Shown in pieces: positions 1-64,000 of a DNA stretch of 64,000 bases (positions are counted from its first letter, which is position 1; each line of letters starts with the position of its first letter). Under the pieces are notes generated by a model, which was not told the DNA's origin, made no database searches, and saw only the letters and a program-made list of their open reading frames with translations. Position numbers and translations under genes: made by a program. Source of the DNA: Pseudomonas sp. SCA2728.1_7. Its GTDB lineage: Bacteria > Pseudomonadota > Gammaproteobacteria > Pseudomonadales > Pseudomonadaceae. The stretch lies in assembly GCF_018138145.1 (NCBI RefSeq), contig NZ_CP073104.1:372001-436000 (forward strand), written 5' to 3'.

Positions 1-171
1 GCGCAGACAGCCTTCAATCACTGAGGCCTGTTCGGTGTCTTCGCTCCAATCCATCAGCTCTTCCAGCTTTTGCCGTGTTCCGAGCCGGCACCGGTGCCGC
101 AGCTCCTTCTCGTCTAACTCGATCCGTTTCAGCGCAGCCTTCGCCGATCGCTCCTGTCCACTCTTGGCCAT
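1..171 (-). CDS. Phage left-arm hypothetical protein, partial
   Basis: The reverse strand reads an open frame from ATG at 171 with an SD-like GAGG just upstream and runs off the window edge, so only the first 57 codons are visible. The start region (bases around 165-195) closely matches that of the leftward gene starting at 55332 in the right prophage, including the untranslated leader. The visible peptide is short, charged and rich in Lys, Arg and Glu. Function is unknown; a DNA-binding accessory protein of the prophage left arm is a guess from context. Confidence 0.55.
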   Translation of the reverse strand, partial: MAKSGQERSAKAALKRIELDEKELRHRCRLGTRQKLEELMDWSEDTEQASVIEGCLR

Positions 172-317
172 GGCCTACCTCTTCAATTCCACTGGCCGGC
201 AAGTCCAGCCAGCTCTGTAACGGTTAAGTTCAAAAGTCCGAGATCCGTATGACAACTTAGATTGATGTGATGGCAAAACGCGATTACGATGCCGCCCCTT
301 CATAAGGGAGTTACACA

Positions 318-494
318 ATGTTTCCAAGGTATTTTCGCTGGATTTCCGGACTGGGTGTCATCGCCGCGGTGGTGGTTTTCGTAGTTTCAGGTCTGAGAAT
401 CTGGTCTGGCATGGCACCTACCACAGATCTGATTCAGCCGATTGTCATGACGATTTTTTTGAGCTGGATGTTCACTCAATCGACCAAGGCTTGA
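318..494 (+). CDS. Small membrane protein (58 aa)
   Basis: ATG at 318 follows a clear SD (AAGGGAG, 303-309). The product has one strong hydrophobic segment at about residues 10-28 and a second, weaker one at about 40-55, so it is probably an inner-membrane protein. It lies between two leftward genes and has its own RBS, as expected of an independently expressed prophage cargo gene. No family was recognised. Confidence 0.55.
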   Translation: MFPRYFRWISGLGVIAAVVVFVVSGLRIWSGMAPTTDLIQPIVMTIFLSWMFTQSTKA

Positions 495-500
495 GGCAGA

Positions 501-1715
501 TCACGCTGCCACCTTGACCAGCCTCACGCCGGCCATGCTGAGCTTGTCGTCCTGGACCACGACCATCGCGTCGAGTTTCTCCCAGTCCACAGTCAGTACC
601 GAAATAGGCGCATGGCCGCCAGCGACGGCATGGATTAGCGCTTCCAGATCGAACACCTCAGCTTGCAGGTGCATCGGCACCGCGGTAGTGGTCGCTGGCT
701 TCGACGCAGGCTGAATTGGTGAGGAAACTCTAACCGGCGCCGGGCTGGCGACTGTTGCAGGCTCAACCGGTGCGTTGGCTTGGGCCTCGTCCGCGATTCG
801 CTTCATCTCCTCCTGACGGATCTGTTCACGCTGCGCTTCGGCTTTCTGCTCCTCGGCCTTCTGGTGTTCGGATATCCGCACCTTGATCAGCGCGACCAGG
901 TCGTCGTTCGCTTTCATCACCAGTTGCTGAACGTCGTTAAACAGGAACATGTAATCGTCTGCGCGCTCGTCCAGGGTGGCCAAGTTGTTCCGGATGCTGT
1001 CGCCGACCTGGCTGGCGGCAATCTTTGCCCGGGCCAGTTCGGAATCGGCAGAATCGCGCAGGCTGCTGATCGTCTTTTTGCCTTTGATGGCTCCGGCGAA
1101 ATCTGCAGGCACTGCCGGCATACGCGTTTTGCCGCCCAGTGAAGCGTGGTTCTGGTCGATGTGGACCTACAGCGCCTTCGCAGCATCCATGACGATGTCT
1201 TCACGGATGCTGAGCTTGCGGGCTTTCACCAGTTTGTCGAGCATCAGACGCATGGCGCGGGCCACGGCGCTGATCTCGTCGATGGTGCGGAACAGCGCGT
1301 CGATGCTTTCAGTTTGGCTCAGCGCATGCTGGTTTGCAGCTTCCAGACGCTCCTCGACATCGCCGCACCACTTCACTGCTTTCTCGGCGTCGGCGAAGTG
1401 CTGATCCGTTTCCAGTTCGGTATTGATCGAGTTGAAGACGGCCAGCGAGTGGGCTTTGAATTGCTCCAGGTTGCTGGCGATTACCATGCCGGTGACTTCG
1501 ATGCGCAGCGCTGGCAATGACTCCGGCGTTTTGCCTACGGCTTCCGGCATCACCTCAGCGGGAGTGAAGCCCTGCAGATCGGCTTGGAACTGTTTCCAGC
1601 CTGCGACGAGTGTCGCGGACGGCCCCGATACCGGCGTGTATTCCATAGAAACGAAGTTTTCTTCAGTGCCGTCGGAGCAGACGAAGATCACCTTCTCGGC
1701 GCCGCTCACCAGCAT
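501..1715 (-). pseudogene. Phage left-arm protein, split by in-frame TAG and N-terminally truncated
   Basis: Two adjacent reverse-strand frames (1167-1715 and 501-1121) are in the same phase and are separated only by a TAG codon at 1167-1169. Read through, they give one protein of about 404 residues with a helical, Glu/Gln/Lys-rich centre (the residues encoded around 780-900) and a conserved-looking C-terminal block. The start is also doubtful: just upstream of 1715 another frame becomes open, and the sequence there belongs to the tail of a rightward gene, so a deletion junction probably cut off the true N-terminus. It resembles phage proteins found beside recombination genes, but function is not known. 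Confidence 0.6.
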
Positions 1716-1779
1716 CGTCGCGCGATTCGCCCATCAGGGCGTGCACTTCGATGATCTGCTGAGCCAGGAGGCTGCATGA
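1716..1779 (+). pseudogene. C-terminal tail of a gene that preceded ninG
   Basis: The rightward frame ending at the TGA at 1777-1779 encodes the tail VARFAHQGVHFDDLLSQEAA. The TGA overlaps the ATG of ninG, the usual stop-start coupling of consecutive phage genes. In the right prophage a tyrosine-recombinase-like gene lies in the corresponding place, so this may be the tail of such a gene after an internal deletion. The rest of the gene is absent and the neighbouring sequence to the left belongs to a leftward gene. This is inference from layout. Confidence 0.35.
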
Positions 1780-2357
1780 CGATCGCAAGGAAGCAGCCAA
1801 AGTCGAAGAAATGCTGTGTCGTATCGTGTGGGAAATCTTTCATCCCTTCGCGCCTGGGGCAGGCCGTATGCAGTCCGGCTTGTGCGGCAATTGATGCCCC
1901 GCGTCATCAAGAGAAAGCTCGCAAAGCGATCGACCAATGCGAGCGCCGCGAGATCAAAGTCCGCTAGGAGAAGCTGAAGAGTAGGGCGGAGCACATGCGC
2001 GAAGCCCTGGCCGCGTTCAACGAGTGGATCCGCCGGCGTGATGCCGATCGCCCATGCGTGAGCTGCGGTCGCCACCATGAAGGCCAATACCGCGCTGGGC
2101 ACTATCGCTCTATGGGAGCGAACCCCGAGCTGCGATTTGAACCGCTCAACGTTTGGAAACAATGCGCGCCGTGCAACACCTACTTGTCCGGCAACCTGGT
2201 GAATTACCGACTTTCGCTCCTGCAACTGATCGGCCCGGAAAAGGTTGATTGGCTGGAAGGGGCTCATGAACCCTGCAAGCACACCGTCGAAGAAATTAAA
2301 ATCGTCAAGGCCGACTATCGAGCCAAGACCCGCGAACTTAAGAGGGCCGCTGCATGA
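1776..2357 (+). pseudogene. ninG: NinG-like recombination protein, split by in-frame TAG
   Basis: Frames 1776-1967 and 1995-2357 are in phase and separated by TAG at 1965-1967. Together they would give about 193 residues, the usual NinG size. The N-terminal part has a Cys-rich motif (CCVVSC and CSPAC), and the C-terminal part carries the HNH-like CVSCGR...H...C..C pattern typical of lambda NinG/Rap, a Holliday-junction endonuclease. The second half has an internal ATG at 1995 but no good SD, so re-initiation is unlikely to give a full protein. The gene overlaps its upstream neighbour's stop and abuts the antitermination gene by a 4-base overlap. Confidence 0.75.
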
Positions 2358-2897
2358 CTTATCGCAATGTGATTTCCGCTGTAGTCCGAGCCTTGGCCGC
2401 CGAGACAATTAGCTCCACCGGTGGCTGCGATTTTGAGCCTAAGGTGCAGTGCGCCAAACAGAAGCGGGAGATCGTTGGCAAGGAGGCGGCGCTCCTTCAG
2501 GACTGTTGAGTGTTCGGTCGGCTGCATAAGGCGCTATCCCCGGCGCACTGGCGTGCGCTCGTGGCGAAATACTCTACCCACGAAGAGCGGAAAAATGGCG
2601 CCATTCTAGTTGCTCAATTCGGTGAAGACGCCAGCGCCAAAGCGCTTCCGGGAGTGTGCAGTGCTTACTTGGGCGATTCCTCAAGTTGCCGGCACTGAGG
2701 GGAAGCGCTCTGCCTCCGTACTGCCGGCCGCCTGGTATGACATCACCAACTGGGGTAACGACGGCAAGCCGGAATCGACCCGTTATCGGTGGCGCTCGTC
2801 GATCCGCAAGGCTCTGGACGATCAGGTAAATGAGGCGCTCACCGCCGCTCAGGAGCTACTAGACGCAGAGGGTTTAATCGAAAGTCGCGCCGCGTAG
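2354..2897 (+). pseudogene. Phage antitermination-type protein (Q position), broken
   Basis: ATG at 2354 overlaps the ninG stop. The frame is interrupted by TGA at 2507-2509, where a Trp (TGG) would fit the flanking peptide. It continues as open frame to 2698 but switches to the frame ending at 2897 somewhere near 2595-2640, which implies a +1 type frameshift. Pieced together, the product resembles the roughly 180-residue proteins that sit in the Q (late antiterminator) position of Pseudomonas lambdoid phages. With two lesions the gene is certainly inactive, so this remnant cannot switch on late genes by itself. Confidence 0.6.
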
Positions 2898-2981
2898 CAA
2901 AAAGCCATTGCAATGAGTGAGAAAGTGAGAGAGTTTTATTCATCCTGACGATTTTACGCGTTAGGGATTTAGAATTCGAAG

Positions 2982-3007
2982 CCTCGCCATTGTGCGGGGT
3001 TTTTTTC
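2982..3007 (+). terminator. Rho-independent terminator
   Basis: CCTCGC and GCGGGG arms (one G-T pair) around a short loop are followed by a run of seven T residues starting at 3000. It closes the ninG/Q transcription unit. Confidence 0.65.
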
Positions 3008-3094
3008 GCCCGCTCGTCGAAGAAACCGCACTCCCTGCCGTCGATCCTTCTCTCAATAGTATGCGCAGTCCCTGCGCCCCGACGGGAGAAAATT

Positions 3095-3310
3095 ATGATT
3101 GAAGACAACAACGGCCCTGAAGCGCCATACCCGGGGCCCGACGAGAAAGCACCAGACTCTGGCGAAGGTCATGATTCCGGACTTGAGCAGGCTGAGTCCG
3201 AGCCAAAGCAGGGCGCCGACGAGAGGCCAGAAGATTGGAATCCACCACCTGGAAACCCTGGCTCTGACCAAGACGCCCAGGCGGGCCGTGAGAATGGCGG
3301 CGCGAAATAG
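3095..3310 (+). CDS. Short acidic, Pro/Gly-rich protein (71 aa)
   Basis: ATG at 3095 has an SD (GGGAGAA, 3084-3090). Just 5' of the SD is a perfect hairpin (GCGCAG, loop TCC, CTGCGC; 3063-3077), the same hairpin-then-SD layout seen before cargo genes of the right prophage. The peptide is dominated by Glu, Asp, Pro, Gly and Gln and is predicted disordered. No family was recognised. A terminator follows at 3340, so this is a self-contained cassette. Confidence 0.55.
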   Translation: MIEDNNGPEAPYPGPDEKAPDSGEGHDSGLEQAESEPKQGADERPEDWNPPPGNPGSDQDAQAGRENGGAK

Positions 3311-3339
3311 GCTCTATCCAAAGCATACTCTTCACACCG

Positions 3340-3361
3340 CCCGGCCAAGCGCCGGGTTTTT
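3340..3361 (+). terminator. Rho-independent terminator
   Basis: CCCGGC / GCCGGG stem with a five-base loop, followed by TTTTT. It ends the short cassette at 3095-3310. Confidence 0.75.
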
Positions 3362-3433
3362 ATTGCTCCCGAATGGCCACTTTCATATAGATTGGTGCTG
3401 ATTGGCAGTGGAGATCAGGAATTGGCAAAACGA

Positions 3434-3799
3434 ATGGATCGTACGCAATTATTTTTTTCTAAAGCTTTCGGTGGCTTAAGCGTGAGTTACTACCTACGCC
3501 AGCTTTTTTTCGGTTCGCTGCCTCCGCTCATGATTCTGTCCGTCGTAGCTAGCAGCTCCTTCAGTCTTATGGATAAGCCCGCATTTATAGTCCTGTGTGT
3601 AATTAGCACCCTCGTATACCCATACTCTCGATTCGTTTACGAAAGAGCCTTCGAATTCCTTGTTGGAAATAAAGAGTTTGGCTTGAACTCTTCGCTGATG
3701 ATGTACCTGCAAATTCTCACCATTATGATTTGCTGGTGTGTCTCGATTTTTCTGGCGCCTATTGGGCTCACCTATTTGTACCGGCGTAACAGCCGATAG
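3434..3799 (+). CDS. Three-TM membrane protein, prophage cargo
   Basis: The ORF is open from 3392; ATG at 3434 is chosen because a weak SD (AGGA, 3417-3420) precedes it, though the spacing is long. The product (121 aa) has hydrophobic segments at about residues 28-48, 52-70 and 92-115. Its DNA is more AT-rich than neighbouring phage genes. It lies in its own cassette between two terminators, as cargo (moron) genes usually do. Function unknown; no lysis motif is obvious. Confidence 0.6.
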   Translation: MDRTQLFFSKAFGGLSVSYYLRQLFFGSLPPLMILSVVASSSFSLMDKPAFIVLCVISTLVYPYSRFVYERAFEFLVGNKEFGLNSSLMMYLQILTIMICWCVSIFLAPIGLTYLYRRNSR

Positions 3800-3823
3800 A
3801 TCCAACAGGACATTTCATTACCT

Positions 3824-3850
3824 AGCCCAGCCATAGAGCTGGGCTTTTTT
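3824..3850 (+). terminator. Rho-independent terminator
   Basis: AGCCCAG and CTGGGCT arms with an 8-base loop, followed by TTTTTT. It ends the membrane-protein cassette. Confidence 0.8.
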
Positions 3851-4109
3851 ATGTCCCAGATTTACCTGTAACCAGGGACAGCCTTCGGGAAGGCCTGGAC
3901 GTCGATAGCCGGATATTGCGCCACTAAGAGGCGACCACTGTGCTCGGTAGTGCTGGCAGTGTGGGCAGACTTGCATGCCAATAAGTTTATTGGTCTGAGG
4001 ATGCCAGCTTGCGGAACGCATGCTTTGTCCATCTCAACTGGAGACCCATGCCTCGCTATGCCTTTTCTGCGTCTATGCTTGATTCCCAAATCAATGGAGG
4101 ATATGTGCA

Positions 4110-4628
4110 ATGGAAGCAGCCGGTTTTAATAAACTGTCCAGGTTGACCCCTGTCAGCGGATTGGTGGGTACCGCTGGCCTTGCTAACTGCATTGCCGTTG
4201 TTGGCTTCAACAGTTCCAATGGAGAAATGGCTATTGCTCATTACGACACGATGAATTGCGCGGATTTCCATGGGGCTTCATTGTCATGGAGTGAAACGGC
4301 GCTCACGAAATTCCGCGATTGGTTCGTCAGTAAAACCAAGGCAAATCAATTCGTGGTCGGCCTTGGCTTAATTTGGTTCAATACTTCCGAATCCTCAGGT
4401 AAGAAGAGCCCTCAAGGCTATCCGGCGATTGATGACCGACGCTATGAACTAATCAGACTAATAGTGAAGGTGTTTAAGCATGAGCCAACTCAATCAGGCC
4501 GTTGCTTTACCTGCACGGTGGTAAATAACAAGATAATCCTGAGCGCGCATTCGGATGAGAAAATCATGCCTGAAGGTTGGGCTGACGCGGGCCTTGTTAT
4601 CCCCTATGCCGAATTAAGAGCGGAATGA
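4110..4628 (+). CDS. CheD/CNF-like candidate deamidase, prophage cargo (172 aa)
   Basis: ATG at 4110 follows GGAGGA at good distance. Residues 18-48 carry a Thr (T21), then GLANC with Cys27, then a hydrophobic strand, and AIAH with His44. From memory, this order and spacing matches the catalytic Thr, Cys and His of CheD, a receptor glutamine deamidase whose fold is shared with the CNF1/BLF1 deamidase toxins (TLGLGSC...MAH in Thermotoga CheD). The rest of the protein is not recognisable and no chemotaxis gene is nearby. It could be a cargo effector acting on a host protein, or a non-catalytic relative. The motif is seen; the function is inferred. Confidence 0.5.
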   Translation: MEAAGFNKLSRLTPVSGLVGTAGLANCIAVVGFNSSNGEMAIAHYDTMNCADFHGASLSWSETALTKFRDWFVSKTKANQFVVGLGLIWFNTSESSGKKSPQGYPAIDDRRYELIRLIVKVFKHEPTQSGRCFTCTVVNNKIILSAHSDEKIMPEGWADAGLVIPYAELRAE

Positions 4629-4763
4629 CTAGGCGTCTCATACGCCAATTACTGGGAGCTACGAGTGTCGCCAGTGGGTGTGTCGATAGCTATTGATGTT
4701 GCTTAGGCATGTGCTGAGCAGGCCTTTGGCGGACGGCGTGGAAAGACACGCAAACCTATTTCA

Positions 4764-4790
4764 AGCCTCGGCACCTGCTGGGGCTTTTTC
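4764..4790 (+). terminator. Rho-independent terminator
   Basis: AGCCTC / GGGGCT stem (one G-T pair), loop of about ten bases, then TTTTT. It lies between the deamidase-like gene and the lysis remnant. The remaining part of 4629-4823 shows no gene. Confidence 0.65.
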
Positions 4791-4823
4791 GTTCATGGCT
4801 CCCTGATTGGGGAGGAACCCGAG

Positions 4824-5234
4824 ATGCCAAACATGCCAGACAAACCAGACACATGGGCGATAGCGCTTGCATGGTTGAGCCAGCATCCGCCGATCCTCTA
4901 TGCGGCTGCGCTGTCTTGAGCTATGGCCGTGTTGCGGATCACTTACGGTGGCGGTACTCGTCGCCAGATGCTGGTGGAAGGCGCCATTTTCGGCGGCCTG
5001 ACGTTGACCATCATTAGCGGCCTGGACTTCTTCGGGCTGCCCCAGAGCATGTCAGTCCTCATCGACGCAACCGACGTTGCCAAAGGCTGCGGTGTGCCAG
5101 CCACCTCCGGCGCCGGCGGCGTGGATCATGCAGACGTACAAGTCCAGCTTGACCCAGCGCATGCTCAACAAATTATCGCCATCACCCACGAGGGCGACCG
5201 GGGATTGATTGCGCTTCAGGCATGCCAGGCGTAG
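4824..5234 (+). pseudogene. Holin fused to the C-terminus of an Rz-type spanin, with in-frame TGA
   Basis: ATG at 4824 has a strong SD (GGGGAGGA). The first 31 codons look like the N-terminus of a Pseudomonas phage holin and end in TGA (4917-4919), where Trp would fit. The same frame reopens at 4923 with the holin core (transmembrane stretch about GAIFGGLTLTIISGLDFFGL). After residue MSVLI the product changes to a segment ending LDPAHAQQIIAITHEGDRGL, which resembles the C-terminus of Rz inner spanins. The rest of the holin, the endolysin and the start of Rz are missing. An in-frame deletion joining two lysis genes explains this. The cassette cannot lyse a cell. Confidence 0.6.
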
Positions 5235-5329
5235 GTCAGATCGCTATCTAAATACTAAATCTTGACGATGGAGCAGGGCTGCATGCTCCGTGTATTATTC
5301 GCCCTTTACCTTGAAAGCGAGTAACCGTG

Positions 5330-5752
5330 ATGCTGCATCTGTCCACTGAGAAAGTACGCGAAATCATCATTCTATCGGAAGCACGATTTTCGGCGATTCC
5401 TCAAGATCGAACCAAGGAACAAGTATTAGACAGCATCCTCGGACCCCATAGCCCTGAAGAAAAAGCGCTCTGGGATGCATTCAATGAGCTCAAGCATGAG
5501 CAGGTCGTGGAACTGACTGCAATGATGTTAGCCGGTCGATACTTGGTCGAGAACGAGCCTTATGAAAGTGTCCTAAACGATGCCGATGACGAGGAGTTTG
5601 ACGAACAGGTTCCCAAGGAAAACTTCGCCGACATTTACAATGACCATGTCCGTAATTTTCAGAGTCATAAGACGAGTTCATTGATCGTTATGTGTGAGGG
5701 AAAAACAACATTTCTTCACAGGTATCTCAAAGCTGCACTCGCGGCTCTTTAA
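5330..5752 (+). CDS. DUF3775-like hypothetical protein (140 aa)
   Basis: ATG at 5330 (GTG at 5327 is an alternative). A hairpin-forming sequence with GGAGCA/TGCTCC arms lies upstream at 5268-5289. The pattern LSTEKVREIIILSEA near the start and ELxxLxxEQVVELTAMMLAGR in the middle resembles DUF3775 proteins, which are small, acidic and uncharacterised. It is a separate cassette behind the lysis remnant. The family match is from memory and moderate only. Confidence 0.5.
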   Translation: MLHLSTEKVREIIILSEARFSAIPQDRTKEQVLDSILGPHSPEEKALWDAFNELKHEQVVELTAMMLAGRYLVENEPYESVLNDADDEEFDEQVPKENFADIYNDHVRNFQSHKTSSLIVMCEGKTTFLHRYLKAALAAL

Positions 5753-6145
5753 ACGAGAGCATTCAGGCTCAGATGCTTAAAACTCGCATCAAATTTTGCA
5801 CCATTTCTGCGCTTACGAGGCGGGAGGATCAGGAATTACGTGAAGGCCTTTACGCCGCCAGCCAAAATCCCGGCTACTTCGCGCCTATCGTATGCCTGAG
5901 CTTTCAGCGCCAATTCATTGGTGCCGGCTTCGTCACAAAACCTTTGCCGTCGCAGGTCGGGCAGCGAAAGGCATGCTGCGGGTTTCGCTGTATAAATGCT
6001 GTATTCGTGTACAGCAATCAGGTCGCCGGGGGGAAGCGACGAACAGTAGCAATAGGAGTGCTTTCGGCCAAAGCTGACGGTAGCAACGGCAGAAATCGAC
6101 TCACAGCTGCCTTCTAGATCAGTTGGGATCTTTGTTAGAGCGGGC
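5753..6145. other. Gene-poor stretch with a zinc-ribbon gene relic
   Basis: No intact gene is supported here. On the reverse strand, about 5842-6020, one frame encodes CPTCDGKGFV, a two-Cys ribbon knuckle. A neighbouring frame takes over with a peptide ending TNELALKAQAYDRREVAGIL and a stop at 5836. A single indel near 5945 would join them, so this is probably a frameshifted small phage gene. Confidence 0.35.
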
Positions 6146-6403
6146 TTATCCGCAAGGAGGCTGCTTGAGCAACGCGCATACTCTTCGAGCGATGTCATCT
6201 GCGCTATCGGGAATGACCACTGAAATGCCTAAATAGTGTTCAAGGTGCAGGGTAAGCATGTGTTCATCCACCAACAGATCCCAATAGCGCTGGTCCGGGC
6301 CATCGAGCCTCTCTTTCCAGCAACCGCCCAGCCCTTGCTCAATAACCCGGGCCACGTCCTCGAAAAGCTTCCAGTCGGCTTCTTCTGATACTTCAATCCT
6401 CAC
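6146..6403 (-). CDS. Small conserved hypothetical protein (DUF3630-like, 85 aa)
   Basis: The reverse frame is open from 6463, but GTG at 6403 is preferred because GTGAGG lies eight bases upstream. The product has the pattern ERLDGPDQRYWDLxVDEHMLTLHLEHYLGISVVI, reminiscent of short DUF3630-type proteins of pseudomonads. Cytoplasmic; function unknown. It is the leftmost of three small leftward genes between the prophage remnant and the tRNA fragment. Confidence 0.55.
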   Translation of the reverse strand: MRIEVSEEADWKLFEDVARVIEQGLGGCWKERLDGPDQRYWDLLVDEHMLTLHLEHYLGISVVIPDSADDIARRVCALLKQPPCG

Positions 6404-6553
6404 TATGCGTAACCTCACCACCAACAGTCGTCCGATTCTGGTGGCTCCTGCGAATGGCCGCAATGGGTCGATACCTAACGGTGGAGGATGGCCGCTATTG
6501 GTCGATTGGCGCTTGTCGCAAAGTGCAGTTATCGACCCATGCGAGACATCAAT

Positions 6554-6739
6554 TCACGGGCCGCCGGTATAGATGAGCAAGGCTATGAATGCAGCGAATG
6601 GAGAGAGCAGAATCAGCCCGCCGACGACAACTGCCCAGCCCCAGGCAAAACCACTTTCTCCCTCGAAGCGGCCGCCACTCAAGAAGCTCAGCACGTAGAC
6701 GCCAACACGATGAGCTATCGAATCGAAAATGAAGTCCAT
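6554..6739 (-). CDS. Small two-TM membrane protein (61 aa)
   Basis: ATG at 6739 with GAGGG six bases upstream. There is a hydrophobic segment at about residues 30-57 and a weaker one near the N-terminus. Similar short proteins (start MDFI) are common near tRNA and prophage ends in Pseudomonas. Function unknown. Confidence 0.6.
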   Translation of the reverse strand: MDFIFDSIAHRVGVYVLSFLSGGRFEGESGFAWGWAVVVGGLILLSPFAAFIALLIYTGGP

Positions 6740-6805
6740 TTGGCCCTCACGCCTCCTAGTCGTGTTCCTGGATATCTCCGAACGATATTTCTGGCCGACT
6801 ATTCG

Positions 6806-7015
6806 TCAGTCCGGCGTCATCAGCACTGCAAGCGTCATCTTGATGAACTCTTCGTTCTTGTCGATCACTCGGAGCGCGTCGCGCACGTTCTCGGCGACAT
6901 CGGCCGACCCGCGCTGCTCAACCCAGTTCGAAAGCTCCATGATGGCGGCTTCGAGAGCGAGTTGGTTCTCATTGATTTTGTAAAGCAGGGAAGGGAGCAG
7001 ATCTGAATTCGGCAT
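6806..7015 (-). CDS. Small conserved hypothetical protein (69 aa)
   Basis: The frame is open from 7186, but ATG at 7015 has an excellent SD (GGAGGAA) and gives a compact helical protein with two Glu-rich helices (NENQLALEAAIMELSNWVEQ). It is the last gene before the attachment site, a usual place for cargo. No function can be assigned. Confidence 0.6.
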   Translation of the reverse strand: MPNSDLLPSLLYKINENQLALEAAIMELSNWVEQRGSADVAENVRDALRVIDKNEEFIKMTLAVLMTPD

Positions 7016-7111
7016 GGGGTTTCCTCCGTGAAAAACCCAGCGTAGCACCGTGTTACATGAAGAGTGTTTTACGTTTGGCAGGAAGCTGGAGAAGGGAGAA
7101 AAAGCAGAAAT

Positions 7112-7143
7112 TTTTGTAACGCGTCTCAAAAAGTTTTGTAACG
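7112..7143 (+). repeat. Candidate integrase arm-type sites, two copies of TTTTGTAACG
   Basis: The decamer TTTTGTAACG occurs at 7112-7121 and 7134-7143, about 80-110 bases from the tRNA fragment, and again at 49115-49124 beside the right prophage integrase. Short direct repeats flanking a core at this distance are typical arm-type binding sites of lambda-family integrases. The shared sequence suggests the left and right elements use the same type of integrase. Confidence 0.5.
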
Positions 7144-7180
7144 CTTCACGGAACGCGGTGGAAACCTCAAACCCCAGAAG

Positions 7181-7212
7181 CGACAAAGCCCTGAATAATC
7201 AGGGCTTTGTCG
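7181..7212. terminator. Bidirectional-looking hairpin beside the tRNA-Ser fragment
   Basis: CGACAAAGCCCTGA / TCAGGGCTTTGTCG is a near-perfect stem with an ATAA loop. An identical 32-base hairpin lies at 48910-48941 next to the other tRNA fragment. It is the natural terminator downstream of tRNA-Ser (the tRNA reads leftward) and appears to be carried at the end of each element. Confidence 0.7.
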
Positions 7213-7221
7213 TATCAAATA

Positions 7222-7279
7222 TGGCGGAGGCGATGGGATTCGAACTCATGGACCTGTTACAGTCGACGGTTTTCAAGTC
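7222..7279 (-). other. Attachment site: 3' fragment of tRNA-Ser(UGA)
   Basis: The complement reads from the anticodon stem-loop (TTGAAAA, anticodon TGA) through the variable arm and T arm (GTTCGAATC) to the acceptor end with CCA. The D arm and 5' acceptor strand are missing. The last 56 bases or so are identical to 48951-49006. Such a 3' fragment is what remains on the distal side after integration of an element into a tRNA gene. Confidence 0.9.
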
Positions 7280-7616
7280 CGAAGATTAATCCTTATATAT
7301 CAATGCCTTAACTTGTGTTCGTTTCCGCTAGGCACTATTCATTGATGCTCTGGAGGCCTCTGAAATCAAGGGGTGGACACTTATTTGCGGAAACGAAGTT
7401 GGCCGGTTTTTTGGCGTTCTGGGTAGGCTCATGATCGCCCTAGACTTCAAGCTGCAATTGAGAGACTGCGCTTGAGGGAAAGCGACTTTCATCTGAAGTG
7501 AGATTTTGCAGCCAACCTGGTCAGCCGTAACAGGCAGGACACGGTCAAAAGCGGCCGTTGAGTCCTCGCAGAATATGAACCCAAAACAGCCAGATCTGCT
7601 CCAAGCGGAACAGAGG
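7280..7616. other. Left end of the middle element, no gene seen; arm-type repeats
   Basis: No convincing gene. GCGGAAACGAA occurs in inverted orientation at 7318-7328 and 7387-7397; the same decamer recurs at 48862-48871 and, partly, at 48842-48848, at the far end of the middle element. These are good candidates for arm sites of its own integrase. A degenerate copy of a border motif (GTCAAAAGCGGCCGTTGA, near 7543-7560) also lies here. Confidence 0.5.
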
Positions 7617-10469
7617 TCATGGCAATTCTTGAGCTTGCTCGCGCTGAGCGACGCTGGCGAGACACTGTTCGATGAACTGAAGCTCTTGGTCGAGTTCTAC
7701 CGCGCGCTTTTCCAGAGCTTTCAACGCCGACTGGTGCTCCTTCTGAACCTCTAATGGCGCCTTGGCGAGCCTTGCAAGCTTGCGTTGCCTCCACGCGATA
7801 TCACCGTTCAGGTCGGCAAGACATTTGACGCCTGATTCTCTCTTCTTAGCTGCAAATAGCTGGCACTCCAAATAGCGGATGGCGTCGTAGATTTTAACGA
7901 CCTCACTGCTAGTCTTTGAGTGCACGAAGTTCAGGCTGCCCTCGTCGAAGGCATGGTGCTCCTGGTTCTACCCACCCCAGTTGACCAGGTCATTCTTGAT
8001 GAAATTGAAGTATGACAGGTCATAGTCAATGAACGGTTCCACCAGCGAAAAGGTGTGTTCCAGGCTGACCTGCAGGTACATGCTCTTCTTGAGCTGTGAT
8101 TTATTAAAGTGCGCGGTTACTTTGACTTCATTTTCTATGCAGAACTCAAGCACCATGGATTCGAACCAGATACGACAATAGAGCAGCGCTTGACGCACAT
8201 CGAATACGGAAAGCGCGGCAAGAATTTTTTCCTGGAAGCTGCCCACGTGATCAATGACTAGAATGCCTTTGTTCGTATAGCTGAGAACATTACTGGTGTA
8301 CTGAACCTGTTGCGCGTGACGCTGGGCAATGATACAGAAACGCTCCCAGAAAAGACGGTCATGGGTGGTGACGACCATTTGGATCCGACGCAGGTAAGCG
8401 TCGCTGAAGAACAGGTCGATGATGTTCGATCGGTGATCGGTGTCGATCGCATTGACGACGTCATCGAATACGATGAGCGGGAAGTTGTTCTTCTCAGCCA
8501 TCGCCAAGAGGATGGACAAACCCAACGCTCGCAGATGCCCTTCACTAAGCACCGCAAACGCATCAAGGAATGATCCGTCCACGCTGGTGATCTTGATCCG
8601 ATAGCTATCCCCCTGGCGGTCGAAGGTCAACGACGCGATCTGCTCATGGTCATCGTCGTGGTTGTTGATCGCGCGGTAGTACTCCGCAGCCTTGGCTTCG
8701 ATCCCGGTGATTCGCGCTTTCTCTAGCTCAAGCTTGTAATCCAGCAAGTCGCGGTACAGCGTTCGGTACTCAGCTTCCAGATCCTTGAGCAACTGGTTGA
8801 AGTGGCTATTGTCGACTGCATCGTTGAGCAATGCCGCTTTTTGCTTTATCAGGTCTGCCATCTGGTCGTTGGCGACCTTGAACTCGCTTATCGCCAGTTT
8901 TTTTCTGTCGAACTGATGCTTCAGCAATTCGTCAATTTCTTTCAACTGCGTCACCCGTTCTTCGAGGCGAGCTGCCTGGGCGTCTGCCTGGCCAACCTCC
9001 CCAAGCTTGCGCTCACAGTTGCGCAAGTAGTCCTCGAGCTGATCTGCACTCCGCGCACAAAGCTTCAGAAACGAGTCGAGAACGGACGGCGCCACTTCCG
9101 AGCGATCGGTAGCGGCATGGAACTTTGCAAGCTCCACCTCCAATTCGTCCATGTTCAGTGGACAGGGAACATCAGCGTGTTCATTGCCTTTCACCTCGCC
9201 GATTCCGGTCGCTACTCGTGAAGCCCAGAGCGCGATTCGGGCGTCATTTCTCTGCTTGGATTGCTTGAGGGACTCTAGTGCACCCAATGCCTTGATCTGC
9301 TCCCGCGCCCTCTCAAACGGGTTCATCACCACCTGATTGAGGGGCGTCAGGCATGCGGGGCAAGCTTCCCCGACCTGTAGCTGTTCGATGGCCACCAATG
9401 CCTCATATACGGCGCGATAATTGATCTCGCTGGCTCTCTGCAGAAACACCTTCTCGATATCGACTCTGCGTTGGAGCAAGCGCTGAGCGATGGCACAGAT
9501 ATGCCTGACTTGCTTTAGAGATATAGCGAACGGGGCCTTGGCAGCTCGCAGGCGCTCAGCGCCACGAATATGCATTTCAACCGTGTCGCGCAACCGCAAG
9601 ACCTTTCGGCGCACATCGAAGTCTTGGTCGGCTCTCAGCCCCAGCAGCCTACAACTCTCGGAAATCGATGCATGAAGGTCTGCTCTGTGATTACGCCGCA
9701 GCTGGCCCAGGCTTACCCTGGCACGTTCCAGGATGTCCAGTGCGTCGGCTTGATCAGCACGCATGAAGGCTTTGAGCGAGAAACTTTCAGGCCGGACGAA
9801 CCGAGAAATGACCTCCTGGAGTTCCTCCAAACCAAACAAGGTGGCCAAGACATCACTCTCGGCACTGCCAGTATCCTTGGAGCCCAGCAACGAAAACTCT
9901 TGAAGACGGTTCCGATCAATGAAACAGCCCGACCAACTGATGCTTCGCTTGACTGGCAACTTGTCTGTTCCCATCAGCATGAGCCTGGGCTTCACCTCTC
10001 CCCGGGCGATGTACTGATTGACCTTAGTCTTGCGCCTGGCCGCTTCTTTGATATCGCCAGTGGTGCCGATTTCCAACGCCTCGCACAACGATGATTTGCC
10101 TCCGCCATTGGGTGCGTAGAAGATATTCTTCAGTTTACCGAAGCGAATAAAGGTGCCTGTGTCGTCTGGGCCAAATTCTCCGAAGCCTCGGAAGTTTTTT
10201 ACGCGAAGGTAGTCCAACGTACCGAGTCCGGAGGGCGGTATGCGATCCAATTCGGGCTTACTGTCGAGCACCTTTTTGAAGCGTGCGGCGATCCGCTGAT
10301 AGTTGCGCCCCAGCAACTGGTCAGCTGCCGCTGTGATGTGCGTTTTGATGTGGTCAGAATAGCGGCCCTTGCCTTGGTTCGCTTGGTACATGCACCAGAG
10401 CAGCACGAGGTAAGCGTCACTGCGTCCTTCAAGATTCTGCCTTGCAAAACTCAAAAGGTATTGGCTCAT
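7617..10469 (-). pseudogene. Rad50/SMC-like ABC ATPase with zinc hook, split by in-frame TAG
   Basis: ATG at 10469 follows GGAGG. The first frame (to 7968, 833 aa) holds an N-terminal region unlike Rad50 (1-85), Walker A NGGGKSS (about 121-127), long coiled coils either side of a CPAC zinc-hook-like turn (about 370), the ABC signature [10 protein letters not shown] (about 635), Walker [13 protein letters not shown] (about 660-670) and a TTHD switch His. A TAG at 7968-7970 ends it, but the same frame continues to 7617 with about 117 more residues in a helical tail. Without the TAG the protein would have 950 residues. Such ATPases (RecF/RecN/RloC-like) are common in phage-defence loci. Either the protein lost its tail or both parts act separately; the second part has no clear SD. 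Confidence 0.65.
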
Positions 10470-11041
10470 CGCGCCTCCTTCCTGATACGCGTGAGCGTAG
10501 TCGGACTGAAGTCAGAAAGCCATTGTCACCAAGCCAAGTGTCAGGGCCCTTTGCTATTTGTTGAGCTCTGCCGATCTGAATTTGATGAATCCATTCAAGC
10601 CACGGACACGAACTGTGGACGCGACCTACTGGGGGAATGGGGCGGAATCTGTGATGAACTATGCCGGGAGCCCGAAGACTTGGCGTCTGAGTTCACACAG
10701 GCGATTGTCCTCTACGGGGCGACTGGCGCCCTTCGCAGCGGACAGCAATCGGCCAGAAGCGGACGTTCATCAGCAACCGCTAATGGCCAAAAGGAGTCGT
10801 CGGAATGTGTATAAGGATGTAAAAAAATCCCACTTTGCGGTTTTTTTCGTACGCAGCGTAAGAGTGCTAAGTACTTGTTCCGCAATAGCACATAGCTAAT
10901 AAGCTGCGTACGTAAGCGGTAGCTGAGCACGGTTGCCTCCTGTGTTCAGTCGTAAGAGAAATGTAGATATGCAACTGGACTTTAATTATTCTATTAAGCT
11001 AGGATCGTTAAAAGGTCAAAAATTGTGAAGGGATATCTAAA
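10470..11041. other. Intergenic stretch between divergent defence genes
   Basis: No supported gene. It contains the divergent promoter region, a border motif (CGGCCAGAAGCGGACGTTCA at 10752-10771 and a second half copy near 10783-10799), a poly-A/poly-T flanked hairpin at 10820-10848 and increasingly AT-rich DNA toward the NACHT gene. The composition change near 10800 suggests that the two defence genes arrived separately. Confidence 0.4.
10820..10848. terminator. A-tract/T-tract hairpin, possible bidirectional terminator
   Basis: Seven A residues, TCCC, a short loop, CGG and seven T residues. The stem is mostly A-T with a small G-C core. It could end transcripts from either side. Confidence 0.4.
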
Positions 11042-14000
11042 TTGCCAAAAAATCCTCGATTACCTGCTGTTCCTAGTCTCTCAACTATGCTGCCTTCTGG
11101 AACGGAAGGCGGCAAAGAGTTTGCGAGAGTAGTCGGGTTATTGTTATTTAAAGATGCCCGTAATAATGAATTAGAGTTTTCTTTGTTTGATGATGCTTCT
11201 GGAGATTATGAGGGGTTGGATGGTTTTTCTAGAAGGGCAAGAGCAAAGGAGATTGTAGGGTATCAATATAAGTTTTTTCCCAGCCCTTTGAGTAATGCAC
11301 ATCGCCAAGAAATAAAGAAGTCCTTGAAACATGCGCTAAATCGGTCCGATAAGAAAAAGCTAATAAAGTGGGTTTTGGTTACACCCGATGACTTCAAAAA
11401 TCCAGCCCAGAGAGAGGGGGGAGGAGACTTCGCATGGTTCGAAGCTCTTAGAGACGAATATAGTGATCAGGTTGAGCTAGAACACATTGGGCACAGTAAG
11501 ATTATTTCATTCTTCCTAGAGTCGCAGCAATTATGTTTGTACTATTACCCTTCATTGGTAGTGCATGGGGTTGAGCGAAGGAAGACGATACAAGAGCTAA
11601 GGGCTCAATATAATGAGAACATGCGCAGGCGTCATGGTCGCATTGAGTTCGTCGGCATGTCAGTTTATAAGGAGGGTGCATCGAGGCGTATTCCTTTAGA
11701 GGATATCTATATACCTCTATCTTTGGTTCAAGAGAAATCTGAAGAGGAGGACGATGACACTCCGAGAGTGAATCCAATATCATTTTTGAGTCCTGGTTCG
11801 AAAACAATAATATTGGGCGATCCAGGTGCCGGGAAATCAACTCTTACAAGTTTCCTGGCCTTGGTAGGGATCAATAAAGAACTTCAAGAGCGCTGTGGTT
11901 TTTGTGAAGATCCTAGGCTTCCAGTGGTTGTGACATTACGACGATATGCAGATGAGCTGAAAGTTAGAAGAAACCTATCACTGCTCGAGTATGTTTGTGA
12001 AGTTGTTCGTGCCGACTTCAATATGCCAGATATTAATTTGGATTTTTTCAGTTATTATGTAGAAAGTGGGCAAGCTATTGTACTTTTTGATGGTCTTGAT
12101 GAACTTCCAAGTAGAGATTTTAAAAGTGTCATAAGGCAAAGGATAGATTCATTTACACAAAATTACCCTATCAATACAGTTGTGGTTACGTCAAGGGTTA
12201 TTGGTTATGAAGCTGAGATAAGATTCGATGAAAGTTATGGGCACTTTCGAGTTGCTAAGTTGCGATTGAATGAAATTGAGAGATTTATTTACGATTGGTA
12301 CTCGGTTCGTATTGAGGATCAAGTCGAGAAAGAACGAAATGTAAATGATCTAAAGAAAATAATAAATCTCCCTGATAGCGACTCAATTAGAGCTTTGGCA
12401 AGAAATCCGTTGCTACTGACGATAGTAGCGCTTGTGCATCGAATAGATGCTGTCCTCCCAGATGAGCGCGTTGTTCTATATCAAAAGTGTACTGAAACTT
12501 TACTGAATACTTGGTACAAAGCTAAGCGACATGATGAGGAGACGAGCAAAGGTCGTATTGAGCGTCGTAACCGACTGCGTATCGAATCGATTGCCTATTG
12601 GATGCATAGAAAAAGCATAAAAGAAAAGGGTAGAGCCGTTGTTACTAAGGAGGAATTAGTAGGTTTTCTCACGAAGTTTATCTCTGATAAAGAGCCTTTA
12701 CGCGAGCATGATGAACTTGCAGAGGATCAAGCGGAGAGCTTTGTGAGTTTCATTAAAAACACCGCAGGACTATTGGTAGAGGCAGGTGACGGTGTTTACA
12801 GCTTTATTCATTTGACGTTTCAAGAGTACTTGTCGGCAACGTATCTAGCAACGTTTGGCGAAAAAGATGGAGCTCGGTCGATCTGGGCAGAACTAAAAGG
12901 TGATATCCAGAATCCAAAGTGGAGAGAAGTGGTTAGGCTTCTGGTAGCAAGCCTTCGTTCGACTTCGACTCAGGAGTATTTCGTAGAAAAACTTTTGGAA
13001 GATACCAGCGTTGTTAGGCAGCGCGATAATATTATGTTGCTTCTTGGTTTGCTCCGGGATTCGATTGAGCCCGCGGAGATTCGCTCTGAGGATATTTTAG
13101 GGCGAGCTATTCAGGTTTTAGCCGTTACAGTTAAACTGAATGATACTAGCATGATTATTGGTTCAGTTCATGCTTGGGTACTTAGGTCGAAAGAAAACAG
13201 CAAAGCTCTATCTGATGCTTGGAAACTGGCGTTCGATTATGGTGATCCAGAGTTAAGGCTTAAGTTGATGCTTATACGAGTGGCCCTAGAGGTGGACCAT
13301 CTCGAAATGAAACATCATACGCTTCCACAGATGAAAACGAATGAAAACGATTTTGTACTGTTAAGATCACTTATTTTGGAAGGCGAACAAGATAAAGCGG
13401 CATACTCGATCGCAAAGAGACTTGTCGCCATTTCAAATGTGTGGTCAACGTACAGTCCTGATTCAAATGCTGTTTCAGTAGTGATTTTTTGTATTTCTTT
13501 ACTATTGGATAAAAAACACACCTGCAGAAAGTTACTCGTAAGAGAGTTGGCGCTCCTTGCAATGACGGGTTATGGTCCATATAGTGACAATGGGATGAAT
13601 TTTATTGCTTTGGCGTCTGGTGTAACAGATATTCATCCTGCTGTTAAGAAAGCAATGTCATATGCGATGGAACGGGAAGATCCGCGGAAAGCCAGGCGTG
13701 ATATCAAGCCGCTGGCGACAGTGATCTCTAAGTTTGTCTTAGGGAAAACATCAAGCAGTATATCCCATGATATTATAAGAAATAAACTTTTAAAATTTGC
13801 TGTCGGTATAGGTTTGCCTAAGAAGGTTCTTGGCTCTAATAGAATTGATTCTGATGAGTTCGGGAGTTTTATTATGTATTTTCAGGGGAGTTTCGCTGAG
13901 AATATAGATGATGCCCCGGGCAGTTACTGGGAGTCGTTAAGAACATCAGAAGGATTCATGGCTAGTGTTTTCAGAGCGCTTGAGGCTAGTTCTGGTGTGA

Positions 14001-14428
14001 AAATGACTGGACTTTGGGTGGAGGCTCTCAAGTCTTCATTCAAGGGGCCTGTTCCTGGAGTTCTTGACTCAATATTTAGTCATGGTGCAGTGTTAGCTCT
14101 TAAAGAGCGCTTGATGTCAAAGCAAGCTTCACGCGATGATTTGGAATTTGCTGCCTTACTTATCATTTTAGATGTGTGGACTTGGTACTGGCGCGGGTAT
14201 GAATTGCCGGAAGAGTCTCCTGTATATATGCTGCTTGATTTGGATGTATGTAAGCAGTCTTCAATTATTAAATTTGCTATTGCCATCAGAGAAGTGGCGA
14301 AGGGAGTGAAGGGTGCTAAGAAAAGTCTTATTGAGATAATGAGCTCTGAGGATCAGGCCGTAAATGAAATGATGGGTGCTGCTGGATGGCATGGAGATAT
14401 AATTGATATTGATGAATTTATGATTTAA
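11042..14428 (+). CDS. NACHT NTPase with N-terminal nuclease-like domain (bacterial NLR-type defence protein)
   Basis: The 1128-residue product begins at TTG 11042, preceded by GAAGGGA; an in-frame ATG 15 codons later is an alternative. Residues 25-80 resemble a PD-(D/E)XK/Mrr nuclease core (DYEGLD at 55-60, QYK at 75-77). The STAND/NACHT module follows, with Walker A GDPGAGKST (about 260-268), Walker B IVLFDGLDELP (about 345-355), and winged-helix-like elements with FIHLTFQEYLSA (about 590-600). The C-terminal half is helical, probably the sensor. Bacterial NACHT proteins of this layout defend against phage by ligand-triggered killing. The DNA is much more AT-rich than its surroundings, which indicates transfer. 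Confidence 0.8.
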   Translation: MPKNPRLPAVPSLSTMLPSGTEGGKEFARVVGLLLFKDARNNELEFSLFDDASGDYEGLDGFSRRARAKEIVGYQYKFFPSPLSNAHRQEIKKSLKHALNRSDKKKLIKWVLVTPDDFKNPAQREGGGDFAWFEALRDEYSDQVELEHIGHSKIISFFLESQQLCLYYYPSLVVHGVERRKTIQELRAQYNENMRRRHGRIEFVGMSVYKEGASRRIPLEDIYIPLSLVQEKSEEEDDDTPRVNPISFLSPGSKTIILGDPGAGKSTLTSFLALVGINKELQERCGFCEDPRLPVVVTLRRYADELKVRRNLSLLEYVCEVVRADFNMPDINLDFFSYYVESGQAIVLFDGLDELPSRDFKSVIRQRIDSFTQNYPINTVVVTSRVIGYEAEIRFDESYGHFRVAKLRLNEIERFIYDWYSVRIEDQVEKERNVNDLKKIINLPDSDSIRALARNPLLLTIVALVHRIDAVLPDERVVLYQKCTETLLNTWYKAKRHDEETSKGRIERRNRLRIESIAYWMHRKSIKEKGRAVVTKEELVGFLTKFISDKEPLREHDELAEDQAESFVSFIKNTAGLLVEAGDGVYSFIHLTFQEYLSATYLATFGEKDGARSIWAELKGDIQNPKWREVVRLLVASLRSTSTQEYFVEKLLEDTSVVRQRDNIMLLLGLLRDSIEPAEIRSEDILGRAIQVLAVTVKLNDTSMIIGSVHAWVLRSKENSKALSDAWKLAFDYGDPELRLKLMLIRVALEVDHLEMKHHTLPQMKTNENDFVLLRSLILEGEQDKAAYSIAKRLVAISNVWSTYSPDSNAVSVVIFCISLLLDKKHTCRKLLVRELALLAMTGYGPYSDNGMNFIALASGVTDIHPAVKKAMSYAMEREDPRKARRDIKPLATVISKFVLGKTSSSISHDIIRNKLLKFAVGIGLPKKVLGSNRIDSDEFGSFIMYFQGSFAENIDDAPGSYWESLRTSEGFMASVFRALEASSGVKMTGLWVEALKSSFKGPVPGVLDSIFSHGAVLALKERLMSKQASRDDLEFAALLIILDVWTWYWRGYELPEESPVYMLLDLDVCKQSSIIKFAIAIREVAKGVKGAKKSLIEIMSSEDQAVNEMMGAAGWHGDIIDIDEFMI

Positions 14429-14485
14429 ATACTCTTGTGGTGAAATAGATTGATTTTATTTTTCGTGATTAGTTTGTTGTGTCAG

Positions 14486-14512
14486 GCGAAATAAGTAGGT
14501 CTTTTATTTCGC
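14486..14512. terminator. Hairpin after the NACHT gene
   Basis: GCGAAATAA and TTATTTCGC, nine perfect pairs, around a 9-base loop. It lacks a strong T run but is placed to end the NACHT transcript. Confidence 0.5.
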
Positions 14513-14572
14513 TTGACTCTATAGAGTTGGGGGTGTCGCAGGGTGTAGTAAGTTTTTTTGTTTTTTTGCTCT

Positions 14573-14755
14573 TTAGTTGGCGTTAATGGTTGTTGTGCTT
14601 GGTTTTCGTTGTTCGAACACTAATAGATTCCCATGAATGTCACGGTATGTGGCGCAGATCGAATCTGCTCCGATGTTATCGGTTGTCACTCTTCTGTCTA
14701 CATGGCGATCGTATCCAGCTCGGGGCGTGATGGTGGTCTCGTTGAGCTGGGTCAT
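14573..14755 (-). CDS. Small hypothetical protein (60 aa)
   Basis: ATG at 14755 with a weak SD-like GGGACAG. The peptide (centre TTDNIGADSICATYRDIHGN) is soluble and has ordinary codon use. It lies just outside the integrase, where small phage genes are common. A membrane-type frame on the opposite strand overlaps it, and only one of the two is likely to be real. No family recognised. Confidence 0.35.
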   Translation of the reverse strand: MTQLNETTITPRAGYDRHVDRRVTTDNIGADSICATYRDIHGNLLVFEQRKPSTTTINAN

Positions 14756-14956
14756 TTATTTTCTGTCCCGGGGATGGTCGTCGGCACAAGTGTTTCAGCT
14801 TGGATGCTGAGTTTCTGTGTAAATAGGCGCTTACCATGGATTCTTGCGGGCTGTTCGTTTATGGGAGCCGGCTTCGGTTTCATGATCACCCAAGTTATCG
14901 GTGCCGCACCGCTACGTACTGTGGCGCACTATCGATGGGTGTTTGGAGTTAACTGA
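14702..14956 (+). CDS. Possible small membrane protein
   Basis: A rightward frame (ATG at 14702, also open upstream) ends at 14956. Its last 60 residues contain two hydrophobic segments (VSAWMLSFCV and ILAGCSFMGAGFGFMITQVIGA). No convincing SD was seen, so support is weak. Confidence 0.25.
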   Translation: MAIVSSSGRDGGLVELGHLFSVPGMVVGTSVSAWMLSFCVNRRLPWILAGCSFMGAGFGFMITQVIGAAPLRTVAHYRWVFGVN

Positions 14957-15097
14957 GCGAGCGTCGATTTCTGGCCGGTTGCTGCCGGATACAACTGGCA
15001 GCTAATGGCCGAGAGCTCCATGTCGCGGAGAGCAGCTCTAAAGTTCGAGGTGAACGGTTAGAGCACTCCTGAGCGAATTTAACCAATTATGTTGGGT

Positions 15098-16165
15098 TCA
15101 TCGTGTGGGTTTCACGATCTCGCCGACGCGTCGATAAACTGTTTCTGTTATGCGTTTATCGGTATGCCCAAGCAGTCGGCTGGCATGACCAAGATCGTCA
15201 ATCTCACTGGCTGCCTTCGGCCGGATATCCCTGAACTGAAACTGTCGAATGCTTGAAGCTAGTTGCGCATCTTCGTCCTCTAGAGCTTTCGCGATAGCAA
15301 CATTGCGTGCATCGTCGAATCGTAGGCGAAGCATTGGCGCGGTCACGCGGCGACCATCCTCCGTAATGATCAAATACGGGTTTCGTACTGCGCGCGCCTT
15401 CCGCTGTACGAGCAGCTTTTCTATCAGCTCACCTAAACCGTTAATGATCTCGCCTGCATCGAGCCGGATGCGGAGCTTTTTCGAGGTCTTGCCCTGCGCA
15501 ACCAGCAGAAAGCTGTTGGTTACATCCGTAGTGCGCATGGATAGGACATCAGCAGGGCGCTGGCCCGTAAGATAGGCCAGGTCCATGGCGTCTTTGAGTT
15601 CTGGCACGGCAACACCATAGACGGCATTCCAGATCCTGGCATCAGCGTAAAAGTCACGTGGTGTCTCTTTGTTTTTTCGCACACCGGAGGCGGGATTTTC
15701 CTTGTCAGTGATACCCCATTCCCTGGCAATGTTATAGATGTGCGAGAGCAGTGAGATCTCGCGATTTGCCCGAACCTTCCCGGTCCGTTTGTCGCGGTAC
15801 TGGGCTATCACCTGTGGTGTCACCGCATTGATCGGCGCTTCGCTGAATGCTTTCCTGAGTTGCGTCAGTGAAAGCAAGTTGTCCTTTTGGGTTCTAGGCT
15901 TTTTCGCCGGAATGATCTCGGCTTCGTATCGGTCGAAAACTTTTCCCAGAAGGGTGTTCTTTTGCGGAATTGGCTTGCAATCGAGTTTCGCCCATTCCGC
16001 CTTGGCGACATCCAAGTCGCCACCCAACGGAATTTCCTTCCTCTTCCCCTGATCATCTCTCCCGTCGTAGTAATACCCGACCCACTCTGAGCCGTTTTTC
16101 ATTGACCTGACCCGCCTAATCATTCGAGGTGGCAGATCCCGATTTGCAGCCTTTCTTGGTCGCAT
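15098..16165 (-). CDS. int: Tyrosine-type phage integrase of the middle element
   Basis: 355 residues, normal length for a lambda-family integrase. The catalytic region shows Arg in TGQRPADVL, the box II variant FRDIRPKAAS (the usual His is replaced, as in the right prophage enzyme), LLGHT and the Tyr nucleophile in ETVYRRVGE near the C-terminus. It is clearly related to the integrase at 49135-50184 but diverged. It lies 7.8 kb from its presumed attachment site at 7222, because a defence module sits in between. It overlaps nothing and is followed upstream by DUF4224 and PrtN-like genes, the usual excision/regulation set. Confidence 0.9.
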   Translation of the reverse strand: MRPRKAANRDLPPRMIRRVRSMKNGSEWVGYYYDGRDDQGKRKEIPLGGDLDVAKAEWAKLDCKPIPQKNTLLGKVFDRYEAEIIPAKKPRTQKDNLLSLTQLRKAFSEAPINAVTPQVIAQYRDKRTGKVRANREISLLSHIYNIAREWGITDKENPASGVRKNKETPRDFYADARIWNAVYGVAVPELKDAMDLAYLTGQRPADVLSMRTTDVTNSFLLVAQGKTSKKLRIRLDAGEIINGLGELIEKLLVQRKARAVRNPYLIITEDGRRVTAPMLRLRFDDARNVAIAKALEDEDAQLASSIRQFQFRDIRPKAASEIDDLGHASRLLGHTDKRITETVYRRVGEIVKPTR

Positions 16166-16167
16166 TT

Positions 16168-16404
16168 TTACCCCACGCGTGAAAGATCTAGCGACCAGGC
16201 TTCAGCCGCAATATTGTCAGATGAAGGCTTCACACCGGACAGTTTCATTCGGGCGTACACGCGACCAACAACGGGTCGTCTTGCACCTGTAAGTACGTAT
16301 TTCCAGCCATTTCGATTGAGCCAGTCCAGCTGCAATGAAGGTCGTTGATATCCGGTGATTGCGACCAGCTCGTCCTCGGCAAGAGTTTCGCTATGAATTT
16401 CCAT
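16168..16404 (-). CDS. DUF4224 protein, probable excisionase-like factor
   Basis: 78 residues with the DUF4224 signature ELVAITGYQRPSLQLDWLNRNGW followed by RRPVVGRVYARMKL. It sits two bases upstream of the integrase. DUF4224 proteins are small winged-helix-like phage proteins beside integrases and are thought to help excision or integrase control. ATG at 16404 follows AGAAAGGGA. A paralogue lies at 50186-50428. Confidence 0.75.
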   Translation of the reverse strand: MEIHSETLAEDELVAITGYQRPSLQLDWLNRNGWKYVLTGARRPVVGRVYARMKLSGVKPSSDNIAAEAWSLDLSRVG

Positions 16405-16747
16405 GTTTATCCCTTTCTAAATTCGCTTCTGCTTGTATGGGTTCGCCCTGTTGGCGTTGCATGCTCTCGTCGGCTTTGTAGGCGCGGATGTCGATCAGCG
16501 AGGCGACGTGCCGGATGTGGGCGTACTTGAGGGCCTTGCGGCTGGTGTCCAGCGTGGTTATGGGAAGCTGGATCCGGCCGCTGTTGATCTCCGTCACGAA
16601 CGACTGCTCGTTGAGATTGCGAAAGTACTGCTCGCGGACTTTTTCCAGCGGGATCAGGACGTCACCGAAGATTCGATAGAGCAGTTCGACGGTGGCCGAT
16701 TCAGGCGCCGGATGAAGGCGAAGCGGGTTCTGTGCAGCGTTACTCAT
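16391..16747 (-). CDS. Pyocin activator PrtN-family regulator
   Basis: 118 residues. The core (LIPLEKVREQYFRNLNEQSF, INSGRIQLPITTLD, YAHIRHVASLIDIRAYKA) matches PrtN-type proteins, which in P. aeruginosa activate pyocin genes after DNA damage. In prophages, relatives of this family sit beside the integrase and probably act as DNA-binding regulators. It overlaps DUF4224 by 14 bases and so belongs to the same leftward operon. Confidence 0.75.
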   Translation of the reverse strand: MSNAAQNPLRLHPAPESATVELLYRIFGDVLIPLEKVREQYFRNLNEQSFVTEINSGRIQLPITTLDTSRKALKYAHIRHVASLIDIRAYKADESMQRQQGEPIQAEANLERDKHGNS

Positions 16748-16919
16748 GGACTTGTCGAGCCTCCTTGCGTTGTTGTCGTGCTGGGTGGTTCCAGGCGTTC
16801 AGGCAGTGGCGTCTGGTCAGCTCGCGCAGATGTTCGGGCACTTCGAGGAGCGCGGCGTTGCGCTCCTCGCGTGTGCGCATGGCAACGATCTGGCGGGCGT
16901 ACTCCCTAGGCCACGTCAC
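16740..16919 (-). CDS. Small phage protein (59 aa), coupled
   Basis: GTG at 16919 lies inside the end of the upstream gene (stop-start overlap), and its stop overlaps the PrtN start. The peptide contains REERNAALLEVPEHLRELTRRHCLNAWNH, typical of small early proteins in lambdoid Pseudomonas phages. Function unknown. Translation is probably coupled to the preceding gene. Confidence 0.5.
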   Translation of the reverse strand: MTWPREYARQIVAMRTREERNAALLEVPEHLRELTRRHCLNAWNHPARQQRKEARQVHE

Positions 16920-17187
16920 GGCGATCTGCCGGGATGGCAGGAAGATCGATGTCCAACTGCTCGGCCAGCCAGCGGATGCCGGCTTGCATGACGCGGGTCG
17001 ACTGGCTGTACTGCATTCCGCATTTTTCGTCATACCAGGGGCTGTCCTTGACACGCAGGTACGCTTTGTCGCGCTTCGGGTCCGCCGGCAGGTTTCCCTT
17101 GAGCAAACCTTTTTCCCGCATGAGAGCGATCAGTTTGGGGCGAGTGAGGCCGAGTTGTGTGGCTGCTTGGGCGAGGGTGCGTTCCAT
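16906..17187 (-). CDS. Phage antirepressor C-terminal-like (KilAC-type) protein
   Basis: ATG at 17187 has AGGAGGA upstream. The 93-residue product looks like the KilA-C domain: a helix-turn-helix (LAQAATQLGLTRPKLIALMREKGLL) followed by the PADPKRDKAYLRVKDSPWYDE block. In full antirepressors this domain binds DNA; here it stands alone in the left operon. Confidence 0.65.
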   Translation of the reverse strand: MERTLAQAATQLGLTRPKLIALMREKGLLKGNLPADPKRDKAYLRVKDSPWYDEKCGMQYSQSTRVMQAGIRWLAEQLDIDLPAIPADRRDVA

Positions 17188-17197
17188 ATCGTCCTCC

Positions 17198-17788
17198 TCA
17201 TGCCGCGTGCGCAGCAGGAGTGGCCGCTGCAGCAAGGTGGTTGATGGACTCAATGAGCCTTGCGTAGATCTCGGCATCGGGGTCGTACAAGGTGAAGCAG
17301 CGCGTATGCGGACTCTTGTTGCCGATGCTCAAGATGACGGTGACGCCGCGGCGTGTATGAGTGCGATGCACCGCCACATGCAGGGGAAGTTCAAAACTCA
17401 TGTCGAGGCTCAGCACGCCGCCGGTGTGCACCAGTTCGAACACGCGTTGCTTGTCCTGGACATCAAAACGGCCGTATTGACGATCGGCATGCGGGAGATG
17501 CACCAGATCGCTGGAGTTGCTCGAGTCGAACGGAGCGTTGGCAATCTCTTCAATAAAGTCGGCCAGTTTGAGGTGCATCTTCTTGTCGTTCTGCAGGGTC
17601 AGCGTGTGGCGTTCGCTGCCCAGCTCCACGACAAAAGTGCTTTCCACTGCGCCGCGCTCAGCCTTGAGACGGAATGCCAGGCATTCACGCTTCGGTGCTG
17701 TGCGCAGGACGTGGTTGAAGGTCTCGGTCAGGTTGACCTGGGCGTTAAGCAACTGCAGGGTGCGGTTGTCGATCTTGTACTTGATCAT
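17198..17788 (-). CDS. Hypothetical phage protein (196 aa)
   Basis: ATG at 17788; its start overlaps the stop of the small gene upstream (17785-17964). No recognised domain. A beta-rich central part (FVVELGSERHTLTLQNDKKMHL) and an Ala-rich tail are visible. It is part of the leftward early operon from the promoter at 18001-18029. Confidence 0.6.
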   Translation of the reverse strand: MIKYKIDNRTLQLLNAQVNLTETFNHVLRTAPKRECLAFRLKAERGAVESTFVVELGSERHTLTLQNDKKMHLKLADFIEEIANAPFDSSNSSDLVHLPHADRQYGRFDVQDKQRVFELVHTGGVLSLDMSFELPLHVAVHRTHTRRGVTVILSIGNKSPHTRCFTLYDPDAEIYARLIESINHLAAAATPAAHAA

Positions 17789-17964
17789 GCCGCGTGCCCT
17801 CCACCGTTCGGATCGATAGGAGAGGGCTGGTAGGACTTGGCGACAAGCTTGGGTTTGCTGTTATGAATGATGACCAGACAGCCCGTGGTGAGCTGCAGCT
17901 GTTCGATCAGTTTGCGATTGCTGACGCATGCCGGATGGACATGCAAGGTTGCGGTGGTACGCAT
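17785..17964 (-). CDS. Small early phage protein (59 aa)
   Basis: ATG at 17964 with GAGG upstream. It is the first gene behind the strong leftward promoter. The peptide (HVHPACVSNRKLIEQLQLTTGCLVIIHNSKPKLV) resembles short uncharacterised proteins in this position. It couples by ATGA overlap to the next gene. Confidence 0.6.
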   Translation of the reverse strand: MRTTATLHVHPACVSNRKLIEQLQLTTGCLVIIHNSKPKLVAKSYQPSPIDPNGGGHAA

Positions 17965-18000
17965 TGGTATTGCCTCGCTCTGTGGTAAAGAGTGAGGCAA

Positions 18001-18040
18001 ATATCACGCAATGTGCTTATACGTGTCAACACATAGTGTG
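18001..18040 (-). promoter_or_regulatory. Leftward early promoter with two operator palindromes
   Basis: On the reverse strand TTGACA (18029-18024), a 17-base spacer and TGATAT (18006-18001) form a near-consensus sigma-70 promoter. Two CAC-N5-GTG palindromes overlap or flank it (18005-18015 and 18030-18040). The same pattern occurs at the rightward promoter, so these are likely sites for the CI-type repressor or Cro. Confidence 0.7.
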
Positions 18041-18041
18041 A

Positions 18042-18791
18042 TTAAAATAGCGCAGCACTGTGTAGAAAGCGTGATGACTTCAATATTCCGCCTACGAGAT
18101 GAATTTCTTCCACCTCTTGTTCTGCAATGTGAAGAGTTTCGTGCTCGGTATTGACGCTATCCAACCGGTACATTCCGTCTCGGAGATAGATAAACTCTTT
18201 GATCATCGCTTTGCCGGAGGACGTTCGAACTATGACCTCGTCACCGCTAATGAAGCGTTTGTTCGGCTCTATAAGAACGAACTCGCCATTTTTTATGCGG
18301 GGCATCAGGCTATCGCCCATGACTCTTATGCCATAGGCATCTGGGTCATCGCTATGTATGTTTAGGTAGCCTTCACCTTGCCCTGGTGGCGGTTCTACCG
18401 TGTCGAAGAAGCCCTCATTCCCAAGCTGCGCGTTTGATAGCACAGGGACCTTTCCATCCTTAGCCCAGCCTACAAGGCTGCTAACAGGTTGGTCTTTGTC
18501 TTTCGATCTTCCGTAGTCCCTCACAAGACGGTCTTCAGACCGAATCCGACCTTGAATGGCGTCTGAGTACGACTCAACGTCGGAACGATTTTTTCCTGCT
18601 ACCAAGTCTGGAAAAGATACTCCCAGTGCTGTCGCTATCTTTTGCAAGTCGTGGAGATTGGGCTGACGAGCCCCTTTCTCGTAATTGCCTATCCGAGACT
18701 GAGATTCCCAACCGCAAGCGAAAGCAAGGGCTTGTTGGCTCATGCCCTTGGCTTTGCGGTATTGCTTAATACGTTCGCCGAGTGTGTTCAT
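18042..18791 (-). CDS. CI-type repressor with S24 (LexA-like) peptidase domain
   Basis: 249 residues. An N-terminal helix-turn-helix (about 5-60; GMSQQALAFACGWESQSRIGNYEKG) is joined by a linker to a C-terminal S24 domain with the Ser nucleophile in MGDSLMP (S161) and the Lys base in GKAMIKEF (K198). The domain start reads PVLSNAQLG, a variant of the usual cleavage region. It should hold the lysogenic state and be cleaved with RecA after DNA damage. Its reading direction, away from Cro, is the lambda arrangement. Confidence 0.85.
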   Translation of the reverse strand: MNTLGERIKQYRKAKGMSQQALAFACGWESQSRIGNYEKGARQPNLHDLQKIATALGVSFPDLVAGKNRSDVESYSDAIQGRIRSEDRLVRDYGRSKDKDQPVSSLVGWAKDGKVPVLSNAQLGNEGFFDTVEPPPGQGEGYLNIHSDDPDAYGIRVMGDSLMPRIKNGEFVLIEPNKRFISGDEVIVRTSSGKAMIKEFIYLRDGMYRLDSVNTEHETLHIAEQEVEEIHLVGGILKSSRFLHSAALF

Positions 18792-18827
18792 GTGCTTTTT
18801 TTACCACGCTCTGAAATTATTTATCAT

Positions 18828-18867
18828 CACTTTTCGTGTTGAGATATCTACGATTCGTGATTAAGAT
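18828..18867 (+). promoter_or_regulatory. Rightward early promoter and operators
   Basis: TTGAGA (18839-18844), 17-base spacer, TAAGAT (18862-18867). The palindrome CACTTTTCGTG (18828-18838) lies just upstream, and TACGATTCGTG (18849-18859), a one-base variant of CAC-N5-GTG, lies inside the spacer. Binding of a dimeric repressor here would block transcription of cro and the replication genes. Confidence 0.6.
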
Positions 18868-18891
18868 GGCTGCGGCTAATTGGAGGGCATC

Positions 18892-19116
18892 ATGAATCTG
18901 ATCGCTGAACATCGAGAGAAAGCTGGGATCAAGCAAAAGGAACTCGTTGTAGCTCTTGGATGGACTCAGGCACGTATAAGCAATTACGAAGCAGGACGTC
19001 GAATCGCAGGGCTTACGGAGTGCAGAGCCATAGTCAGAGCGCTCAATAAGCTAGGAGCGCCGTGCAGTCTTGATGACGTATTTCCTCCGGAAATGGAAGA
19101 GTCCCAAGCCGCATAG
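18892..19116 (+). CDS. Cro-like XRE regulator
   Basis: 74 residues; ATG at 18892 follows GGAGGG. A helix-turn-helix of XRE/Cro type (GIKQKELVVALGWTQARISNYEAGRR) fills most of the protein. Divergent from the CI gene across the operator region, as in lambda. Expected role: switch to lytic growth by blocking the repressor promoter. Confidence 0.8.
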   Translation: MNLIAEHREKAGIKQKELVVALGWTQARISNYEAGRRIAGLTECRAIVRALNKLGAPCSLDDVFPPEMEESQAA

Positions 19117-19122
19117 AAAAAA

Positions 19123-19177
19123 GGCGACCCAAGGGTCGCCCAGTTTCTCCCGACAGCATCACCACAATGCTGTCGGG
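19123..19177. terminator. Two strong hairpins between cro and CII
   Basis: GGCGACCC-AA-GGGTCGCC (19123-19140) and CCCGACAGCAT / ATGCTGTCGGG with a 7-base loop (19149-19177). Their place matches lambda tR1, where early rightward transcripts stop unless antiterminated. The A run before the first hairpin would make it a terminator for the opposite strand too. Confidence 0.55.
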
Positions 19178-19203
19178 TCGCGATGCCAGAAGGCGAGCAC
19201 CAC

Positions 19204-19437
19204 ATGCCGCCGACCTTCATCGCGTTTCCAAGGCTCGGAAGCCTTGGTGTTGCTGCCGTTCTTACCACAGAGCTGGCAGCTGTTGCGCCAGGGGTGAACA
19301 ACGGATTGTTCGCCCCGGCACGGTGCCGGTTATCCCCTGCAAGGGTTCCCGGCGTTTGGGCCATACCAAGCCACGCGGCAAATGTATCACCAACTTCTGT
19401 CGCGCGGCACTGGCAACTTTTAGGATTAATGCCATGA
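19204..19437 (+). CDS. Small phage protein coupled to CII (77 aa)
   Basis: ATG at 19204 has AAGGCGAG upstream, and the frame ends in the TGA at 19435-19437, overlapping the CII ATG (19434) as ATGA. That coupling supports translation. The peptide is Ala/Val/Pro-rich with no recognised domain. Similar frames recur at this place in Pseudomonas prophages, but some may be conserved non-coding DNA, so the call is moderate. Confidence 0.4.
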   Translation: MPPTFIAFPRLGSLGVAAVLTTELAAVAPGVNNGLFAPARCRLSPARVPGVWAIPSHAANVSPTSVARHWQLLGLMP

Positions 19438-19952
19438 GCCGAATTGCTCTCAGTTCTCTGGAACGGGCGCAGCGGGAAATCCTGCCGCTCGATTTAGCGC
19501 TGTACCACGCCGCTCGCGATTACCCGGGCGGCGCCGCTGCCATCGCCGCGACTACGGGCCGCAACCCGACCACGCTGCAGCACAAGCTATCGCCAACTCA
19601 CCCGAGTCACTCCATCAACATTCAGGAATTCGGTGAGATCCTCGAACTGACTAAGGATCGCCGCATTCTCGATGCGGTGCATGCGCTGGTCGGTGACACG
19701 ATCTGGCAGGAGCTGGCGGACACCTACACCAACGACATGCCCGAAACCTTGACCACGGGTATCGCCGAATACTTCCGCCAGGTCGCTGATCTGGCCGAGA
19801 CCTGGGCCAAGAGCATCGGCGACGGTGTGGTGACTGATCAGGAACTGGCGGCGATTCGCCTGCAGGTGTTCCGCGGTATTCAAGGACTGCTGGGTTTGTT
19901 CAACCGCGCCACCTACGTCAACCAGACGACGCGAGGTGCTGACCGTGGCTGA
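19434..19952 (+). CDS. Phage regulatory protein CII (CP76 type)
   Basis: 172 residues. The pattern DLALYHAARDYPGGAAAIAATTGRNPTTLQHKLSP is the start of the P2-like CII/CP76 family, with an HTH that senses or sets the lysis-lysogeny choice. ATG at 19434 follows AGGATT. It is followed by the zinc-finger gene with an 8-base overlap. Confidence 0.75.
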   Translation: MSRIALSSLERAQREILPLDLALYHAARDYPGGAAAIAATTGRNPTTLQHKLSPTHPSHSINIQEFGEILELTKDRRILDAVHALVGDTIWQELADTYTNDMPETLTTGIAEYFRQVADLAETWAKSIGDGVVTDQELAAIRLQVFRGIQGLLGLFNRATYVNQTTRGADRG

Positions 19953-20169
19953 TATTGCCGATTTCGCCAATGATCTGGTGCAGGAACGTATCGATCAGGC
20001 CATGGCCGCGCGCAGCGCTGCCAAAGCCGAAAGCGCTGCTCATTCCTTGCTGTTCTGTGAAGCCTGTGACGATCCGATTCCGGAAGCCCGTCGCCTGGCC
20101 TCACCGGGTTGCTCGCAGTGCATCAGCTGCCAATCCCTCTCTGAGCGGGGGATTCAGCATGCTCGATGA
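19945..20169 (+). CDS. DksA/TraR-type C4 zinc-finger protein
   Basis: 74 residues; GTG at 19945 with GAGG upstream. It has an N-terminal helix (DLVQERIDQAMAARSA) and the zinc site CEACDDPIPEARRLASPGCSQCISCQ cut as CxxC...CxxC, the mark of small phage TraR/DksA-like proteins that bind RNA polymerase in its secondary channel. It overlaps both neighbours and so belongs to the replication operon. Confidence 0.75.
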   Translation: MADIADFANDLVQERIDQAMAARSAAKAESAAHSLLFCEACDDPIPEARRLASPGCSQCISCQSLSERGIQHAR

Positions 20170-22378
20170 AGTGTTGGGGCAATTCGCCGATTACGGTCTG
20201 GAGCCAGCGCAACCGCTGGTGTTCGGCAAGCTGACCCGCTGCAAGACTTCGCAGGACAAGGGCAAAGAAAAGAACGGCTGGTTCGTGGTGCACGAGCAGC
20301 GCACGGAGAAGGGCGACACCCTGATCTTCGGTGCTTTCGGTGACTGGCGTTCTGGCGAGACGCAGAAGATCAAGGTCAAGGCCGGTCGCATGTCGCCGGA
20401 AGAGCGCGAAGTGATGCGAGCCCGCCAGGAAGAAGCCAAGCGCCGCGCTGCCGAAATCGCGAGTAACGCTGCGCGGCGGGCCGCGAAAAGGGCGCAGGGT
20501 TTGTTTGAGCGCATGCCGACCACCGGGCGCAGCGAATACCTGGACCGCAAGCAGATCGTCGGTATCAAGGTGCGTTACGCGCCGCGCACCGGTGCGGTAC
20601 TGGTCCCGATGAACAATGCTCGTGATCAGATCATGGGCCTGCAGGTGATCTTCCCGAACAAGCAAGAAGACACCGGCCGCGACAAATCCTACTGGCCTTA
20701 CGGGATGGCAAAGGAGGGCACCTTTCATCTGCTCGGTCCGCATCCGGTACCGGGCGAACCGGTGCTGGTCTGTGAGGGTTACGCCACCGGCGCCAGCCTG
20801 CACATGGCGACGTCGCTTGCCGTAGCGGTGGCCTTCGATGCGGGCAACCTGCTGGCCGTGTGCAAGGTCATGCGCGAGCGCTTTGCCGGCTGCCCGCTGA
20901 TCATCTGCCGCGATGACGACTGGAAGACCACCAAGCCCAACGGCGATGCGTGGAACCCGGGTGAGGAGAAGGCCAGCAACGCCGCCCTCATCGTCGGTGC
21001 CCAGGTCGTTGCGCCGATCTTCTCGGTCGAGCGTCACGACAAGTGGACCGACTTCAACGACCTGCACGTCGCCGAGGGCCTCGACGCGGTGCGCCGGCAA
21101 GTCCTCGCTGTGGTGCGCCCACCCGCTGCTGGTGGCTGGAAAGATCAACTCGCCCGCAGTGAAAGCGGCGCCTTGATCGCGCACATGCAGAACGTCGAAC
21201 TGATCCTGGCTCATGACGAACGCTGGGCCGGGGTGATCAGCTACTGCGCCTTCAGCTCGAAGATCGTCAAGTTACGCGCCGCCCCTTATGGCGGTGGTAC
21301 TGGCGAGTGGGCTGACATCGATGATGTGCGCGTCATGAAGTGGCTCGCGCAGCAGTACAACCTGCGCGTGAAGTCCTCGCACGTGATTGAGGCCGTCAGC
21401 GTCGTGGCGCACGACCACGCCTTTCACCCGGTGCGTGAGTATCTGAAAAAACTCGAATGGGATCGTGTACCGCGTCTGGAACGTTGGCTGACGGATGTCA
21501 TGGGGGTGAAGGCAACGGATTACACCTCCAAGGTCGGCAAACGCTGGATGATCTCCGCCGTGGCGCGGGTGATGAAGCCGGGCTGCAAGGCCGACTCGGT
21601 GATGATCCTCGAAGGCGTACAAGGTGCCGGTAAGTCGACCGCCATGAGCGTGCTCGGCGGTGAGTGGTTCATGGATACGCCGTTTGCTCTCGGTGACAAG
21701 GACGGCTTTCAGGCGATCCGCGGCAAGTGGATCGTCGAGCTGGGCGAACTGGACAGCTTCAACAAGGCCGAGAGCACCAAGGCCAAGCAGTTCTTCTCCG
21801 CGTCCACCGACACCTACCGCGAAAGCTATGGCCGCAGAACGCTGGACGTGCCACGCCAGTGTGTCTTCGTCGGTACCACCAACCAGGACGAGTACCTCAA
21901 AGACGCCACTGGCAACCGCCGCTATTGGCCGGTGGCCTGTACCAAGGTCGACGTGGCGTTGCTGCGCGAGATCCGCGACCAGCTCTGGGCCGAAGCGATG
22001 TTCTGCTTTGAGGCCGGGGACCTCTGGTGGGTAACGCGAGAGGAAGCACCAATGTTCAGCGAGGAACAGGACGAACGCTTCGTGGTGGACGAATGGGAAA
22101 CGCCCATCCTGACCTGGCTCGAAGAGTCGCAGATCGGCGAGACCACCACCGGCAGCGAGGTGATGAGTCAGGCGCTCAAGCTCGATCCCGGTCACTGGGG
22201 CAAACCGGAGCAGATGCGCGTGGGTGCGATCTTGCATCGACTGGGCTGGCGACGTTTCCGTTTGGGCGCCTTGAGCAAGAGCGGCCAGCGGCCATGGGCG
22301 TACAAGAAACCGGAGGGTTGGGGCAGGGCGCCTGCTCTGGAACAACCTGAGTTCGAGGAGCCGTGCTTCGATGATTAA
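20159..22378 (+). CDS. Phage primase-helicase with TOPRIM and VapE-type ATPase domains
   Basis: ATG at 20159 after GGGGGA gives 739 residues; the frame is open further upstream but overlaps the previous gene. The N-terminal half carries a TOPRIM-like block (EPVLVCEGYATGASL, about 200-215; PLIICRDDD, about 250). The C-terminal half is a virulence-associated-E helicase: Walker A EGVQGAGKST (about 485), WIVELGELDSF, and the sensor region VGTTNQDEYLKDATGNRRYWPV. Such proteins prime and unwind DNA at the phage origin. Repeats just downstream may be that origin. Confidence 0.85.
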   Translation: MLDEVLGQFADYGLEPAQPLVFGKLTRCKTSQDKGKEKNGWFVVHEQRTEKGDTLIFGAFGDWRSGETQKIKVKAGRMSPEEREVMRARQEEAKRRAAEIASNAARRAAKRAQGLFERMPTTGRSEYLDRKQIVGIKVRYAPRTGAVLVPMNNARDQIMGLQVIFPNKQEDTGRDKSYWPYGMAKEGTFHLLGPHPVPGEPVLVCEGYATGASLHMATSLAVAVAFDAGNLLAVCKVMRERFAGCPLIICRDDDWKTTKPNGDAWNPGEEKASNAALIVGAQVVAPIFSVERHDKWTDFNDLHVAEGLDAVRRQVLAVVRPPAAGGWKDQLARSESGALIAHMQNVELILAHDERWAGVISYCAFSSKIVKLRAAPYGGGTGEWADIDDVRVMKWLAQQYNLRVKSSHVIEAVSVVAHDHAFHPVREYLKKLEWDRVPRLERWLTDVMGVKATDYTSKVGKRWMISAVARVMKPGCKADSVMILEGVQGAGKSTAMSVLGGEWFMDTPFALGDKDGFQAIRGKWIVELGELDSFNKAESTKAKQFFSASTDTYRESYGRRTLDVPRQCVFVGTTNQDEYLKDATGNRRYWPVACTKVDVALLREIRDQLWAEAMFCFEAGDLWWVTREEAPMFSEEQDERFVVDEWETPILTWLEESQIGETTTGSEVMSQALKLDPGHWGKPEQMRVGAILHRLGWRRFRLGALSKSGQRPWAYKKPEGWGRAPALEQPEFEEPCFDD

Positions 22379-22730
22379 AGCGATCGATATGGCTCTCAAA
22401 CAATGGGCGCAGGAGCTGCACAGCGATGGGGTCGCCGCCGGTTACTCAGGCGGCAACATGGTCGCGATGATGATGGAGAGCGGTGGTCAACTGGTGCGCG
22501 GCAGGCGCGGAAGCAGGGTGCCGCTGGAAGCTTCGCTGGACATTGAGCGCATCGTGAAGAAACGCCTCGATCCCGAGCTGATGACGGTGGTCCAGGTGCA
22601 TTACTTCCAGCCTGATGCGCCTTTGACTGCGCGTCTGGCTGAGAGTGGCTGCACACGCAACCTCTACTACCAGCGCTTGCATGACGCTCACATCGTGGTT
22701 GAGCACTTCCTCCTGGGGGAAGCGGCTTGA
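22371..22730 (+). CDS. Phage protein in antiterminator position (119 aa)
   Basis: Overlaps the primase stop by 8 bases. It has a basic central segment (RGRRGSRVPLEASLDIERIVKKRLDPEL) and a C-terminal HTH-like region (LTARLAESGCTRNLYYQRLHDAHIVVE) resembling sigma-region-4-like Q proteins of small phages. The antitermination role is inferred from position; the HTH pattern is visible. Confidence 0.5.
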   Translation: MIKAIDMALKQWAQELHSDGVAAGYSGGNMVAMMMESGGQLVRGRRGSRVPLEASLDIERIVKKRLDPELMTVVQVHYFQPDAPLTARLAESGCTRNLYYQRLHDAHIVVEHFLLGEAA

Positions 22731-23259
22731 TCGTGGGCATTACTCTGGCTCACGCCGTCCCACTGGCCTGCCTCCGTCCCACGGCTTTTTGCGGTGGTGG
22801 GACGGGCGCAGGCCCCGTCGTTGTTGGGCTGTCCCACCGTCCCACCTTTTTCATGCCTCCCGCCCGTGTATGCGTAGCGGGCATCAATGCGCGTGTTCAC
22901 GCGCACGCGTGTTTTTAAATATTCTCTCTATACACGAGAAAGGAGAGTTAAAAGTAGGACGGTGGGGCAAAGCCCCAATTTGCCGGGCTTTCAGACGTCC
23001 CACCTTGTTTTAGAGAGGTGGGACGCATGGGACGCCAGAAAAGCAAAAGACAGCCGGGATAGATATTCACCGACATTCGCCTGCCGTTCACCGGGCGTCA
23101 CCCACACATTCACCGGATGGCATTAAAACGGTCTTGCTGCCACCAGAATCGACCTGTAAAAAGGGGCCATCTTCGATGGGTGCGACCGCAAAGCGCGGCA
23201 GGCCACCCACCACCTGACCCGGCCATTGCGCCGGGTCTTTTTGTTTAAGGGGCAGGGCA
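22731..23259. repeat. Repeat-rich region: about nine GTGGGACG motifs and three TTCACCG motifs
   Basis: No gene. GTGGGACG or its complement occurs at 22756-22763, 22775-22782, 22797-22804, 22830-22837 (one mismatch), 22838-22845, 22954-22961 (one mismatch), 22996-23003, 23018-23025 and 23027-23034 (one mismatch). TTCACCG occurs at 23066-23072, 23087-23093 and 23109-23115; its complement CGGTGAA resembles the P4 origin iteron (GGTGAACA, from memory). An AT-rich stretch lies at 22915-22945. This looks like a replication origin served by the adjacent primase-helicase. Confidence 0.55.
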
Positions 23260-23592
23260 ATGACGAACGAGCAACAGGCACTGGCAGAGATGCCGATCTG
23301 GTTGGTGATTGCCCTGTCATTGGTGGGCGGTGTGTCCGGCGAGATGTGGCGCGCCGACAAGGACGGGGCGCGAGGCTGGGCGTTACTGCGCCGCCTCGCA
23401 CTTCGGTCCGGTGCCTGCATCGTGTGCGGCGTGTCAGCGATGATGTTGCTGTTCGGTGCGGGCCTGTCGATCTGGACAGCGGGCGCCTTGGGTTGCCTGA
23501 CCGCGATGGCCGGCGCCGATGTCGCCATCGGCTTGTACGAACGCTGGGTTGCCAAGCGGCTGGACCTGAGCGAGGCCGAGCCGAAGGCATAA
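23260..23592 (+). CDS. Phage holin-family membrane protein
   Basis: 110 residues, ATG at 23260 behind GGGGCAGGG. Three hydrophobic segments are visible (about 12-30, 48-66, 72-90), with an N-terminus like those of holins that precede terminase genes in Pseudomonas phages. It would make lesions in the inner membrane at lysis. No endolysin or spanin follows it, so in this element it is an orphan. Confidence 0.65.
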   Translation: MTNEQQALAEMPIWLVIALSLVGGVSGEMWRADKDGARGWALLRRLALRSGACIVCGVSAMMLLFGAGLSIWTAGALGCLTAMAGADVAIGLYERWVAKRLDLSEAEPKA

Positions 23593-23730
23593 GCCGGGCA
23601 GGCTGGGCAGGGCGCCGATTTTTACGGGTCCTCCCCGAAGGCCGCCCCCTACACGGGTTATCGAACTCGCGAGATCTCTCTAGCTGAAACCTTTGCAGGG
23701 ATGTCCGTCTTTCCAAGTGGAAGAGGGGTC

Positions 23731-23931
23731 TCAGCACTGATAACGATCACGGATGTGCTGGTTGTAGTAGGCGCCTTTGGACACCGCGGCCATCAAGCCA
23801 TTGTGTATGGCCGATGGGACGCCGCAGAAATCGTAAGAGTGACCCTGTTCAAAGCGGATCCTCATTCGTCTCGTTGCTGGGTCGTAGCCAACGGCGGTCA
23901 TCGCACTGGAACGCACGGCAATCATGTCCAT
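23731..23931 (-). CDS. KTSC domain protein
   Basis: ATG at 23931 with GAGGGAGAG upstream gives 66 residues matching the KTSC pattern: VRSSAMTAVGYDPATRRMRIRFEQG, Y(D)FCGVP, and SKGAYYNQHIRDRY at the end. Small KTSC proteins of phages are of unknown function, possibly nucleic-acid binding. It is on the strand opposite to its neighbours. Confidence 0.7.
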   Translation of the reverse strand: MDMIAVRSSAMTAVGYDPATRRMRIRFEQGHSYDFCGVPSAIHNGLMAAVSKGAYYNQHIRDRYQC

Positions 23932-24152
23932 GACATCTCTCCCTCTGATGGATCGTCCACTGATGCTAGTCGAGCGAGGCGGATCTGCAGCCCAGGCCAC
24001 CGAAAAGTCGCCGGGGACCCTGAGGACTTTCAAAGGACACGGGGTCGGAAACCCGCGGGATCTTGTTAGTGGGAGGCCCACCAGCTTACTGAAATTTCAA
24101 TCCACTGAAATCTTGAAAAGATTCATTGAAAAGCAGCTGAAAAGGAGGGCTT

Positions 24153-24755
24153 ATGAGCACAGCTACATACCTGTCAAAGAGCGCCTTCGCTGCGCACATC
24201 GGCCGATCACCGAGCTACATCACCTGGCTCAAGGAAAACGGCCGACTGGTCCTGTCTCCAAATGGCAAGCAGGTCGACGTTCTGGCCACCGAAGCATTGA
24301 TCCGCGATACCGCTGATCCGAGCAAGGCTGCCGTCGCTGCTCGCCACCAACAGGAGCGGCTTCAGCGTGATGTGTACAGCCACGTCGCTGCACAATCCGA
24401 ACCGACTAACATGGCTGCGCCGCCGCCCGCTGATCCTGCGCAAGGGCAGACCCCAGACTTTCAGAAAGCACGAGCGCATCGCGAGCATTACCTGGCGCGG
24501 ATGGCGGAGATGGAGTTTCGCAAGGCGCAGGGGGAACTGGTGGAAATCAGCTTTGTGCAGAAAGCCGCTTTTGAAACGGCGCGTTCGCTCAATCATTCGT
24601 TGATGAGCCTGTCGCCCCAATTGGCACCGCTGTTAGCTGCCCTATCTGATCCATGGGAAGTAGAGCGGCAGCTAACCGCCGCGCTGCGCCAGCGGCTCAA
24701 CGAGGCGGCTCAGGTGTCCAGCGACGACTTTGGATTAGCATTGGACGATTGCTGA
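24153..24755 (+). CDS. Terminase small subunit (Nu1-like)
   Basis: 200 residues, ATG at 24153 after AAGGAGGG. An N-terminal winged-helix (SKSAFAAHIGRSPSYITWLKENGRL) as in lambda Nu1 is followed by a Pro/Gln-rich linker and a helical C-terminal half (HREHYLARMAEMEFRKAQGELVE) that would mediate oligomer formation. It would choose the DNA to be packaged. No large subunit or capsid gene follows; phage homology stops here and cargo begins. Confidence 0.7.
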   Translation: MSTATYLSKSAFAAHIGRSPSYITWLKENGRLVLSPNGKQVDVLATEALIRDTADPSKAAVAARHQQERLQRDVYSHVAAQSEPTNMAAPPPADPAQGQTPDFQKARAHREHYLARMAEMEFRKAQGELVEISFVQKAAFETARSLNHSLMSLSPQLAPLLAALSDPWEVERQLTAALRQRLNEAAQVSSDDFGLALDDC

Positions 24756-25031
24756 TGATGTGCCGATCTTATTCGTCCGGAATGATCGTTTAGCACCGCT
24801 CGCTTTCGGCAAGAAGTGGACGTTCTGGCGTCTCATTCTTCATCGAGACTTATTCACTTTTCGAAAGCTGTATTAAGATCGGCAGTTGGATCTGAAATCC
24901 GATGGCGCGGGAATCGCGTCATGCAACAAAATGACTTCGGCTCGCAGAATGCAGTTGAATCGCACTGCCCGATGGTTGGCCAGCTCAACGAAAATCGCAT
25001 TCGCTGAGCGGGCACCCGTCTCTAGCAAATC
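24756..25031. other. Junction between prophage and cargo
   Basis: No gene. A degenerate border motif (TTTCGGCAAGAAGTGGACGT, 24807-24826) lies just after the terminase gene. The stretch marks the loss of the phage late region. Confidence 0.4.
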
Positions 25032-26324
25032 TCAAGTGGTAGCGAATTCAGACACAGGTTTCTTCTGTCTAATGGTCATGATGATAGCTGCAGCAAACAA
25101 GCACAGTACACCTGCCGTGAAAAACGCTGGCAGGTAGCTAAGCAGATTTACTCGGGACCACCCAGCTCCGTAAGCGGCTACCGCAGCACCAATCTGATGG
25201 CCGGCGAATACCCATCCGAACACCAAGCCAGCACGCTCTGGCCCGAACTTGTTGACGGCGAGGCGAACTGTGGGTGGCACGGTGGCAATCCAGTCGAGTC
25301 CGTAGAATATTGAGAAGACCGACAAACCGAAGATCGTAAAGTCTGAATACGGTAGCGCGATCAGCGATAGGCCGCGCAATCCGTAGTACCAAAACAGCAG
25401 GTGCCGGCTGTCGTAACGGTCTGAAAGCCAGCCTGAGAGAACAGTGCCAATCAGATCAAAAACACCCATGGCTGCTAGCAGCCCCGAAGCTTGGATCTGG
25501 TTAATACCGAAGTCACCGCACAGCGGAATCAGGTGCACTTGGACCAAGCCAGCGGTACTCGCGCCACAGATAAAAAAGGTGGCGAATAGAACCCAGAAGA
25601 CACGTGTTCTGGATGCATCACGCAGTGTATGCAAAGTCGCCATAAACACTAACTCGCCACTTGCGACGGGCTCGACGATTGGACCTGTGTTCGTGTTGCC
25701 GTATGGTCGCAGTCCTAGATCGCTCGGACGGTCGCGCATGAACATGAGCACTGCGAACGCCGCCAGCGCAAGCAGCGTAGAGAGCAAAACGAGCGCCCAA
25801 CGCCAGCCATAATGTTCGGTAACGCTTGCGAGCAGCGGCATGAATACAAGTTGACCTGTGGCGTTACTCGCGGTCAACACACCGATCACAAGACCTCGGC
25901 GCTGGTCGAACCAACGCGATGACACGACAGCCCCTAGTACCAAGGCGGTCATGCCTGCGCCTACACCAACACCCACTCCCCATAATGCAATTAACTGCCA
26001 GACCTGCGTCATATTGAGCGACACAAGAAGGCAGGTCATTATCAAGGTGATAGCTACAACCGTGACATTGCGCGGCCCATATTTGCTCATTAATGCAGCA
26101 GCGAACGGAGCCGTCAGTCCAAACAAGACAAATCGAATCGAAAGTGCTGATGAGATGTCCGTAGTGTTCCAGCCAAATTCCATCTGCATGGGTACGATGA
26201 AAATGCCGGGCGCACCTACCGCTGCTGCACTTACCAGGGCAGCCATAAATGTTACGGCGATCATGGCCCAGGCATAGTGGGAACCTCGTCGCGCGAGGAG
26301 GTTGGAGAGCCATTCTGAAAGCAT
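25032..26324 (-). CDS. MFS transporter, monocarboxylate-porter type
   Basis: 430 residues with about twelve membrane segments. Between segments 2 and 3 is the MFS loop (ALMSKYGPRNV), and in the second half GWLSDRYDSRHLL. The N-terminal half resembles OFA/MCT-like carriers of organic acids. The substrate is unknown. ATG at 26324 is not preceded by a strong SD. It is the first gene after the prophage part and is flanked on both sides by terminase-like sequence. Confidence 0.75.
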   Translation of the reverse strand: MLSEWLSNLLARRGSHYAWAMIAVTFMAALVSAAAVGAPGIFIVPMQMEFGWNTTDISSALSIRFVLFGLTAPFAAALMSKYGPRNVTVVAITLIMTCLLVSLNMTQVWQLIALWGVGVGVGAGMTALVLGAVVSSRWFDQRRGLVIGVLTASNATGQLVFMPLLASVTEHYGWRWALVLLSTLLALAAFAVLMFMRDRPSDLGLRPYGNTNTGPIVEPVASGELVFMATLHTLRDASRTRVFWVLFATFFICGASTAGLVQVHLIPLCGDFGINQIQASGLLAAMGVFDLIGTVLSGWLSDRYDSRHLLFWYYGLRGLSLIALPYSDFTIFGLSVFSIFYGLDWIATVPPTVRLAVNKFGPERAGLVFGWVFAGHQIGAAVAAYGAGWSRVNLLSYLPAFFTAGVLCLFAAAIIMTIRQKKPVSEFATT

Positions 26325-26638
26325 AGGTACCCCTTAAATTTTCACTTGGAGATTAGAAAAAGAACTGCCAGGTGGCTTGGTTTGATTGAAAGCAATCCCG
26401 TTAATGGCCCGAGCGGGACTTTATTGCCGAAATTCTTTCTTATAAGGGCGAGCGATCCGTCCCTGATACTCCAGTAACTAGTGCGAGAGGTGGGACAGGA
26501 TCTGAAAGGTCGCTGAAAACCTAGGAGTCTGAAGGCAACTTGGTGGAAGCAGCCGCTGTTGAAACGGCGCCTCCAAGCCTTCTACTGTTCTAAATTAGGT
26601 ATTTGCCAAGCGTATAACGGGGATTGGCCGATAGCACT
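26325..26638. other. Intergenic region with a terminase small-subunit relic
   Basis: No intact gene. The stretch 26531-26571 resembles a piece of the terminase gene at about 24530-24582 (GGTGGAA, then GCCGCTNTTGAAACGGCGC) with a short deletion. So a second, decayed copy of this phage gene lies on the other side of the MFS gene. Confidence 0.4.
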
Positions 26639-27385
26639 CTAGATCTGGGTGAAGCCGCCATCCACGAACATTTCCGAGCCCGTGTTGAAGCTACTGTCGT
26701 CGGAAAGTAGGAACACGGCTGCTTTGGCGATTTCTTCAGAACGGGCCATTCGACCTAGTGGAATAGTCGATGCAATCCGGGTCTTGATCTGAGCGGTCTG
26801 CTCGGCTCCTCCCGGTGAATCGAATGCGGGAGTATCAGTGGGGCCAGGACTAATTGCGTTAACACGGATATTACGAGACTTGAGGTCATTGGCCCAAGAC
26901 CGTGCAAATGATCGAACCGCCGCCTTCGAAGCTCCGTAGATGCTGCGACCGGGGTTGCCTTTTGACCCAGCGACGGATGCCATCAGCAGAACGGAAGCGC
27001 CGTCAGACAACAACGGTAAAGCGCCCTGTACGGTAAACAAAGTGCCGCGCACATTCACGTCAAAAACGCGGTTGTACTGCTCGATGTCTATCGCACCCAA
27101 CGGCGCGCTGGCTTGAGCTGCCGCATTGGCAAATACCATGTCGAGCCGGCCTTTCTCTTCGGTGATGAGTTTGAACAACCGATCCACGTCATCAAGATTA
27201 CTCGTGTCGCCCTGGACCCCCGTCACATTGCGACCAATCGAACGGACAGCTTCATCCAGATTAGCCTGACGACGACCCGTGATGAATACGTGCGCGCCTT
27301 CTTCGACCAGCAAGCGTGCTGTCGCCAAACCAATGCCAGAGGTGCCACCGGTGACGAGTGCAATTTTCCCTTCAAGTTTTTTCAT
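26639..27385 (-). CDS. SDR family oxidoreductase
   Basis: 248 residues with all classical SDR marks: TGGTSGIG (11-18) for NAD(P), NAA motif, catalytic Ser in LLMASVAG and YGASK (Tyr, Lys). Arg-rich TGRRQ after strand 2 suggests NADP preference. It follows the SDR at 27434 by 48 bases in a leftward pair. Substrate unknown. Confidence 0.8.
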   Translation of the reverse strand: MKKLEGKIALVTGGTSGIGLATARLLVEEGAHVFITGRRQANLDEAVRSIGRNVTGVQGDTSNLDDVDRLFKLITEEKGRLDMVFANAAAQASAPLGAIDIEQYNRVFDVNVRGTLFTVQGALPLLSDGASVLLMASVAGSKGNPGRSIYGASKAAVRSFARSWANDLKSRNIRVNAISPGPTDTPAFDSPGGAEQTAQIKTRIASTIPLGRMARSEEIAKAAVFLLSDDSSFNTGSEMFVDGGFTQI

Positions 27386-27433
27386 GCTGTATTCCCCAGT
27401 AATTTCAGCCGAGTCATCCGCGTGCTGCGGCGA

Positions 27434-28183
27434 CTAGATGTTGTAGCCGCCATCGGCATCGATGATCGTGCCAGTAATGTAGGACGCGGCAGGGCTGGCT
27501 AGAAAGAGAATGGGTGCAACGACTTCTTCCAGTCGGCCAAATCGCGGGAAACACAAGCGCTCTACCAAAGGCGCCAAAGCGTCCCGCAGATGTGCGTTGA
27601 GGTCGGTTTTCATAAACCCAGCGTGCACCACGTTGACGGTAATGTTGCGCTCGGCCAGGTCACGGGCGACCCCCCTGGAATAGCCATCGATGGCTGCACG
27701 CAATGCCGCGAGATCGGCGATACCCGACATGCCAGGTCGGTTACCTAGGTTAGAGCCGATCATCACGATTCGGCCTTGGTCGCTGAGTACTTTGGACGCC
27801 GCGCGCACAGTCGCCATGAACCCCGAAAGCGTAACGGCCCAGAAGCGATCGAATGCTTCGGCGTCGCGGGCGGGATCATCGACTCTGCCCAGCTGATCGA
27901 TGGAGGCGTTGTTGATGAGGATGTCGATACGGCCGAACTTGGCCATTACTCGATCAATAAGCGATTGCGCGGCGTCGACGTCCGCCTGATCCGCTTGAAA
28001 TGCTTCGCCTCGCACGCCTTGAGCGGTCACGTACTCGATCACGTTGAGTGCCTGCTCTTCGGCGAACACGTAACTGATGGCTACGTCGGCGCCTTGCTCG
28101 GCGAGGGCCTTGGCGGTCGCTGCGCCTAAGCCACGCGACCCGCCAGTTACCAAGGCGACTTTGCCGGTAAATAATTTTGTCAT
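27434..28183 (-). CDS. SDR-fold protein lacking the catalytic Tyr-Lys pair
   Basis: ATG at 28183 with GGGATTC upstream gives 249 residues. The cofactor motif TGGSRGLG, NNAS and Ser in VMIGSNLG are intact. But the place where YxxxK is expected reads SGIADLAALRAAIDGYSRG, with no Tyr or Lys in register. The C-terminal DADGGYNI is typical. It may be a binding protein, a regulator or a partner of the active SDR downstream. A LysR-type box lies 90 bases upstream (28273-28287). Confidence 0.75.
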   Translation of the reverse strand: MTKLFTGKVALVTGGSRGLGAATAKALAEQGADVAISYVFAEEQALNVIEYVTAQGVRGEAFQADQADVDAAQSLIDRVMAKFGRIDILINNASIDQLGRVDDPARDAEAFDRFWAVTLSGFMATVRAASKVLSDQGRIVMIGSNLGNRPGMSGIADLAALRAAIDGYSRGVARDLAERNITVNVVHAGFMKTDLNAHLRDALAPLVERLCFPRFGRLEEVVAPILFLASPAASYITGTIIDADGGYNI

Positions 28184-28272
28184 GCTGAATCCCGTAATGG
28201 CTGAAGACTTTCGTTGATGAGTCTTGAGCCAAAAATAACCGGGAGAAGGGCGGGTGATAATTGCCCGAGCCA

Positions 28273-28287
28273 CGATAAAACCTATCG
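28273..28287. promoter_or_regulatory. LysR-type box CGATAAAACCTATCG
   Basis: CGATA and TATCG arms with a 5-base centre, containing T-N11-A. It differs in only two bases from the box in the palindrome upstream of the LysR gene at 33716, which suggests joint control of the SDR pair by that regulator. Confidence 0.5.
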
Positions 28288-28330
28288 ATAGGCGGAATAA
28301 ATCAACATGACATGAACACGGCCGGTTATG

Positions 28331-29338
28331 TCAGGCCAGCATGTGCTTGGCGACCTCGTCAGGCAGATCGAACTGCGGCCAATGTTCTGCATCGAGTGTC
28401 GTCAGCGTCGCGTGAGGGCAATGGCTGGCGATATCTTTAGCGACGGCCGTGTTGAGGTATTTGTCCAGACCACCCCAGATCAGTTTGACCGGCTTATTGA
28501 ATTTAGCCAGTTCAGGACGGCGCCGGTCATTTGCCGCAAGGTTTGCGTACGCATTCCCGGTCATGGCCAGGAAAGCGGGCATTGCACTCGGCTGCTGGGT
28601 GAAGTTGTGCGCAATGATAGGTTGCAACACCGTTTCGAAGCGCGTCCTCATTGCCGGCGTCATGTTGGCCATCAGTAGGCCCTGCTGAAAATTGAAGAGG
28701 TAAGCTGCTTGCTTAGGGTCCGTCATCATCGCGTGGGCCAAAAGTTTGGTTTTCGGATTGCAGCACAGTTCAATGAAGTCGGGAAAGGCCAGCACTGAGG
28801 CGTTGGCGTAATAACAATTGAGCAGAACAAGCGAGTCCACGCGATCCTGATTATCCAGTGCGAAGTTGACCGCTGCCGGCCCCCCTGCGTCGTGCCCGAC
28901 CGGGATGACTGAATTCAATTTTAGATCATTGACTACAGCGTTGAAGTCGGCCAATTGCTGTTCAAAGTCGTAGCGGAAGTTTGTTGGTTTGTCGGACGCG
29001 CCGAAGCCAAGAAAATCGAAAGCGATGACGCGTCTGCCAGCGGCGCTCAGACGTGGGGCCAAGTCTTCATAGATACGACAGTTATCGGGAAAGCCATGCA
29101 GAAGGACATAAGCAGGTTCTTTGCCGGGATAGTCGCGAACGTAGATTCGATGGTTGTCCCTCAATACGATTTTTTCAGTGAAACCTGATGCGAGTTTTGG
29201 GTTACTGGGAGGTGCCGGCGACTCTGAAGTGGCTGCCCAAGCGGAGCCATGATTGATCGCCGCCATTGCTGCGGCCAAGAGCATGGATTGCTTGAGTACG
29301 TCGCGGCGTGACAACTCACTGCGCTTGAGGCTTTTCAT
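28331..29338 (-). CDS. Exported alpha/beta hydrolase (epoxide hydrolase/dehalogenase-like)
   Basis: ATG at 29338 with GGGGAAG upstream; 335 residues. The N-terminus carries a twin-arginine signal (SRRDVLKQSM, then a hydrophobic stretch and AWA), so the enzyme is probably folded first and exported to the periplasm. The core has the oxyanion motif HGFPDN, the nucleophile elbow GHDAGG with Asp as nucleophile, and a C-terminal His (EHWPQF). Asp at the elbow is the mark of epoxide hydrolases and haloacetate/haloalkane dehalogenases rather than esterases. Substrate unknown. Confidence 0.75.
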   Translation of the reverse strand: MKSLKRSELSRRDVLKQSMLLAAAMAAINHGSAWAATSESPAPPSNPKLASGFTEKIVLRDNHRIYVRDYPGKEPAYVLLHGFPDNCRIYEDLAPRLSAAGRRVIAFDFLGFGASDKPTNFRYDFEQQLADFNAVVNDLKLNSVIPVGHDAGGPAAVNFALDNQDRVDSLVLLNCYYANASVLAFPDFIELCCNPKTKLLAHAMMTDPKQAAYLFNFQQGLLMANMTPAMRTRFETVLQPIIAHNFTQQPSAMPAFLAMTGNAYANLAANDRRRPELAKFNKPVKLIWGGLDKYLNTAVAKDIASHCPHATLTTLDAEHWPQFDLPDEVAKHMLA

Positions 29339-29592
29339 TTTTCTTCCCCGTTTTGTTCCCGTGCAAATCAGCCACTTGGGAATGGGTTTCCAGTTCAATG
29401 GAAATCCAGCAGCACCTGCGATTGCTCAGCAACAGATAACGAGCAATAGCCTTCATGATTTATTGAAGGCGGTCACTATGAATGTGTCAAGGCAGAACGT
29501 CGTCATCGGGGCGCCCCGCGATCAACGTGATCAAGCGCGAAGTTTTTCAGAGAGGATGAGCCCGCGCATGACACAGGCTCAACTCACCGTCT

Positions 29593-30474
29593 TCATACGT
29601 CGAACAGATCTTTGTGAAGAGTGACGAACTCTTGCACGGTCATTGGCGCTTGTCCGGTGACTTCTCGAATGATTTTGTCTTCGCCTTCGAACACACCATG
29701 CTGGTAATCCAACGCTACTTCGACCAGATGTTGAACGACGAATGGAGGTAAACCTGCTTCAAGCAGTTCGTGTTTGTATTCTTCAAGGCTGATTTGCTGA
29801 TAGGCGATTTTGCGCCCCAGCACTTCGCCGATAGCGTCGGCGACACCTTGCTGGTTCAACTCGGTAGGGCCATGCAGGGTGTAGGTTTGGCCTTCATGCT
29901 GGCTCGGATTTTCGAGAATGGCGGCAATCAGACGAGCTTGATCCTCAGCGGCGATTGGGGCGTGCCGGCCTTCACCAAACGGTAGGCGGATCTCACCTTT
30001 TTCCAGGATGTGCGAGCGGAAATGGGGATAGATCAGCCACTGTGCAAAATAGGTTGGGCGTAGGTGAGTCATTGCCAGTCCTGACCAATCGAAAACCCGC
30101 TCTGCCGTCCAATGATCAAGCGCCGCATTGCTCTTGGCTTCGCGTCTCGCGGAAATCTGCGACATGTTGACGACGGCTTCGACGCCGGCTTCCTTCGCTG
30201 CTTGAGCGAAACGAGCGGTCGCATCAATCAAACCCGGAGTAATCGGGTACACGAAGTAGGCGGTGCGAATACCTTCGAGTGCGCTGCGCACGGCATTCAG
30301 GTCCAGCAGATCACCGAGCACCACTTCGGCGCCCATTGCACGAAGCTCTGCCGAACGTTCATCTTCCTTGTGCACCAGGGCTCTAACCGAAACACCTTTA
30401 GAGGTAAGGATTTCGACGGTTCTACGACCGGTGTAACCAGTAGCGCCTGTTACGAGAATGGTAGCTTGCGTCAT
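29593..30474 (-). CDS. NmrA-like NAD(P)-binding oxidoreductase
   Basis: 293 residues. It has an N-terminal Rossmann fold with GATGYTGR, extended-SDR type, and the NmrA-like pattern MSQISARREAKSN, HLRPTYFAQW. Such proteins include NAD(P)H:quinone reductases (QOR2-like) and redox sensors. ATG at 30474 lacks a strong SD. Divergent from the TetR gene at 30580 over a perfect palindrome, so probably its target. Confidence 0.75.
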   Translation of the reverse strand: MTQATILVTGATGYTGRRTVEILTSKGVSVRALVHKEDERSAELRAMGAEVVLGDLLDLNAVRSALEGIRTAYFVYPITPGLIDATARFAQAAKEAGVEAVVNMSQISARREAKSNAALDHWTAERVFDWSGLAMTHLRPTYFAQWLIYPHFRSHILEKGEIRLPFGEGRHAPIAAEDQARLIAAILENPSQHEGQTYTLHGPTELNQQGVADAIGEVLGRKIAYQQISLEEYKHELLEAGLPPFVVQHLVEVALDYQHGVFEGEDKIIREVTGQAPMTVQEFVTLHKDLFDV

Positions 30475-30529
30475 GTTGGTAGCCTCAGGTTATGGTGCGA
30501 AAGGTTAAATATTACGCTCGTCATAAATA

Positions 30530-30549
30530 TAGATGTTAAGTAACATCTA
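30530..30549. promoter_or_regulatory. Perfect 20-base palindrome TAGATGTTAAGTAACATCTA
   Basis: Nine-base arms (TAGATGTTA / TAACATCTA) around AG. It lies between the divergent NmrA-like and TetR genes, the typical place of a TetR operator. Binding would control both genes. Confidence 0.7.
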
Positions 30550-30579
30550 AGTCAAACACCATTGATCAGGATTTTTGGC

Positions 30580-31155
30580 ATGCGCAAATCACGGCAGGAA
30601 ACCAGCGAGACCCGGCAACGAATCGTTGATGCTGCCAGCGTCGAGTTTCGCAAGAACGGTATTGGCGGGACGGGACTTTCTGGTTTGATGTCTGCGGCGG
30701 GCCTGACGCACGGCGGCTTCTACCGCCACTTTCAATCCAAGGATCAGGTCGTGGCAGAGGCATGCGGCGCAGCAGTTGACGGACTAATGTCAGAGCTGGA
30801 GAAGGTCGCTGACGACGGAGGCTTTGATGCAATCGTGGGCCATTACCTTTCGCCTCTACACCGGGATGCCTTGGAGCAAAGCTGCCCCTATGCGGCGCTT
30901 GGGAGCGAACTGGTCCGGAGCAACGAGCAGGTAAAGCAGGTCGCGACCCAAGGTCTGGAAAGGATCATCGAGTTATTGGTCGCTCGGTCCAAATCTGAGA
31001 AAGGCGAGTCGGAACGCGCTCGTGCACTCGTCGCGATGTGCACGATGATGGGGGCGCTCACCTTGTCGAGAATGGCATCGCGCTCGGCGCTGTCAGCTGA
31101 AATTTTGGAGACAGCGGTAACTCATCTGACTCACGCCGAGCTGTCAGATGCTTAG
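30580..31155 (+). CDS. TetR family regulator
   Basis: 191 residues from ATG 30580 (AGGA upstream). N-terminal TetR HTH (TGLSGLMSAAGLTHGGFYRHFQSKDQVV), C-terminal ligand domain with CPYAALGSEL. This belongs to the AcrR/YcdC-like group common beside oxidoreductases. It converges on the next TetR gene with a 4-base overlap. Confidence 0.85.
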   Translation: MRKSRQETSETRQRIVDAASVEFRKNGIGGTGLSGLMSAAGLTHGGFYRHFQSKDQVVAEACGAAVDGLMSELEKVADDGGFDAIVGHYLSPLHRDALEQSCPYAALGSELVRSNEQVKQVATQGLERIIELLVARSKSEKGESERARALVAMCTMMGALTLSRMASRSALSAEILETAVTHLTHAELSDA

Positions 31156-31745
31156 GAACCGGCTGAGTTGGCAACCGCCTTCAGATTCTGTCTAGTTGCC
31201 GTAATGATTTCATCAGCAAGCAGAGGGTTCGTGGTTTTGGTCGCCCGCGCGATGGCGACACTGCCGACCATACTGCACATGAAAAACAATGCTTCGCGAC
31301 GAGCAGTTTCATCCGCGAAATCCCGAGCCAGCACTTCCTGGAGGATTGCGACCATGTCCTCAAAACCGTGGGTGAAAGTGTTTTGGATGGCTTCATCCTG
31401 ACTTTTGATTTCGCATGTATAAGCAGCCATCGGACAGCCCTCAGCGACGGCCTCGACGTGCTCGGGGGACACATAGGCGTCAATTAGCGTTTCCAAGTCG
31501 TTCGCAGCCGTGCCCATCATGGCGCGCCATGAGTCGCGACCGTTGGCCATAGCTTTCCGGCAAGCAGCTTCGACCAACCGGCTCTTAGATTTAAAATGTC
31601 CGTAAAAACCACCCTGGGTCAGTCCCGCCTCCTCGCTGATTTGCGCGACGCCAGTGGCGGCGAAGCCCTGCGTCTGGAACAGGCTGGAAGCCGCAGCAGT
31701 GAGCGCTTCACGGTTGTAAGCATTTTGTTCTTTTGAAACCTTCAC
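31152..31745 (-). CDS. TetR family regulator
   Basis: 197 residues with HTH VAQISEEAGLTQGGFYGHFKSKSRLV and CPMAAYTCEI in the ligand domain. Divergent from the oxidoreductase at 31872. In the gap, TGTGATCGC (31777-31785) and GCGATCACT (31814-31822) form widely spaced inverted arms that may be its operator. Confidence 0.85.
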   Translation of the reverse strand: MKVSKEQNAYNREALTAAASSLFQTQGFAATGVAQISEEAGLTQGGFYGHFKSKSRLVEAACRKAMANGRDSWRAMMGTAANDLETLIDAYVSPEHVEAVAEGCPMAAYTCEIKSQDEAIQNTFTHGFEDMVAILQEVLARDFADETARREALFFMCSMVGSVAIARATKTTNPLLADEIITATRQNLKAVANSAGS

Positions 31746-31871
31746 GCATCACTCCTGAACTACACTGATCCATTCATTGTGATCGCTTCCAATAGAATGG
31801 ATACTTTTGCGGGCGATCACTATGATAGGTGTCCGGCATGGACATTTAAACCCTCACGCAGGTACTCCCAC

Positions 31872-32849
31872 ATGAAAGCGATCCAGATCAACGCTTACGG
31901 CAACCCCCTCGAAAGTCTGGAGTTGGTCGACATCGCTGAGCCACCGCCACCCGGATCGGGCGAGGTGCTGATCGGTCTAGAGTTCGCCCCAGTTAACCAC
32001 AACGATTTACTGTTGTTTGGCGGTAAGTTTCCGGTGCATCCGCCATTACCGAGTGTTGTCGGCAACGAAGGCGTTGGTATCGTGTTGGTCGTTGGAGCGG
32101 GCGTGGACAATGTAAAGGTCGGGGATCGCGTGACGCCACCGCTCTATAGCTTTACCTGGCGCGAGCGGATGGTCATTCCTGCCGCAGATCTCTTCGCTTT
32201 GCCCGTGGACGCGGATATTCAGCAGCTCGCCATGTTGCGTATCAATCCGCCCACAGCGGCACTTTTGCTGAGTGAATTCGTTGACCTAAAACCCGGCGAT
32301 TGGGTGGTGCAGAATTGCGCGAACTCCGGGGTGGGTAGGGCGGTGATCGCCATCGCCAAGGGGCGCGGGTTACGGACGGTCAATTTTGTGCGGCGACAGG
32401 AGCAAGTCGCTGAGGTGGAAGCGGCTGGTGGAGACATTGTTTTGGTGGATGAAAATGATGCGACTGAGCGCGTTCAAGACATGGTCGGTGACGGTGCAGT
32501 GCGCTTGGCGCTCTGCGGCATCAGCGGAGTGGCGACTGCGCGATTGGTTAGCGCGTTATCGGCTGGGGGATCGTTGGTCAACTACGCACAAATGAGCGGC
32601 GACATGTCTGCACCGGGAGATCTCAGGCCGCTGATGAGAAAGAGCATCACGATGCACAACTTTTATCAGAACAAACCCGCATTCAGGGTGAAAGTGCCTG
32701 AAATATTGCATGAAGCGGTCGAGTTGATCAGATCCGGAAGTCTGCAAGTACCGGTTGCAAAGGTGTATCCGCTGGCAGCCTTTAAGGACGCCATCGTCCA
32801 CACTCAAAAAGGCGGCAAGGTGTTGTTAGAGATCAACGGGGCTCACTGA
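31872..32849 (+). CDS. MDR-type oxidoreductase, MexS/quinone-reductase-like
   Basis: 325 residues, ATG at 31872. Medium-chain dehydrogenase fold with NEGVGIV, VGDRVTPP and the cofactor region NCANSGVGRAVIAIAKGRGLRTVN. It lacks the structural zinc Cys set, as in enoyl reductases and quinone oxidoreductases. The product strongly recalls MexS (PA2491), the oxidoreductase next to mexT-mexEF-oprN in P. aeruginosa, whose loss turns that pump on. Here it lies 5 kb from mexEF-oprN. The MexS relation is from memory. Confidence 0.7.
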   Translation: MKAIQINAYGNPLESLELVDIAEPPPPGSGEVLIGLEFAPVNHNDLLLFGGKFPVHPPLPSVVGNEGVGIVLVVGAGVDNVKVGDRVTPPLYSFTWRERMVIPAADLFALPVDADIQQLAMLRINPPTAALLLSEFVDLKPGDWVVQNCANSGVGRAVIAIAKGRGLRTVNFVRRQEQVAEVEAAGGDIVLVDENDATERVQDMVGDGAVRLALCGISGVATARLVSALSAGGSLVNYAQMSGDMSAPGDLRPLMRKSITMHNFYQNKPAFRVKVPEILHEAVELIRSGSLQVPVAKVYPLAAFKDAIVHTQKGGKVLLEINGAH

Positions 32850-32897
32850 CGGTTTGGTTGAGGAGGCGCCGATGTTCGGCGCCCCCGCACAGTCAGA

Positions 32898-33563
32898 TCA
32901 GAACGTGATACCGAACGCGGAAAACGCTCGGTCCATGCGGTCGTCCAGCAGCTCTTTGGTTTCTTTCCAGGCCGGAACTTCATCCAGCAGGCGTTGCTGC
33001 CAAGCCATGATGTTCGGGAATTCATCGTACGGCGTTTTGGTTCTGGCCATCTGCGAGAACGGTGCTGCGATATCGAAGTCCGCCAGCGTCACCTGGTCAC
33101 CGACGATGTATTTTTTGCCTTCGAGGTGTTTGTCGAGCATGGCGGCGTTGCTGCGGATGTTGGTGAAGATGAACTCGACCATAGTCGGGTCTTCCGCCAC
33201 GCCCATCACGCGTTTGCCGATGCGTTCGTTGAAAAGGTAGGACGAAAATACGCGCCAGTGTTCAGCGGACCAGAACATCCACTGCAAGGTTTCATACCGG
33301 GCGGTGCCCTTGGGCAACAGCGGCGAGTCGAACTTCTCCGCCAAGTAGAGGTTGATGGCCGAAGCTTCGGAGATGACGATATCGCCATCGACCAAGACCG
33401 GTACGCGACCGACCGGGCTGATCGCCAGAAATTCCGGCGCTTGGCTTTCGCCTTTCAACAAGTCGACCGGGATATGTTCGAACTGAATGCCCATGTGTTT
33501 TGCAGCGGTCCATACGCGGCGAAAACTGCCGGAACCACTGTCGCCGTAGATGCTGATGGTCAT
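32898..33563 (-). CDS. Glutathione S-transferase
   Basis: ATG at 33563 (GGAGTC upstream) is preferred to the ATG at 33575. 221 residues. It has a thioredoxin-like N-domain with GRVPVLVDGD and SEASAINLYLAEKF (glutathione-binding ES/EA turn), then a helical C-domain with QVTLADFDIAAP. It conjugates or reduces electrophiles with glutathione. Divergent from the LysR gene over a long palindrome. Confidence 0.8.
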   Translation of the reverse strand: MTISIYGDSGSGSFRRVWTAAKHMGIQFEHIPVDLLKGESQAPEFLAISPVGRVPVLVDGDIVISEASAINLYLAEKFDSPLLPKGTARYETLQWMFWSAEHWRVFSSYLFNERIGKRVMGVAEDPTMVEFIFTNIRSNAAMLDKHLEGKKYIVGDQVTLADFDIAAPFSQMARTKTPYDEFPNIMAWQQRLLDEVPAWKETKELLDDRMDRAFSAFGITF

Positions 33564-33642
33564 GACTGACTCCATAAAACTGAATGTTAAGGGCGTTGCG
33601 CAGAGCCAGACTAATAGAGCGGTTCAAAAGTGATAATTGGTT

Positions 33643-33669
33643 GGCCGGCGATAAAATTTATCGCCGGCC
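33643..33669. promoter_or_regulatory. Perfect 27-base palindrome between GST and LysR genes
   Basis: Thirteen-base arms (GGCCGGCGATAAA / TTTATCGCCGGCC) around one A. The inner 15 bases CGATAAAATTTATCG contain T-N11-A, the LysR core, and recur with two changes at 28273-28287. It is likely the binding site of the LysR protein encoded at 33716. Confidence 0.7.
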
Positions 33670-33715
33670 GGAATATATATATGCAGGCCGGGTATGACAG
33701 CGGTAGAGGGGCGGT

Positions 33716-34627
33716 GTGGACAGATTTTCGGCGTTAGAAATCTTCGTGAGGGTTGTCGAGATCGGCAGCTTTTCGCGCACGGCGATTGAGCTGTCGATCA
33801 GTCAATCTACGGTCAGCAAGCAAATTACCGATTTGGAAAAACAGTTACAGGCGAAGCTATTTTCACGTACCACCCGCCGGTTGTTTTTGACCGATGCCGG
33901 TGAGCGGTTTTATGAGCAGGCGAAGCTTATTCTTGAGCAATACGCCATGGCTTTAGGAGATGTATTCAATACCCGTCAGACGCCTTCAGGCACCTTACGT
34001 ATCGCTACACCAATTCTGCTCGGGCGAAAGCAATTGACTCCGTTACTGCCGCGCTTTTTCCAGCGCTACCCCGACATTGTGTTGGAGCATTTCCTGAGTG
34101 ATTCGGCGACAGATCTGATTCGCGATGGCGTAGACGTGTCTATCCGCGTTGGCGAAATGAAAGATAGCTCTCACCAAGCGCGAAAACTTGGTGCTCTGCA
34201 ACCGGTCACCGTAGCCTCGCCGGCGTTCCTGGAGGACCATCCAGCGATTCTTCATCCTCGCGATTTGGCTCGCGTACCGTGCCTGATTTACCTGCGCAAC
34301 CCGACGCCTTTCGAGTGGACGTTCAGCGATGTCAACGGTGAGATAGTGTCGGTTGAAGTTCAGGGATCCTATCGGGTGAACGTGTTTGAAGCGCTTTGCG
34401 AAGCCGCGATCGCAGGGCTTGGAGTTTTGAGAGCGCCATTGTCGGCCTGCGGCGAGGATCTGGAGGCCGGTAGATTGGTTAGGCTCCTGACAGATTACGA
34501 CGCCGCTTTCGTTCCCATCTATGCGGTGATGCCTGCCTCATCCTGGATCCCACAGAAGACCCGCGTGATGGTGGATTTCCTAGTGGAAGAGTTCCAGAAC
34601 AATCCGTGGCTTAGAGGGCCAGACTAA
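33716..34627 (+). CDS. LysR family regulator
   Basis: 303 residues; GTG at 33716 after AGAGGGGCG. Winged HTH (GSFSRTAIELSISQSTVSKQITDLEKQL) and a C-terminal sensor domain of the CrgA/DmlR-like group (VSIRVGEMKDSSHQARKLG). Probably controls the divergent GST and, by a shared box, the SDR operon at 28183. Its stop overlaps the next, convergent TetR gene by 4 bases. Confidence 0.85.
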   Translation: MDRFSALEIFVRVVEIGSFSRTAIELSISQSTVSKQITDLEKQLQAKLFSRTTRRLFLTDAGERFYEQAKLILEQYAMALGDVFNTRQTPSGTLRIATPILLGRKQLTPLLPRFFQRYPDIVLEHFLSDSATDLIRDGVDVSIRVGEMKDSSHQARKLGALQPVTVASPAFLEDHPAILHPRDLARVPCLIYLRNPTPFEWTFSDVNGEIVSVEVQGSYRVNVFEALCEAAIAGLGVLRAPLSACGEDLEAGRLVRLLTDYDAAFVPIYAVMPASSWIPQKTRVMVDFLVEEFQNNPWLRGPD

Positions 34628-35295
34628 AGCTCTGGGCCAGCTGGAAACGCTTGCATGGCGATCTGCACGATCTCCAGAAGTTGGTCAGAAGTTGCACCAT
34701 CTCTGGCTTGCACAGCCAATCCTCGGGCCAGCACATTGAAGTAGGCGGCTAATGCTTTGACATTGGTGTCGGCGGACACGTCACCTTCATCGATGCCGCG
34801 CTGAATCCTCGCCTCCATTGCATGGCGTGCCATCGATCTGTGCTCGGTCATCATTTCGCGAACCGAATGCAACGCTGGAGGAACGTGAACGCATGCTACG
34901 GAAATCATGCAGCCGGAGGGTAGATCGTCTCGGGTGAACTCGGTAGCGGTCGCCTCCATCAATCGTCTGAAGGCGGTTCGCGTGTCAGTCGCATCATTCA
35001 AGATGCCGAGAAACCACTCACCTGACGCTGCCAGATAGGCATTAGTCGCCTCTGCGTAGAGCTGCTCTTTACCCCCAAACGAGTTGTAAAAGCTCGACGC
35101 ACTGATTCCCATAACCGCAATCAGGCTTTCGAAGGATGTGCCTTCGTAGCCCGACTCCCAAAACAATTTCATTGCTTGGTGTACGGCAATCGCCCGGTCG
35201 AAATTCGATGGCCGCCCGCGACCACGTTTTTTGGGTTCAGATAATTTTGGTTCAATCACTCCAATATTCCTTGACGAGGGGATTTCCATCGCCAT
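34624..35295 (-). CDS. TetR family regulator
   Basis: 223 residues with a basic N-terminal extension (KKRGRGRPSNFDRA), HTH TSFESLIAVMGISASSFYNSFGGKEQLY and a Cys in SGCMISVACVH. Divergent from the reductase at 35370, with an operator-like palindrome at 35309-35322. Start at 35295 or 35289. Confidence 0.8.
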   Translation of the reverse strand: MAMEIPSSRNIGVIEPKLSEPKKRGRGRPSNFDRAIAVHQAMKLFWESGYEGTSFESLIAVMGISASSFYNSFGGKEQLYAEATNAYLAASGEWFLGILNDATDTRTAFRRLMEATATEFTRDDLPSGCMISVACVHVPPALHSVREMMTEHRSMARHAMEARIQRGIDEGDVSADTNVKALAAYFNVLARGLAVQARDGATSDQLLEIVQIAMQAFPAGPEL

Positions 35296-35308
35296 AGTAT
35301 TGCATATC

Positions 35309-35322
35309 GGAGTGATCGCTCC
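35309..35322. promoter_or_regulatory. Operator-like palindrome GGAGTGATCGCTCC
   Basis: GGAG/CTCC outer arms and GATC centre with one mismatched pair. It lies 14 bases from the TetR start and 48 from the divergent reductase start. Confidence 0.5.
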
Positions 35323-35369
35323 AAAAAACTTTTCCCCCGATTTAACGCATCGCTTATGAGGTCGCTTTT

Positions 35370-35972
35370 ATGAAAATTGGGATGTTGGGCTCGGGCACTG
35401 TGGCGCTGTCCATTGCTAAGCACGCGATTGATCAGGGCCATGAGGTCTTGCTGAGTAATCGCAGCGGAGCGACTAAATTGGGCGATGCACTGTCGCAGTT
35501 GGGGCCTAAGGCTTCCGTCGTCACGCTCGCCGAAGCCGCCGCAGCACCAGTGGTGCTGCTAGCTACGCCTTGGACAACTATCAAGACAGTTCTCAACGGA
35601 CTGCCAGCTTGGAACAGCCGAATCCTAATTGATGCTACTAACCCGTTTTTGGAGACAACGCCCGAGTGGGTGTTTGACGACCTTGGAGGGCGTGGCGCGA
35701 GTGAAATTGTTGCCGAACTGGCACCGGGAGCGAGGGTGGTTAAGGCGTTCAACAATCTTGAAATGGCTAACTTCAATGCTGGCCCCGTCCACAACCAAGG
35801 CCGAAGGGTGCTGTTCGTGTCAGGCGATGACAGCGAAGCCAAAGAATTCGTGACCGAGTTTATTCACAAGATTGGCTTTCGCACCGTCGATCTCGGGGAA
35901 CTCAAAGAGGGTGGAAAAATGCAACAGGCCGGCGGCCCTCTGGCCGGGCACGACTTCTTACTCCCTCAATAA
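35370..35972 (+). CDS. NAD(P)-binding F420-reductase-like oxidoreductase
   Basis: 200 residues; ATG at 35370. Rossmann start MKIGMLGSGTVALSIAKHA, SNRSG at the end of strand 2, and FNNLEMANF, as in the NADP:F420 oxidoreductase-like family. In proteobacteria such proteins use other electron partners. First gene of a rightward operon with two YciI genes, under the TetR palindrome at 35309. Confidence 0.75.
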   Translation: MKIGMLGSGTVALSIAKHAIDQGHEVLLSNRSGATKLGDALSQLGPKASVVTLAEAAAAPVVLLATPWTTIKTVLNGLPAWNSRILIDATNPFLETTPEWVFDDLGGRGASEIVAELAPGARVVKAFNNLEMANFNAGPVHNQGRRVLFVSGDDSEAKEFVTEFIHKIGFRTVDLGELKEGGKMQQAGGPLAGHDFLLPQ

Positions 35973-36013
35973 TCATTCTTTCTAAACAAACTATCCTTCT
36001 GGAGTGCAAAACG

Positions 36014-36343
36014 ATGATTGACGAAAACGGGCCACACTATTTTGTAGCCTTTCACACCCCAGGGCCGAAATGGGTACCGGGCGTGAAATACAACGAACAA
36101 CCTGAATTTATGACTCATGTGAATTACATGATCGAACTGCATCAGAAGGGGCTGATTGTGCTCAGCGGCCCTTTCATGGAAAAGGCGGGCGGGCTCAATG
36201 GAGTGTTGGCAAACGGCGGCATGTCGATTTTCAAGGCCGCTGATTTTGAAGACGCAAAAAAAATCGCCGGCGACGATCCAACGGTCAAGTCCGGCTTCCT
36301 AAACCTCGAAGTCAAAATGATGTGGGTCCCATTCCATACCTGA
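36014..36343 (+). CDS. YciI-like protein, copy 1
   Basis: 109 residues; SD CTGGAG before ATG 36014. It has the ferredoxin-like dimer fold of YciI: MIDENGPHYFVAF, GLIVLSGPFMEKAGG, and a Pro/Asp-rich DDPTVKSG turn that carries the conserved Asp. YciI proteins are small enzyme-like factors linked to dehalogenation or peroxide chemistry, mostly uncharacterised. Followed by a close paralogue. Confidence 0.75.
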   Translation: MIDENGPHYFVAFHTPGPKWVPGVKYNEQPEFMTHVNYMIELHQKGLIVLSGPFMEKAGGLNGVLANGGMSIFKAADFEDAKKIAGDDPTVKSGFLNLEVKMMWVPFHT

Positions 36344-36390
36344 CAGCACATCGCTTTTGAATCCCCCATTTTCCTTTTGGAGTAACAATC

Positions 36391-36720
36391 ATGATTGACG
36401 AAAACGGCCCGCACTACTTTGTCGCCTTCCAATCGCCGGGCCCGAACTGGGTTCAAGGCGTTAAGTACAACGAACAGCCTGGGTTCATGGATCACGTGGG
36501 CTACATGATCGAAATGCAGGAGAAAGGTCTCACCGTGCTCAGCGGGCCGTTCATGGAGAAAGCCGGTGGCCTCAACGGTGTGCTGGCAGACGGTGGCATG
36601 ACGATCTTCAAGGCCGCTGACCTCGAAGAAGCCATCAAGATCGGCACTGACGATCCAACGGTTAAGTCAGGCCTACTGAATGTCGAAGTGAAGATGATGT
36701 GGGTGCCGTTCCATACCTGA
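36391..36720 (+). CDS. YciI-like protein, copy 2
   Basis: 109 residues with the same length and ends as copy 1 (MIDENGPHYFVAF to VKMMWVPFHT), differing in about a fifth of the residues. SD TTGGAG. The two genes and even their leaders (CCTTxTGGAGT) are alike, so this is a tandem duplication that has diverged; a heterodimer is possible. Confidence 0.75.
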   Translation: MIDENGPHYFVAFQSPGPNWVQGVKYNEQPGFMDHVGYMIEMQEKGLTVLSGPFMEKAGGLNGVLADGGMTIFKAADLEEAIKIGTDDPTVKSGLLNVEVKMMWVPFHT

Positions 36721-36782
36721 TAAGCCCAGGAAGACTCATATGATGTTCTTCGGGGTTTAGTTTTCATCCTTTGAGCGGCGCT

Positions 36783-37358
36783 TTACAGCCCGCTCTTTTT
36801 TTCAGGCGCGGCAGGCCAGCCACTGATGACCGACTGCAAGAACTGCTCAGATAATTGAGGGCTGTCCAGCGCTCTGGCAATCAGCATTGCACCAGCGATT
36901 GAGGAAAGTATGCGAAGAGATTCCCGGTACTTCTCGTCATGAGTTTCGCCTTTGACCAGCGCCATCAGCGTTTCAATCAAGTCCTCAATACCTTTGGTAA
37001 ACGCACTGCTGACTGCACCGCCAGTGCGAGCGACGTCTGCACCTAAAGCGGGGATGGGGCAGCCCTCCATCCAGTTATCCAGATGCGCTTGCGTCAAGTA
37101 ACCCTGTATGAGTTCCGAGATGGATTTTGCGCTCTGCCACTCCTGGATGTTTGACTCGAAGGTTCTGCTGACGGCTTCCGATGCTAGCTGTTCCTTTCCG
37201 CCAGGAAACTGTCCGTAAAATCCGCCATGGGTCAGACCCACTGATCGTGAGAGTTCACCAATGCCAATTCCATCTATACCTTTTTCGCGGTATAGGCGGG
37301 ATGCAGCGGTGAGGATCGCCTCCTTATTCGCCGCCGCTTGTTCTTTCGTGACTTTCAT
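36783..37358 (-). CDS. TetR family regulator
   Basis: 191 residues; HTH IGELSRSVGLTHGGFYGQFPGGKEQLA and CPIPALGADVARTG. Similar to the TetR proteins at 30580 and 31152, so the cluster has several paralogues. ATG at 37358. A 14-base palindrome 84 bases upstream may be its operator. Confidence 0.85.
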   Translation of the reverse strand: MKVTKEQAAANKEAILTAASRLYREKGIDGIGIGELSRSVGLTHGGFYGQFPGGKEQLASEAVSRTFESNIQEWQSAKSISELIQGYLTQAHLDNWMEGCPIPALGADVARTGGAVSSAFTKGIEDLIETLMALVKGETHDEKYRESLRILSSIAGAMLIARALDSPQLSEQFLQSVISGWPAAPEKKSGL

Positions 37359-37441
37359 GAGGTGTTCCTCTAGGACAGGCGAACCTGCTTGGACCGGTTT
37401 GCTACGATGCTAGCATTGATTACGGTGATCATATAACGTCG

Positions 37442-37455
37442 TAGACGAACGTCTA
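37442..37455. promoter_or_regulatory. Palindrome TAGACGAACGTCTA
   Basis: Six-base arms TAGACG / CGTCTA around AA. It lies between the TetR gene (ends its promoter side at 37358) and the mexT-like fragment (37527). Confidence 0.5.
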
Positions 37456-37526
37456 TCGGGCCTCCGCGATGCTAGGCGTGTCCCGAGTCTGCGACTCTAG
37501 TCAAAATCTATACGGGGATCTGTCCC

Positions 37527-37805
37527 ATGAAACGTAATGAGCTGCGCAGTATCGATTTGAACCTGCTCGTTGTCTTCGAAACGCTCATCCAGGAATGTAA
37601 CTTAACTCGTGCAGGTAAGAGGCTATCGCTCGGCCAGCCAGCGGTGAGCGCTGCGTTGATCCGACTTCGTAGGCTGTTCAACGACCCATTGTTTGAGCGC
37701 AATGGTCGCACAATGGTGCCAACGCCTAGAGCTTTAAGTGCAGCGCAAATGCTGGGCCCGGCGCTTGATTCTGTTTGTGTTGCTCTTGCGGATACCAAGG
37801 GTTGA
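37527..37805 (+). pseudogene. mexT: MexT-like LysR regulator, only the DNA-binding domain left
   Basis: 92 codons end in TGA at 37803-37805. The peptide covers the MexT N-terminus (LRSIDLNLLVVFETLIQE, then HTH AGKRLSLGQPAVSAALIRLRRLF, and the wing) and stops where the sensor domain should begin. None of the other frames downstream continues it, so the remainder has been deleted rather than shifted out of frame. The fragment could still be made and bind DNA. It lies directly upstream of mexEF-oprN, as mexT does in P. aeruginosa. Confidence 0.7.
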
Positions 37806-37843
37806 ACAGGGCCAATTCTTCTTTCGGCTTTAAACATGATGCC

Positions 37844-37860
37844 TATCATTAATAGTGATA
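37844..37860 (+). promoter_or_regulatory. LysR-type box TATCATTAATAGTGATA upstream of mexE
   Basis: TATCA / TGATA arms with a 7-base centre (T-N11-A). It recalls the ATCA-N5-...GAT element of MexT-activated promoters (from memory). It lies 87 bases before mexE. Confidence 0.55.
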
Positions 37861-37946
37861 CCTAAGTTCACTCCGTTCAATTCGTCGAGGCCTCGCGTGA
37901 GGCCGAGAATCCACAAATCCCTAAACCCGTCTGGCGGACACATCCC

Positions 37947-39206
37947 ATGGAACAGTCACTAAAACCTTTGCGTTATCCTCTTGCTGCGTTGGCCCTGACA
38001 GTTCTGGCAGCGTGTGACCGCACACCTGATGCAGCGTTGGCTTCAGCAGCGCCACACGTCACCGTTGCCAAGGTGCTCGAACAGCGCATCACCGAGTGGG
38101 ATGAAGTCACCGCTCGACTGGAGGCGCCAGAAACCGTCGAGGTTCGTCCTCGGGTTTCGGGTCAGATCGACCGTGTGGCCTTCACCGATGGTGCGCTGGT
38201 AAAAAGAGGTGATTTGCTGTTTCAGATTGATGCACGTCCGTTCGAACATGAAGTCCATCGCATCGAAGCGCAGCTGCAACAAGCCCGAGCAACTTTGGTT
38301 CGCACAGGCAATGAAGCTCAGCGCGGCCAGCGCTTGTTAAGCAGCAACGCGATTTCCGCAGAGTTAGCCGACACTCGCACTACCACTGCACAAGAAGCGC
38401 GGGCCGGTGTCGATGCCATTCAGGCGCAGCTGGATCTCGCACGCTTGAACCTCAGTTTCACCCGCGTTACCGCACCGATCACCGGTCGAGTCAGTCGGGC
38501 GGAAATCACCGCCGGCAACATCGTCACCGCTGACACCACGCCGCTTACCAGCGTTGTCTCCACCGATAAGGTCTACGCCTATTTCGATGCTGACGAGCGC
38601 ATGTTCCTTAAATACAGTCTGCTTTCCCGCCAAGGACAGCGCGGTCAAGCCACTCCGGTGTACATGGGCCTGTCAAACGAGGAGGGCAACAGCCACGTTG
38701 GGCAGATGAACTTTGTCGACAACCAGGTCAACTCGAAAACCGGCACTATTCGCGGCCGCGCGGTATTCGATAACGCTGACGGTCAGTACACCCCCGGACT
38801 GTATGCCCGTTTGAAGTTAGTCGGCAGCGCTGCCTACCCCGGCTTGCTGATCAAAGACGAAGCGGTGGGGACTGACCTCGGCAAGAAGTTTGTGCTGGTC
38901 GTCGATAAAGACAACAAAGCTGTCTATCGCAGCGTCGATCTGGGACCAAAGCTTGAGGGGCTGCGCATCGTTCGCAGTGGTTTGCAGAAAGAAGATCGCA
39001 TTGTCATCAACGGCCTTCAACGCGTTCGTCCTGGCGCGGTGATTGATCCGCAGGATGCGCCAATGGCTAGCCCGGAAACGGTTGCCACACTGGCGAGCCA
39101 GCGTCAGGCAATTGAAGCCAGTAATCGTCCCGTCATCCAGTCGCCCGTCTCTGTCAAATCACCCGAACTGGTGAAGACGGAAACTGCGATTTCGCCTCGC
39201 GGTTAA
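37947..39206 (+). CDS. mexE: RND efflux periplasmic adaptor, MexE-like
   Basis: 419 residues. Lipoprotein signal with lipobox LAAC (Cys near residue 23), then the adaptor domains: lipoyl half (VRPRVSGQIDRVAFTDGALVKRGDLLFQID), helical hairpin (EAQRGQRLLSSNAISAELAD), second lipoyl half and beta-barrel (DEAVGTDLGKKFVLVVD). Length and motifs fit MexE closely. It links the inner-membrane pump to the outer-membrane channel. First gene of a three-gene operon; mexF follows after 12 bases. Confidence 0.85.
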   Translation: MEQSLKPLRYPLAALALTVLAACDRTPDAALASAAPHVTVAKVLEQRITEWDEVTARLEAPETVEVRPRVSGQIDRVAFTDGALVKRGDLLFQIDARPFEHEVHRIEAQLQQARATLVRTGNEAQRGQRLLSSNAISAELADTRTTTAQEARAGVDAIQAQLDLARLNLSFTRVTAPITGRVSRAEITAGNIVTADTTPLTSVVSTDKVYAYFDADERMFLKYSLLSRQGQRGQATPVYMGLSNEEGNSHVGQMNFVDNQVNSKTGTIRGRAVFDNADGQYTPGLYARLKLVGSAAYPGLLIKDEAVGTDLGKKFVLVVDKDNKAVYRSVDLGPKLEGLRIVRSGLQKEDRIVINGLQRVRPGAVIDPQDAPMASPETVATLASQRQAIEASNRPVIQSPVSVKSPELVKTETAISPRG

Positions 39207-39218
39207 TGGAGATCTGAC

Positions 39219-42200
39219 ATGAAATTTTCCCAGTTCTTCATTACGCGGCCAATTTTCGCCGCCGTACTGTCTCTGCTGATTTTAATTGCTGGCACTATCT
39301 CGCTGTTCCAATTGCCCATCAGCGAATACCCCGAGGTGGTTCCTCCGACCGTGGTGGTCCACGCCAACTATCCGGGTGCCAACCCAAAAGTTATTGGGGA
39401 AACGGTGGCTGCTCCACTGGAGCAAGCCATTACTGGCGTAGAGAACATGCTGTACATGTCCTCGCAATCAACCGCTGACGGTCGCCTGACTCTGACAGTG
39501 ACCTTCGCCCTCGGCACCGATCTCGACAACGCCCAAGTTCAGGTGCAAAACCGCGTGACCCGCACCGAGCCAAAGCTGCCGGAAGAAGTGACGCGCATCG
39601 GTATTACCGTCGACAAAGCCTCGCCTGAACTGACGTTGCTGGTGCATTTGGTGTCGCCGGACAAGCGCTACGACATGCTCTACCTGTCGAACTACGCAAT
39701 CCTCAATGTAAAGGATGAATTGGCCCGCCTGAACGGTATCGGCGACGTGCAGTTGTTCGGTATGGGCGACTACTCGCTGCGCATTTGGCTCGACCCAAAC
39801 AAGACCGCTTCGCGCAATCTGACCGCAACTGATGTAGTCAGCGCGGTACGTGAGCAAAACCGTCAGGTCGCTGCTGGGCAACTCGGTGCGCCACCGGCGC
39901 CGAATGCCACCAGTTTCCAAATGTCGATCAACTCCCAGGGACGGCTGGTCACTGAAGAAGAGTTTGAAAACGTGATCATTCGCAGCGGTGCCAACGGCGA
40001 AATAACGCGCCTGAAGGACATCGCCCGAGTTGAACTCGGCTCAAACCAGTACGCTTTGCGCGCCTTGCTGAACAACCAGGAAGCGGTAGCGATGCCGATT
40101 TTCCAGCGCCCCGGTTCCAACGCCATCGACATCTCTAACCAGGTGCGGGCGAAAATGGCCGAGCTGAAGAAAAACTTTCCGGAAGGCATGGATTTCGAGA
40201 TCGTTTACGACCCGACTATCTTCGTTCGTAGCTCCATTGAGGCGGTGGTCCACACCCTGTTCGAAGCCCTTATTCTCGTGGTGCTGGTGGTAATCCTGTT
40301 CCTGCAAACCTGGCGCGCCTCGATCATTCCCCTGGTCGCGGTACCTGTTTCGCTGATCGGTACCTTTGCCGTGATGCACCTGCTCGGATTCTCGCTTAAC
40401 GCCTTGTCGCTGTTCGGACTGGTATTGGCCATCGGTATCGTGGTCGACGATGCGATCGTGGTGGTGGAGAACGTCGAGCGAAATATCGAGGGCGGGCTGG
40501 AGCCGATCGAAGCGACCAAGAAAGCCATGGGCGAAGTGACGGGGCCAATCATCGCCACGGCATTGGTGCTCTGTGCGGTATTCGTACCGGCGGCGTTCAT
40601 CTCTGGCCTTACCGGGCAGTTCTATAAGCAATTCGCGTTAACCATTGCCATCTCGACGGTCATTTCGGCATTCAACTCGCTGACCCTTTCGCCGGCACTG
40701 GCGGCGGTATTGCTCAAGGCCCACGGCGCGCCGAAGGATCGCTTCTCGAAAGTGCTCGATCGTTTGCTAGGTGGCTGGTTGTTCAAACCTTTCAACCGTT
40801 TCTTCGAAAAGGCCAGCCACGGTTATGTGGTGGCAGTAGCCAAGATCATTCGGGGCAGTAGCGTTGCGTTGCTGATTTACGCTGGCCTGATCGCGATGAC
40901 CTACATGGGCTTCAGCACCACCCCAACCGGGTTCGTGCCGACGCAAGACAAGAAGTACCTGGTGACCTTCGCCCAATTGCCAGACGCCGCCAGCCTGGAT
41001 CGTACTGAGAATGTAATCCGTCGCATGAGCACCATCGCCATGAACGAACCGGGCTTCGACAGCGCCGTGGCGTTTCCGGGCCTGTCGATCAACGGCTTCA
41101 CTAACAGCCCGAACGCCGGTATCGCGTTCATCGGGTTGAGCAACTTCGAAGAACGCACCGACCCGAGCCTTTCGGCGATGGGGATTTCCGCATCGCTGAA
41201 CGCCAAGTTCGGCGGCATCCAGGACGCCTACATCGCGGTGTTCCCGCCACCACCGGTACAAGGCCTGGGTACCATCGGTGGTTTCCGTTTGCAGATCGAG
41301 GACCGGGGCAACTTGGGCTACGACGAGCTGTACAAGGAAACCATGAACATCATCACCAAAAGCCGTTCGGTACCGGAATTGGCCAACCTGTTCACCAGCT
41401 ACACGGTCAACGTGCCGCAGGTCGAAGCAAACATCGATCGCGAGAAAGCCAAGACTCACGGCGTGGCGATTAGCGATATTTTCGACACCTTGCAGGTCTA
41501 TCTCGGCTCGCTGTACGCCAACGACTTCAATCGATTTGGCCGCACATATCAGGTCAACGTCCAGGCTGAACAGCAGTTCCGCCAGGAGCCTGAACAGATC
41601 GGCCAGTTGAAGGTGCGCAACGACCGTGGCGAGATGATCCCGCTGGCGACCTTCGTCAAGGTCACGCCGACCTCCGGCCCGGATCGGGTGATGCACTACA
41701 ACGGCTTTATCACAGCGGAAATCAACGGCGGCGCGGCACCGGGCTATAGCTCCGGCCAGGCTCAGGCAGCGATAGAAAAACTGCTCAAGGAGGAACTGCC
41801 CAACGGCATGACCTACGAATGGACCGACCTGACCTTCCAGCAGATTTTGTCCGGCGACACCGCGTTGCTGGTGTTCCCGCTCTGCGTACTGTTGGCGTTC
41901 CTGGTATTGGCGGCACTGTACGAAAGCTGGAGCCTGCCGTTAGCGGTGATCCTGATTGTACCGATGACCCTGTTATCGGCGATTGCGGGGGTAATCATCT
42001 CCAAGGGCGACAACAATATCTTCACCCAGATTGGCCTGATCGTACTGGTGGGCCTGGCGTGCAAAAACGCGATCCTGATCGTCGAGTTCGCCAAGGACAA
42101 ACAGGATCAAGGGCTGTCGCCACTGGACGCGGTGCTTGAAGCCTGCCGTATGCGTCTGCGCCCGATTCTGATGACTTCGTTTGCGTTCATCATGGGTGTG

Positions 42201-42410
42201 ATTCCGCTCGTGACATCGACCGGTGCCGGATCGGAAATGCGCCGTGCCATGGGCGTTGCGGTGTTCTCCGGGATGCTCGGCGTGACCTTCTTCGGCTTGC
42301 TACTGACACCCGTGTTCTTCGTGTTGATCCGCCGCTACATCGAACGCAAAAACGCCCGCAAGGTTGGCAAGGCTGAGCAAACCCACGCTTCGAATCCGGA
42401 GGCACACTGA
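39219..42410 (+). CDS. mexF: RND efflux pump, MexF-like
   Basis: 1063 residues, full length for an HAE1 pump. The proton-relay Asp pair is in GIVVDDAIVVVENVE (TM4); the porter domain and two sets of six membrane segments are intact; the C-terminus is Lys-rich. MexF homologues export chloramphenicol, quinolones, trimethoprim, quinolone-signal precursors and other aromatic compounds. SD AGATCTGAC is weak; translation may be coupled to mexE. Confidence 0.9.
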   Translation: MKFSQFFITRPIFAAVLSLLILIAGTISLFQLPISEYPEVVPPTVVVHANYPGANPKVIGETVAAPLEQAITGVENMLYMSSQSTADGRLTLTVTFALGTDLDNAQVQVQNRVTRTEPKLPEEVTRIGITVDKASPELTLLVHLVSPDKRYDMLYLSNYAILNVKDELARLNGIGDVQLFGMGDYSLRIWLDPNKTASRNLTATDVVSAVREQNRQVAAGQLGAPPAPNATSFQMSINSQGRLVTEEEFENVIIRSGANGEITRLKDIARVELGSNQYALRALLNNQEAVAMPIFQRPGSNAIDISNQVRAKMAELKKNFPEGMDFEIVYDPTIFVRSSIEAVVHTLFEALILVVLVVILFLQTWRASIIPLVAVPVSLIGTFAVMHLLGFSLNALSLFGLVLAIGIVVDDAIVVVENVERNIEGGLEPIEATKKAMGEVTGPIIATALVLCAVFVPAAFISGLTGQFYKQFALTIAISTVISAFNSLTLSPALAAVLLKAHGAPKDRFSKVLDRLLGGWLFKPFNRFFEKASHGYVVAVAKIIRGSSVALLIYAGLIAMTYMGFSTTPTGFVPTQDKKYLVTFAQLPDAASLDRTENVIRRMSTIAMNEPGFDSAVAFPGLSINGFTNSPNAGIAFIGLSNFEERTDPSLSAMGISASLNAKFGGIQDAYIAVFPPPPVQGLGTIGGFRLQIEDRGNLGYDELYKETMNIITKSRSVPELANLFTSYTVNVPQVEANIDREKAKTHGVAISDIFDTLQVYLGSLYANDFNRFGRTYQVNVQAEQQFRQEPEQIGQLKVRNDRGEMIPLATFVKVTPTSGPDRVMHYNGFITAEINGGAAPGYSSGQAQAAIEKLLKEELPNGMTYEWTDLTFQQILSGDTALLVFPLCVLLAFLVLAALYESWSLPLAVILIVPMTLLSAIAGVIISKGDNNIFTQIGLIVLVGLACKNAILIVEFAKDKQDQGLSPLDAVLEACRMRLRPILMTSFAFIMGVIPLVTSTGAGSEMRRAMGVAVFSGMLGVTFFGLLLTPVFFVLIRRYIERKNARKVGKAEQTHASNPEAH

Positions 42411-43810
42411 TGAACACTCTTAAGCTTTTTTTACCCAGCCTTCTGGTTCTAGCCCTCGCAGCCTGCACGGTAGGTCCGGACTACAAGGCACCCGATACCG
42501 CTCCCGCGACGATCGCGGCAGCGCACACCAGCCAGTACGATCAGTCGCGATTTGAAACGGTATGGTGGCAACAGTTCGATGACCCCACGCTCAATCAGTT
42601 AGTGAGCAAATCCCTGCAAGGCAACCGCGATCTTCGTGTTGCGTTCGCTCGCTGGAAAGCGGCACGGGCGATACGCGATGACGTCAGCAATGACAATTTG
42701 CCGGTGGTCACAAGCCGTATTAGTAGCGAGCAAGGGCGGGCTCAAGTGCCGGGCCAAACGGAACGCCGAGTCAATCAGGAACGTTACGATCTTGGTTTGG
42801 ACATGGCTTGGGAAGTCGATCTGTTTGGGCGTATCCAGCGTCAACTGGAGTCCAGTAATGCGCAGGAGGGCGCAGCAGCGGCCGATCTATACCAACTGCG
42901 CGTGACGATGATTGCCGAATTGGTGGACGCCTACGGACAACTGCGCGGCGCCCAACTGCGAGAAAAAATCGCCTTGGCGAACCTGAAGAACCAACAGGAC
43001 TCGCGCACCGTGACAGTTAGTCTGCGCGATGCCGGAGTCGGTAATGAACTCGATGTAGTGCGCGCCGATGCGCGTCTGGCTGCTGTCGAGGCAACTGTTC
43101 CGCAGCTACAAGCGGAGCAGGTGCGGCAGCAAAACCGAATCGCCACGCTGTTGGGTGAGCGCCCGGATAAACTGAGCGTATCGTTGGCCCCTGCGGACTT
43201 GCCGGCCATCGCGAAAGCGCTGCCAGTAGGTGATCCAGCCGAGTTGCTGCGCCGACGTCCGGACGTGCTCGCTGCCGAACGCAGACTGGCATCCGCCACT
43301 GCGGATATCGGCGTGGCCACCGCAGACCTGTTCCCGAGGGTGAGCTTGAGCGGCTTTCTGGGTTTCACCGCCGGCCGAGGTTCGCAGATTGGCTCCAGTG
43401 CTGCCAGAGCCTGGGGGCTCGGACCAAGCATTACCTGGGCGGCATTTGACTTGGGCAGCGTTCGCGCACGCATTCGTGGCGCCGACGCCGACGCTGAAGG
43501 CGCCTTGGCCACCTACGAGCAACAAGTGTTGCTGGCTCTGGAAGAGTCGGAGAACGCATTCAGTGATTACGGAAAACGCCAACAACGGCTGCTATCGCTG
43601 ATCCGGCAGAGTGAGTCGAGCCGTGCAGCAGCTGATCTGGCAGCCATCCAATACAAAGAAGGGACCGTGGATTATCTGGTGTTATTGGACGCACAGCGTG
43701 AGCGCCTCAACGCCGAGGATGCTCAGGCGCTCGGCGAAACCGATCAATACCGTGCGATCGTTGCGATCTACAAAGCACTGGGAGGAGGCTGGGATAGCGA
43801 TAAAGGTTGA
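42410..43810 (+). CDS. oprN: Outer-membrane efflux channel, OprN-like
   Basis: 466 residues, starts in TGATG overlap with mexF. Lipobox LAAC in the signal (LLVLALAACTVG), two TolC-family repeats (first NRDLRVAFARWKAARA, second AAERRLASATADIGVATADLFPRVSLSG), typical of NodT-type lipoproteins. It completes the tripartite pump. Confidence 0.9.
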   Translation: MNTLKLFLPSLLVLALAACTVGPDYKAPDTAPATIAAAHTSQYDQSRFETVWWQQFDDPTLNQLVSKSLQGNRDLRVAFARWKAARAIRDDVSNDNLPVVTSRISSEQGRAQVPGQTERRVNQERYDLGLDMAWEVDLFGRIQRQLESSNAQEGAAAADLYQLRVTMIAELVDAYGQLRGAQLREKIALANLKNQQDSRTVTVSLRDAGVGNELDVVRADARLAAVEATVPQLQAEQVRQQNRIATLLGERPDKLSVSLAPADLPAIAKALPVGDPAELLRRRPDVLAAERRLASATADIGVATADLFPRVSLSGFLGFTAGRGSQIGSSAARAWGLGPSITWAAFDLGSVRARIRGADADAEGALATYEQQVLLALEESENAFSDYGKRQQRLLSLIRQSESSRAAADLAAIQYKEGTVDYLVLLDAQRERLNAEDAQALGETDQYRAIVAIYKALGGGWDSDKG

Positions 43811-43858
43811 TCAGGCCCCTAAGTCTCAGCGATTTGCATCGCTGAGACGGTTTGTTAA

Positions 43859-44755
43859 TCAGAGCCCTTGTTCAACTGCTTGCTCAAGCGACGGACCACT
43901 AGGTTGCCAATCCAAAAGCTTGCGCGCGTTGATGGCGCGTACACGTGCGTTTGTCGCCAGCGCAATCCGAGCGAAACCACCTAGTTCAGACATCGCATCA
44001 TTTATGTCCCAACTTAGGGTTTTGCCTTCGAAGCCAAGGGACTTGCTCACTGCGCGCGCGATTGATTCGAAGGTGCTTTCACCATTCTCTGCAAAGAAAA
44101 ATGCTCCGGATGGCGCGCGTTCCAAGGCTGAAAGGTAAAGATCCACAAGGTCGTTGATGTTGACGTTGGACCAGATCGTTTTGCCGCTGCCGATGTAAAC
44201 CCCGGCACCCAGTTCTTTGGATTTCGCGACGATTTTGGGTAATTGGTCACTCACGACTTTCATGCCTAGGCCGTTGCCGTAAACCGTCGACGGGCTGATT
44301 ACAAACGCGCGCAAACCTTGGTTGACGCCCGCAGTCCTGACCATGCGATCGATTTCAATTCGGGGCACGCGGTGCAGCATGGGTGTGAAAGGCTGATCAT
44401 CTCCGTAAATGGCCTGACTAGGTTCACCTCCCATCGCGTCGTCACAGACGATGCTGGCTCCGCTGGTATGGATGAGCGTTTTCCCAGTACCGGCCAACGC
44501 AGTGATCAATGCTCGAATGGAGAAGTAATGATCTGAGTTCGCGGCATTGATAGTGGCGTCGGCGGAGCGCGCGATCTCTTGAAGCAAATCGGCGTCATCA
44601 AGCGTTCCGATCTGCGCAGCAATGTTCCGTGCTTCCAGCCATTCAGCTTGTGCAGCCGTCCTTACCAAGCCGATAACCTCATGTCCGTTTTCGACCAAGC
44701 GGTGGCTGATGGAACCGCCTAAGTAACCCGATGCTCCAGTGACAAATACTTTCAT
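43859..44755 (-). CDS. NAD-dependent epimerase/dehydratase-like protein
   Basis: ATG at 44755 (GAGGATTG upstream) is preferred over longer frames; 298 residues. Extended SDR: GASGYLGGS (cofactor), STVYGNG in place of the usual YxxxK block, and VNINDLVDLYLSALE. It converges on oprN and is divergent from the LysR gene at 44893. Possible role: reductase of a small carbonyl compound. Confidence 0.75.
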   Translation of the reverse strand: MKVFVTGASGYLGGSISHRLVENGHEVIGLVRTAAQAEWLEARNIAAQIGTLDDADLLQEIARSADATINAANSDHYFSIRALITALAGTGKTLIHTSGASIVCDDAMGGEPSQAIYGDDQPFTPMLHRVPRIEIDRMVRTAGVNQGLRAFVISPSTVYGNGLGMKVVSDQLPKIVAKSKELGAGVYIGSGKTIWSNVNINDLVDLYLSALERAPSGAFFFAENGESTFESIARAVSKSLGFEGKTLSWDINDAMSELGGFARIALATNARVRAINARKLLDWQPSGPSLEQAVEQGL

Positions 44756-44892
44756 CTTCAATCCTCTGTGGTGGCGTTTTAGCTCACCACGCTGTGCATC
44801 ACAGCGCGGCGCAGAGCGTGTTGAAGAATGGTGCGGTATTCGCAAAATGGAGACTATCGGCTGATTATGAATATCACCTATCCGAGATAAAA

Positions 44893-45777
44893 ATGAGTGA
44901 TCGTTTCCAAGAGTTAAAGGTGTTCGTGAGAGCGGCTGAGACAGCGAGCTTTTCGGCAGCAGCCCGGGAGCTTGGATTATCTCAGCCCTCCATCTCTCGA
45001 ATAATTTCTGAACTCGAATCAAGATTAAATACGCGGCTATTGCTGCGTAGTACCCGTCGAATTGTACCAACGGAGGCCGGACAGGTTTTTTTGCAAAAAG
45101 CACGGCAAATTCTGTTTGATTTGGAGGAGGCCGACCACGTCGCGATGGGGATGGACAGCCTGAAAGGTGTACTGCGAGTGGCGCTGCCCTCCATCCTGGC
45201 GGGAAGGATCGTCATCCCCCAGTTGCCGAGATTTTTGGCAATTCATCCTGAGCTGAAACTGGAGCTTCTGACGTTGGACAGAATGCATGATTTAGTAGCT
45301 GAAGGCGCTGATATGGCGATCCGTTTTGGTGAATTGGAAGACTCGTCATTTGGTTTCAAGCGGCTAGCAATTGAGCACAGGTTGCTGGTTGCCTCGCCAT
45401 CGTTTTTGGATGCCGTGGGCACTCCTCAGCATCCATCGGATCTGGTGAATTTTCACTGCATTGCAGGGCCTGGCGGGTCAGCAAGTCCGGGCTGGAATTT
45501 CAGCCGTGATGGCGTATCGACGGTGGTGAAGATGTCACCGCGTATCCGTGTCGCTTCGGCAGAGGCTGCCTTGGCCAGCGCATGTTCGGGGCTAGGATTG
45601 ACCATTGCGTCTGCTTGGATATGTGAAGCTGAGTTGGACTCTGGGCAACTGATTTCTGTGTTGCCGGACTGGTCGCTGGATTCAATTGAGGTCAACGCCG
45701 TTTACCCTGCCGGACGGGTACCTTCGCAAAAAGTACGGCTTTTCACGGAGTTTCTTTCAGAGGTGCTGTCGCTTTGA
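44893..45777 (+). CDS. LysR family regulator
   Basis: 294 residues from ATG 44893. HTH ASFSAAARELGLSQPSISRIISELESRL, sensor of the same group as the protein at 33716. A TATC-CGA-GATA element (44879-44889) lies right before the start; a similar TATCCGA leader precedes the broken copy at 48659. Likely regulates the divergent epimerase-like gene and itself. Confidence 0.85.
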   Translation: MSDRFQELKVFVRAAETASFSAAARELGLSQPSISRIISELESRLNTRLLLRSTRRIVPTEAGQVFLQKARQILFDLEEADHVAMGMDSLKGVLRVALPSILAGRIVIPQLPRFLAIHPELKLELLTLDRMHDLVAEGADMAIRFGELEDSSFGFKRLAIEHRLLVASPSFLDAVGTPQHPSDLVNFHCIAGPGGSASPGWNFSRDGVSTVVKMSPRIRVASAEAALASACSGLGLTIASAWICEAELDSGQLISVLPDWSLDSIEVNAVYPAGRVPSQKVRLFTEFLSEVLSL

Positions 45778-45983
45778 GTGGCAACAAGCTGGGTTGAGCT
45801 GTAAAGCTTGTAGGCCTTACTGGATGCTGCTCTATTCAATCGCGTGAATCCGATATTCCGCTCCCCAAAAAGAAAAAAACGTTGCTGATTTTTTCATTGA
45901 GCTGTTAGATTCTCTTTAATGATGGCGATCGCTATCAATGTTGTTGGTAGTCCAACGTAAGCTCAATGGTGGGGCCTTCCAGC

Positions 45984-46646
45984 ATGTCAGTATCAAGCGT
46001 CAGCAATGCAGCCGGTACATACTCTCAACAAGCCTTGTTTACTTCCAGGCCGACACCCCAGACAACCGATGTAACTACAAATACTGACCGTCCAGCCGAC
46101 GTCGTCAACGAACCATCTCCATCCACTGTAGTGACTCTTAGCGAGGCGGCGAAGAATCCTGCCTCACAGGTTGATGCAGAGAAATTTCCGGGGCTTGCCG
46201 CTTACGCCCGAGGTGAGAAAAACATCACTCTTACCGTTGAGGAAGGGAATGAGGGCGTGCGTCTCGGCATCATCAAAGTTGGAGTAGACAAAAGCTCCAT
46301 GCCGCTTAGCGAGGCTTGGGCGCCACAGCTTTTCGTTCAAGCAGGCGGCGGCAAGGATCTCGATCGCAGCCGTTTCGTGAAGCAGCTAAATCGCGCTGGA
46401 GTCAGCGACGCCAACGCCCAAATCATGTTCAAGACCTTCGACAAGTCTGGTGATGGCAGCCTATCGCTTGATGAGTACTACGCCGGTATCAAGTCGGGCG
46501 GCAGCCAGAACACCGAACTGTTTCAGAGGCTCATCGACACCTACACACGCAATGCGGATGGCAGTGTAAACGACACCGCTACCAACCAGTTCCTGGCTCA
46601 GGGTTTGGCCGTCGCCACCGCGTTCTGGTCACGCCATAACGATTGA
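45984..46646 (+). CDS. EF-hand calcium-binding-like protein
   Basis: 220 residues from ATG 45984 (an in-frame ATG at 45966 is an alternative). The N-terminal 60 residues are Ser/Thr/Pro-rich and flexible. Near residue 155 is one clear EF-hand loop (DKSGDGSLSLDE: Asp, Ser, Asp, Ser, Glu at the liganding places), with a weaker acidic stretch (NADGSVND) about 40 residues later. No signal peptide. Similar proteins in Pseudomonas and Xanthomonas include type III effectors, but no hrp box or secretion gene is visible, so function is open. Confidence 0.65.
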   Translation: MSVSSVSNAAGTYSQQALFTSRPTPQTTDVTTNTDRPADVVNEPSPSTVVTLSEAAKNPASQVDAEKFPGLAAYARGEKNITLTVEEGNEGVRLGIIKVGVDKSSMPLSEAWAPQLFVQAGGGKDLDRSRFVKQLNRAGVSDANAQIMFKTFDKSGDGSLSLDEYYAGIKSGGSQNTELFQRLIDTYTRNADGSVNDTATNQFLAQGLAVATAFWSRHND

Positions 46647-46683
46647 TTCACTGCTTGGACTCTGAACTCCATAAGAGTGTCTT

Positions 46684-47298
46684 ATGAACAATTTGATAGA
46701 GCTGTATGGCGCAAACACAGGAAACAGTTTTCGGGCTGCAATTGCGTTGGAAGAAGCGGGTATTGCCTACGCTGCCAGAAAAGTGGATCTGTGGGCACAT
46801 GAACAGCGCGACGTACCCTACAAGGCTCTCAATCCTGCCGGTAAAGTTCCTACTCTGGTCGACCATTCGGAGACGCCAGTGCTGATCATCAATCAGTCGA
46901 ACGCGATCATCCAATACGCCGATGCCAAAGTTCCAGGTCAGCTCGCGCCAATTTGGCCCGGCCCAGAAACTGTCAGAGTTTATGATCGCTACTTCTTTTT
47001 CGTGACTGACGTTATTGCTCCTAGCCACGCCGCATTCTTCCTACGCCAAGCGGGATTGGACGATGCCGCCGCAGTGATGGGCGAGCGTGTCATCGAGCAG
47101 CTCATTTTTGCAGAGGGTTTTCTGACACAGGGATTTATGGCCGGAGATCGTTTCTCTATGGCAGATATTTCTGCATTTACGATCGCTTCATCTGTTCGCG
47201 ACCGTTTGGACTGGAAAAGCCATCCTCGACTGGCAGAATGGTTTCACGCCATCGAAGCAAGGCCCGCCGTTCAGCGGGGCTTGAACACTTTCCAATAG
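46684..47298 (+). CDS. Glutathione S-transferase
   Basis: 204 residues; thioredoxin-like N-domain with NPAGKVPTLVDHSE and INQSNAIIQY (the usual ES replaced by QS), C-domain with RFSMADISAFTIAS. A second GST of the cluster, different from 32898-33563. ATG at 46684, weak SD. Confidence 0.8.
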   Translation: MNNLIELYGANTGNSFRAAIALEEAGIAYAARKVDLWAHEQRDVPYKALNPAGKVPTLVDHSETPVLIINQSNAIIQYADAKVPGQLAPIWPGPETVRVYDRYFFFVTDVIAPSHAAFFLRQAGLDDAAAVMGERVIEQLIFAEGFLTQGFMAGDRFSMADISAFTIASSVRDRLDWKSHPRLAEWFHAIEARPAVQRGLNTFQ

Positions 47299-47406
47299 CA
47301 GGGAGAGTAAGTGTTGCTGGCGAGGTAAGGTTAGTCGCCAAGATCTCAACGTCTTGGCGTAGTTGTGTGGAAGAGTTTTTTAACGTCAGTGTGGATACCA
47401 AACAAA

Positions 47407-48456
47407 TCACGGCAAAAAGCGTTTTGCTCGCAAGCTAGCAATCATTTCGAGCAACGCGACTTCGGTGTGCATAGGCTCTGTGAAACCGGCACGGCGAATC
47501 TTACCCATGTCAGATAACAGGTCCTGTTGGAAGTTGAACACAAAGTCTCCGAACCCCCAGTTCACTAACTGTGCAAATGGTATGGGTTGCAAGTCGTGTT
47601 TCTCTGCGAGGTGCTGCCAAACATCTGCCTGATCAGCCATGTGTGTGCTCATCGACATCGGTTGTGGCTCATCGATCGGCAAGTCAAGGGCTTCACCCAG
47701 CTTCTTCCACAGGTGATTCCAGCGGAACGGTTCACCCACTAAGTTAAAGGCCTCATTGCGCGCACTATCGGCAGTTGCGGCCCATAGGCTTGCGCGTCCA
47801 AGCCAGCGGGCATCTGTTAATTGAGCGTAAATGCCACGATAGGTATGTGGCGAACCGGGGAATTTGAGTGGCACGCCGGATTCGCGGCACAGTGCCGCGT
47901 AAGCACCGATGACCATGGAGATATTGAAAGGATTGCCAGCGATGTCGCCCAATACGGCATCCGGCCGCAGAATTGACCATTCTAACTCGCCGGCGAGCTG
48001 GCGTTCACGCAGGACGTCTTCCTGAGCGAAATACAAATTCGCCGCCAGATGCCGAGACGCATCTTCGTAAAACGGCGTAGGAACCGGCCCGCCCAAGTGG
48101 CCGCCGTAGACTTTCGCGCCCTGGTACAGCACGACCCGGTGAACGTTGGCTCCAGCGGCTTTCAACCCGTCGAGGACGTTGCGCAACATCGCCGCATTGG
48201 TCTGTGCCTCAATGAGAGCATTGCCATTGGGCTGGTAAGCCGCGAAAAAAACGTGGGTGATATCGCTGACATCCCGCAGTGCGGCCTTGGTAGCTGCTGC
48301 ATCTGTGAGGTCGCACTCGATGGAATCGACATCCGGGTTCAGACTGCGGCGTAGGGCGCGGACACTCCATTGGGGATCTGCCACCAAGGTCTCCACCACC
48401 GCATTACCGATGATGCCGCTGGCTCCAACGACCAACGCATGAAGATGAGTATTCAT
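47407..48456 (-). CDS. PRISE-type enone reductase (progesterone 5-beta-reductase/iridoid synthase-like)
   Basis: ATG at 48456 with AAGGAGGG gives 349 residues. The N-terminal GASGIIGNAV cofactor site, VVLYQGAKVYGGH, NLYFAQEDVL (the YxxxED variant of PRISE enzymes) and WSILRPDAVLGD match this SDR family, which reduces activated C=C bonds of enones. In bacteria its substrates are unknown. It fits the other electrophile-handling enzymes here. Divergent from a broken LysR gene. Confidence 0.7.
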   Translation of the reverse strand: MNTHLHALVVGASGIIGNAVVETLVADPQWSVRALRRSLNPDVDSIECDLTDAAATKAALRDVSDITHVFFAAYQPNGNALIEAQTNAAMLRNVLDGLKAAGANVHRVVLYQGAKVYGGHLGGPVPTPFYEDASRHLAANLYFAQEDVLRERQLAGELEWSILRPDAVLGDIAGNPFNISMVIGAYAALCRESGVPLKFPGSPHTYRGIYAQLTDARWLGRASLWAATADSARNEAFNLVGEPFRWNHLWKKLGEALDLPIDEPQPMSMSTHMADQADVWQHLAEKHDLQPIPFAQLVNWGFGDFVFNFQQDLLSDMGKIRRAGFTEPMHTEVALLEMIASLRAKRFLP

Positions 48457-48658
48457 GCTCGGCCCTCCTTGGTCATGCAGACACACGTACGGCGGGCTGC
48501 AATTTGAGCGCTTGAAAGGTTGTTGCCATAGCTGAACGAAAGCACCATGAGAATTCCTGAGCAGATAAGAATGGCGTCACGCGACGAGCAGCTATGCTGC
48601 GTCATTCATCATTCCTTCGGTATCCACTAACCGTGAACATCAGATATCCGAAACTCAA

Positions 48659-48736
48659 ATGAGTAGTGGTTTTGAGGAAGTGACACGGCTGATCAGTCGT
48701 GCCATTTCGTGGCTTTCAGAGCACATTATTGACTAA
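48659..48736 (+). pseudogene. Broken LysR gene start
   Basis: ATGAGTAGTGGTTTTGAGGA after a TATCCGA leader copies the beginning of the LysR gene at 44893 (MSDRFQEL versus MSSGFEEV). After about eight codons the similarity ends and the frame stops at 48734-48736. It marks the right border of the cargo, where DNA was lost or replaced. Confidence 0.45.
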
Positions 48737-48909
48737 GCGCTATTGGCCAAAAGCAGCCTACTGCTCAATTAAAAACTCGTCTGTCGCATTAAATCTGGCA
48801 ACTGAAATTGACGGGATGAGGGCGGACTGGAAAGAAGGGTTGCGGAAATTGCTGAAAAGATGCGGAAACGATCCACAAAAAGAGGAGCAAGATTTCTGAA
48901 TGCCAGAAA
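48737..48909. other. Right end of the middle element, arm-type repeats
   Basis: No gene is supported. A border motif (TTGGCCAAAAGCAGCC, 48743-48758) is followed by GCGGAAA at 48842-48848 and GCGGAAACGA at 48862-48871, matching the repeats at 7318-7328 and 7387-7397. Confidence 0.5.
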
Positions 48910-48941
48910 CGACAAAGCCCTGAATAATCAGGGCTTTGTCG
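48910..48941. terminator. tRNA-side terminator hairpin, second copy
   Basis: Same 32 bases as 7181-7212. It lies ten bases from the tRNA fragment. Confidence 0.7.
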
Positions 48942-48950
48942 TACATAAGA

Positions 48951-49010
48951 TGGCGGAGGCGATGGGATTCGAACTCATGGACCTGTTACAGTCGACGGTT
49001 TTCAAGACCG
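48951..49010 (-). other. Attachment site: second 3' fragment of tRNA-Ser(UGA)
   Basis: The complement contains the 3' part of tRNA-Ser from the anticodon stem (CGGTCTTGAAAACCG) to CCA. Homology to a tRNA ends at 49010. It is the junction between the middle element and the right prophage. Confidence 0.9.
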
Positions 49011-49114
49011 ATATGCAAAGCCAATGAAACCGGGGCCTGTAGCCGCTTTTCGTTACGATACGTTTATTTTTTGACACCTCTACAGCCCGCATTCTACAAG
49101 GGGCAGATTTTGAG

Positions 49115-49124
49115 TTTTGTAACG
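49115..49124 (+). repeat. Candidate integrase arm site TTTTGTAACG
   Basis: Third copy of the decamer found at 7112-7121 and 7134-7143, 105 bases from the core and just downstream of the integrase gene end. Confidence 0.5.
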
Positions 49125-49134
49125 GTTTTTGGGG

Positions 49135-50184
49135 CTATTTCGATGGCTTGGCAATGGCGCCAATTCGTCGATAGACGCGCTCGGTAATGTCTCCTTTGGT
49201 GTGTCCCAAGAGTAGGCTCGCATCGCCCACGTCGAGGATTTCCGACGCCGCTTTCGGCCTGATGTCTCTGAACTGGAAGCCTCCGATTTTCTCAGCCAGC
49301 TGAACATCGCCTTTTTCTTCAGCTTCTTTCTTGGCCCTTTCTCTGGCGTCGTCCCATCGATCGCGAAGCATCTTCGCGGTCATCCGCTTGCCGCGTGCGC
49401 TCACGATCAAATAGCTGCAAATGTGCTGAGCATTGCGCTCAGCCATTTTCCCGATCAACAGGCCTAGACTGTTTGGCTCATCACCATCAGTCATCTGGAT
49501 ACGCAGCTTTTTGTGTGTCTTGTTCTGCTGCACACCCAAGTAATTTCCTTCGACATCGTCCTTCCTCATGACCAGGACATCTGCCGGTCTTTGCCCGGTC
49601 AGATAGGCTAAGTCCATCGCGTCTTTCAGCTCTTGAGCTGCCTTCATGTAAACAGCATCCCAAACCGTATCATTTGCGTAATAGTCCCTCGGTGTTTCTT
49701 TGTTTTTTCGCACGCCCTGGCAGGGATTTTCTTTGGTCGTCAGTCCCCATTCTCGAGCAATGTTGAAAACGTGGGAGAGGGTGGCAATCTCGCGATTCGC
49801 CCGAACTTTGGCGGTCCGCGCGTCGCGGTACCCTGCGATAGTTGCTGGGGTGATTGAGTCGATGGGAGCGCTGTCGAACATCGGCCGAAGCTGCTTGATC
49901 TCCGACAAATTGTCCTTCTGCGTCCGTGCCGCTTTCTTCGATACGATGTCGCGGATATATCGGTCGAAGATGCCTTTCATAGTGCGCAGATCAAGCGGCT
50001 TTTCCTTCGCCTCCAGCTCCGCCCATTTGACCCTGGCCAAGTCCAGATCCTTGCCCAGCGGGATCGCCTTACCTGTCATATCCAGATAGTAATAGGCGAT
50101 CCAAACCTTTCCGCTTTTTCGTGTTCGTGTCCACTTGTACATCCGAGGCGGCAAGCTGCGTGTGTCGGCCTTGCGGGGGCGCAT
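49135..50184 (-). CDS. int: Tyrosine-type phage integrase of the right prophage
   Basis: 349 residues. Catalytic Arg in TGQRPADVL, box II variant FRDIRPKAAS, LLGHT and Tyr in ERVYRRIGA. About half of the residues match the integrase at 15098-16165, including MRPRKA at the start. It ends 125 bases from the attachment core, the normal place. It joins directly to a DUF4224 gene. Confidence 0.9.
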   Translation of the reverse strand: MRPRKADTRSLPPRMYKWTRTRKSGKVWIAYYYLDMTGKAIPLGKDLDLARVKWAELEAKEKPLDLRTMKGIFDRYIRDIVSKKAARTQKDNLSEIKQLRPMFDSAPIDSITPATIAGYRDARTAKVRANREIATLSHVFNIAREWGLTTKENPCQGVRKNKETPRDYYANDTVWDAVYMKAAQELKDAMDLAYLTGQRPADVLVMRKDDVEGNYLGVQQNKTHKKLRIQMTDGDEPNSLGLLIGKMAERNAQHICSYLIVSARGKRMTAKMLRDRWDDARERAKKEAEEKGDVQLAEKIGGFQFRDIRPKAASEILDVGDASLLLGHTKGDITERVYRRIGAIAKPSK

Positions 50185-50185
50185 A

Positions 50186-50428
50186 TCAGTTCACTCGCGA
50201 GTAGTCTGGTGTCCATACCGGTGCAGCCGGCGGCGGGTTCGTATCGGCGATCGTAGGGCTGATCATGCCCAGCTTCATGCGGGCATACATGCGGCCCACC
50301 AGCGGACGCTTGCCACGGCTTTCGACGAACACCCACTGGCGATCAATCAGCCAGCGGCGCTGGTAGGCCCGGGCCTTGTAGCCGGTGAGTGCGGCCAGTT
50401 CCTCGTCGGAGAGAATTTCAGTTTCCAT
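50186..50428 (-). CDS. DUF4224 protein
   Basis: ATG at 50428 (GGAGCATC upstream) gives 80 residues: LSDEELAALTGYKARAYQRRWL and KRPLVGRMYARMKLG. Paralogue of 16168-16404, again right next to an integrase; likely excision or integration helper. Confidence 0.75.
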   Translation of the reverse strand: METEILSDEELAALTGYKARAYQRRWLIDRQWVFVESRGKRPLVGRMYARMKLGMISPTIADTNPPPAAPVWTPDYSRVN

Positions 50429-50472
50429 TGTGATGCTCCATGCCGCGCCTGGCGTTAGAAGTTGGTGATGGG

Positions 50473-50721
50473 TTATGCGGGCAACAAACCTTTCGCTTTT
50501 GCTTCTGCCCGGCACTGCTCGCGAAACTCCCGAGCCTTTTCGATTGCTTGCTGCTTTGTCGCGGCCTTCCAGGTGGGGCCGACCTGAATGAACTTGCCGC
50601 GCAGCTTCCCGCACCAGTGCTTCACGAAATCGCCGTTCTCGATCTGACAGATGGTGCCGGCCGATGCTTTCGGTGCCGTTGCGTAATCCACCAGCTTCTG
50701 GTCGTACGTTAATTCGGGCAT
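50473..50721 (-). CDS. Small phage protein (82 aa)
   Basis: ATG at 50721 with GAGGAATC upstream. The sequence (MPELTYDQKLVDYATAPKAS, AIEKAREFREQCRAEAKAKG) has a basic helical C-terminus. Common in left arms of Pseudomonas prophages; function unknown. Confidence 0.6.
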   Translation of the reverse strand: MPELTYDQKLVDYATAPKASAGTICQIENGDFVKHWCGKLRGKFIQVGPTWKAATKQQAIEKAREFREQCRAEAKAKGLLPA

Positions 50722-50772
50722 GAGGATTCCTCGCCCGCCATACACTGGCAGGCTGTTGAGTTGGGGGAGCGA

Positions 50773-50967
50773 TTACGGGTACTGGCGTTTTATGCGATCG
50801 GCGATGCCTTCGAGCTTTTCCGCCATGTACCGCATGTCATTGTTATCGCGGCGGGAGACGACGCCCGATCGCTTAACGTTGCGACCGTCGATGATCCAGG
50901 CTGCTAAGAGGATGATTGCGGATTCGAGCCGACGCCTAACCCAGCCGGTGTGTGGGACAACCTTCAT
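50773..50967 (-). CDS. Small phage protein (64 aa)
   Basis: ATG at 50967 with AGGGGGC upstream overlaps the stop of an 18-codon frame (ATGA). It has a hydrophobic stretch AIILLAAWII near residue 20 and a basic C-terminus. Function unknown. Confidence 0.5.
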   Translation of the reverse strand: MKVVPHTGWVRRRLESAIILLAAWIIDGRNVKRSGVVSRRDNNDMRYMAEKLEGIADRIKRQYP

Positions 50968-51020
50968 CGCCACAGCCCCCTGCAGATCAGGGAGGCCATG
51001 TAGAGCGGGGCGAAGATCAT
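50964..51020 (-). CDS. Possible 18-residue peptide, coupled on both sides
   Basis: ATG at 51020 lies within the end of the upstream gene (overlap ATGA at 51020-51017), and its TGA (50966-50964) overlaps the next ATG. SD GAGG precedes it. The peptide MIFAPLYMASLICRGLWR is hydrophobic with a basic end. The double coupling suggests it is translated, at least as a bridge that carries ribosomes to the next gene. Confidence 0.4.
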   Translation of the reverse strand: MIFAPLYMASLICRGLWR

Positions 51021-51619
51021 GGCGTCACCTCGCGTCGCGCCCACCAACAGACCGGGCCATCATCAGTGTCGTGAATCGAAAGGCAGAACCAGCCTTCGCC
51101 ATTTGGACGATCCGGTTCCCAATAGCCGCAGTCTGGATTTTGGGAGTCAAAGTAGCGCTCCGATATCTCGTCCGGGGCGTCTTCAATGCTGGACATCTTC
51201 ACAACTAAACCCTGTTCGTCGAGCCATTTCTTGCACTTGTCGCCGTCACCCTCATCGAAAGACGGCAGATCCGGATGCCAGAACATGCCGTTTTCATCCC
51301 GCTTTACCGGCCAGTGTTTGATAAGTCCAACGCGATCGACGCGCTCAATCTCTGCAAGCAGCAGGGCTGCCGCCTTCACAAGGTCGCGGCGCCGATCTGC
51401 ACTCGGCTTGAACTCTCCGAATACACGGGGCCAGGCCGTGCTCAGGCTACGCGGCTTACCGGCGAGGCTTGCATAGGTGGACGCCGCTTCGGCAAGTTCG
51501 CCATTGACGTAAAGGTCATCGCGATACAGCGAAAAGCCCTCGAGGGACACTTGGCGTTGCCGTTCGGCCATGACGTCCCGCGCTGCGCTGTTGAGGCGAA
51601 TTTGGTTTTCTTCAGACAT
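51017..51619 (-). CDS. Phage left-arm hypothetical protein (200 aa)
   Basis: ATG at 51619, weak SD. The N-terminal half (ARDVMAERQRQVSLEGFSLYRDDLYVNGELAEAASTYA) has the pattern found in many phage proteins of unknown role; the C-terminal half has YWEPDRPNGEGWFCLSIHDTDDGPVCWW. Possibly two small domains fused. First of the integrase-proximal leftward genes. Confidence 0.6.
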   Translation of the reverse strand: MSEENQIRLNSAARDVMAERQRQVSLEGFSLYRDDLYVNGELAEAASTYASLAGKPRSLSTAWPRVFGEFKPSADRRRDLVKAAALLLAEIERVDRVGLIKHWPVKRDENGMFWHPDLPSFDEGDGDKCKKWLDEQGLVVKMSSIEDAPDEISERYFDSQNPDCGYWEPDRPNGEGWFCLSIHDTDDGPVCWWARREVTP

Positions 51620-51736
51620 GACTTCGTCCTTGCCGCTATAGCGGCTGACTTTGAAGGGGGAGGGAGCTATCGTGTTCAGGCCTTACGTGGCCTTTCCTTG
51701 CTAAAATGGTGTTATAAATTTTTTAAGGAAGAAATC

Positions 51737-52459
51737 GTGGGTCGTTTTCGAACGTATTGGACAGATCAGGCGAAATGGTGGTGCAGCCGAAGCTTGGAGT
51801 GGTGGGCAGCGCACCTGACTGCGTTGTATATCGGTGGTGCGATCACCATCATGGGGGCAAAATTTGATGAGCTGATCGCGTTGAAACTGAATGAAATAGG
51901 AGATCTCGCTGCTGGCGTGTTTGGACCGGTAGCGTTCTTGTGGTTGGTCTTAGGCTACATCCAGCAAGGGCGCGAATTAAAACTAAGCTCAGCTGCTTTA
52001 CAGTTACAGGCTCAAGAGCTCCAGAATTCTGTTGAACAACAGAAAGAACTTGTCGCCATCTCACGTGAGCAAGTTAAGACCGAGATTGAAAGTATTCAAA
52101 GTGCTCGCGAGCAACGGGCGAAATCAATTCGGCCGCTTTTTGTTATTTCTGGCAATGGCGGGTCTCACATGGGGTCAGCTCATGAGTTAGAATTTTCTGT
52201 TCAAAATTTGGGTTCTCCAGTTACAAGTGTAAATTTCGATTTCTCTGATCAATTTGTATTTATTGGTCAGACCAGGCACTTGATGGAAAATAAAGATATT
52301 GCACGCTTTAAGTTGAACGTTGAAGGGCGCGGGGACGGAGTTGGGGATAAGCTTACGGTGACGTATCTTGATGCGGATTTCACTCCTGGAGTATGCATGT
52401 TTAACATCACGGTGTTACCAGATGATAGATATCCAGGTCTGAGGTTTGAGCAATTGTAA
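51737..52459 (+). CDS. Two-TM, coiled-coil membrane protein (240 aa)
   Basis: GTG at 51737 with AAGGAAG upstream; the frame is open further but only as the shadow of the leftward neighbour. Membrane segments at about residues 24-40 and 52-72 (GVFGPVAFLWLVLGYIQQG), a Gln/Glu-rich coiled coil (75-125), then a beta-rich soluble domain. Lower GC than its neighbours. It shares the FGP-x-x-F/L membrane signature with the next rightward gene. Probably superinfection exclusion or other host-effect cargo, unproven. Confidence 0.55.
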   Translation: MGRFRTYWTDQAKWWCSRSLEWWAAHLTALYIGGAITIMGAKFDELIALKLNEIGDLAAGVFGPVAFLWLVLGYIQQGRELKLSSAALQLQAQELQNSVEQQKELVAISREQVKTEIESIQSAREQRAKSIRPLFVISGNGGSHMGSAHELEFSVQNLGSPVTSVNFDFSDQFVFIGQTRHLMENKDIARFKLNVEGRGDGVGDKLTVTYLDADFTPGVCMFNITVLPDDRYPGLRFEQL

Positions 52460-52588
52460 GCTCCATCGGACCACATCGAGAGATGTCCATCTTTTTCTGT
52501 GGACATGGGCATCCTATGCCGGGGCATGCCCGGGCGGTGGAGATGGTTGGGATCAGGCACAGTGAATGAAAAACTAGGTGGGTAACGT

Positions 52589-53275
52589 ATGTCTACTGGA
52601 ACAAATAAGGCACTTAAAGCAGTAACAAGTTTTTGGTTTTGGTCATGCATATCTATTGTGATTGCGTTCTGTATCGCTGTTGGAGCTTACCTTTCAAAGT
52701 TTGATGGGGGCTTATCTGGGCAATCCAGCGATTGGTCAAATTTCGGAAGCTATATTGGCGGAATATTTGGGCCGCTTGTCTCATTCATTACTTTGCTTGC
52801 TGTACTTAAGACTGTTTACCTACAGAGAGAGTTGCTTGACACGCAGAGAATAGAGTTTGAGGAAATGCAGTCGAATCAAGCTAAAGCTTTTGAGGCTCAG
52901 CAGGAACAAATAAAAAGCGCTTCCGAGCAAGCTGCAAGCGATACGATGGAGAAGGCAAGGCTTGCGATCTTAGGAATGATCGATCGATATATCCAACTTG
53001 TCGAAAAGAAACAGGACAGAACTACCGAAGGTCTGGCTAGGATTGGAGATTGGGTTTCTGCAGGAAATAGTTCTGCCACCCTAGAACAAACGAAAAAACT
53101 TGCAAAAAATAACGAAGAGCTTCGCGTAGTGATTTTGAAATTAATCGGGTTGTCAGAAATAATTTCATTGATGGATTATAATACTGTTTCCGAAATGCGT
53201 GATTATTATGAGATTGAAATAGCTAAAATATTCATCGGTGAGGAAGGCGAGGACGTTAAAGAAGACGTTATTTGA
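52589..53275 (+). CDS. Two-TM, coiled-coil protein resembling putative abortive-infection proteins (228 aa)
   Basis: ATG at 52589 with TAGGTGGG upstream. Membrane segments at about 14-35 and 50-70; the second contains NFGSYIGGIFGPLVSFITLL followed by LQREL, the layout I recall from putAbiC-type abortive infection proteins. A long coiled coil and an acidic C-terminal half follow. AT-rich, single-gene cassette. Defence against other phages is inferred only. Confidence 0.5.
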   Translation: MSTGTNKALKAVTSFWFWSCISIVIAFCIAVGAYLSKFDGGLSGQSSDWSNFGSYIGGIFGPLVSFITLLAVLKTVYLQRELLDTQRIEFEEMQSNQAKAFEAQQEQIKSASEQAASDTMEKARLAILGMIDRYIQLVEKKQDRTTEGLARIGDWVSAGNSSATLEQTKKLAKNNEELRVVILKLIGLSEIISLMDYNTVSEMRDYYEIEIAKIFIGEEGEDVKEDVI

Positions 53276-53342
53276 TTTTTGATTATGGCGACTCTTTGTT
53301 GTAATTAATATGCCTCGCAGGCTGGCGTTATTCGTAGAAGTG

Positions 53343-53386
53343 GGGTATTTGTGCTCTGCCCGGCATGGAGCCGGAAGGTATATGAG
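53343..53386 (+). promoter_or_regulatory. Hairpin leader, family A copy 1
   Basis: GGGTATTTGTG... followed by the hairpin CCGGCATGGAGCCGG (53360-53374) and an SD (GGAAGG). The same leader type precedes three other rightward genes. Confidence 0.6.
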
Positions 53387-53767
53387 ATGTCGGAAACAGA
53401 AGGCAGTTACTACGAACAACCAATATTGCAGGCCAGAATATGGTTTCTTTTCTGGACCGCTCTCGCAGTTGCAGTTCCTGTGGCGGTCATCATGATTGTT
53501 TGGGCGCTTGATAAGCCCAGCATGTGGATCTCTCGCTCCGGCGCCGTCATGGCCGCCATCGCCTTCCTTGCTCACCTCAAATCCGACGAAATGATGGGTG
53601 TTCTAAAACCCAGTGGTTGGGTCGACAAATCCTTCCAGCCAATCAAAGAAAAGTACTTTGATCAGATCGTACTCTGCGGTCGCGTGGCGGTTTTCATAGT
53701 ATTGGTGGGATCGCTGGTCTGGGGGTTTGGTGACTTACTGCCCATCGGAAAATCATCAGCGCAATAA
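53387..53767 (+). CDS. Two-TM membrane protein, prophage cargo (126 aa)
   Basis: ATG at 53387, SD GGAAGG in the hairpin leader. Hydrophobic segments at about 20-40 and 95-118, with a basic/amphipathic middle. GC higher than in the two genes before it. Function unknown. Confidence 0.6.
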   Translation: MSETEGSYYEQPILQARIWFLFWTALAVAVPVAVIMIVWALDKPSMWISRSGAVMAAIAFLAHLKSDEMMGVLKPSGWVDKSFQPIKEKYFDQIVLCGRVAVFIVLVGSLVWGFGDLLPIGKSSAQ

Positions 53768-53778
53768 CTGAGCCCGTA

Positions 53779-54180
53779 TCAGACTCGCTGGACCTTGAAA
53801 TGGAGCATCGCCTTGATGCTGTTGCAGTAATCTTGAAGCCGCTGGTGAGCCTTGTATTTAGCCTGACTTCGAGTGGCGGCCCAGACCCTGACTAGATCTT
53901 CGCGGGCTTCCCGGTTCCAGTCGAGATCATCCCAGTCATGCTTGAACGGCAGGACCAGCCATTCTTTCAGAGGCAGCGTCTTGGCCATTTCGCCGTACTG
54001 CTTTTCGTGAGTGAGGTGGTAGTTGCTGATCCGCTTCTTCGGGTCTTCGTCCAGCACCACGCCGATGTAATGACCGCGATCGGCAAGCATGACGCCGGGC
54101 TTCCCGTAGGCGATGACGCGGCGGCCGATTTCGGCAGGCACCTGATAGTGCTGCCGGACGTATGCGCAGTTGTGTCTCAT
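53779..54180 (-). CDS. Conserved phage protein (133 aa)
   Basis: ATG at 54180 with GGAGAAATC upstream. The first half is beta-rich (GRRVIAYGKPGVMLADRGHYIGVVLDE), the second helical and basic. It is a common left-arm protein in Pseudomonas prophages; role unknown. It belongs to the leftward operon that is interrupted by rightward cargo. Confidence 0.65.
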   Translation of the reverse strand: MRHNCAYVRQHYQVPAEIGRRVIAYGKPGVMLADRGHYIGVVLDEDPKKRISNYHLTHEKQYGEMAKTLPLKEWLVLPFKHDWDDLDWNREAREDLVRVWAATRSQAKYKAHQRLQDYCNSIKAMLHFKVQRV

Positions 54181-54237
54181 GATTTCTCCAGTCAGGCGCC
54201 GCCCTCCGTGACCGGTGGTGGCAATTTGGTTTGGGTT

Positions 54238-54281
54238 GGGTTATTACGGGTGACCGGCATGGGGCCGGATCAAGGAGCGAC
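54238..54281 (+). promoter_or_regulatory. Hairpin leader, family A copy 2
   Basis: GGGTTATTACGGGTGA, hairpin CCGGCATGGGGCCGG (54254-54268), ATCAAGGAG, then the ATG at 54282. Nearly identical to copy 3 over 40 bases. Confidence 0.65.
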
Positions 54282-54593
54282 ATGAAACTCACAGTAAACC
54301 AGATTGAAAACGCTAACCTGGCTTGGATTTTTGATGTGTTCGTCCAAAAGGGCGAGATTAATGATCCAGGCCGTACCGAGTTTCACAAGTTGATTGTGGC
54401 AGAACGCCCATCGTCGGTTAAGCCTTCCCGTCTTGATGAAACGAACCTTCACATCGTTCTGGACGAGGTAGATGATGCGGTTCTGGCCGATATCAAAGAA
54501 AGACTTCTCAGTAACGTTTCGCTTGCAGAGGCGCACGAGACAATTCGTCAAGGGAAGTGGTATCCGGCTACGATGGATATCTCTCCTGCTTAG
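54282..54593 (+). CDS. Small cargo protein (103 aa)
   Basis: ATG at 54282, SD AAGGAG from the leader. Acidic and soluble, with LHIVLDEVDDAVLADIKERLLSNVSLAEAHETIRQGKW. No recognised domain. It is followed by a GC-rich inverted repeat (CCCGTTCCAATGAACGGG, 54608-54625) that may end its transcript. Confidence 0.55.
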   Translation: MKLTVNQIENANLAWIFDVFVQKGEINDPGRTEFHKLIVAERPSSVKPSRLDETNLHIVLDEVDDAVLADIKERLLSNVSLAEAHETIRQGKWYPATMDISPA

Positions 54594-54678
54594 CAGTCAT
54601 AGCAACCCGTTCCAATGAACGGGCCGCGGCTATTAATTCCTTAATCAGACCCCACTTTGTACCTATCTGGCTGAGGGT

Positions 54679-54724
54679 GGGGTATTACGGGTGACCGGCA
54701 TGGAGCCGGATCAAGGGGATTTCA
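54679..54724 (+). promoter_or_regulatory. Hairpin leader, family A copy 3
   Basis: GGGTATTACGGGTGA, hairpin CCGGCATGGAGCCGG (54695-54709), ATCAAGGGG, then GTG at 54725. Confidence 0.65.
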
Positions 54725-54934
54725 GTGACACGAGACGAGTATGTTCGGCGAGCAATTGCTCTTGAGGACAAGTTTAACAAGCACTTGGAAGTAGCGAGGC
54801 GATTTCGGGCCGCAGATCCAAGCCTTTCTGCGCCGGGCGCTGTCGAGGATTATCAAACACTAAATGCCGAATCCACGCAGGCATCAAACGACTGGTACAA
54901 CTTCTGCACTGAAAATGCAAAACTTGTGAAATGA
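54725..54934 (+). CDS. Small cargo protein (69 aa)
   Basis: GTG at 54725 with AAGGGGA. Helical, charged; no family recognised. It is followed by the end of the leftward gene 54952-55332. Confidence 0.5.
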   Translation: MTRDEYVRRAIALEDKFNKHLEVARRFRAADPSLSAPGAVEDYQTLNAESTQASNDWYNFCTENAKLVK

Positions 54935-54951
54935 GGCGGCTGTAGTCCACT

Positions 54952-55332
54952 TCAGCTGAGTGGCGGGGAAATCAACTCATCCTCAGGATCCTGCTGAATA
55001 ATTAGCACGCTTTGCTCAATAAATGCTATCGACACCTTTTCGCTAACAACAAAAGGTGTCGTGACACATCGGAGCATCTTGGTCTGGGTTTCAAAGTCGG
55101 CGGCGATCAGGTTCCGCAGCAGGTTCTGATACACCTCCTGCTGGTTGTTGAAGCCGTGGGCGGCCATGACCCGCTTGAGGTCTGGCTTGAACACCCCAGC
55201 CACCTCAACCGTAAATTTCTCGACGCCCAATGCAGCGTCCTTTGCTGCTGACTTCTCGCGCTTCCTGCGCTGCTTGATGGCTTCCGCCGTCGGTTGCGGC
55301 TCTTCCACCGTCAGTTCCTGTTCTTCGGCCAT
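54952..55332 (-). CDS. Phage left-arm hypothetical protein (126 aa)
   Basis: ATG at 55332 with AGAGG upstream, leader like that of the partial gene at 1-171. N-terminal Lys/Arg/Glu-rich segment (KQRRKREKSAAKDAALG), then FTVEVAGVFKPDLKRVMAAHGFNNQQEVYQNLLRNLI, which looks like a ribbon-helix-helix domain. Probably a DNA-binding regulator. Confidence 0.55.
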   Translation of the reverse strand: MAEEQELTVEEPQPTAEAIKQRRKREKSAAKDAALGVEKFTVEVAGVFKPDLKRVMAAHGFNNQQEVYQNLLRNLIAADFETQTKMLRCVTTPFVVSEKVSIAFIEQSVLIIQQDPEDELISPPLS

Positions 55333-55414
55333 GGCCTACCTCTTCAATTCCGCTGGCTGGCAAGTCACCGGATGTTGTATGTATGCTCTTAGTTCACACT
55401 GGCAGGAGGCCGAC

Positions 55415-55603
55415 ATGAGGTTGCAGAGCGATGTAGATGCGCTAGCGGCTATCGAAGAGGACGCCAAGGCCATGCTGAAACGGATAGGGCTGCCGGACGA
55501 CGCAGTGAAGCTTGAGGTGGTCGTGTTCCTTCGGGAGGTGATCGACCTGGCCAGGTACATGGAGTCGGGACATCGAATCGTAGAGCCGCACAGCGTTGTC
55601 TGA
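55415..55603 (+). CDS. Small helical protein (62 aa)
   Basis: ATG at 55415 with AGGAGG upstream. MRLQSDVDALAAIEEDAKAM and an acidic helical remainder. It starts 83 bases from the divergent gene at 55332. Function unknown. Confidence 0.55.
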   Translation: MRLQSDVDALAAIEEDAKAMLKRIGLPDDAVKLEVVVFLREVIDLARYMESGHRIVEPHSVV

Positions 55604-55630
55604 TCTGGCGTATTGCCCCCCCCGTTGCGG

Positions 55631-55674
55631 TATTTGTGTTCGGCCCGGCATAGAGCCTGATCAAGGAGAACTCT
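55631..55674 (+). promoter_or_regulatory. Hairpin leader, family A copy 4 (diverged)
   Basis: GGTATTTGTG, then CCGGCATAGAGCCTG (55645-55659, one pair lost) and ATCAAGGAG before TTG 55675. Confidence 0.55.
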
Positions 55675-55962
55675 TTGGATGCTGCAGTAGCAGGCCTCAT
55701 CGGCTTGGCGATCGGCGCCCTAAGCTCGTTGGGTGCTGTTTGGATACAGGCGCACTACCCAACTAGGAGGGCGCGTGCAAAAGCAGTGCTGGATTTCGCT
55801 ATTTGTCGCAGAAGTGAGGCGTTTGAGTACGCAGACAGAATTGAAGGTTTTTTGTGGGAAGATCTGAACCTATACTCGAATTTGATGGTTCCGACTAAAA
55901 TTCGCGTCACAAGTATAATATTGAAAAATTCGATGAAAAATGGGAGCGGCTACTTTGATTGA
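55675..55962 (+). CDS. Membrane-anchored cargo protein (95 aa)
   Basis: TTG at 55675 with AAGGAG upstream. One N-terminal membrane helix (AGLIGLAIGALSSLGAVWIQ), then a soluble, basic part. Overlaps the next gene by 23 bases. It could be the front part of a longer protein cut short, since homologues of this type usually have a large C-terminal domain; that is a guess. Confidence 0.5.
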   Translation: MDAAVAGLIGLAIGALSSLGAVWIQAHYPTRRARAKAVLDFAICRRSEAFEYADRIEGFLWEDLNLYSNLMVPTKIRVTSIILKNSMKNGSGYFD

Positions 55963-57037
55963 GGATTTCACTACGGCTGTAAAAGCACAGTTATATGAAA
56001 GAGTGAGTTCTCCGCTGCTAAGCTCTTTTGCATTATCGTGGTGCGGATGGAACTACAAATTTTTATTGGTTGTTTTATCCGGCATGTCGAGTCATGAGAA
56101 AATTGTTTATATAGATATGAATATATTCCCAAGTATGTGGAGTGTTGTCATGCATGGAGCGGTTCTGCCGCTGATTACGTGTCTTTTTCTTATATTTTTG
56201 TATCCAATACCAGCTGAGTATATCTATAGGCACGTAAAAATTCAGCAGAGGCGATTGAAGGAAATTCAACAGTCTATTGATGATGAAAGTCCACTTTCTA
56301 AAGAGCAGGCTAGAAAAATCAGAAGGGAGGCGTTGGAAAGTCAGCTTAAGTATGAAAGTGAAATCGACTCAAAAATATCCGAAAACTCGAGATTGAAAGA
56401 GCTGGTCTCAGAGCTACAACAAAAAGTCGACGAATTCGCGAAAGTTCCAGTTAGCTCTCCGCCTCAGGATAGTGAGGAAGTTATTTCATTGGAAAAAAAT
56501 GAGTTGGTAGATGAAGGGGCGGATTTCTTGGCTGCTTACAACGAGGTTAAAAATAACTCGCTACCTTCTGAGCATGAAAGTTTTTTAAATAATTCGGATG
56601 AAGTTAAAAGGGCTAAAGAGCTTGATGGGCATGTAAGTCGTAATATTCTTAATTACATTAATAGTCGTAATTTGTTTTCGGGCTCGACTTTTAGAGTTTT
56701 AGCGGAAAATGGTCAGCTTAAAATTCTCATAGCGCAACCTGATGGGACTTTCTTTCCATATATTACTTCGGTATATACCGAGGATACGGCTGGTGACGTG
56801 ATTACGTCAGTAAGAAGTGCTTTGGCGAGTGATTTGCCTTTGACTGATAGTGGTCTGGATAAGATCAGTAAGTTGTATTCTAGGGACGAGACTCATGAGG
56901 TTGTTAAAGGTATGGTGCTGAAAGAGCTTTCAATGGGTAGAAGCGTTTCGGATACTAGAAAAAAACTGGCTGCTAAAGGTGTTTTGCCAAAAGTTATTAG
57001 CGATGTTTTCACTGAAATTAAGAACTCCTTGCCTTGA
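55940..57037 (+). CDS. Coiled-coil membrane protein, AT-rich cargo (365 aa)
   Basis: ATG at 55940 with GAAAAATGGG and no clear SD; it is coupled to the previous gene. Two membrane segments (about 38-52 and 72-92; WNYKFLLVVLSG), then coiled coil from about 100 to 165, and a C-terminal soluble half. The N-terminal block FTTAVKAQLYERVSSPLLSSFALSW recurs in uncharacterised phage and plasmid proteins. Strong AT bias. Possible exclusion or defence gene. Confidence 0.55.
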   Translation: MGAATLIEDFTTAVKAQLYERVSSPLLSSFALSWCGWNYKFLLVVLSGMSSHEKIVYIDMNIFPSMWSVVMHGAVLPLITCLFLIFLYPIPAEYIYRHVKIQQRRLKEIQQSIDDESPLSKEQARKIRREALESQLKYESEIDSKISENSRLKELVSELQQKVDEFAKVPVSSPPQDSEEVISLEKNELVDEGADFLAAYNEVKNNSLPSEHESFLNNSDEVKRAKELDGHVSRNILNYINSRNLFSGSTFRVLAENGQLKILIAQPDGTFFPYITSVYTEDTAGDVITSVRSALASDLPLTDSGLDKISKLYSRDETHEVVKGMVLKELSMGRSVSDTRKKLAAKGVLPKVISDVFTEIKNSLP

Positions 57038-57040
57038 TTT

Positions 57041-57382
57041 CTATGCTGCACCTGTCTGCTGAAACTTCTCAAGGCGGTCCGGGAAGGTGATGCGGTTTTC
57101 ACGGGCGATCAACCGGGCGCGCTTCGACGCTATGCCCATTTCGGTCGCAGCTTCGATCACTGTCTTACCGGCCTTGACCAGTTCCTTCATGCGCGGCGCC
57201 AACTTGTCGCGCTCGGCTCGCAGCCTAGAAGCGTGAGCACTTCCGAACATCGCTTCGCGCTCACCACTGACCCCGGCGGCGACTTGCTCGACCGTTTTAC
57301 CAGAGCCGAAGAACTGATCCAGCTGCTGGTTCAGGCTGTCGATCAGTTGGTCTCGCGGGCTGGGTTGCGGTACACCGATCAT
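57041..57382 (-). CDS. Phage hypothetical protein (113 aa)
   Basis: ATG at 57382 overlaps the stop of the next upstream gene (ATGA). The C-terminal half has an HTH-like pattern (AGKTVIEAATEMGIASKRARLIARENRI). Leftward operon member; perhaps a regulator. Confidence 0.6.
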   Translation of the reverse strand: MIGVPQPSPRDQLIDSLNQQLDQFFGSGKTVEQVAAGVSGEREAMFGSAHASRLRAERDKLAPRMKELVKAGKTVIEAATEMGIASKRARLIARENRITFPDRLEKFQQTGAA

Positions 57383-57666
57383 TTCAGCTCACCCGGCACC
57401 GTGGTCTTGTTGCGGTCGGCACGCGCTTCGAGGGTCTGAGCGAAGTTGACCGCCTCCTTGTAGCTGAAGCGGAAGCCGCGAACCTTGTCGGTGGTCAGCT
57501 CGACGATGTGGTAGGCCTTGCCGACCGTCTTCACCTGGTAGCGAACCTTCTTCTCCGGCATCACCAGTCCGGCAAGTCGAGCGAACGTCTCGCGCGCTGC
57601 CTGGGTGCGAATTATCAGGACGCGCAGAACATCGACGCGCTGTTGCATCAGTGGGTGCATTTGCAT
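57379..57666 (-). CDS. Phage hypothetical protein (95 aa)
   Basis: ATG at 57666 with AAGGATC. Contains KKVRYQVKTVGKAYHIVELTTDKVRGFRFSY cut by basic residues, a small beta fold. Leftward operon member of unknown role. Confidence 0.55.
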   Translation of the reverse strand: MQMHPLMQQRVDVLRVLIIRTQAARETFARLAGLVMPEKKVRYQVKTVGKAYHIVELTTDKVRGFRFSYKEAVNFAQTLEARADRNKTTVPGELK

Positions 57667-57772
57667 GGCTGATCCTTCGGTGGTGGGATTGCGTGTACTC
57701 GTCAGCACTTTGCGCCGCCTGCTGGTTGCCATTGGGCGCAGGGGAAAGTGCTGACGAGTAGAGGTGGGGAAG

Positions 57773-57830
57773 GGTAGGTGCCGGACAGCCCCGGCCTACT
57801 CACCACTGCCCAGGTGACGGGTCCTGCCGT
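57773..57830 (+). promoter_or_regulatory. Repeated leader, family B copy 1
   Basis: TAGGTGCCGGACAGCCCCGG, CCTACTCACCACTGCCCAGG and TGACGGG follow each other and match 58743-58790 with a single difference. The first part folds as TAGG...CCGG-loop-CCGG-CCTA. It lies upstream of the rightward gene at 57873. Confidence 0.6.
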
Positions 57831-57872
57831 AGACTGCAGGTTCGACCAAGCAGTACTACACGAGATAAGCAT

Positions 57873-58445
57873 ATGAGTAACAATGCAAAGTATTACACTG
57901 TTGATTCCGCGCGAAGTTTGGCTCCTTATTGTCAAATATCTCTAGGCTCTTACACGCCCGATACGCCTGTGAAGACTGATTTCCTCAACCAAATACACCC
58001 TGAAGGCTTGTCCAAACACGGCTACAATTATCTCTACAATCCTGAAGTAGTAATGAACAGTTTAACTGGGGCGAGTAACTCTCTGTTAGTGGGGCTGATA
58101 TTTGAGCTGGTGCGCCGTAGCTATTTCCCGGAAAAGCCATCCCGCTATCAGTCGCTATTTGCTTGCGAACATTTTAGTGACGCAAAGCGATTTAGGGAGT
58201 TACTCGCGAAAGAGAAAAATGAACAAGAGATAGAATCAGCTTCAATATATGAGGTAATTACCGAGAGCGCGGTTCATCGCGGTGATATGAATCTGTTAGG
58301 CACTGATTGCTCTGTATTGGAACTGTATCAGCGGGCACACCTTTACTGGTCCAGTGAGGAATCACCTCATAAATTAGCGGATGAGCCACTTTGGGAGATA
58401 TTGATTCCTCTCCCAACATTGGTTGGGCAACGAGTGTCGGAATAG
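57873..58445 (+). CDS. DUF2441-like cargo protein, possible ADP-ribosyltransferase fold (190 aa)
   Basis: ATG at 57873, weak SD. The block RRSYFPEKPSRYQSLFACEHFSDAKRF, followed by SASIYEVI, resembles DUF2441-type proteins, which are thought to have an ART-like fold. Lower GC and its own leader mark it as cargo. The catalytic residues cannot be assigned by eye. Toxin, exclusion or defence function is possible but unproven. Confidence 0.45.
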   Translation: MSNNAKYYTVDSARSLAPYCQISLGSYTPDTPVKTDFLNQIHPEGLSKHGYNYLYNPEVVMNSLTGASNSLLVGLIFELVRRSYFPEKPSRYQSLFACEHFSDAKRFRELLAKEKNEQEIESASIYEVITESAVHRGDMNLLGTDCSVLELYQRAHLYWSSEESPHKLADEPLWEILIPLPTLVGQRVSE

Positions 58446-58449
58446 CGGG

Positions 58450-58683
58450 TCATTGGTGTAATTTATACCGGGAGGTTGCAGCCACACTACCAATCATCAT
58501 CACGTTGTTTTCGCCTTCAGCAAAGCGGCTTTCTCCCTCCTCCAGCTTCATCAGTGCGGTCTTTAAAGCCGTTATCGCGTAAGAGGGGGAGGCAGCATCC
58601 ACGCTCAGCGTGTAGGTTTTGTTTTTTTCGCCCACCCTAATACCAAATAGAAATCCACGCCTGTCTTGTGTGGTGTCAGTCAT
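58450..58683 (-). CDS. Small phage protein (77 aa)
   Basis: ATG at 58683, with CGGAGTTGC upstream. Sequence GFLFGIRVGEKNKTYTLSVDAASPSYAI suggests a small beta sandwich. First leftward gene behind the early promoter at 59575-59614. Unknown function. Confidence 0.6.
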   Translation of the reverse strand: MTDTTQDRRGFLFGIRVGEKNKTYTLSVDAASPSYAITALKTALMKLEEGESRFAEGENNVMMIGSVAATSRYKLHQ

Positions 58684-58740
58684 TGCAACTCCGGGGTTTG
58701 TGCTGGCGGATGACGGGTAGAAGCGCCCGCCGATGTAAAA

Positions 58741-58792
58741 GGATAGGTGCCGGACAGCCCCGGCCTACTCACCACTGCCCAAGTGACGGGCT
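58741..58792 (+). promoter_or_regulatory. Repeated leader, family B copy 2
   Basis: Second copy of the element at 57773-57830, again upstream of a rightward gene (58850). Confidence 0.6.
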
Positions 58793-58849
58793 TTACGCTA
58801 GGCTGAGCGCTCTCACACAACGCAGCTTGCAAAGGAGGGCGAACTTGCT

Positions 58850-59083
58850 ATGCGCAAATTCAAACTGAAGTACCTGAATGACTCCGACGATTCGTGCCCG
58901 AAGTACTACGAAAGCGCCGAGCCGATAAAGGTTGGTGATGCCATTCTTGTTGATAACGGCTTCTGGCACGGCGTTACGGACATTCGAATTCTGAAGACAG
59001 ATATTCGTCTAACTCTTTCGAAATCGTCTCAGTCACCGGAAGAGGCAAAGCTCGTAATGAAGCAACTATTGTCCGACTGGTAA
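58850..59083 (+). CDS. Small cargo protein (77 aa)
   Basis: ATG at 58850. AGGAGGG lies about 15 bases upstream, a long spacing. Sequence MRKFKLKYLNDSDDSCPKYY and VGDAILVDNGFWHGVTDI looks like a small beta barrel. Unknown function. Confidence 0.55.
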   Translation: MRKFKLKYLNDSDDSCPKYYESAEPIKVGDAILVDNGFWHGVTDIRILKTDIRLTLSKSSQSPEEAKLVMKQLLSDW

Positions 59084-59574
59084 CGATCGTTGCGTACTTG
59101 AGGCAGCTCGCCGCGTCGAGTTCTTTGATCGTTGCATCAAAGTAATTTTCGTGCGAAGCCCAGGCTCAGCCTTGCTGAGCCACCGTCATAAGCGCGGCCC
59201 TATTCGAGAGGCAAGTGATGGAGCTTCAACTCGCGGTAACTTTGCGTTGCTGTCCACTGAATGCTGCATTTAGATGCTCCTCTTGGTCATCCCAAAGCAC
59301 CCTCGCAAGAAGGTGCTTCAGTGATGATTGATATCTCGTTGCACGTCTGCCGGAGTCCTCTCTCTACCCGCTGCCGCTACTGGCGTCACATCGGGTGGCT
59401 GTGCAACTTTGCGTGCTCTCATGAGGGAGCCCGGCCAGTTCCAGAGCTGGCATGGGGATCGAAATTTGTGTTTCGCGCTGTGCCCGTTGCCGGGGATCGA
59501 TCCACGAAGATTTCTAACTGTTAAAGAACGGCGCTGCTTTCGCTGCTGGCCGTACTTCTCGGCCTGCGCTAAAT
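59084..59574. other. Gene-poor stretch upstream of the left operators
   Basis: No frame with a good start and credible codon use was found. It contains a possible hairpin (AGCACCCTCGCAAGAAGGTGCT, cut: AGCACC...GGTGCT, 59297-59318), and the region before 59560 may include the start of the leftward transcript and an antitermination site. Degenerate remnants of small genes are possible. Confidence 0.35.
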
Positions 59575-59614
59575 ATAAGCCTGCTTATCAGTGGTCGTCA
59601 ATAAGCATGCTTAT
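59575..59614 (-). promoter_or_regulatory. Left operators and leftward early promoter
   Basis: ATAAGCCTGCTTAT (59575-59588) and ATAAGCATGCTTAT (59601-59614, perfect palindrome). On the reverse strand TTGACG and TTATAT with a 17-base spacer lie between and within them. So the repressor can shut the leftward operon exactly as lambda CI does at OL. Confidence 0.75.
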
Positions 59615-59635
59615 AAAAATTTACCGAGACGATAA

Positions 59636-59656
59636 AAAGCCCGCATTGCGCGGGCT
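59636..59656 (-). terminator. Terminator for the leftward gene 59661-59912
   Basis: AAGCCCGC / GCGGGCTT stem; on the reverse strand it is followed by TTTTTA. Confidence 0.7.
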
Positions 59657-59660
59657 TCTC

Positions 59661-59912
59661 TTAGCAGTCCGGGTATCTCTTCCATCCGATCCGAACGCTA
59701 TTGGGGCATGTCCGTTCCACTGTTATTCCATCCGTGTCGTCAAGTTCTTGCAGAATGCGATTCCAAGCTTCAAGCGGTTCATCGTAGCGCCTAGTTATGG
59801 TTACTGCTTGGTACTTCTGTACCTTCGGATCTGACACCATTCTCTGAAACCGCCGGCCTACTTGCTCATAGCAGCTATTGGGGCCAGCGACGTTTTGATA
59901 GTACTGATTCAT
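59661..59912 (-). CDS. Small protein next to the immunity region (83 aa)
   Basis: ATG at 59912 with AAGG upstream. MNQYYQNVAGPNSCYEQVGR and ITRRYDEPLEAWNRILQELDDTDGITVERTC. Own terminator downstream; downstream of CI on the same strand. In lambda-like phages this place holds rex-type genes, but no similarity to Rex is seen. Confidence 0.55.
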   Translation of the reverse strand: MNQYYQNVAGPNSCYEQVGRRFQRMVSDPKVQKYQAVTITRRYDEPLEAWNRILQELDDTDGITVERTCPNSVRIGWKRYPDC

Positions 59913-60011
59913 GCCTATACCTTGCTAATGCTGTATGGATAAACAGTATTCGATCACTGGGTAAACGGCAATGCATAAGGAGTGCATTTGTACTCTTTCG
60001 GTGGCCAAGCG

Positions 60012-60036
60012 AAAAAAAACCCACCAAATGGCGGGC
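60012..60036 (-). terminator. Terminator after the CI gene
   Basis: On the reverse strand CCCGCC, loop, GGTGGG and eight T residues. Confidence 0.75.
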
Positions 60037-60058
60037 TAATTTTAAAGTGTGTTAATGA

Positions 60059-60715
60059 TCAGAGCCTGCCTGTCATTCGCACGGCTACACCGATGATCCG
60101 GCAGTCTTTGTCCATTTCGACCATTCTGTAGGCGGGGTTAAGCGGCTTTAGATACCGAACCCCTCCGTCCTCTACGAGCTTTTTAAATGTCGCTTCGTTG
60201 CTGGCCGGAAGCTTCGCAATCACCAATTTACCTGGCTTAACGTCAGCTTCTGTATCAACCAGAATCATCATCCCTTCAGGAACGCTGACCCCTGACGGCG
60301 CTGTCATCGAGTCGCCTTTAACCTCAAGCCAAAATGCCGGGCCTTTGGAGTCGTAATCGGAGAGCTCATAACGATCGGAGAATCCGTCAGGGTATGGCTG
60401 CACCGCCTCTTCCCATGAGCCAGCGGAGACCCAACTGATCACTGGATAGCGATAAAGCTGCTCGGGTTGAGTCGCCATTCTCACATTGGAGTCACCCGAG
60501 AGCTTATCTGTCATCGATCCAATCCCGTCGGAAAGCCATATCGCACTGACACCGCAAAGGTGGGCAAATTTCGCGAGATGGACGCTTTGCTGGTTCTTTC
60601 CAGTCTCCAACTGCGAGATTACGGGCTGCTCTACTCCGGCCTTTTCGGCAAGAGCTTTCTGGGTCAGGTTCGCATGCTTGCGTGCGAGCTTCATGCGTTC
60701 AGCTAGTGTCGTCAT
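60059..60715 (-). CDS. CI-type repressor with S24 peptidase domain
   Basis: 218 residues. N-terminal HTH (NLTQKALAEKAGVEQPVISQLETGK), self-cleavage site Ala98-Gly99 in SWVSAGSW, Ser nucleophile in VKGDSMTAP (S136) and Lys in EATFKKL (about K178). Divergent from Cro over three operators. Represses early promoters and is inactivated by RecA-stimulated cleavage. Its sequence differs from the repressor at 18042, so the two prophages are probably hetero-immune. Confidence 0.85.
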   Translation of the reverse strand: MTTLAERMKLARKHANLTQKALAEKAGVEQPVISQLETGKNQQSVHLAKFAHLCGVSAIWLSDGIGSMTDKLSGDSNVRMATQPEQLYRYPVISWVSAGSWEEAVQPYPDGFSDRYELSDYDSKGPAFWLEVKGDSMTAPSGVSVPEGMMILVDTEADVKPGKLVIAKLPASNEATFKKLVEDGGVRYLKPLNPAYRMVEMDKDCRIIGVAVRMTGRL

Positions 60716-60726
60716 GTCCGTAATTT

Positions 60727-60787
60727 ATAAGTTCCCTTATGCTCTTGCAAATAAGCCTGCTTCTTAATACGATATAAGCGTGCTTAT
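60727..60787 (+). promoter_or_regulatory. Three right operators and rightward early promoter
   Basis: ATAAGTTCCCTTAT (60727-60740, weakest), ATAAGCCTGCTTCT (60751-60764) and ATAAGCGTGCTTAT (60774-60787), centres 23-24 bases apart, as in lambda OR3, OR2, OR1. TTGCAA (60745-60750) and TACGAT (60768-60773) with 17 bases between form the cro promoter around the middle operator. Confidence 0.75.
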
Positions 60788-60801
60788 TAGGAGGGCTCTT
60801 T

Positions 60802-61014
60802 ATGACCCCTATCGAAAGGCTCGTCGAGCATTTCGGCGGGCAGACCAAAACGGCTCTTGCGTTGGGGGTTACTCAGGCCGCGGTTTCTTACTGGGTAACC
60901 GGAGCCTATTCCATGAGTGCGAAAACGGCGTTCAAAGCGGAAGAGCTCACTAATGGATTGATTACCGCTCGCGAGCTTTGCGCTCAGCCAAAAGCGGCGG
61001 TCAGTGCTGCGTAG
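60802..61014 (+). CDS. Cro-like YdaS-type regulator
   Basis: 70 residues, ATG at 60802 after AGGAGGG. HTH GGQTKTALALGVTQAAVSYWVTGAYSMS followed by FKAEELTNGLITARELC, as in YdaS/Cro-type antitoxin-repressors. It lies directly behind the right operators. Confidence 0.8.
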   Translation: MTPIERLVEHFGGQTKTALALGVTQAAVSYWVTGAYSMSAKTAFKAEELTNGLITARELCAQPKAAVSAA

Positions 61015-61080
61015 TCGATGAAGAATATTTTGCTGCTTTTGGTGGCTACTCGCCACGGAAACAAATTTGAGGGTTTACGA

Positions 61081-61503
61081 ATGGAAGATTTCTTGAGGGC
61101 TTGCCACACCACCGTCAAGGAGAGCGGGGCAGAGGAACTGGCCGGGAAAATGTGTATGGCTCACGTGAGCTTGCTGCAACGCTCGAATCCGGACAACGCC
61201 GCGCATCACCTGACCATTGAACATCTTTTTGGGATTTTGCTGCATACCGAAGACATGCGCCCGTTGAAAGCGTTGGCAGATCAGTTCGGTTTCGAGCTCG
61301 TTCCGAAGGTTGCGCCGGCACCCAAAGAGCTGACTGCCTCGCTGGTACATGTCGGCAAGGAAGTAGCTGATCTGACCATCGCTGTGCACGAGGCTTTAGA
61401 TGACCAGCACGTTTCATCCGGCGAGAAGACCGACATTCTCACTGAGATCGGACATGTACGCGAAAGCCTTCATTTGCTCGAAAGCTCGGTGAAGGCAGCT
61501 TGA
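61081..61503 (+). CDS. CII-type phage regulatory protein (140 aa)
   Basis: ATG at 61081 with GAGGG seven bases upstream is preferred to the earlier ATG at 61018, which has no SD. Pattern MEDFLRACHTTVKESGAEELAGKMCMAHVSLLQRSNPDN, then HLFGILLHTEDMRPLKALADQFGFEL, is the CII-like regulator of Pseudomonas lambdoid phages, with a C-terminal helical tail. Confidence 0.7.
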   Translation: MEDFLRACHTTVKESGAEELAGKMCMAHVSLLQRSNPDNAAHHLTIEHLFGILLHTEDMRPLKALADQFGFELVPKVAPAPKELTASLVHVGKEVADLTIAVHEALDDQHVSSGEKTDILTEIGHVRESLHLLESSVKAA

Positions 61504-61570
61504 GTTTCAGGCACAAAAAAGCCGGGCTGCAACCCAGTTTCTTCAAAACGCAAAAAACTGAGGGGCCATT

Positions 61571-61693
61571 ATGAATATGAACGTCACCCCCTGTAATCCC
61601 TCCATTCTTGCGACACGTTTTGGTCAATCGCAAAAAGTGTCGCGACACACGTCATCTCGTTTTGCCGAATTGAATATCGGAGCCTCGCTGTGA
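61571..61693 (+). CDS. Small protein before O (40 aa)
   Basis: ATG at 61571 with GAGGGGCC upstream; the TGA overlaps the GTG start of the O-type gene (GTGA). The peptide is basic. Its DNA contains the perfect 12-base palindrome GTGTCGCGACAC (61638-61649). Coupling supports translation. Confidence 0.5.
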   Translation: MNMNVTPCNPSILATRFGQSQKVSRHTSSRFAELNIGASL

Positions 61694-62472
61694 GCGTTCA
61701 AGCAATGTCATGGGCGCTGTCTTTGCCCACGCAAGTTCTCAAGGATGCTAGCGCACGGCACGTTCTGCTGTGCCTAGCCAACTATGCCGGATCGAACGGC
61801 ACTGGCGCGTTTCCGTCAGCTTCCACCCTGGCTCAGGACACCGGTCTATCCGAGCGCACCGTGCGTTACAAGTTAGATGACCTGGAGAAGTCGGGACTGA
61901 TCAAGCAGGGCAATCAGGCGATTGCTGCTGTTCACATTGATCGCCATGACCGCCGCCCAGTCGTTTACGACCTTCAAATATTGCGGGGTGCAAATGCTGC
62001 ACCCCGTTCGGAACGGGGTGCAAATGACGGCACGGGGTGCAATCCACAACAGAACGGGGTGCAATCTACGACAGAACGGGGTGCAGCGGCTGCACCCAAT
62101 ACGTCAATTAACCATCAGATAACCGAACAGCAGCTGCAGCGCGAGTTTTCTTGCGTGGTCGATGATCAGGATCGACAAGCTCTCGAAGATCCTCGCCAGC
62201 GCTTTTCGATGTTTGCCAACTGGGAGTTCAGCACTAAACAGTTGGAAGACCAGCTTCGCCTGATGTGCTTGCCGATCTCATCGGCTACCGATGAGTTGAT
62301 TAACTCGTTCAAAGGTTTCTTCATCGCCAAACCCGATACCCGTGACAACGCCGCCGGCTGGTGCCACCGCCTTGCCAAGTGGGTCAAGCGTGATCGCGCA
62401 GTGAAGTCCGGCGACATTGAGGAACAGATGGATGCGACCGGTGACTGGACTGCCAAGGGGGTTCGGGTATGA
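61690..62472 (+). CDS. Phage replication protein O-like, with internal iterons
   Basis: GTG at 61690. 260 residues: winged helix at 10-80 (SASTLAQDTGLSERTVRYKLDDLEKSGLI), an Asn/Gly/Ala-rich linker encoded by repeats (about 98-135), and a DnaT-like C-terminal part (FANWEFSTKQLEDQLRLMCLP...FKGFFIAKP...GWCHRLAKWVKRD). As in lambda, O binds iterons inside its own gene and recruits P and the host helicase. Overlaps P by 4 bases. Confidence 0.8.
   Translation: MSVQAMSWALSLPTQVLKDASARHVLLCLANYAGSNGTGAFPSASTLAQDTGLSERTVRYKLDDLEKSGLIKQGNQAIAAVHIDRHDRRPVVYDLQILRGANAAPRSERGANDGTGCNPQQNGVQSTTERGAAAAPNTSINHQITEQQLQREFSCVVDDQDRQALEDPRQRFSMFANWEFSTKQLEDQLRLMCLPISSATDELINSFKGFFIAKPDTRDNAAGWCHRLAKWVKRDRAVKSGDIEEQMDATGDWTAKGVRV
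61984..62098 (+). repeat. Candidate replication origin: iterons GGGGTGCA inside the O gene
   Basis: Direct copies at 61985-61992, 62015-62022, 62034-62041, 62056-62063 and 62078-62085; inverted copies at 61998-62005 and 62091-62098 (one mismatch). Spacing is about two helical turns. The place, the linker of the O gene, equals lambda ori. Confidence 0.75.
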
Positions 62473-63140
62473 AATCTGCACGCGATCTTATTGCCGAACG
62501 GCGAACCGACCCTACCTACAAGCCGACGTCCGACCCAGTAGTGGCCGAGGTTGATCCATCGACCAAAGCTGTCATCGACGATTTGTTCCTGCGTCTTCGC
62601 GGTGCCTGTGGCGCATGGCGCCAGTCTTGGCCGACTGAGGCCGTGATGAACGCCTCGAAGCTTGAATGGCTCGGCGAGTTCATGCGCTCCGGGATCAACC
62701 GCATGGAGCAAATCGACCACGGCATGCGCGTCCTGAGTGCAAGTAAGTCGGCATTTGTTCCGGCGCCTGGCGTTTTCGTTAGCTGGTGCTTTGCCCCTGA
62801 AGGGCTGGGATTGCCGAGCGTCGAAAAGGCGTACGCCCAGGGTCTTCGCAACTGCCATCCCGCTATGCGTGATTCGGCCAAGTGGATGCACGCTGCGGTC
62901 TACCACGCTACTGCGGCCGCTGGTTTTCATGGCCTGCCATTGCTCTCGCGTGAACTTGGTTTGGCGAGCTTCGAGCGTCACTACTTGGCCCAGTGCAGGA
63001 AGATCTGGAAGGGTGAACCCCTAGGCTCTATTCCTATTGCTGAACTTGCTGCGCCTAAGCTTGATCGCAACCCCGAAGTGGGTAACACCGCTTTGGCCAA
63101 CTTGCGCGCGATGCGTGCGGGGAGGGCAGAACGTGTGTGA
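62469..63140 (+). CDS. Phage replication protein P-like (helicase loader)
   Basis: 223 residues, ATG at 62469 overlapping the O stop. Pattern LRGACGAWRQSWPTEAVMNASKLEWLGEFMRSGI and FVPAPGVFVSWCF matches lambda P-type proteins, which deliver DnaB to the origin. Confidence 0.8.
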   Translation: MKSARDLIAERRTDPTYKPTSDPVVAEVDPSTKAVIDDLFLRLRGACGAWRQSWPTEAVMNASKLEWLGEFMRSGINRMEQIDHGMRVLSASKSAFVPAPGVFVSWCFAPEGLGLPSVEKAYAQGLRNCHPAMRDSAKWMHAAVYHATAAAGFHGLPLLSRELGLASFERHYLAQCRKIWKGEPLGSIPIAELAAPKLDRNPEVGNTALANLRAMRAGRAERV

Positions 63141-63342
63141 CCGTCGCCTTGCTGTACCCGAAATCGATACCTATCGATTCGCAGTGTTCTGCTGCTCGTT
63201 CAAGGTTGATTTGAGTTCGCCGCCTGATCACGCGCTGGCGCTGTTTGCCGACGAGGCCATGGCCAAGCGTTATGGCTCGTGGATGTGGCCTGGGACCTAC
63301 GAAGTCGTCGACGTCGTGACGGGGAAGCCTGCATGCGAGTGA
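63133..63342 (+). CDS. Small phage protein (69 aa)
   Basis: GTG at 63133 with GGAGGG upstream, overlaps the P stop by 8 bases and the next gene by 10. Contains ALFADEAMAKRYGSWMWPGTYEVVDVVTG. Nin-region-like position; function unknown. Confidence 0.6.
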   Translation: MCDRRLAVPEIDTYRFAVFCCSFKVDLSSPPDHALALFADEAMAKRYGSWMWPGTYEVVDVVTGKPACE

Positions 63343-63635
63343 GCTCGAAGAAGCTTCGCGCCTCGGCCGATGGCCAAGAGTGCACCGTCCGGATGCCAGG
63401 CATCTGCAATCACAATCCAGAAACCACCGTCCTCGCGCATCTGCCTTGCGGGAAGAAGGGTATGGGCATGAAAGGCTTTGACACCGTGGCGGTGTACGCG
63501 TGCAGCGCTTGCCACGACGTGATCGACGGCCGCGCCGCCGGCGAGATCGACTGGCAGGACGTGCCGCGCGCCATCGCCGAAACCCACGAAGCCCTGATCA
63601 TGGCTGGAATTCTCACCGTGAAGGGGGCCGCATGA
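63333..63635 (+). CDS. DUF1364 (YbcO-like) nuclease-fold protein
   Basis: ATG at 63333; 100 residues with CTVRMPGICNHNPETTVLAHLPCGKKGMGMK and CSACHDVIDG, the Cys/His pattern of DUF1364. The E. coli relative YbcO lies in the nin-like region of DLP12 and has a nuclease-like fold. It may act in recombination with NinG-type proteins. Confidence 0.75.
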   Translation: MRVSSKKLRASADGQECTVRMPGICNHNPETTVLAHLPCGKKGMGMKGFDTVAVYACSACHDVIDGRAAGEIDWQDVPRAIAETHEALIMAGILTVKGAA

Positions 63636-64000
63636 GTACCGCCGCGGTGAAGATCACCGAAGCTGAGATCAAACGCCAAGTGGCCGGCACCGTACAGGAC
63701 GTACGCGACATTGAGAATAAGGGCCTGTACCTGCGTTTCAACAAGGCTCGAACCGGTGGTTCGTGGTACCTGGTGTTGAAGGGCAAGTGGAATCCCATCG
63801 GCACCTTCCCCGAGCTGACTCACAAACAGGTTGTAGCGGCGCTGCCGTCGCTTCGGCTGCGTCTGGCCGCCGGGGAGGGCGCGAGCCTGTCGAAGTGGAA
63901 CGCTGTTGGCGAACTGCTGGACTGGTTCGCTGATCGCATGTCGCGCGATCGCAATCTGTCGACCAAGCGCAAAAACACCGGCGCCTCGATCATCAAGTGC
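63632..64000 (+). CDS. Tyrosine-recombinase-like phage protein, partial
   Basis: ATG at 63632 overlaps the DUF1364 stop. The 123 visible residues (VKITEAEIKRQVAGTVQDVRDIENKGLYLRFNKARTGGSWYLVLKGKWNPIG, listed here in parts: AEIKRQVAGTVQD, LYLRFNKARTGGSW, LVLKGKWNPIG) look like the arm-binding and SAM-like N-terminus of an integrase-type protein found in the nin region of Pseudomonas phages. The catalytic part lies beyond the window. Confidence 0.55.
   Translation, partial: MSTAAVKITEAEIKRQVAGTVQDVRDIENKGLYLRFNKARTGGSWYLVLKGKWNPIGTFPELTHKQVVAALPSLRLRLAAGEGASLSKWNAVGELLDWFADRMSRDRNLSTKRKNTGASIIKC

Follow-up and report, generated by a model that had tools for sequence, protein, structure and literature searches.

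Introduction

In 2010 Arbiol et al. reportedly described PeSLs, mobile regulatory cassettes of T4-type phages in which a promoter and a stem-loop are said to precede unrelated, non-essential genes and to be shuffled from one phage genome to another. Phage morons, or lysogenic-conversion genes, are single passengers with their own promoter-like region; they are not known to have a leader in common. In integrons, site-specific recombination takes place at a fixed nucleotide of the folded attC site, at the 3' end of the gene. For cluster K mycobacteriophages, PMC3203893 describes a conserved 13-bp sequence, GGGATAGGAGCCC (SAS), at the translation starts of many genes in one non-structural region, and 17-bp imperfect inverted repeats with a variable spacer (ESAS) just upstream of about half of the SAS. 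Stem-loops of the ompA type at the 5' terminus stabilize mRNA, according to two papers (PMC7509114, PMC3997798).

Here we describe a leader that occurs four times in a 64,000-nt stretch of the Pseudomonas sp. SCA2728.1_7 genome (the window). It probably works like the T4 PeSLs and the cluster K SAS/ESAS, and it belongs to neither. As in PeSLs, unrelated genes are preceded by a promoter (a function that we infer for the leader) and, behind it, a stem-loop; in contrast to PeSLs, the leader is found in temperate Pseudomonadaceae phages instead of lytic T4-type phages, has another sequence, includes a fixed Shine-Dalgarno (SD) and start-codon spacing, and carries the blocks TGGC-N14-TGGGGTATT, which differ from the T4 early promoter consensus. 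With SAS/ESAS it shares a conserved sequence at many gene starts and an inverted repeat upstream. Compared with that description, however, its start-proximal conserved sequence is CCGGCATGGAGCCGGATCAAGGAG and not the 13-bp SAS, it has 5-nt arms around a 5-nt loop and not 17-bp repeats, and it includes promoter-like blocks and is spread over many phages with exchanged promoter halves, whereas SAS is described there for Cluster K. As with ompA, a 5' UTR stem-loop is the proposed stabilizer, with a strong SD coming next in the leader; unlike the ompA stem-loop, the leader is not that of a host gene, and the cargo that shares it makes up at least 93 blastp clusters. Its cargo resembles morons in being single passenger genes with a promoter-like region among prophage genes. 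With regard to attC, the leader is located on the 5' side of its gene.

Results

Four Leader Copies in One Prophage Region

A preliminary description of the window, made from the sequence alone, proposed that one hairpin leader precedes four unrelated genes. All four copies were found at these genes (Table 1) by an independent viral-contig profile trained without window sequence. Covariance model R1, trained on rows that include the four window copies, also recovers them in their own genome, where it finds a fifth copy at G000:C1:371196-371264, just left of the window. The window copies sit between the integrase and the CI repressor gene, amid minus-strand ORFs. The ORFs behind them fall into four different blastp clusters, in agreement with the proposal, and none of the four cargo proteins has a functional family in Pfam, PHROGs or PADLOC.

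The copies are less uniform than was first thought. Copies 1 and 3 carry the exact GGGTATT and hairpin ascribed to all of them; in copy 2 the former reads GGGTTATT and the loop has one change (AUGGG), while copy 4 has GCGGTATT and changes in both loop and stem, with only the inner three pairs in its predicted fold. The supposedly shared ATCAAGGAG before the start codon occurs unaltered in copies 2 and 4, but is replaced by ATCAAGGGG in copy 3 and reduced to GGAAGG in copy 1. The promoter-like part of copy 4 looks degraded. Where cargo 4 has its TTG start, its relatives L113, L139 and L231 have GTG. A perfect hairpin had also been claimed before the gene at 3095. At this position R1 finds nothing up to E = 1, and only a short CCC/GGG pairing overlapping the SD is present, so that this gene was ruled out as a further leader copy.

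Searched alone with up to three mismatches, the 15-nt hairpin gives eight matches in the window against a shuffled mean of 3.08 (3 of 100 shuffles reach eight), and the four leader stretches fold only modestly better than shuffled sequence (z -1.70, -1.89, -1.69, and -0.40). The hairpin by itself is weak evidence; its significance comes from the flanks and from its recurrence elsewhere. In copies 2 and 3 the stem is extended by two pairs plus a bulge; such an extension is impossible in the TGTTCGGC type and was therefore not counted.

Table 1. Leader copies, cargo ORFs and prophage landmarks in the window (E values of leader copies are those of the viral-contig profile)
Feature	Position	Strand	Remarks
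Leader copy 1, promoter-like blocks	53323..53351	+	TGGC 53323-53326, TATTTG 53346-53351, start-to-start 23 nt; E 1.1e-10 (match at 53315)
Leader copy 1, hairpin	53360..53374	+	CCGGC-AUGGA-GCCGG, MFE -9.7
Cargo 1	53387..53767	+	ORF of 126 aa without a Pfam/PHROG/PADLOC family; its SD, GGAAGG, overlaps hairpin end
Leader copy 2, promoter-like blocks	54219..54247	+	TGGC 54219-54222, TATTAC 54242-54247; E 2e-16 (match at 54212)
Leader copy 2, hairpin and SD	54254..54277	+	CCGGC-AUGGG-GCCGG 54254-54268, AUCAAGGAG 54269-54277
Cargo 2	54282..54593	+	103 aa ORF; one relative in collected cargo
Leader copy 3, promoter-like blocks	54660..54688	+	degenerate TACC 54660-54663, TATTAC 54683-54688; E 5.6e-15 (match at 54662)
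Leader copy 3, hairpin and SD	54695..54718	+	CCGGC-AUGGA-GCCGG 54695-54709, AUCAAGGGG 54710-54718
Cargo 3	54725..54934	+	69 aa ORF, GTG start; sole member of its cluster
Leader copy 4, promoter-like blocks	55606..55636	+	TGGC 55606-55609, TATTTG 55631-55636, 25 nt apart, C-run in spacer; E 9.9e-9 (match at 55624)
Leader copy 4, hairpin and SD	55645..55668	+	changed hairpin CCGGC-AUAGA-GCCUG 55645-55659, AUCAAGGAG 55660-55668
Cargo 4	55675..55962	+	95 aa ORF, TTG start; cluster of 6 members
Phage integrase	49135..50184	-	PF00589 E 1.4e-9; one end of prophage region with cargo
CI-like repressor (HTH_3 + Peptidase_S24)	60059..60715	-	PF00717 E 7.7e-27; other end of prophage region

Distribution

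The covariance search proposed at the outset was carried out with R1, which matches 201 of 398 sampled Pseudomonas genomes, about half of the species genomes sampled. An exact leader 22-mer is present in at least 120 IMG/VR stretches. The leader occurs in Pseudomonadaceae genomes and phages; in a class-level sample of 369 genomes the single match outside the own genome (G938, E 1.7e-6) contains, when read by eye, neither TGGGGTATT nor the CCGGC/GCCGG stem, and it was therefore taken as a chance match and rejected as a copy outside the family. Rfam returned no match at the curated gathering score in the whole window. No description of the leader was found among the listed, freely accessible papers on Pseudomonas prophage leaders; the full hairpin string does not occur in the papers listed by the corresponding search, nor did a main-text word search of two named-phage papers give a leader description (PMC10305613, PMC4936722).

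Architecture of the Leader

From 5' to 3' the leader consists of TGGC-N14-TGGGGTATT, the CCGGC-N5-GCCGG hairpin with its GC stem of 5 bp, and AUCAAGGAG, in which a 3-nt AUC spacer and an AAGGAG SD lead to the start codon. Its total length is 60-70 bp, with a shared core of about 40 bp. Spacing and sequence logo were taken from 261 copies, for which TA itself was a search criterion. The two upstream blocks are 23 nt apart in 250 of these copies, and the distance from the first T of TATT to the hairpin is 12, 13, or 14 nt in 185, 18, and 57 of them, respectively. From the hairpin end to the chosen start codon there are 14-16 nt in 200 of 234 cases. When 36 upstream regions with less than 75% mutual identity are compared, it is TGG(C) and TGGGGTAT that carry the information, and the spacer between them is low in information. 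Promoter type B, exact through TATTA[ACT], is followed by the canonical hairpin in 60 of 70 distinct downstreams. The five-pair stem is complete in 259 of 269 copies, a set collected as a 15-column form with 5-nt arms and a 5-nt loop.

Judged by their spacing, the two conserved blocks are promoter-like, and this spacing predicts a transcript start 0-2 nt before the stem. Sigma-70 promoters have TTGACA/TATAAT-like hexamers at 16-18 nt; the leader fits in spacing, but its hexamers are poor matches, and a sigma-70 consensus scan (5 sites versus 4.9 expected) hits none of the four leaders. Sigma-54, suggested by the TGGC block, was rejected: the GC element that its consensus places about 10 nt beyond the first block is missing from the logo.

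Cargo Genes and Exchange of Upstream Halves

The 233 complete ORFs behind leaders form 93 protein clusters without blastp links at E 1e-3, "unlinked" referring to this threshold and not to distant kinship. On these comparisons, both the architecture and its occurrence before many genes that lack blastp similarity to one another are shown by sequence. Typing of the upstream regions by regular expression gave more than one type in 33 of the 43 clusters with two or more members, an upper estimate because "other" (79 of 233) also takes in near-matches and copies truncated at contig ends. The exchange is cleanest in L139/L147, L037/L263, L142/L276, and L145/L170, in which types A and B stand upstream of genes that are 95-100% identical. 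Conversely, 258 pairs (93 different copies) have 60-bp upstream regions at least 95% identical and cargo in different clusters. In the pairs displayed the exchange point could be anywhere within the shared core. These comparisons show that the half upstream of the core has been swapped between genes repeatedly. The unlinked cargo clusters, the swapped halves and the promoter-like spacing all support the earlier idea of a mobile expression cassette that acquires new cargo.

Coding bases flanking the leaders are antisense at a mean of 62% over 146 copies (crude ORF calling), and the orientation of the neighbors is mixed, with same/same in 22 of the 146. Of 95 cargo proteins, six have matches to models of anti-phage defence, and in one of these the match covers nearly the full length (PD-T7-5, E 2.2e-116). 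In phage H66 an unannotated 108-aa ORF follows the leader.

The Hairpin as RNA Structure or as Sequence

Among 34 distinct hairpins, 35 of 53 substitutions fall in the loop, which has 5 of the 15 positions (p 1e-6); two sets gathered independently of the hairpin give 9 of 13 (p 0.009, one row with more than four differences dropped). The covariation expected of an RNA element was borne out in part: compensatory changes do occur, but the near-invariance of the hairpin sequence keeps their number low. Across 40 chosen rows they amount to four cells, at pairs 1 and 5; 97.0% of the cells are paired versus 94.8% after shuffling, and sliding the 3' partners by one column leaves three both-sided cells versus four. 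In a 70-row alignment such slides give up to one both-sided cell versus two. The compensatory signal is thin. With the flanks fixed, changes at stem positions 2, 3, and 4 occur in 0, 0, and 1 IMG/VR stretches; the canonical hairpin with the same flanks is present in 70 copies within the 22-mer stretches. The hairpin is kept mainly as sequence, more strongly than stabilization alone would require.

Promoter copies that lack the canonical hairpin (33 distinct) have a mean folding z of -0.54 (one-sided Wilcoxon p 0.021) and fold below downstream windows (p 0.0023). Eight of them have a shuffled p < 0.1; L311 and L100 go back to the canonical hairpin, and the L302 region resembles a terminator, which leaves five. 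Clear unrelated hairpins stand at the hairpin position in L132, L291, L296, and L068. A stem more conserved than the loop, the few compensatory changes, and these unrelated hairpins in the same place suggest that an RNA structure is likely; that it would control translation in lysogens, as proposed at first, is hypothetical.

Alternatively, CCGGC-N5-GCCGG could be a DNA operator spanning roughly +1 to +15, at which a dimeric repressor or activator would coordinate all the genes and the hairpin potential would be incidental. The near-invariant stem and the position of the palindrome directly downstream of the promoter-like blocks agree with this, symmetrical changes fit a palindrome too, and much of the stem pattern would be expected from a palindromic operator. 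In the distinct hairpins, nine stem substitutions are at C positions, all C to T and thus pair-keeping, and nine at G positions (five to A, four others), pair-breaking unless compensated; that the former are no commoner speaks for the operator, and as a discriminator between RNA and DNA the 9 versus 9 does not decide. Against an operator, however, speak the unrelated hairpins of some promoter copies and the location of the stretch just before the SD, with a near-fixed spacing to the start codon for which an operator has no need; moreover, the stretch would be transcribed if the -10 reading is right. We regard the operator as unlikely.

It is very unlikely that the repeat is a mere shared homology block or recombination boundary, its hairpin without regulatory role, which persists because recombination is favored there: exchange at the block is extensive, but the inter-block spacer varies freely, yet the blocks, the stem and the start-codon spacing are kept.

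A target of RsmA/CsrA, whose dimer would block translation by way of one GGA in the loop and one in the SD, was suggested by the canonical loop AUGGA on a stem and by the GGA kept in 223 of 269 loops. High-affinity sites are hexaloops ANGGAX, AGGGA and AAGGA pentaloops also being mentioned, in PMC4005645. The loop variation is the reverse of this prediction: of the loop positions, the A of GGA varies most (35 of 269 differ) and the second G comes next (15 of 269), whereas the free N position hardly varies (2 of 269). The loop GGA is also absent in 8 of 13 listed copies from other genera (six AUGGG, two AUUGA), in phage H66 (AUGGG) and in window copies 2 and 4. The loop GGA is not conserved, this site was rejected, and we give it a very small chance. 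That the leader belongs to the coding sequence, as an N-terminal extension from the AUG of the canonical loop, is scarcely credible and was ruled out, since the frame of this AUG with respect to the gene start is mixed (75, 116, and 43 of 234 in the three frames) and some loops have lost it.

Discussion

Our best reading is that the leader serves single passenger genes of temperate phages of Pseudomonadaceae as a compact and self-contained unit. It is reasonably probable that it is an autonomous expression leader, with a transcript that begins at a stabilizing 5' hairpin and with exchange by homologous recombination, although we infer the start, the stabilization and the expression in lysogens. 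The two blocks would be -35 and -10 elements, and the transcript would therefore start with the hairpin itself or 1-2 nt ahead of it. The 5'-terminal hairpin may shield the mRNA from 5'-end-dependent decay and leave the SD exposed, which together could give reliable output from a weak promoter, and the passenger gene would thereby be expressed from the prophage independent of the opposing early operon. The core of about 40 bp would provide homology for recombination, and therefore leaders and cargo would be shuffled between phages.

A more speculative and in our opinion rather doubtful reading is that a single conserved factor of the host, binding either RNA or DNA, recognizes the nearly invariant hairpin. 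Very many unrelated passengers of Pseudomonadaceae prophages, several of them for anti-phage defence, would then belong to a shared "passenger-gene regulon" that any phage could join by picking up the leader.

The leader offers a handle for finding short, often unannotated prophage genes such as the phage H66 ORF, and about half of the Pseudomonas species genomes in the sample have passenger genes marked by it. As a natural, repeatedly shuffled expression part, it may be useful for testing how temperate phages gain genes that work immediately.

Leader Copies in the Window and the Genome

Four leader copies of about 70 bp each lie in the window ahead of ORFs starting at 53387, 54282, 54725 and 55675, and a profile trained on viral contigs alone matches all of them (E 2e-16 to 9.9e-9). 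The preliminary description had reported four copies of one hairpin leader directly before these start codons; the copies are present, but their sequences are not identical. The hairpin is exact in copies 1 and 3, has one loop change in copy 2 and one loop plus one stem change in copy 4, and the SD and upstream motifs vary likewise. The four stretches fold modestly better than shuffled sequences (z -1.70, -1.89, -1.69 and -0.40). A covariance model scan of the source genome (6.78 Mb, including the window) found no copy at the gene at 3095, formerly grouped with the leaders, and located a fifth copy preceding an ORF of 193 aa that by eye seems to have membrane segments (see table). Rfam gave no matches at gathering score within the window.

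Leader anatomy was examined in 269 unique gap-free copies, 263 of them with enough upstream sequence. Information peaks at TGG(C) and TGGGGTAT and is low in the spacer between them (36 upstream regions less than 75% mutually identical). A hexamer starting with TA, the search criterion, with the best of several offsets taken, is found 10-14 nt ahead of the hairpin in 261 of 263 copies, and the two blocks are 23 nt apart in 250 of these 261. If the second block serves as a -10 element, +1 would coincide with the hairpin's first base or lie 1-2 nt upstream of it. A sigma-70 consensus scan did not pick up the leader sites, which would point to a promoter that is weak, activated or not of this type. 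Between the stem and AAGGAG lie 3 nt, and 14-16 nt separate the hairpin end from the chosen start codon in 200/234 cases. In copy 4 a C-run within the spacer (55610-55623) stretches the block distance to 25 nt instead of 23, which suggests that the promoter has decayed.

A small gene (MRLQSDVDALAAIEEDAK...) was also seen behind a promoter-like block (locus L149:2296-2390; similar in L114, L293-L295, L298, L299, L303, L304, L306, and L307). The 5' end predicted for it, UCUGCAAUCUCA or a variant of this, is able to base-pair with the start region of the same gene, with the SD in the loop; a relative in the window (55415-55603) is without the block.

Distribution

At least 120 IMG/VR stretches hold the exact 22-mer of hairpin and SD, and a profile search over those 120 loci and the window gave 184 matches at E <= 0.1, some of them partial. 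A covariance model was built on 70 chosen rows, four from the window; its E-values are rough, and stricter filters were applied in large scans. The covariance search proposed in the preliminary description for Pseudomonas prophages was run on genomes of the genus and matched 201 of 398 (E <= 0.01). The model also matched 35/198 genomes and 7/19 genera of the family sample (E <= 0.001) and 2/369 genomes of the class sample (E <= 1e-4), one being the source genome itself; the other match was rejected, the sequence read there being without leader features. A search of genomes with exact flanks and an unconstrained hairpin returned 23 stretches, 22 titled Pseudomonas and one labelled Streptomyces sp. 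The latter, an 8442-bp contig (NZ_JAHHIU010000317.1) bearing a leader and a cargo gene elsewhere met in Pseudomonas phages, is probably assembly contamination. Among phage records, 24 of 50,697 match a 101-bp leader query, 13 of them in the upstream half only, and a 111-bp query matches 1 of 72,556 plasmid records (NC_019265.2:51789-51871, Pseudomonas savastanoi, 77% identical).

T4 PeSL cassettes are among the closest kinds and have the idea in common with the leader, but the leader lacks defining features of theirs. The same likeness and difference apply to cluster K SAS/ESAS, as described in PMC3203893. No published description of the leader was found in the literature on Pseudomonas prophage leaders and phages, among the matches listed.

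Shuffling of Leaders and Cargo

More than one upstream type occurs within 33 of the 43 cargo clusters having at least two members, an upper estimate since the simple typing puts truncated copies and near misses together under "other" (79/233). Four pairs of loci (L139/L147, L037/L263, L142/L276, and L145/L170) carry genes 95-100% identical behind type B and type A upstream halves, respectively, and are unambiguous. Conversely, in 258 pairs (93 copies) the upstream 60 bp are at least 95% identical and the cargo falls in different clusters. The movement among unrelated genes proposed earlier is supported by like genes with unlike upstreams and unlinked genes with the same upstream. Canonical copies have the core from TGGGGTATT to AAGGAG in common, and recombination inside it would account for both patterns.

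Constraint on the Hairpin

The hairpin seems to be under constraint in both sequence and structure, with the constraint on sequence easier to see. With flanks fixed and one stem base forced to differ, IMG/VR held 0, 0, and 1 stretches (positions 2, 3, and 4); same-flank canonical copies number 70 in the 120 stretches of the 22-mer search, which were chosen for being canonical. Pairs form in 98.9% of the cells of the 70-row alignment, with both-sided changes in only 2 cells, and slides by 1-3 columns give at most 1 such cell. A 40-row alignment, hand-picked for diverged copies and other genera rather than randomly sampled, has 97.0% of cells paired vs. 94.8% when shuffled, with 6 unpaired and 4 both-sided cells: pair 1 C-G to U-A in L054 and in the probably orthologous L204 and L205, and pair 5 C-G to A-U in L136. 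Slid one column, it gives 3 both-sided cells and 43.0% paired. Substitutions fall in the loop in 35/53 cases in 34 distinct hairpins, found by a profile that includes the stem, and in 9/13 cases in two sets gathered without regard to the hairpin, from which a single row that differed at more than 4 positions was dropped.

The palindrome could act as a DNA operator, which we consider unlikely. Stem C positions carry 9 changes, every one C to T, and stem G positions likewise carry 9, so that these counts leave the RNA and DNA readings unseparated. That hairpin and SD form an RsmA/CsrA target deserved consideration, since loops like the canonical AUGGA are known (PMC4005645), but it is very improbable: within the loop, variation is greatest in GGA and smallest at the N position, and GGA is absent from the loop in 8 of 13 copies from other genera (20 loci, 7 failing the pattern).

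Among 172 distinct sequences downstream of promoter-like blocks, a loose pattern recognises the canonical hairpin in 139, leaving 33 without it. Compared with shuffled sequences, these 33 fold slightly better (mean z -0.54, Wilcoxon p 0.021), with p < 0.1 in 8 of them. They also fold better than windows lying further downstream (p 0.0023), and many have no apparent hairpin. Of the 8, two (L311, L100) are altered canonical hairpins, one (L302) continues into a terminator-like region, and five (L068, L132, L253, L291, L296) form hairpins unrelated in sequence to the canonical one. These comparisons moderately support the view that a hairpin at the leader position matters.

Cargo and Its Neighbourhood

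The 233 complete cargo ORFs form 93 clusters (blastp, 1e-3, a test that more distant kinship escapes). Family scans covered 95 proteins, one representative per cluster plus two window ORFs. Eight Pfam families (including TIR_2, DUF4145, and DUF2971) and 31 PHROG families were matched, nearly all of the 25 PHROG matches listed being without description. PADLOC models of anti-phage defence, with ten proteins rescanned singly, match 6/95 by raw count.

Fifth leader copy and cargo proteins matching PADLOC models
Feature	Location	Remarks
Fifth leader copy, source genome	G000:C1:371196-371264 (L197 about 11196-11264)	just left of window; diverged
PD-T7-5		E 2.2e-116
TIR-TM		E 5.8e-57
PDC-S31		two proteins
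PD-T7-4		E 1.2e-6
TIR effector		E 5.6e-8
Loci of defence-model cargo	L086:6414-7475, L186:1578-2414, L072:482-1363, L109:7769-8644, L148:9231-9980, L141:1020-1958	

Phage H66 (KC262634.1, L151:3030-3353) has a 108-aa ORF behind the leader hairpin and SD, with no CDS in the record, running opposite to the annotated genes flanking it. In the window, plus-strand ORFs 51761-52456 and 52589-53275 are alike by eye in membrane-plus-coiled arrangement; the second matches phrog_8999 (unknown function), and cargo cluster L167 seems by eye kin to the first.

The window's four cargo ORFs run along the plus strand amid minus-strand ORFs (53779-54180, 54952-55332, and others), with an integrase on one side and a CI-like repressor on the other. 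For 146 copies with flanks, based on crude ORF calling, 62% of flanking coding bases are antisense; 55 copies have two opposite-strand neighbours, 69 have a single one, and 22 have no such neighbour. The best-supported reading is that the leader is an autonomous promoter-hairpin-SD unit giving its passenger gene its own transcript: the gene would be transcribed on its own from the leader promoter, and the hairpin may stabilise the mRNA, although the shortness of the gap between stem and AAGGAG calls for caution here. From this setting of the cargo we infer that it would be expressed in lysogens, independently of the early operon.
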